8,857 nucleotides of DNA from the NCBI GenBank assembly GCA_002690445.1, contig NZER01000133.1, forward strand, positions 1 to 8,857, in the 5' to 3' direction. Positions 1 to 8,857 of this stretch are shown here, one piece after another. Position numbers and translations under genes: made by a program. Source of the stretch: Candidatus Pacearchaeota archaeon. Its GTDB lineage: Archaea; Nanoarchaeota; Nanoarchaeia; Pacearchaeales; GW2011-AR1. The notes beneath the pieces are model-generated. The model did no database searches. It was not told the origin of the DNA and worked only from the letters and a program-made list of their open reading frames with translations. How positions within the stretch are numbered: position 1 is the first letter of the stretch; each line of letters opens with the position of its first letter.

Positions 1-429
1 CGCTGGGTCATACTTAATACCAATAGAAGGAGAAATATGTTCATAAATTCTATTCTGCCAATTATCAGAGTCGCGGTCATACTTCCAATCTTTTTCATTA
101 GCGACCCGTTGTTCTTTGTTTTTCCAAATTCCATAGCCATTTAGTTTATGCGCCCAAACGTCACCATCGTAATGCTTACTTATACAAGTCAGCATATGGT
201 TTTGAGCAAGGGACTTCGCTGTTTCAAAAGTTCCAACAGTATCCATATTTGAAGCAACAATCGGAATACCCTTCCAGCCATACGCCTTTGGGTCGGAGCC
301 TTCACCTCCAGCGTTCTTAAAAGTAAACTCACGCATCAAGTTAACGTCCTTGCGGGAGGTTAACTCAGAACGCTTGGGACGTAGGAGGACGTCCTTGTAG
401 TCTAACTTTATTTCTGGCTCAATTCTCAC
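1..429 (-). CDS. guaC: GMP reductase, N-terminal 143 codons (runs off the left edge)
   Basis: GuaC is a cytosolic NADPH-dependent enzyme that converts GMP to IMP plus ammonia, feeding guanine nucleotides back to the purine branch point. The N-terminus follows the bacterial enzyme closely as I remember it: KLDYKDVLLRPKRS (residues 8-21), SRKDVNL (25-31), FTFKNAG (35-41), then IPIVASNMDTVGTF (55-68) and a KHY near 85-87. These are the start of the IMPDH/GMPR TIM barrel. The catalytic cysteine loop lies beyond the window. The start is GTG at 429, which overlaps the TGA of the endonuclease gene (GTGA) and puts the MRIE-type start exactly where E. coli GuaC begins. Compared with E. coli there appear to be about 25 extra residues around 97-122. 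IMP dehydrogenase is the alternative, but RPKRS, FTFK and NMDTVGTF favour GMP reductase. Confidence 0.92.
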   Translation of the reverse strand, partial: MRIEPEIKLDYKDVLLRPKRSELTSRKDVNLMREFTFKNAGGEGSDPKAYGWKGIPIVASNMDTVGTFETAKSLAQNHMLTCISKHYDGDVWAHKLNGYGIWKNKEQRVANEKDWKYDRDSDNWQNRIYEHISPSIGIKYDPA

Positions 430-1670
430 CTATTTAAATTTCCCTGTACCCCCTCAACACCATGCTGTTCGGCGGTGGATGTTGAAGCCCACATAGGGCG
501 AGTATTTGTATAATGGAATAGTTTCGTTAATTCTTCTTCTGTAGTCGCCTTGTGTAGTTCCTTCTCATGGTCAATGTGCCATACGTCTCCGTGATTTAAT
601 AGGTTCCAATGTTTTTGAACAAAATCTGGATGCTCTAATATATGCTCATTGATGTACCAATTTATTTGGCATCCTAGGATTTGAGTTGCTTTCGTGTCTC
701 TTTCTGTATATGACTGTGGATTTTTTATATAATTTTTAATTGCACCGTTTATTATAGTCCTTGTTTTTACAATCATCTTGTACATTGGGTTTGTAAGTTT
801 TCGACGCTGTATGGATATGGCTGCTGGAGTCCTGTGTGGTAGTAGTATAGAAATTTGTTTATTTGTTAGGCTGTCGTCCAGAAGAATATCAAGCTCTTCT
901 TCTGTCCAGTATTCCCAATCGTTGGAAACTTGAAATTGAATCTTCAAAGAGTAGCATTTATTTATAATGCTATGTGGATTTTTATCGTAATCTCCTTTTT
1001 CTCGTTTTTCCTTTATTTTAATTATTTCTAATTCCTCTTTCGCGTCTGCAAGAAGTTTTTGAATTTCTTCTACGGAAAGTTTTTTATTATCACGAAGTTT
1101 TTCTAGCACTGATTCTAGTTCCGGCTCCCAAAGGTGATTTAAACGGTATCCAAGTCTATTAAATTTTGACTCTATCGCAAGGGCGGTTCTATTGCAGTCG
1201 GGGAATTTTTTTAAAAAATTATCACAAAGGTTTTTCATTGCTCCTTTAAATAGATTATTAGACTTGAGCCATGTTTCCTCTTCTTCTGTCCAGCAATTTC
1301 CTATATTTAAGCCATTATTGTAAGCCCAAACCTGAACTGATTGCCATGTTCTGTTAAACCCCTTATTTTTTAGTTCTTTTACTGCTTCTTCAAGTCCTCC
1401 ATCGCCGTATCGGTTGTATTTTTTTATAATTTCTTTCTCCTTTTCGGCATATAAATTTTTTATTCTTTTTGTGAATCCACCGTATTTTCTTGCTTCGTTA
1501 TTAATTGCGCCGATAGACCTGCTAAATCCTTTCTTTAGAAGTGCTGCTTGGCATTGGTGAACTAAACCTTTTCCCGCTCCTTTCCCCGACCCGTCTTTGC
1601 TTTTCTTATTACAGAATTTTTTCACAATGATTTTCTCTGCTTCTGTCCAGATGCTTCCTTTTTTAGCCAT
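426..1670 (-). CDS. HNH endonuclease with about five Myb/SANT-like repeats
   Basis: This 414-residue protein looks like a free-standing, homing-type HNH endonuclease with an unusually long DNA-binding arm. Myb/SANT-like repeats, each opening with an aromatic and an acidic run and closing on a basic helix, can be traced at about 7-64 (IWTEAEK), 73-121 (degenerate, LYAEKEKE), 127-176 (CWTEEEE), 180-247 (degenerate, long insertion) and 254-292 (YWTEEEL, then LPHRTPAAI). The C-terminal third has the layout of many phage HNH proteins: ATQILGC (328-334), WHIDH (364-368) and HYTNTRPMWA (386-395). D367-H368 supplies the first HNH histidine and N389 the asparagine. The usual third ligand after PLWA is not clear; H403 could serve. 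The ATG start is preceded by a weak GAAAG. It follows the upstream gene by 4 bases and overlaps guaC by 4, so it sits inside the operon. Confidence 0.85.
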   Translation of the reverse strand: MAKKGSIWTEAEKIIVKKFCNKKSKDGSGKGAGKGLVHQCQAALLKKGFSRSIGAINNEARKYGGFTKRIKNLYAEKEKEIIKKYNRYGDGGLEEAVKELKNKGFNRTWQSVQVWAYNNGLNIGNCWTEEEETWLKSNNLFKGAMKNLCDNFLKKFPDCNRTALAIESKFNRLGYRLNHLWEPELESVLEKLRDNKKLSVEEIQKLLADAKEELEIIKIKEKREKGDYDKNPHSIINKCYSLKIQFQVSNDWEYWTEEELDILLDDSLTNKQISILLPHRTPAAISIQRRKLTNPMYKMIVKTRTIINGAIKNYIKNPQSYTERDTKATQILGCQINWYINEHILEHPDFVQKHWNLLNHGDVWHIDHEKELHKATTEEELTKLFHYTNTRPMWASTSTAEQHGVEGVQGNLNR

Positions 1671-1674
1671 ATAT

Positions 1675-1995
1675 TTAATCTTTCAAGCTTTTTACTGTCC
1701 CATCTTCTCCTATCTCCAGCCCACGATGACGTTCCATTTCACCTACGTCCATAAAATATTGTTGACCTTCATCCCATTTGGTTAAGGGGTGGTCATCTTT
1801 TTCGTTTTTTTTAGTACGCTCTTTTTTTTCTATTTTATTTAGCTTGGCTTCAATTTCGTCTTCTCTTTGCCATTCCGTTTCAATAAAGTGCCTAAATTCC
1901 TTGAATCGTTCTTGCGATGGTACATTTGCATCGCCATTTGTAGCAAGAACAGTAATGCGGCGATATACTTCTTCTAATATTTTTTTATCGTTCAC
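1675..1995 (-). CDS. Hypothetical charged helical protein, 106 aa
   Basis: I do not recognise a family. The protein is strongly charged, with a helical, possibly coiled-coil stretch at about 40-67 that is rich in Lys and Glu (EAKLNKIEKKERTKKNEK). No membrane segment, signal peptide or cysteine pair is visible. The start is GTG at 1995, because the genomic triplet is CAC on the plus strand. It overlaps the upstream gene by 11 bases, and the weakly purine-rich AAAGAA before it is the only ribosome-site candidate. The stop at 1675 lies four bases before the endonuclease ATG, so the gene is embedded in the same transcript. The tight packing supports a real gene; the function is unknown. Confidence 0.7.
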   Translation of the reverse strand: MNDKKILEEVYRRITVLATNGDANVPSQERFKEFRHFIETEWQREDEIEAKLNKIEKKERTKKNEKDDHPLTKWDEGQQYFMDVGEMERHRGLEIGEDGTVKSLKD

Positions 1996-2269
1996 AGTAG
2001 AATTCTTTCTTTAGCTCGTTAAATCTTTCGCTTTTATTTGCATTAATATAATATGTTTTAAATTTATTATTTTCATACCCGCATTTTTCACACGAAGCAT
2101 CACCCCTTTTGAGGAATCTTTTTGCAAGGGTTGCTCCAACGTAATCATCTTCGTCAATATAGTTTAAGAATTTTCCATAAAGATGGTTAGCAGAAAGGTC
2201 GCAAGACTCTTTATTTTTTGCCAAAAAATATGGAGCTAGTTCAAGTTTATACCTCTGGTTTGTTTTCAT
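1985..2269 (-). CDS. Small DUF4385-like protein with a cysteine-bearing C-terminus
   Basis: Residues about 11-56 resemble, from memory, the core of the DUF4385 family, which is common in bacteria and phages and has no known function. LAPYF (11-15) is followed by a helix ending LYGKFLNY, an acidic DDYVGA (41-46) and LAKRFLKRG (48-56), which corresponds to the family's MARKFLQMG. The family's usual arginine-rich tail (TRARRYANHK) is absent. Instead there is CEKC at 60-63 and a late cysteine at 92, so a metal site is possible but incomplete. The 94-residue length is shorter than the usual family member. The ATG at 2269 overlaps the TGA of the preceding zinc-ribbon gene (ATGA), which supports this start and translational coupling. 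The family assignment is tentative. Confidence 0.6.
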   Translation of the reverse strand: MKTNQRYKLELAPYFLAKNKESCDLSANHLYGKFLNYIDEDDYVGATLAKRFLKRGDASCEKCGYENNKFKTYYINANKSERFNELKKEFYCER

Positions 2270-2442
2270 AAATTATACCAATCTTTAGTAAATTTTGTAT
2301 TATACACATCAACCCAACAGTTCTTACAAAGTTGCCCCGCACCCTCCACGTAACAAGCTCGCATATCAATATGTACATCTTTGTCGTACGGTGTATCTTT
2401 ATTGCAAGCCACACACTTGTCTTTTTCTTTTTTATTATTCAT
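2266..2442 (-). CDS. Small zinc-ribbon-like protein, 58 aa
   Basis: This compact 58-residue protein has two CxxC pairs: CVAC (C10, C13) and CKNC (C39, C42). They are spaced as in zinc ribbons or rubredoxin-like knuckles, with an extra cysteine at 30. It probably binds one zinc ion; the partner or substrate cannot be told. The frame is open further upstream into thyX, but I take ATG 2442 because it overlaps the end of thyX by only 8 bases. ATG 2454, four codons earlier, is the alternative. Neither has a clear ribosome site, so translation may depend on coupling to thyX. The stop overlaps the next ATG (ATGA). Short CxxC proteins of this kind are frequent in phages and are usually unannotated. 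Confidence 0.7.
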   Translation of the reverse strand: MNNKKEKDKCVACNKDTPYDKDVHIDMRACYVEGAGQLCKNCWVDVYNTKFTKDWYNL

Positions 2443-3175
2443 GCGTTGATTCATCTGGTTTTTTGTGGTAACTTTGGAATTCATCCCACTGCATTTTTTC
2501 AAGTTCTTCCTCGCTCCATTCATGAGCCTTCCAGTCTAACGCCTCACTCACGTTTGGAAATTGTTTAATAAAGATATTTTTTACAGCATTAGCAATATCC
2601 CTATGTTCTTTCTGGGTATTTTCTTCCGTTCTTAAATTGATGTAATGAATCCAACTGCGAACCGTACCATTCATATACATAGTTGTTTGCGTTCCTAACG
2701 GCAGAATCATTCTAGCGCACTCTTTGGCAACGCCCCCCGCAATCATTTGCTCGTAAAGCTGTTTATTCGCATCCATCATCATCTCTACCATCGTGTTTAT
2801 TGCTTCGTCTTCGATTATTTTCGAGCTACTTTGTCTATTTTTTTCTGCTGGAGCACGTAATTCAACCGGCTCCATTTCTGTTGCCTCACTGTATCTTTGA
2901 CTAAACTCTTGAAAGCTAAAACTTCTATGCCTTAATATTTGCGCTGCGATTGCTCTGCTCGTTTTTATTTCGACGCACATATTCGCAAGCTCAAATGGAC
3001 TCCAGTGTTTATGTTTAATTAAAAACTTTAACAACTTGGGCGCAGTCGCGACATTATGTTGGTTCTTGGGGTTAGAAACCCTAGCACAATAAGCAATTAT
3101 GCCTTCTGCGTCCATAAGCTTATCGTCGTAGCCATAAACTTGGGGCTGAGTAAGTGATACAAGTTTTACGTGCAT
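2435..3175 (-). CDS. thyX: Flavin-dependent thymidylate synthase ThyX
   Basis: ThyX makes dTMP from dUMP using methylene-tetrahydrofolate as carbon donor and FAD/NADPH for reduction, so no dihydrofolate is formed. The diagnostic RHR-x7-S motif is complete: R82-H83-R84, then S92, followed by QRY. The later conserved block, LPLGTQTTMYMNGTVRSW (158-175) with HYINLRT (177-183) and a QKEHRDIA segment (188-195), holds the usual substrate- and flavin-contacting arginines. The length of 246 residues is normal for the family. ATG 3175 has AGGA six bases upstream. The gene lies between the Nudix and zinc-ribbon genes. It fits viral DNA synthesis, and ThyX is widespread in phages. The C-terminal tail (217-228) contains WSEEE, which looks superficially like the Myb-type repeats nearby. 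Confidence 0.96.
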   Translation of the reverse strand: MHVKLVSLTQPQVYGYDDKLMDAEGIIAYCARVSNPKNQHNVATAPKLLKFLIKHKHWSPFELANMCVEIKTSRAIAAQILRHRSFSFQEFSQRYSEATEMEPVELRAPAEKNRQSSSKIIEDEAINTMVEMMMDANKQLYEQMIAGGVAKECARMILPLGTQTTMYMNGTVRSWIHYINLRTEENTQKEHRDIANAVKNIFIKQFPNVSEALDWKAHEWSEEELEKMQWDEFQSYHKKPDESTHE

Positions 3176-3187
3176 TAATTTCCTAAT

Positions 3188-3949
3188 TTATTTACCGTTT
3201 TTAAACGTAAGTGCAAGCATGGCTGCGTTAAGAACTTCTTTTTTATTTTTGCTTAACTTTTCAAACGCTTCTTTATACGAAAACCAACCATATTCACTAT
3301 GCTCGAAAGATAGTTTGACATCCTTTGAGGGAGCAACACCCATGAAGTATGCTACCGTCTTGGGGATTGGACAGGCCAGCTTCTCGCGCGTTTTGTAATC
3401 AATTGTCACAAAATACTTAGATAAAAATTTAAAAGTAGGATGAATTTTTTCTATTACAAGCCCTGTTTCCTCTTCCGTTTCTCTCTTGGCTGTTTCTAGT
3501 CTAGATTCACCTTTTTCAATGTGACCCTTGGGAAACTCCCACCCGAAGCCACCTTTAATAAGTAAGAACTTTAGCTTTCCTTTGAAATTATGATTCTCAT
3601 CATACGCACCATCATAAAAACAAACCACAAATCCAGCAGCCTTATGCGCCCGTCTACTTATGCCGAGATACTTCCTCATGTCAACGACTTGTCGCGGGGT
3701 TTTATTAGGTAAAAACTTTTTTACCATTTCCTTATGAGTGTAATCCGCTCCATGCTCTATTAAGATGCCTCTTTCTTCCTCACTCCATTTTCTACGCCCA
3801 ACCAACTTCATGAGCATTTTCTTTTGGCAAATCTGCACGGGGGTTTTATTTGGCAAAAAATTATCGTGAAGCTCTCTCTGTGTATGGTCTTTCCAGTGCT
3901 TGAGAAGCACTGCGGTTTCCTCGTCTGTCCATATTTGATTCTTACGCAT
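3188..3949 (-). CDS. Nudix hydrolase fused to two N-terminal Myb/SANT-like repeats
   Basis: The C-terminal domain (about 104-248) is a Nudix hydrolase, which cleaves a nucleoside diphosphate linked to another group. The Nudix box is complete: G142, E148, R156-E157, E160-E161, G163 and L164, with T158 where a hydrophobic residue is usual. WEFPKGHIEKGE before it and EHSEYGW (216-222) after it resemble the Ap4A-hydrolase (NUDT2-like) subgroup, so dinucleoside polyphosphates are plausible substrates. The N-terminus carries two Myb/SANT-like repeats at 6-48 (IWTDEE) and 54-97 (KWSEEE), both containing FLPNKTP. Such repeats normally bind DNA, and the fusion is unusual. The start is well fixed: GGAGGA lies about nine bases before ATG 3949, the best ribosome site in the window, one base after the preceding gene. 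The substrate is inferred from resemblance only. Confidence 0.9.
   Translation of the reverse strand: MRKNQIWTDEETAVLLKHWKDHTQRELHDNFLPNKTPVQICQKKMLMKLVGRRKWSEEERGILIEHGADYTHKEMVKKFLPNKTPRQVVDMRKYLGISRRAHKAAGFVVCFYDGAYDENHNFKGKLKFLLIKGGFGWEFPKGHIEKGESRLETAKRETEEETGLVIEKIHPTFKFLSKYFVTIDYKTREKLACPIPKTVAYFMGVAPSKDVKLSFEHSEYGWFSYKEAFEKLSKNKKEVLNAAMLALTFKNGK
3696..3859. repeat. Imperfect internal duplication in the Nudix gene
   Basis: The two Myb/SANT-like repeats share a near-identical stretch at 3696-3715 and 3840-3859. Eighteen of 20 bases match when both are read on the plus strand; the copies begin ggggttttatt and end aaaaa. The spacing is 144 bases, exactly 48 codons, so both copies encode FLPNKTP in frame. 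This points to a fairly recent tandem duplication of the DNA-binding-like module, although selection on the motif could also preserve it. Confidence 0.75.
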
Positions 3950-3950
3950 A

Positions 3951-4202
3951 TTAATTATTCCTCCAATGATTTTCCGCTGGGCCTTTCTCGCTTTCTATAG
4001 GTTTATATTTTACGCACCAACCCCAAGTCATAATCGGTATTGTTACTGGAGCTAAAAGAATAAGCCATTTAAAAAAGAAAAATATACAATACAAAATTAC
4101 AGGAATAACCGTATAAAGCACCCAAGGATTAGACATCCAACTCCAGTCATACTGGAATTGCATCCAAAGAAACTCTAAATAAGCTGCAATAGGTTCATTC
4201 AT
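3951..4202 (-). CDS. Small two-helix membrane protein, 83 aa
   Basis: I do not recognise a family. The N-terminal 25 residues are aromatic (FLWMQFQYDWSW). Two hydrophobic stretches follow, about 27-45 (containing VIPVILYCIFFFF) and 46-64 (containing LILLAPVTIPIM), with a hydrophilic tail. It is therefore probably an inner-membrane protein with a short hairpin topology. I place the start at ATG 4202, four bases after the upstream stop and with GTAGAG just before it. The same frame is open to 4283, but that would overlap the upstream gene by 77 bases and add a basic, cysteine-containing leader. A holin or host-envelope modulator is possible from size alone, but nothing in the sequence shows it. 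Confidence 0.68.
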   Translation of the reverse strand: MNEPIAAYLEFLWMQFQYDWSWMSNPWVLYTVIPVILYCIFFFFKWLILLAPVTIPIMTWGWCVKYKPIESEKGPAENHWRNN

Positions 4203-4206
4203 AACT

Positions 4207-4527
4207 CTACGTTGGTTTGTTGTTAACCTGCATTGACACCTGACCAAACATTCCATCTTTATCAACCCCAGCAATTTTGCCAATGGGCTTATTTTTTTCG
4301 TCTACTAGGGTACAATTACCTGTAAAACCTAGTCTATCTACGGAATTTCCCGACAGAGTGCCTGTTCCTACTTCAACCGAAAGACCCTCTTGCTCTAACT
4401 TGCTGAAGTTACTGGCGACTATCAGGCAAAGATCATCTACGGTTGGCCGAAGGTTGTCGCCCCAGTTAGAGGTATATTTAGTAATATCGCCTTGTATCCG
4501 AGAATTAAGTTCGTCTAGTGTTATCAT
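4207..4527 (-). CDS. Hypothetical protein, 106 aa
   Basis: No family is recognised. The N-terminal half looks helical (LDELNSRIQGDITKY, then DDLCLIVASNFSKLE). The C-terminal half is glycine-rich and probably beta-stranded (VEVGTGTLSGNSVDRLGF, then GKIAGVDKDGMFGQV), suggesting a small alpha/beta or beta-sandwich domain. There is no signal peptide or membrane segment. The ATG at 4527 overlaps the TGA of the nuclease gene (ATGA). A purine-rich AAGGAAGGA is upstream but about 14 bases away, so coupling to the nuclease gene probably drives translation. The adjacent genes are a nuclease and a small membrane protein, which do not by themselves indicate a role. Confidence 0.72.
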   Translation of the reverse strand: MITLDELNSRIQGDITKYTSNWGDNLRPTVDDLCLIVASNFSKLEQEGLSVEVGTGTLSGNSVDRLGFTGNCTLVDEKNKPIGKIAGVDKDGMFGQVSMQVNNKPT

Positions 4528-4883
4528 ATTTTTTTTGCGTGTCCTTCCTTTATTAACATTTTATTTAAAGATTTTCCTTGATATTTTTCCGACCTAATAT
4601 AAGTCTTCGCAAATTGAACTTCTCCTATGCATCTTCCGTATTTTCCTACCCCAAGTGAGGTTAAAATGATTTCATTATCACTTTGCTCTATGGCTTGCGC
4701 GACTCTTGCTTTGGCTGCTAACCCCCTTTTCTTCTCAGCTTTATTTCTTGTTCTAGTTTCGGGAGCATTTAATCCCGCCAACCTAATTCTTACTTTAATC
4801 CAAATATTAAAACCAAGGTCAACCATGCCATCTATGGTATCTCCATCAACAACTTTAATAATTTTGGCTTCGTATTTATACAT
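4524..4883 (-). CDS. Staphylococcal-nuclease-like (SNase/thermonuclease) nuclease
   Basis: This is a small OB-fold nuclease of the thermonuclease family, which cleaves DNA or RNA with calcium. Recognisable blocks are VVDGDTI (11-17, with metal-site aspartates D13 and D15), IRLAGLNAPE (33-42), GKYGRCIGEV (80-89) and LNKMLIKEGHA (106-116). By comparison with S. aureus nuclease the catalytic pair R35/R87 corresponds to R34/R84 and E43 to E42. The D40 position is N39, a change I have seen in other viral and bacterial relatives. There is no signal peptide, so the protein should stay in the cytoplasm, unlike the secreted staphylococcal enzyme. The 119-residue length is a bare catalytic domain. The ATG at 4883 overlaps the upstream gene by 8 bases. 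It may act on host or phage DNA; the target is not visible. Confidence 0.92.
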   Translation of the reverse strand: MYKYEAKIIKVVDGDTIDGMVDLGFNIWIKVRIRLAGLNAPETRTRNKAEKKRGLAAKARVAQAIEQSDNEIILTSLGVGKYGRCIGEVQFAKTYIRSEKYQGKSLNKMLIKEGHAKKI

Positions 4884-5091
4884 CTTTGGATTTTTTTATC
4901 TCCTGATTGATGTGGCCGACATAGCTGAAAAGCTCGTTTACATTTGCAAACTTATTTGGCCCATCATAACTGTTTAAAGCAATCTTTACAGAGCCATCAT
5001 GCTGCAAAAAGGCAATGATTTCTGCGCTAGAAGTTACCTCCTCTGGAATGTCAGTACCTTCTGGTAGAATTACTATAGACCTTTCGTTCAT
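4876..5091 (-). CDS. Hypothetical protein, 71 aa
   Basis: This is a small acidic protein of no recognised family. It has an N-terminal strand-like SIVILPEGTD and an early helix (TSSAEIIAFLQ), followed by GSVKIALN and a C-terminal helix (NVNELFSYVGHINQEI). The arrangement suggests a compact alpha/beta fold. The ATG at 5091 follows a 52-base spacer with no gene, one of only two internal gaps above 50 bases in the cluster. No clear ribosome site precedes it. Its end overlaps the start of the nuclease gene by 8 bases, which supports it as a real gene, perhaps functionally linked to the nuclease, though that is only proximity. Confidence 0.68.
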   Translation of the reverse strand: MNERSIVILPEGTDIPEEVTSSAEIIAFLQHDGSVKIALNSYDGPNKFANVNELFSYVGHINQEIKKSKDV

Positions 5092-5143
5092 ATTAAAATG
5101 ATACGGGTTTTTTTTTATAAGTCTACAAAATTATTTAAGAAAG

Positions 5144-5338
5144 TTACTCAGAAGGGGAGTCGCCTGTCAGTATTTTGTTTATTCTGAAGATATGAAATTT
5201 TGACTTTATTCTCTCCTCTATTGCTTCCGCCAACAGGTCTTGGCTGTACTCGGAGGTCATGTTTATTACTTGGGCGTCATTATCGTAGGAATATTCAGCA
5301 AGGGTGTCCTTAACTATTTTTCTAAATTCATTTTTCAT
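5144..5338 (-). CDS. Hypothetical protein, 64 aa
   Basis: This short protein appears mostly helical: an N-terminal helix (NEFRKIVKDTLAEY), a middle section (AQVINMTSEYS), and a second charged helix (QDLLAEAIEERIKSKF). No family is recognised, and no membrane or metal-binding motif is visible. The ATG at 5338 lies inside the end of the preceding 57-codon gene, an 11-base overlap that supports the start and suggests coupled translation. The stop is followed by a 52-base spacer before the next gene. Small helical proteins of this kind in phage operons often act as adaptors or inhibitors, but there is no direct evidence here. Confidence 0.65.
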   Translation of the reverse strand: MKNEFRKIVKDTLAEYSYDNDAQVINMTSEYSQDLLAEAIEERIKSKFHIFRINKILTGDSPSE

Positions 5339-5501
5339 TTTTTTGCCATTCTCCTATTCCTTGCACTGCTTCTGGAATAACAGGCAAGCCCAACCGCTGC
5401 CGTTCCGTCCCTTCGGTTGAATCAATTGGCGTAACAAATACTTTTTTGTAGTCTTCGGTGTTATTGCTGTCTAACCAGTTTGTCATTTCGTTCGTTATCA
5501 T
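5328..5501 (-). CDS. Hypothetical protein, 57 aa
   Basis: A 57-codon gene fills the space that would otherwise be empty between 5338 and 5506. It starts at ATG 5501, four bases after the stop of the membrane-protein gene, and ends with TGA at 5328, overlapping the next gene by 11 bases. The product starts MITNEMTNWLDSNN, continues KKVFVTPIDSTEG, and ends VQGIGEWQKNEK. It is hydrophilic, with no recognisable domain. No strong ribosome site is seen, so it may rely on coupling. The exact fit at both ends is the main reason to accept it. It is short enough that a minimum-length cut-off would miss it. Confidence 0.62.
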   Translation of the reverse strand: MITNEMTNWLDSNNTEDYKKVFVTPIDSTEGTERQRLGLPVIPEAVQGIGEWQKNEK

Positions 5502-5505
5502 AATT

Positions 5506-5730
5506 TTATAACCATTTAAAGTACCCGTAGATATTTAAAACCACCAAAACAAAAGACATAGCTGCCGCTGGGTAAGCTTTGTTATCCAAGCAATGTTTGC
5601 CGACAAACAAATTGCCCACAATCCAGACAGGCCAAGATTCTATCGACTCATTAGCGTTAAGGTAGTATCCAAAAATAACCAATAATGCTCCCAGCCATCC
5701 AAGTAAATCTTTCTTCACGCCTTTAATCAT
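5506..5730 (-). CDS. Three-helix membrane protein, PnuC-like half
   Basis: This 74-residue inner-membrane protein has three likely membrane segments: about 9-25 (LLGWLGALLVIFGYY), 33-50 (SWPVWIVGNLFVG) and 52-72 (AYPAAAMSFVLVVLNIYGY). The pattern W-x-IWIVGN, then KAYPxA, then NIYGYxKW resembles one part of the nicotinamide-riboside transporter PnuC. It is about a third of a full transporter, so it would have to oligomerise or do something else. ATG 5730 is chosen over the in-frame ATG at 5760 because it overlaps the TGA of the preceding gene (ATGA) and has AAAGG just upstream. The similarity is from memory and modest; generic small membrane protein is the safe reading. Confidence 0.72.
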   Translation of the reverse strand: MIKGVKKDLLGWLGALLVIFGYYLNANESIESWPVWIVGNLFVGKHCLDNKAYPAAAMSFVLVVLNIYGYFKWL

Positions 5731-6326
5731 AACCTTTGACTTTCTACCGAGCCAAAGCACATCTTCTCTAGAGTATAATATTTTTTTAAAAAATCAACAT
5801 CAATTTTCAATTCTTTTCTTATGGTGTCTATTTGCTTGTTTGAATATTTTTTAAAATTTATTTGAGACAAATCAGTAGGACATAGTGAACCTGCCATTAC
5901 ACCCATGTTAAATACGAACCTTTCTTCCTCTCCAAACTTGTATCCTTTCGGGTAAAAATATTTAGACATAAACATAAAAAGATTCCTCCTCCATCGCCCC
6001 ATGCCCTTTGTTGATCCCATTGTATAACCTATGACGAAAGCCTCATCTTTCAATAGCAGCCCACGACCAAGTAATACATGGATACAGTCGTGCGTAAATA
6101 AGTCTACCGCACCACCAAAGAGTCCGGACGTTTTGTAATGAGGGTTCTCTACTAATTTTATTATTAAGGGAATGTTTTTTTGATGAAGCTTAAATAAGTC
6201 CATCTCTTTTAGGATACTATTTAATTTTCTTCGAGAAGAAGATAATTTTGGATACCAAGCCTCGGAAGCTTTTTGTGCCTTATAAGCTTCGATTTCTTCA
6301 AACTCTTTATGTTCGTATGGTGTCAT
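5727..6326 (-). CDS. Protein with a Coq4-type HDxxH-x11-E metal motif
   Basis: This 199-residue protein has one striking motif: H79-D80-C-I-H83, then eleven residues, then E95. It is the zinc-ligand pattern HDxxH-x11-E described for the ubiquinone-biosynthesis protein Coq4. The surrounding GGAVDLFTHDCIHVLLGRG and DEAFVIGYTMGSTKG fit a helical metal-binding core, and a helical segment GEEERFVFNMGVMAGS follows at 132-147. Coq4 acts in quinone head-group modification at the membrane. Whether this viral protein does anything similar is unknown, and it lacks obvious membrane segments. The size is close to that of Coq4-like domains. The ATG at 6326 overlaps the stop of the preceding membrane peptide (ATGA) and its own stop overlaps the next ATG. 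Its neighbours are membrane or exported proteins, consistent with envelope work. Family membership rests on the motif only. Confidence 0.72.
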   Translation of the reverse strand: MTPYEHKEFEEIEAYKAQKASEAWYPKLSSSRRKLNSILKEMDLFKLHQKNIPLIIKLVENPHYKTSGLFGGAVDLFTHDCIHVLLGRGLLLKDEAFVIGYTMGSTKGMGRWRRNLFMFMSKYFYPKGYKFGEEERFVFNMGVMAGSLCPTDLSQINFKKYSNKQIDTIRKELKIDVDFLKKYYTLEKMCFGSVESQRL

Positions 6327-6457
6327 CTTTTGCTGAACGGACTTTTAGCTAACTCCCAAAGCCCAACTGCCACGGCTGAAATAAAATATGCCGCACCCAT
6401 TACCGCGACAAGCAATAAGTACCACACTCTCCCCCAAAAGCTATGTTCTTCAGCCAC
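6323..6457 (-). CDS. Single-pass membrane peptide, 44 aa
   Basis: This is a 44-residue product with one membrane helix at about 11-34 (containing YLLLVAVMGAAYFISAVAV) and a basic C-terminus (KSPFSKR), suggesting the C-terminal end stays in the cytoplasm. The same frame is open to 6586, but that would overlap the Tat-signal gene by more than 130 bases. I choose GTG 6457, which overlaps the preceding TGA by 8 bases and has AGGGTGGA immediately upstream, a good ribosome site. The stop overlaps the next ATG (ATGA). Size and layout resemble small phage envelope peptides; no function can be read from the sequence. Confidence 0.65.
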   Translation of the reverse strand: MAEEHSFWGRVWYLLLVAVMGAAYFISAVAVGLWELAKSPFSKR

Positions 6458-6959
6458 TTTCCACCCTGTTAAAGTTTGTGTTAAAGTCTTCCTGCTGCCA
6501 ATGAATCTGACTACCCGTATCCCCATTAAACCAATAGTGTGCAACCTGTATCTCTGCGCCCCCATCATCAGACTGACGATAGACATCGTAAATAGAGTCT
6601 ATAATGTTAACATCGTCTTTAGTTCTGACGTGCATATCAACAAAGTCAGTGGCATTATCAAAGGTTTGAAAATGTAAAACACCACCATCCATCCATCCAG
6701 TAGCGTAATGCGGATTCCAAGAAAGATCATTCTCCTCCTCAAAAGTCATATATTCTCTTTGGTGAGCAAAGCTACCCCTAATGTTTTGACTAAACGTCCA
6801 CTCACCCTGCCCTCTCTCGTAGCAGTAAACACGATATGGCCAATTACAGCTACTTTCTTTCTCTGGACCTTTTTCGTCATCCTCGTACTTACAAGTGATT
6901 GCAATAGCTGGCAGTGCCGCTGCGGGGATTGATGCCTTGATAAAATCTCTTCTGTTCAT
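6450..6959 (-). CDS. Exported protein with a twin-arginine (Tat) signal peptide
   Basis: The N-terminus MNRRDFIK followed by a hydrophobic ASIPAAALPAIAI is a textbook twin-arginine signal (consensus RRxF[LI]K), used to export folded proteins across the inner membrane. C23 ends the hydrophobic stretch, but ITC is not a good lipobox, so a lipoprotein is only possible. The mature part, about 145 residues, is rich in Trp, Asp and aromatic residues (NWPYRVYCYERG at 39-50, ATGWMDGGVLHFQTF at 86-100, AHYWFNGDTGSQIHW at 140-154). It looks like a beta-rich domain; no family is recognised. The ATG at 6959 follows a 72-base spacer and has AGGA about 14 bases upstream. The product would be made in the infected cell and sent to the periplasm. 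Its neighbours downstream are a membrane peptide and the Coq4-motif protein. Confidence 0.75.
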   Translation of the reverse strand: MNRRDFIKASIPAAALPAIAITCKYEDDEKGPEKESSCNWPYRVYCYERGQGEWTFSQNIRGSFAHQREYMTFEEENDLSWNPHYATGWMDGGVLHFQTFDNATDFVDMHVRTKDDVNIIDSIYDVYRQSDDGGAEIQVAHYWFNGDTGSQIHWQQEDFNTNFNRVESG

Positions 6960-7000
6960 ATATGTTTATATATTATCCTTTGTTTGTTGAAAAAACAAAC
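6960..7000 (-). promoter_or_regulatory. Possible promoter and weak hairpin before the Tat-signal gene
   Basis: The 72-base gap between the glycosyltransferase-like gene and the Tat-signal gene is AT-rich. It contains a 7-bp hairpin on AT pairs (GTTTGTT at 6982-6988 with AACAAAC at 6994-7000, loop of five). Read on the minus strand, TTGTTT (6998-6993) and TAATAT (6975-6970) are 17 bases apart and loosely resemble a sigma70 promoter. In such AT-rich DNA this can occur by chance. The hairpin is too weak and lacks a proper U-tract for an intrinsic terminator. Confidence 0.22.
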
Positions 7001-7031
7001 TTTACGTTGATTAATGTTACTTCTAGATGGT

Positions 7032-7850
7032 TCATGCGCATTCCATTGCGTATTTAGAGCTTTTCTTAAAAAGATTATATCCTTTCTCGGCTTGCTCTTT
7101 GTATCTATCAAGCTCCAACAAATTCTCTATGGTGCTTGGCAGGGAGGGTGTTTCTACTATAGCGTCGCCAAAATAATTTTTGGTGCTGGATTCACTTATT
7201 ACGCATTTTTTATTTATTAAGGGATAAAAGATTCTCGTTTGCTCCTGCCTATTAAAGGTGTCTGTATGGTGTAGGTTTAAAATAATTTTAGACTTCTCTA
7301 TATATTTTTTTTGAGTATCCATATCTAAACCCGCTAACCAACAAAGTGAAACGTTTTTAAAATAAAAATAATAAGACAGGTCAGCAAGAATTTTTGACCT
7401 CCTCTTATTTAAGTTGCCGTAAAAAAGCACATCTATCTCAGGCTCTATAGACGAGTCAAGCTCTTCGAGAGACTTACAAAATTTAAAAGGCGCAACCTTG
7501 TCTACTTCAATTCCATACTCTCCCATAAACGCTTTGTTTATGAGGCACATATCCCAAATTTCATCGCCGCTAGTTTTGTCAACTTTTTCCAAGTTGCCGA
7601 GGATTGCTTCAACATTTACCCAGTGTTCGTCAGGGCCATTAAAAAGCTGCTCCATTTGGTAAATTATAATTCTTTTTCCTTTGTAAAGCTCTTTAAGGTT
7701 ACTGTAAGTATGAAAGCAGTATGACCCTAAAACAAAAACCGTGTTATCGTATTCCTTATTGTCGTAATGCTCTAGAATCATCAAAGCTGGATGCTCAAAC
7801 CACTCGTTCCAGCAATTAACAGTAATATGAGTACCCTCTATGTCCTTCAT
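7032..7850 (-). CDS. Glycosyltransferase-like protein (GT-B type, phage form)
   Basis: This 272-residue protein resembles the compact glycosyltransferases found in large phages. The first half has IIIYQMEQL (61-69) and a helix-rich linker with MCLINKAF (101-108) and PFKF (121-124). The second half starts a new Rossmann-like unit, DVLFYGNLNKRRSKIL (140-155). It continues SKIILNLHH (187-195) and QEQTRIFYPLINKKCVISE (202-220), the position where GT-B enzymes keep an acidic residue that contacts the sugar nucleotide. It would transfer a sugar from a nucleotide-sugar donor in the cytoplasm. The acceptor could be modified phage DNA, a virion protein or a host glycan, and is not shown. The ATG at 7850 overlaps the stop of the preceding 50-codon gene (ATGA). 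The call rests on remembered layout, so moderate certainty. Confidence 0.72.
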   Translation of the reverse strand: MKDIEGTHITVNCWNEWFEHPALMILEHYDNKEYDNTVFVLGSYCFHTYSNLKELYKGKRIIIYQMEQLFNGPDEHWVNVEAILGNLEKVDKTSGDEIWDMCLINKAFMGEYGIEVDKVAPFKFCKSLEELDSSIEPEIDVLFYGNLNKRRSKILADLSYYFYFKNVSLCWLAGLDMDTQKKYIEKSKIILNLHHTDTFNRQEQTRIFYPLINKKCVISESSTKNYFGDAIVETPSLPSTIENLLELDRYKEQAEKGYNLFKKSSKYAMECA

Positions 7851-7999
7851 TTCTTTTTCTTGGGAAAATAGTTTTTCGCTTTATGCTTTTTGCATAATTC
7901 GTCCCACCAATCAGACTTTGGTTCTTTGTGTGGATTATTTATTTCGATAGGAGTTCTGTGGGTGTGTTTGCCAGTTATTTTTATGTCTCGATCTTTCAT
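7847..7999 (-). CDS. Small basic protein, 50 aa
   Basis: This is a 50-residue, very basic protein of no recognised family, ending in KKKK. It contains a His-rich patch (GKHTHRTPIE at 10-19) and an aromatic-acidic segment (SDWWDELCKKHK at 29-40). The start is ATG 7999, four bases after the preceding stop, with AAGGA about 11 bases upstream. The same frame is open to 8062 but would overlap the upstream gene by 59 bases. The stop overlaps the ATG of the glycosyltransferase-like gene (ATGA), which suggests coupled translation. Nucleic-acid binding would suit its charge, but nothing more specific can be said. Confidence 0.62.
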   Translation of the reverse strand: MKDRDIKITGKHTHRTPIEINNPHKEPKSDWWDELCKKHKAKNYFPKKKK

Positions 8000-8003
8000 A
8001 GGA

Positions 8004-8342
8004 TTATTTTTCCTTTTTATTAAAAGCAGAAAGATAGCTGTTAGACGCTCTTTCGAACTCAACCACTAAATCGTGGAACCCAGCGTTAGCCAAAACAACG
8101 TGGGTTAATATAATAAAATCGTCATCTTCTTTAGCCCCCTTTTCTCTTACCACGCAAAATATACTAAGTCCACCATCATCTGGGTGCTGGTTCGTAAAGC
8201 TATTAAAATATTTTTCTAACGATTGGGTTGCCGCTTCAAAACAAGCAACTTCATATTTCTCGTATAAATCTCCACCTAGGCTTACACAATTTTGATAAGA
8301 CCCGCAAATTACCTCAAATACATTTTCAGAATTGGTTTTCAT
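8004..8342 (-). CDS. Hypothetical protein, 112 aa
   Basis: No family is recognised. The predicted make-up is a mixed alpha/beta fold: an N-terminal segment with two cysteines (VICGSYQNCV, 11-20), a helix (EKYEVACFEAATQSLEKYF, 28-46), then strands (GLSIFCVVREKG, 58-69; DFIILTHVVLANAG, 75-88) and a final helix (LVVEFERASNSYLSAF). There is no signal or membrane segment. The ATG at 8342 overlaps the preceding gene by 17 bases and has CAGAG nearby as a weak ribosome site. The stop is four bases before the next ATG. It is part of the leading small-gene block of this transcription unit. Confidence 0.7.
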   Translation of the reverse strand: MKTNSENVFEVICGSYQNCVSLGGDLYEKYEVACFEAATQSLEKYFNSFTNQHPDDGGLSIFCVVREKGAKEDDDFIILTHVVLANAGFHDLVVEFERASNSYLSAFNKKEK

Positions 8343-8610
8343 AAATTTTCTCTGCTATCTCCCAGATGTAATCATTTCGTGTTATTTCAATACCATGACT
8401 TTCTTTAAGCTTGTGATTGTAGTTATCAAACTCTGACGGCGTAAATTTAAAGTCTTTAATTTGTGTATTGTCCGAGACAAAAAACTCTTGCATTTCAAAA
8501 ATGGACAATATTTCTTCAACCTGATACGCATAACGCTCAATAGTGTATTGAGGGACATTTTCCATATCGTGAAAATCATGCTCATCATCTGGCTCAAAAA
8601 AGTTCTTCAC
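8326..8610 (-). CDS. Hypothetical acidic protein, 94 aa, first gene of the unit
   Basis: This protein begins with an acidic, His-containing stretch (EPDDEHDFHDMEN, 6-18), followed by helical segments (ERYAYQVEEILSIFEMQEFF) and a C-terminal helix (IWEIAEKIYENQF). No family is recognised. The frame begins at GTG 8610. The first in-frame ATG is at 8565, which would give 79 residues and remove the acidic leader. Neither has a good ribosome site, so the start is uncertain. It is the first gene after the terminator on this strand, with only the AT-rich stretch 8611-8646 in between. The overlap with the next gene (17 bases) and amino-acid use support the frame; the other long minus-strand frame here looks like a shadow. 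Confidence 0.65.
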   Translation of the reverse strand: MKNFFEPDDEHDFHDMENVPQYTIERYAYQVEEILSIFEMQEFFVSDNTQIKDFKFTPSEFDNYNHKLKESHGIEITRNDYIWEIAEKIYENQF

Positions 8611-8646
8611 ATTAATTAAGATTACAGTATTTTTTTATTATTTCAA
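8611..8646 (-). promoter_or_regulatory. AT-rich leader with a weak promoter-like pattern
   Basis: Between the terminator and the first gene lies a short, almost pure AT stretch. On the minus strand, TTGAAA (8646-8641) resembles a -35 element, and TAATCT about 16 bases further on is a poor -10. A transcription start here would suit a unit beginning right after a terminator, but the sequence match alone is weak. A phage-specific promoter is equally possible. Confidence 0.3.
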
Positions 8647-8693
8647 GAAAAAAAAGACGGCGAACAAATCCATTAAGAAAGCTCACCGCCCTT
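8647..8693 (-). terminator. Intrinsic (rho-independent) terminator, minus strand
   Basis: On the minus strand GGCGGTGAGC (8690-8681) pairs along all ten positions with GTTCGCCGTC (8665-8656), including three G-U pairs, around a 15-base loop. An extra AAG before it can extend the stem into the following Ts. A run of eight Us (8655-8648) follows immediately. This is a complete stem plus U-tract in an otherwise AT-rich region, so it is a strong call. It ends a transcript coming from the right of the window. On the plus strand no U-tract follows, so it works in one direction only. Confidence 0.85.
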
Positions 8694-8857
8694 AGGTTGA
8701 AAAAGAGAGGGTCACGGCGTAAGGCTATCAATGAAGAATCTATATTAATCACCTATCGCTATCCGCTCAGTTTCAAAATTAATGGGTGGGAGGAATCTCA
8801 TTTACCTCCATCGTTTCGGGGTCACAGCTTGAGTTTCGTGAGAAACCCTACTTTGAA
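8691..8857. other. Region with no supportable gene, upstream of the terminator
   Basis: These 167 bases at the right edge are visibly less AT-rich than the gene cluster. All three minus frames hit stops early (8849, 8822 and 8802 complete possible gene ends), so a gene from the right could end here, but I cannot tell which frame. A plus-strand frame reading from about 8784 to the edge (product ending FREKPYFE) is also open. Small hairpins on the minus strand are GGGTTTC/GAAACTC around a TCAC loop (near 8849-8832) and GGAGG/CCTCC (8809-8789). It may be a 3' untranslated region or a small RNA ending at the terminator. Confidence 0.4.

What the first reader, a model, noticed from the sequence alone, without database searches (positions are those of the whole stretch)
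3188..3949. Nudix hydrolase fused to a tandem Myb/SANT-like DNA-binding module
The sequence shows a complete Nudix box behind two W-[ST]-x-E-E type repeats. Nudix enzymes normally act on free nucleotides. Coupling one to what looks like a DNA-binding array suggests an enzyme tethered to DNA, or a regulator that reads a nucleotide signal (Ap4A-like) and binds DNA. The joint is within one clean open frame with a strong ribosome site, so it is not a frame artefact.
Basis: partly seen in the sequence, partly recalled or inferred. Interest (0 to 1): 0.78.

Follow-up and report, generated by a model that had tools for sequence, protein, structure and literature searches.

The report
DNA-tethered Ap4A-type Nudix enzyme in phages
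One gene of an uncultured, likely bacterial, virus joins two repeats that are predicted to fold like Myb DNA-binding domains to an enzyme domain that most resembles hydrolases of the stress nucleotide Ap4A, and related viruses carry the two halves as separate genes, so the pair likely acts together on DNA.

The parts
3188..3949 (-). Fused gene: two-repeat Myb/GcrA-like array plus Ap4A-type Nudix domain, 253 aa
3959..3964 (-). Shine-Dalgarno-like GGAGGA, 9 nt before the ATG
3797..3931 (-). Repeat 1, residues 7-51 (predicted helices 9-21, 24-30, 37-46)
3650..3787 (-). Repeat 2, residues 55-100 (predicted helices 57-66, 72-78, 85-95)
3200..3646 (-). Nudix domain, about residues 102-250
3461..3526 (-). 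Complete Nudix box, residues 142-163
3951..4202 (-). Small membrane-like protein, 83 aa (start codon chosen by me); relatives sit at the same place in L003, next to the lone array in L005, and before thyX in G001
2435..3175 (-). thyX, starts 12 nt after the fused gene's stop; the neighbour at which the empty, array-only and fused states are compared
4524..4883 (-). Staphylococcal-nuclease-like gene, syntenic marker upstream

Best explanation
The gene encodes one protein in which two tandem repeats, predicted to fold like Myb/GcrA DNA-binding domains, are joined to a Nudix domain of the Ap4A-hydrolase type with an intact catalytic box, and it likely works as an active dinucleoside-polyphosphate hydrolase that the repeats would hold on DNA. 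Shown here: the architecture, its inheritance, the equal conservation of both halves, the intact box, and the existence of both halves as separate genes in related viruses. Predicted: both folds. Inferred: that the array binds DNA; that the substrate is Ap4A or a similar NpnN, or the Np4-type 5' cap of an RNA; and that the gain of the fusion is to bring this hydrolysis to transcribed phage DNA. The last step rests on context only: the lone Nudix gene sits beside a sigma-factor gene, and the array resembles a family that PHROGs calls a transcriptional regulator.
Confidence: 0.5

Rival explanations
1. A nucleotide-sensing transcription regulator: the array binds an operator of the phage's nucleotide-metabolism genes (thyX, the GMP-reductase-like gene), and binding of Ap4A or another nucleotide by the Nudix domain switches it, as ADP-ribose does with NrtR.
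For: The array resembles phrog_323, a transcriptional regulator, and is found alone directly before thyX. NrtR shows that a Nudix joined to an HTH can be a regulator, and the prototype is described as having both hydrolase and repressor functions (passages of PMC6800001).
Against: The box is intact in 11 of 11 full-length fused proteins, whereas mycobacterial and S. suis NrtR are described as inactive. The site before thyX is loose: in G005 array and thyX lie about 12 kb apart.
Confidence: 0.25
2. Two independent functions in one chain: the fusion is a neutral joining of two phage genes, and each half does what it did before.
For: Both halves are functional-looking genes on their own in related viruses; a lone Nudix lies inside the fused clade, so separation seems tolerated; the linker is the least conserved part.
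Against: The joint form is kept in 11 clusters 69-100% identical to the window protein, and both halves stay under selection.
Confidence: 0.15
3. The array is a protein-binding SANT-like module, for example to RNA polymerase or a sigma factor, and brings the Nudix enzyme to the transcription machinery rather than to DNA.
Against: The first fold matches are DNA-binding domains (GcrA), and related repeats sit on HNH-like and helicase-like proteins.
Confidence: 0.1

Closest known systems
Asymmetrical Ap4A hydrolases (human NUDT2, C. elegans Ap4A hydrolase, Chlamydia CT771, Thermus Ndx1)
   Different: They align over the Nudix domain only; here a two-repeat array precedes it. Activity not tested.
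NrtR, Nudix-related transcriptional regulator
   Same: A Nudix domain joined to a helix-turn-helix DNA-binding part
   Different: NrtR has Nudix first and its HTH last, reads ADP-ribose, and two described cases have lost activity (passages of PMC6800001). Here the array comes first, is Myb/GcrA-like, and the Nudix is Ap4A-type with an intact box.
GcrA, sigma-70 cofactor of alpha-proteobacteria
   Different: GcrA has one such domain plus a sigma-interacting domain (passages of PMC7403470); here two repeats plus Nudix.
R2R3 Myb and SANT domains; Myb-type factors of jumbo phages
   Same: Tandem three-helix repeats with a conserved W; jumbo phages of Bacillus phage G type are reported to have Myb-type factors (passages of PMC7824862)
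   Different: Sequence similarity is below Pfam's Myb cut-offs; no eukaryote-like three-W pattern was tested.
Phage Nudix proteins of the NudE and NadM clades
   Same: Phage-encoded Nudix enzymes
   Different: A virus-wide survey puts most phage Nudix domains in these two clades and calls viral ones typically standalone (passages of PMC9503650); ours is Ap4A-type and fused to an array. I did not test the clades by tree.

Membership tests
Nudix hydrolase superfamily | PF00293 over its cut-off and complete Nudix box | tested here: met
   E 5.3e-16, 59.3 bits against 21.1; box at 142-163
Nudix hydrolase superfamily | Nudix fold | tested here: met
Asymmetrical Ap4A hydrolase | Closest relatives by sequence and fold are Ap4A hydrolases | tested here: met
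Asymmetrical Ap4A hydrolase | Subfamily signatures PKG, PKTV and S.EH around the box (chosen from the alignments) | tested here: met
   11 of 11 fused, 21 of 21 lone relatives
Asymmetrical Ap4A hydrolase | Substrate-contact His seen in known enzymes (recalled) | tested here: inconclusive
   It falls in a three-residue gap of the alignment
Asymmetrical Ap4A hydrolase | Hydrolysis of Ap4A to ATP and AMP | not testable with these tools
   Needs purified protein
Myb/SANT (Pfam Myb families) | Pfam Myb model over its curated cut-off | tested here: not met
   15.2 and 17.8 bits against 27; 13.7 against 22.9. 12 of 26 array members match Myb_DNA-bind_6 at E 0.1 or better, best 4.7e-11. Hence called Myb/GcrA-like, not Myb.
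Myb/SANT (fold) | Tandem three-helix repeats | tested here: met
   Predicted, pLDDT 92.4 and 87.3; matches to Myb and SANT chains
Myb/SANT (fold) | DNA binding | not testable with these tools
   Needs a binding assay
NrtR | N-terminal Nudix followed by a C-terminal HTH domain | tested here: not met
   Order is reversed; NrtR description from PMC6800001
NrtR | ADP-ribose as ligand | not testable with these tools
GcrA | GcrA-type DNA-binding domain | tested here: inconclusive
GcrA | C-terminal sigma-interacting domain | tested here: not met
   The rest of the protein is a Nudix domain

The most novel reading that the evidence does not exclude
The protein is a decapping enzyme that sits on phage DNA: the array puts an NpnN/Np4-cap hydrolase at phage promoters, so that stress dinucleotides are cleared, or Np4 caps are removed from new transcripts, where transcription starts. 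Such a DNA-anchored Nudix enzyme was not described in the papers found.
Probability: 0.2. Interest if true: 0.8.

Novelty: new variant of a known kind. Interest (0 to 1): 0.5.

Why it matters
Dinucleoside polyphosphates such as Ap4A have been known for over 50 years with unclear roles; in E. coli they can start transcripts and become RNA caps that RppH and ApaH remove (abstract of PMC7044304). A virus that joins an Ap4A-type hydrolase to a DNA-binding-type array would point to DNA, and perhaps to transcription start, as a place where such nucleotides matter. Related viruses give a natural test set: an empty site, an array alone and the fused form at the same place before thyX, with the Nudix gene alone elsewhere.

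Tried and rejected
Frame or assembly artefact: rejected (11 clusters and two further contigs). NrtR: rejected by domain order and HTH type. A homing-endonuclease piece in front of a Nudix: not favoured, because the array also stands alone before thyX in L006 and L118, though PHROGs also gives an HNH-endonuclease family on residues 44-150 (phrog_1891, E 5e-6) and the HNH-like ORF 426-1670 carries a related repeat.

An order of events from three repeats to two to the fused form looked tempting, because P0032 and P0036 hold an internal MQKHQIWT and several fused proteins (P0002, P0004, P0007) start with MQKHQIW. A tree of the last two repeats is too poorly resolved to show it (3 of 24 inner branches well supported), so it is not claimed. 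In the Nudix tree the fused rows are not an exclusive clade: P0019 pairs with fused P0011, P0017 cannot be placed, and four of the 16 rows labelled fused (P0012, P0013, P0014, P0016) are gene calls that start inside the array region; P0015 was left out as too short.

Scans that gave nothing or little: named phage genomes hold no match to the array and two Nudix-only matches at about 40%. Genome contigs with the fused alignment gave 112 pattern matches and no relative, but rests on two short peptides. NCBIfam: 16 families for this protein, all under their cut-offs. The group-marker protein matches no named phage, so no cultured relative or host is known. In the PDB profile searches AI-designed barrels and a ribosomal protein also appear as chance-like matches. 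Paper searches: searches found no description of the architecture (one search listed 15 of 21 papers); one search found no paper; some searches were seen as listings only, apart from PMC7044304 (abstract and outline) and PMC7403470 (passages).

Full report
What is there. The window is a run of short genes, mostly on the minus strand. The ORF 3188-3949 (minus strand) encodes 253 residues. Residues 7-51 and 55-100 are two copies of a repeat that starts with W-[ST]-x-E-E; about residues 102-250 are a Nudix domain (PF00293, E 5.3e-16) with the complete box at 142-163. GGAGGA lies 9 nt before the start codon. A small membrane-like gene ends 1 nt upstream at 3951, and thyX starts 12 nt downstream. 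That the window is from a bacterial virus is inferred from its closest contigs in IMG/VR, the Shine-Dalgarno start, and sigma-70 genes in related contigs.

How widespread. Two searches of 5.77 billion proteins found the same 11 full-length fused clusters (236-255 aa, 69-100% identity to the window), plus shorter pieces (which listed 120 of 191 matches). Lone Nudix relatives of about 150 aa reach 68% identity, and lone arrays, mostly of three repeats, reach 65%. In the virus collection two contigs carry the full fused gene, L003 and L004; L004's protein is P0011 itself. Named phages gave no match to the array, and the genome collection no relative of the fused alignment (which rests on two short peptides).

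The same site in different states. Genes are given in the direction of transcription. The window: SNase-like gene, two small genes, fused gene, thyX. L003: SNase, small membrane-like gene, fused gene, thyX. L004: fused gene overlapping thyX, with another small gene before it. L006 (record G006): SNase, array alone (102 aa, two repeats) overlapping thyX. L118 (record G010): array alone (177 aa, three repeats) overlapping thyX. G001: SNase, small membrane-like gene, thyX, with nothing between. The lone Nudix genes of G001 and G010 sit elsewhere, between a deoxyribosyltransferase-like gene and a sigma-70 gene (L001 and L026); in L005 those two neighbours are adjacent without Nudix. So G010 carries both halves unfused.

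Counts over the group. Of 24 records (22 found by a marker protein whose alignment included the window, L003, L004, L006 and L118, and 2 found by the array), 8 hold an array, 4 a Nudix domain and 12 a thyX. Two are fused (G003, G004), one has both apart (G010), one has Nudix alone (G001), five have the array alone, and 15 have neither. Among the five with array and thyX the two are neighbours in four; in G005 they lie about 12 kb apart. I looked upstream of thyX in all seven thyX records without an array: only G001 shows the window's gene order. Three further records outside this set have an array alone (G007, G008, G009), and one a distant Nudix (G002). The records may be fragments, so absence in them is weak evidence.

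Age and selection. In a Nudix tree of 45 rows, 16 fused rows and two lone ones form one supported group (100/99); the lone P0019 pairs with fused P0011 (99/95), which suggests one fusion and a later loss of the array, and P0017 is not placed. The array and the Nudix half are equally conserved among the 11 fused proteins, 78.7% and 78.5% mean identity over 55 pairs, against 59.3% in the linker. Between the window and L003, dN/dS is 0.10 for the array and 0.04 for Nudix; the other two pairs are saturated. Both halves thus look kept by selection.

What it likely does. The intact box in every full-length fused protein argues for a working enzyme, though prototypic NrtR is described as both hydrolase and repressor (passages of PMC6800001), so a regulator is not excluded. 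NrtR has the opposite order and another HTH, and in two described cases an inactive Nudix domain (same passages). Related repeats sit on an HNH-endonuclease-like protein in this window (residues 255-292 of ORF 426-1670; its C-terminal part matches annotated phage HNH endonucleases at 30-38%) and near the end of a helicase-like protein in L008. In these viruses the repeat looks like an adapter on DNA-acting enzymes. The most economical reading is an Ap4A-type hydrolase held on DNA. Why a virus would want that is inference: NpnN can start transcripts and become RNA caps in E. coli, where RppH and ApaH remove them (abstract of PMC7044304), and the lone Nudix gene neighbours a sigma factor.

What is known. 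The jumbo-phage survey notes Myb-type transcription factors in phages and Nudix fusions to NAD-related domains (passages of PMC7824862). The virus-wide survey puts most phage Nudix domains in the NudE and NadM clades and calls viral ones typically standalone (passages of PMC9503650). The passages I saw describe no Nudix joined to a Myb-like array, and searches found none in the open-licence library. I rate it a new variant of a known kind: a Nudix joined to an HTH is known, this combination I did not find described.

Noticed in passing
window 426-1670 (-); repeat at about 795-908: 414-aa ORF whose C-terminal part matches phage HNH endonucleases (30-38%) and which carries a repeat related to those of the fused protein (E 3.9e-6) and further W-T-E-E motifs.
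   Followed up: partly
L008:3-4085 and L007:1-3066: Large helicase-like protein (Helicase_C, ResIII, run on L008) with a related repeat near its C-terminus (domain E 8.7e-5 and 2.3e-4).
   Followed up: partly
P0072, P0073, P0074: Distant Nudix relatives fused to other nucleic-acid domains: a uracil-DNA-glycosylase domain (PF03167), or the NFACT RNA-binding domain (PF05670; P0074 named Nanoarchaeota).
   Followed up: no
window 2435-2527 (-): ThyX has a C-terminal extension (about residues 217-246, with W-S-E-E-E) also in L003 but absent in L006; the repeat profile does not match it.
   Followed up: no
P0017: Lone Nudix close to the fused clade is named as from a Parcubacteria MAG; it may be a misbinned virus contig, not checked.
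   Followed up: no
window 6450-6959 (-): 169-aa protein starting MNRRDFIKAS (signal-like) that marks this virus group: 22 records in IMG/VR, no match in named phages.
   Followed up: partly
window 1-429 (-): Start of an IMPDH/GMP-reductase-like gene, 94-96% identical to those in L001 and L003; the closest matches among phage records include genes named GMP reductase.
   Followed up: partly
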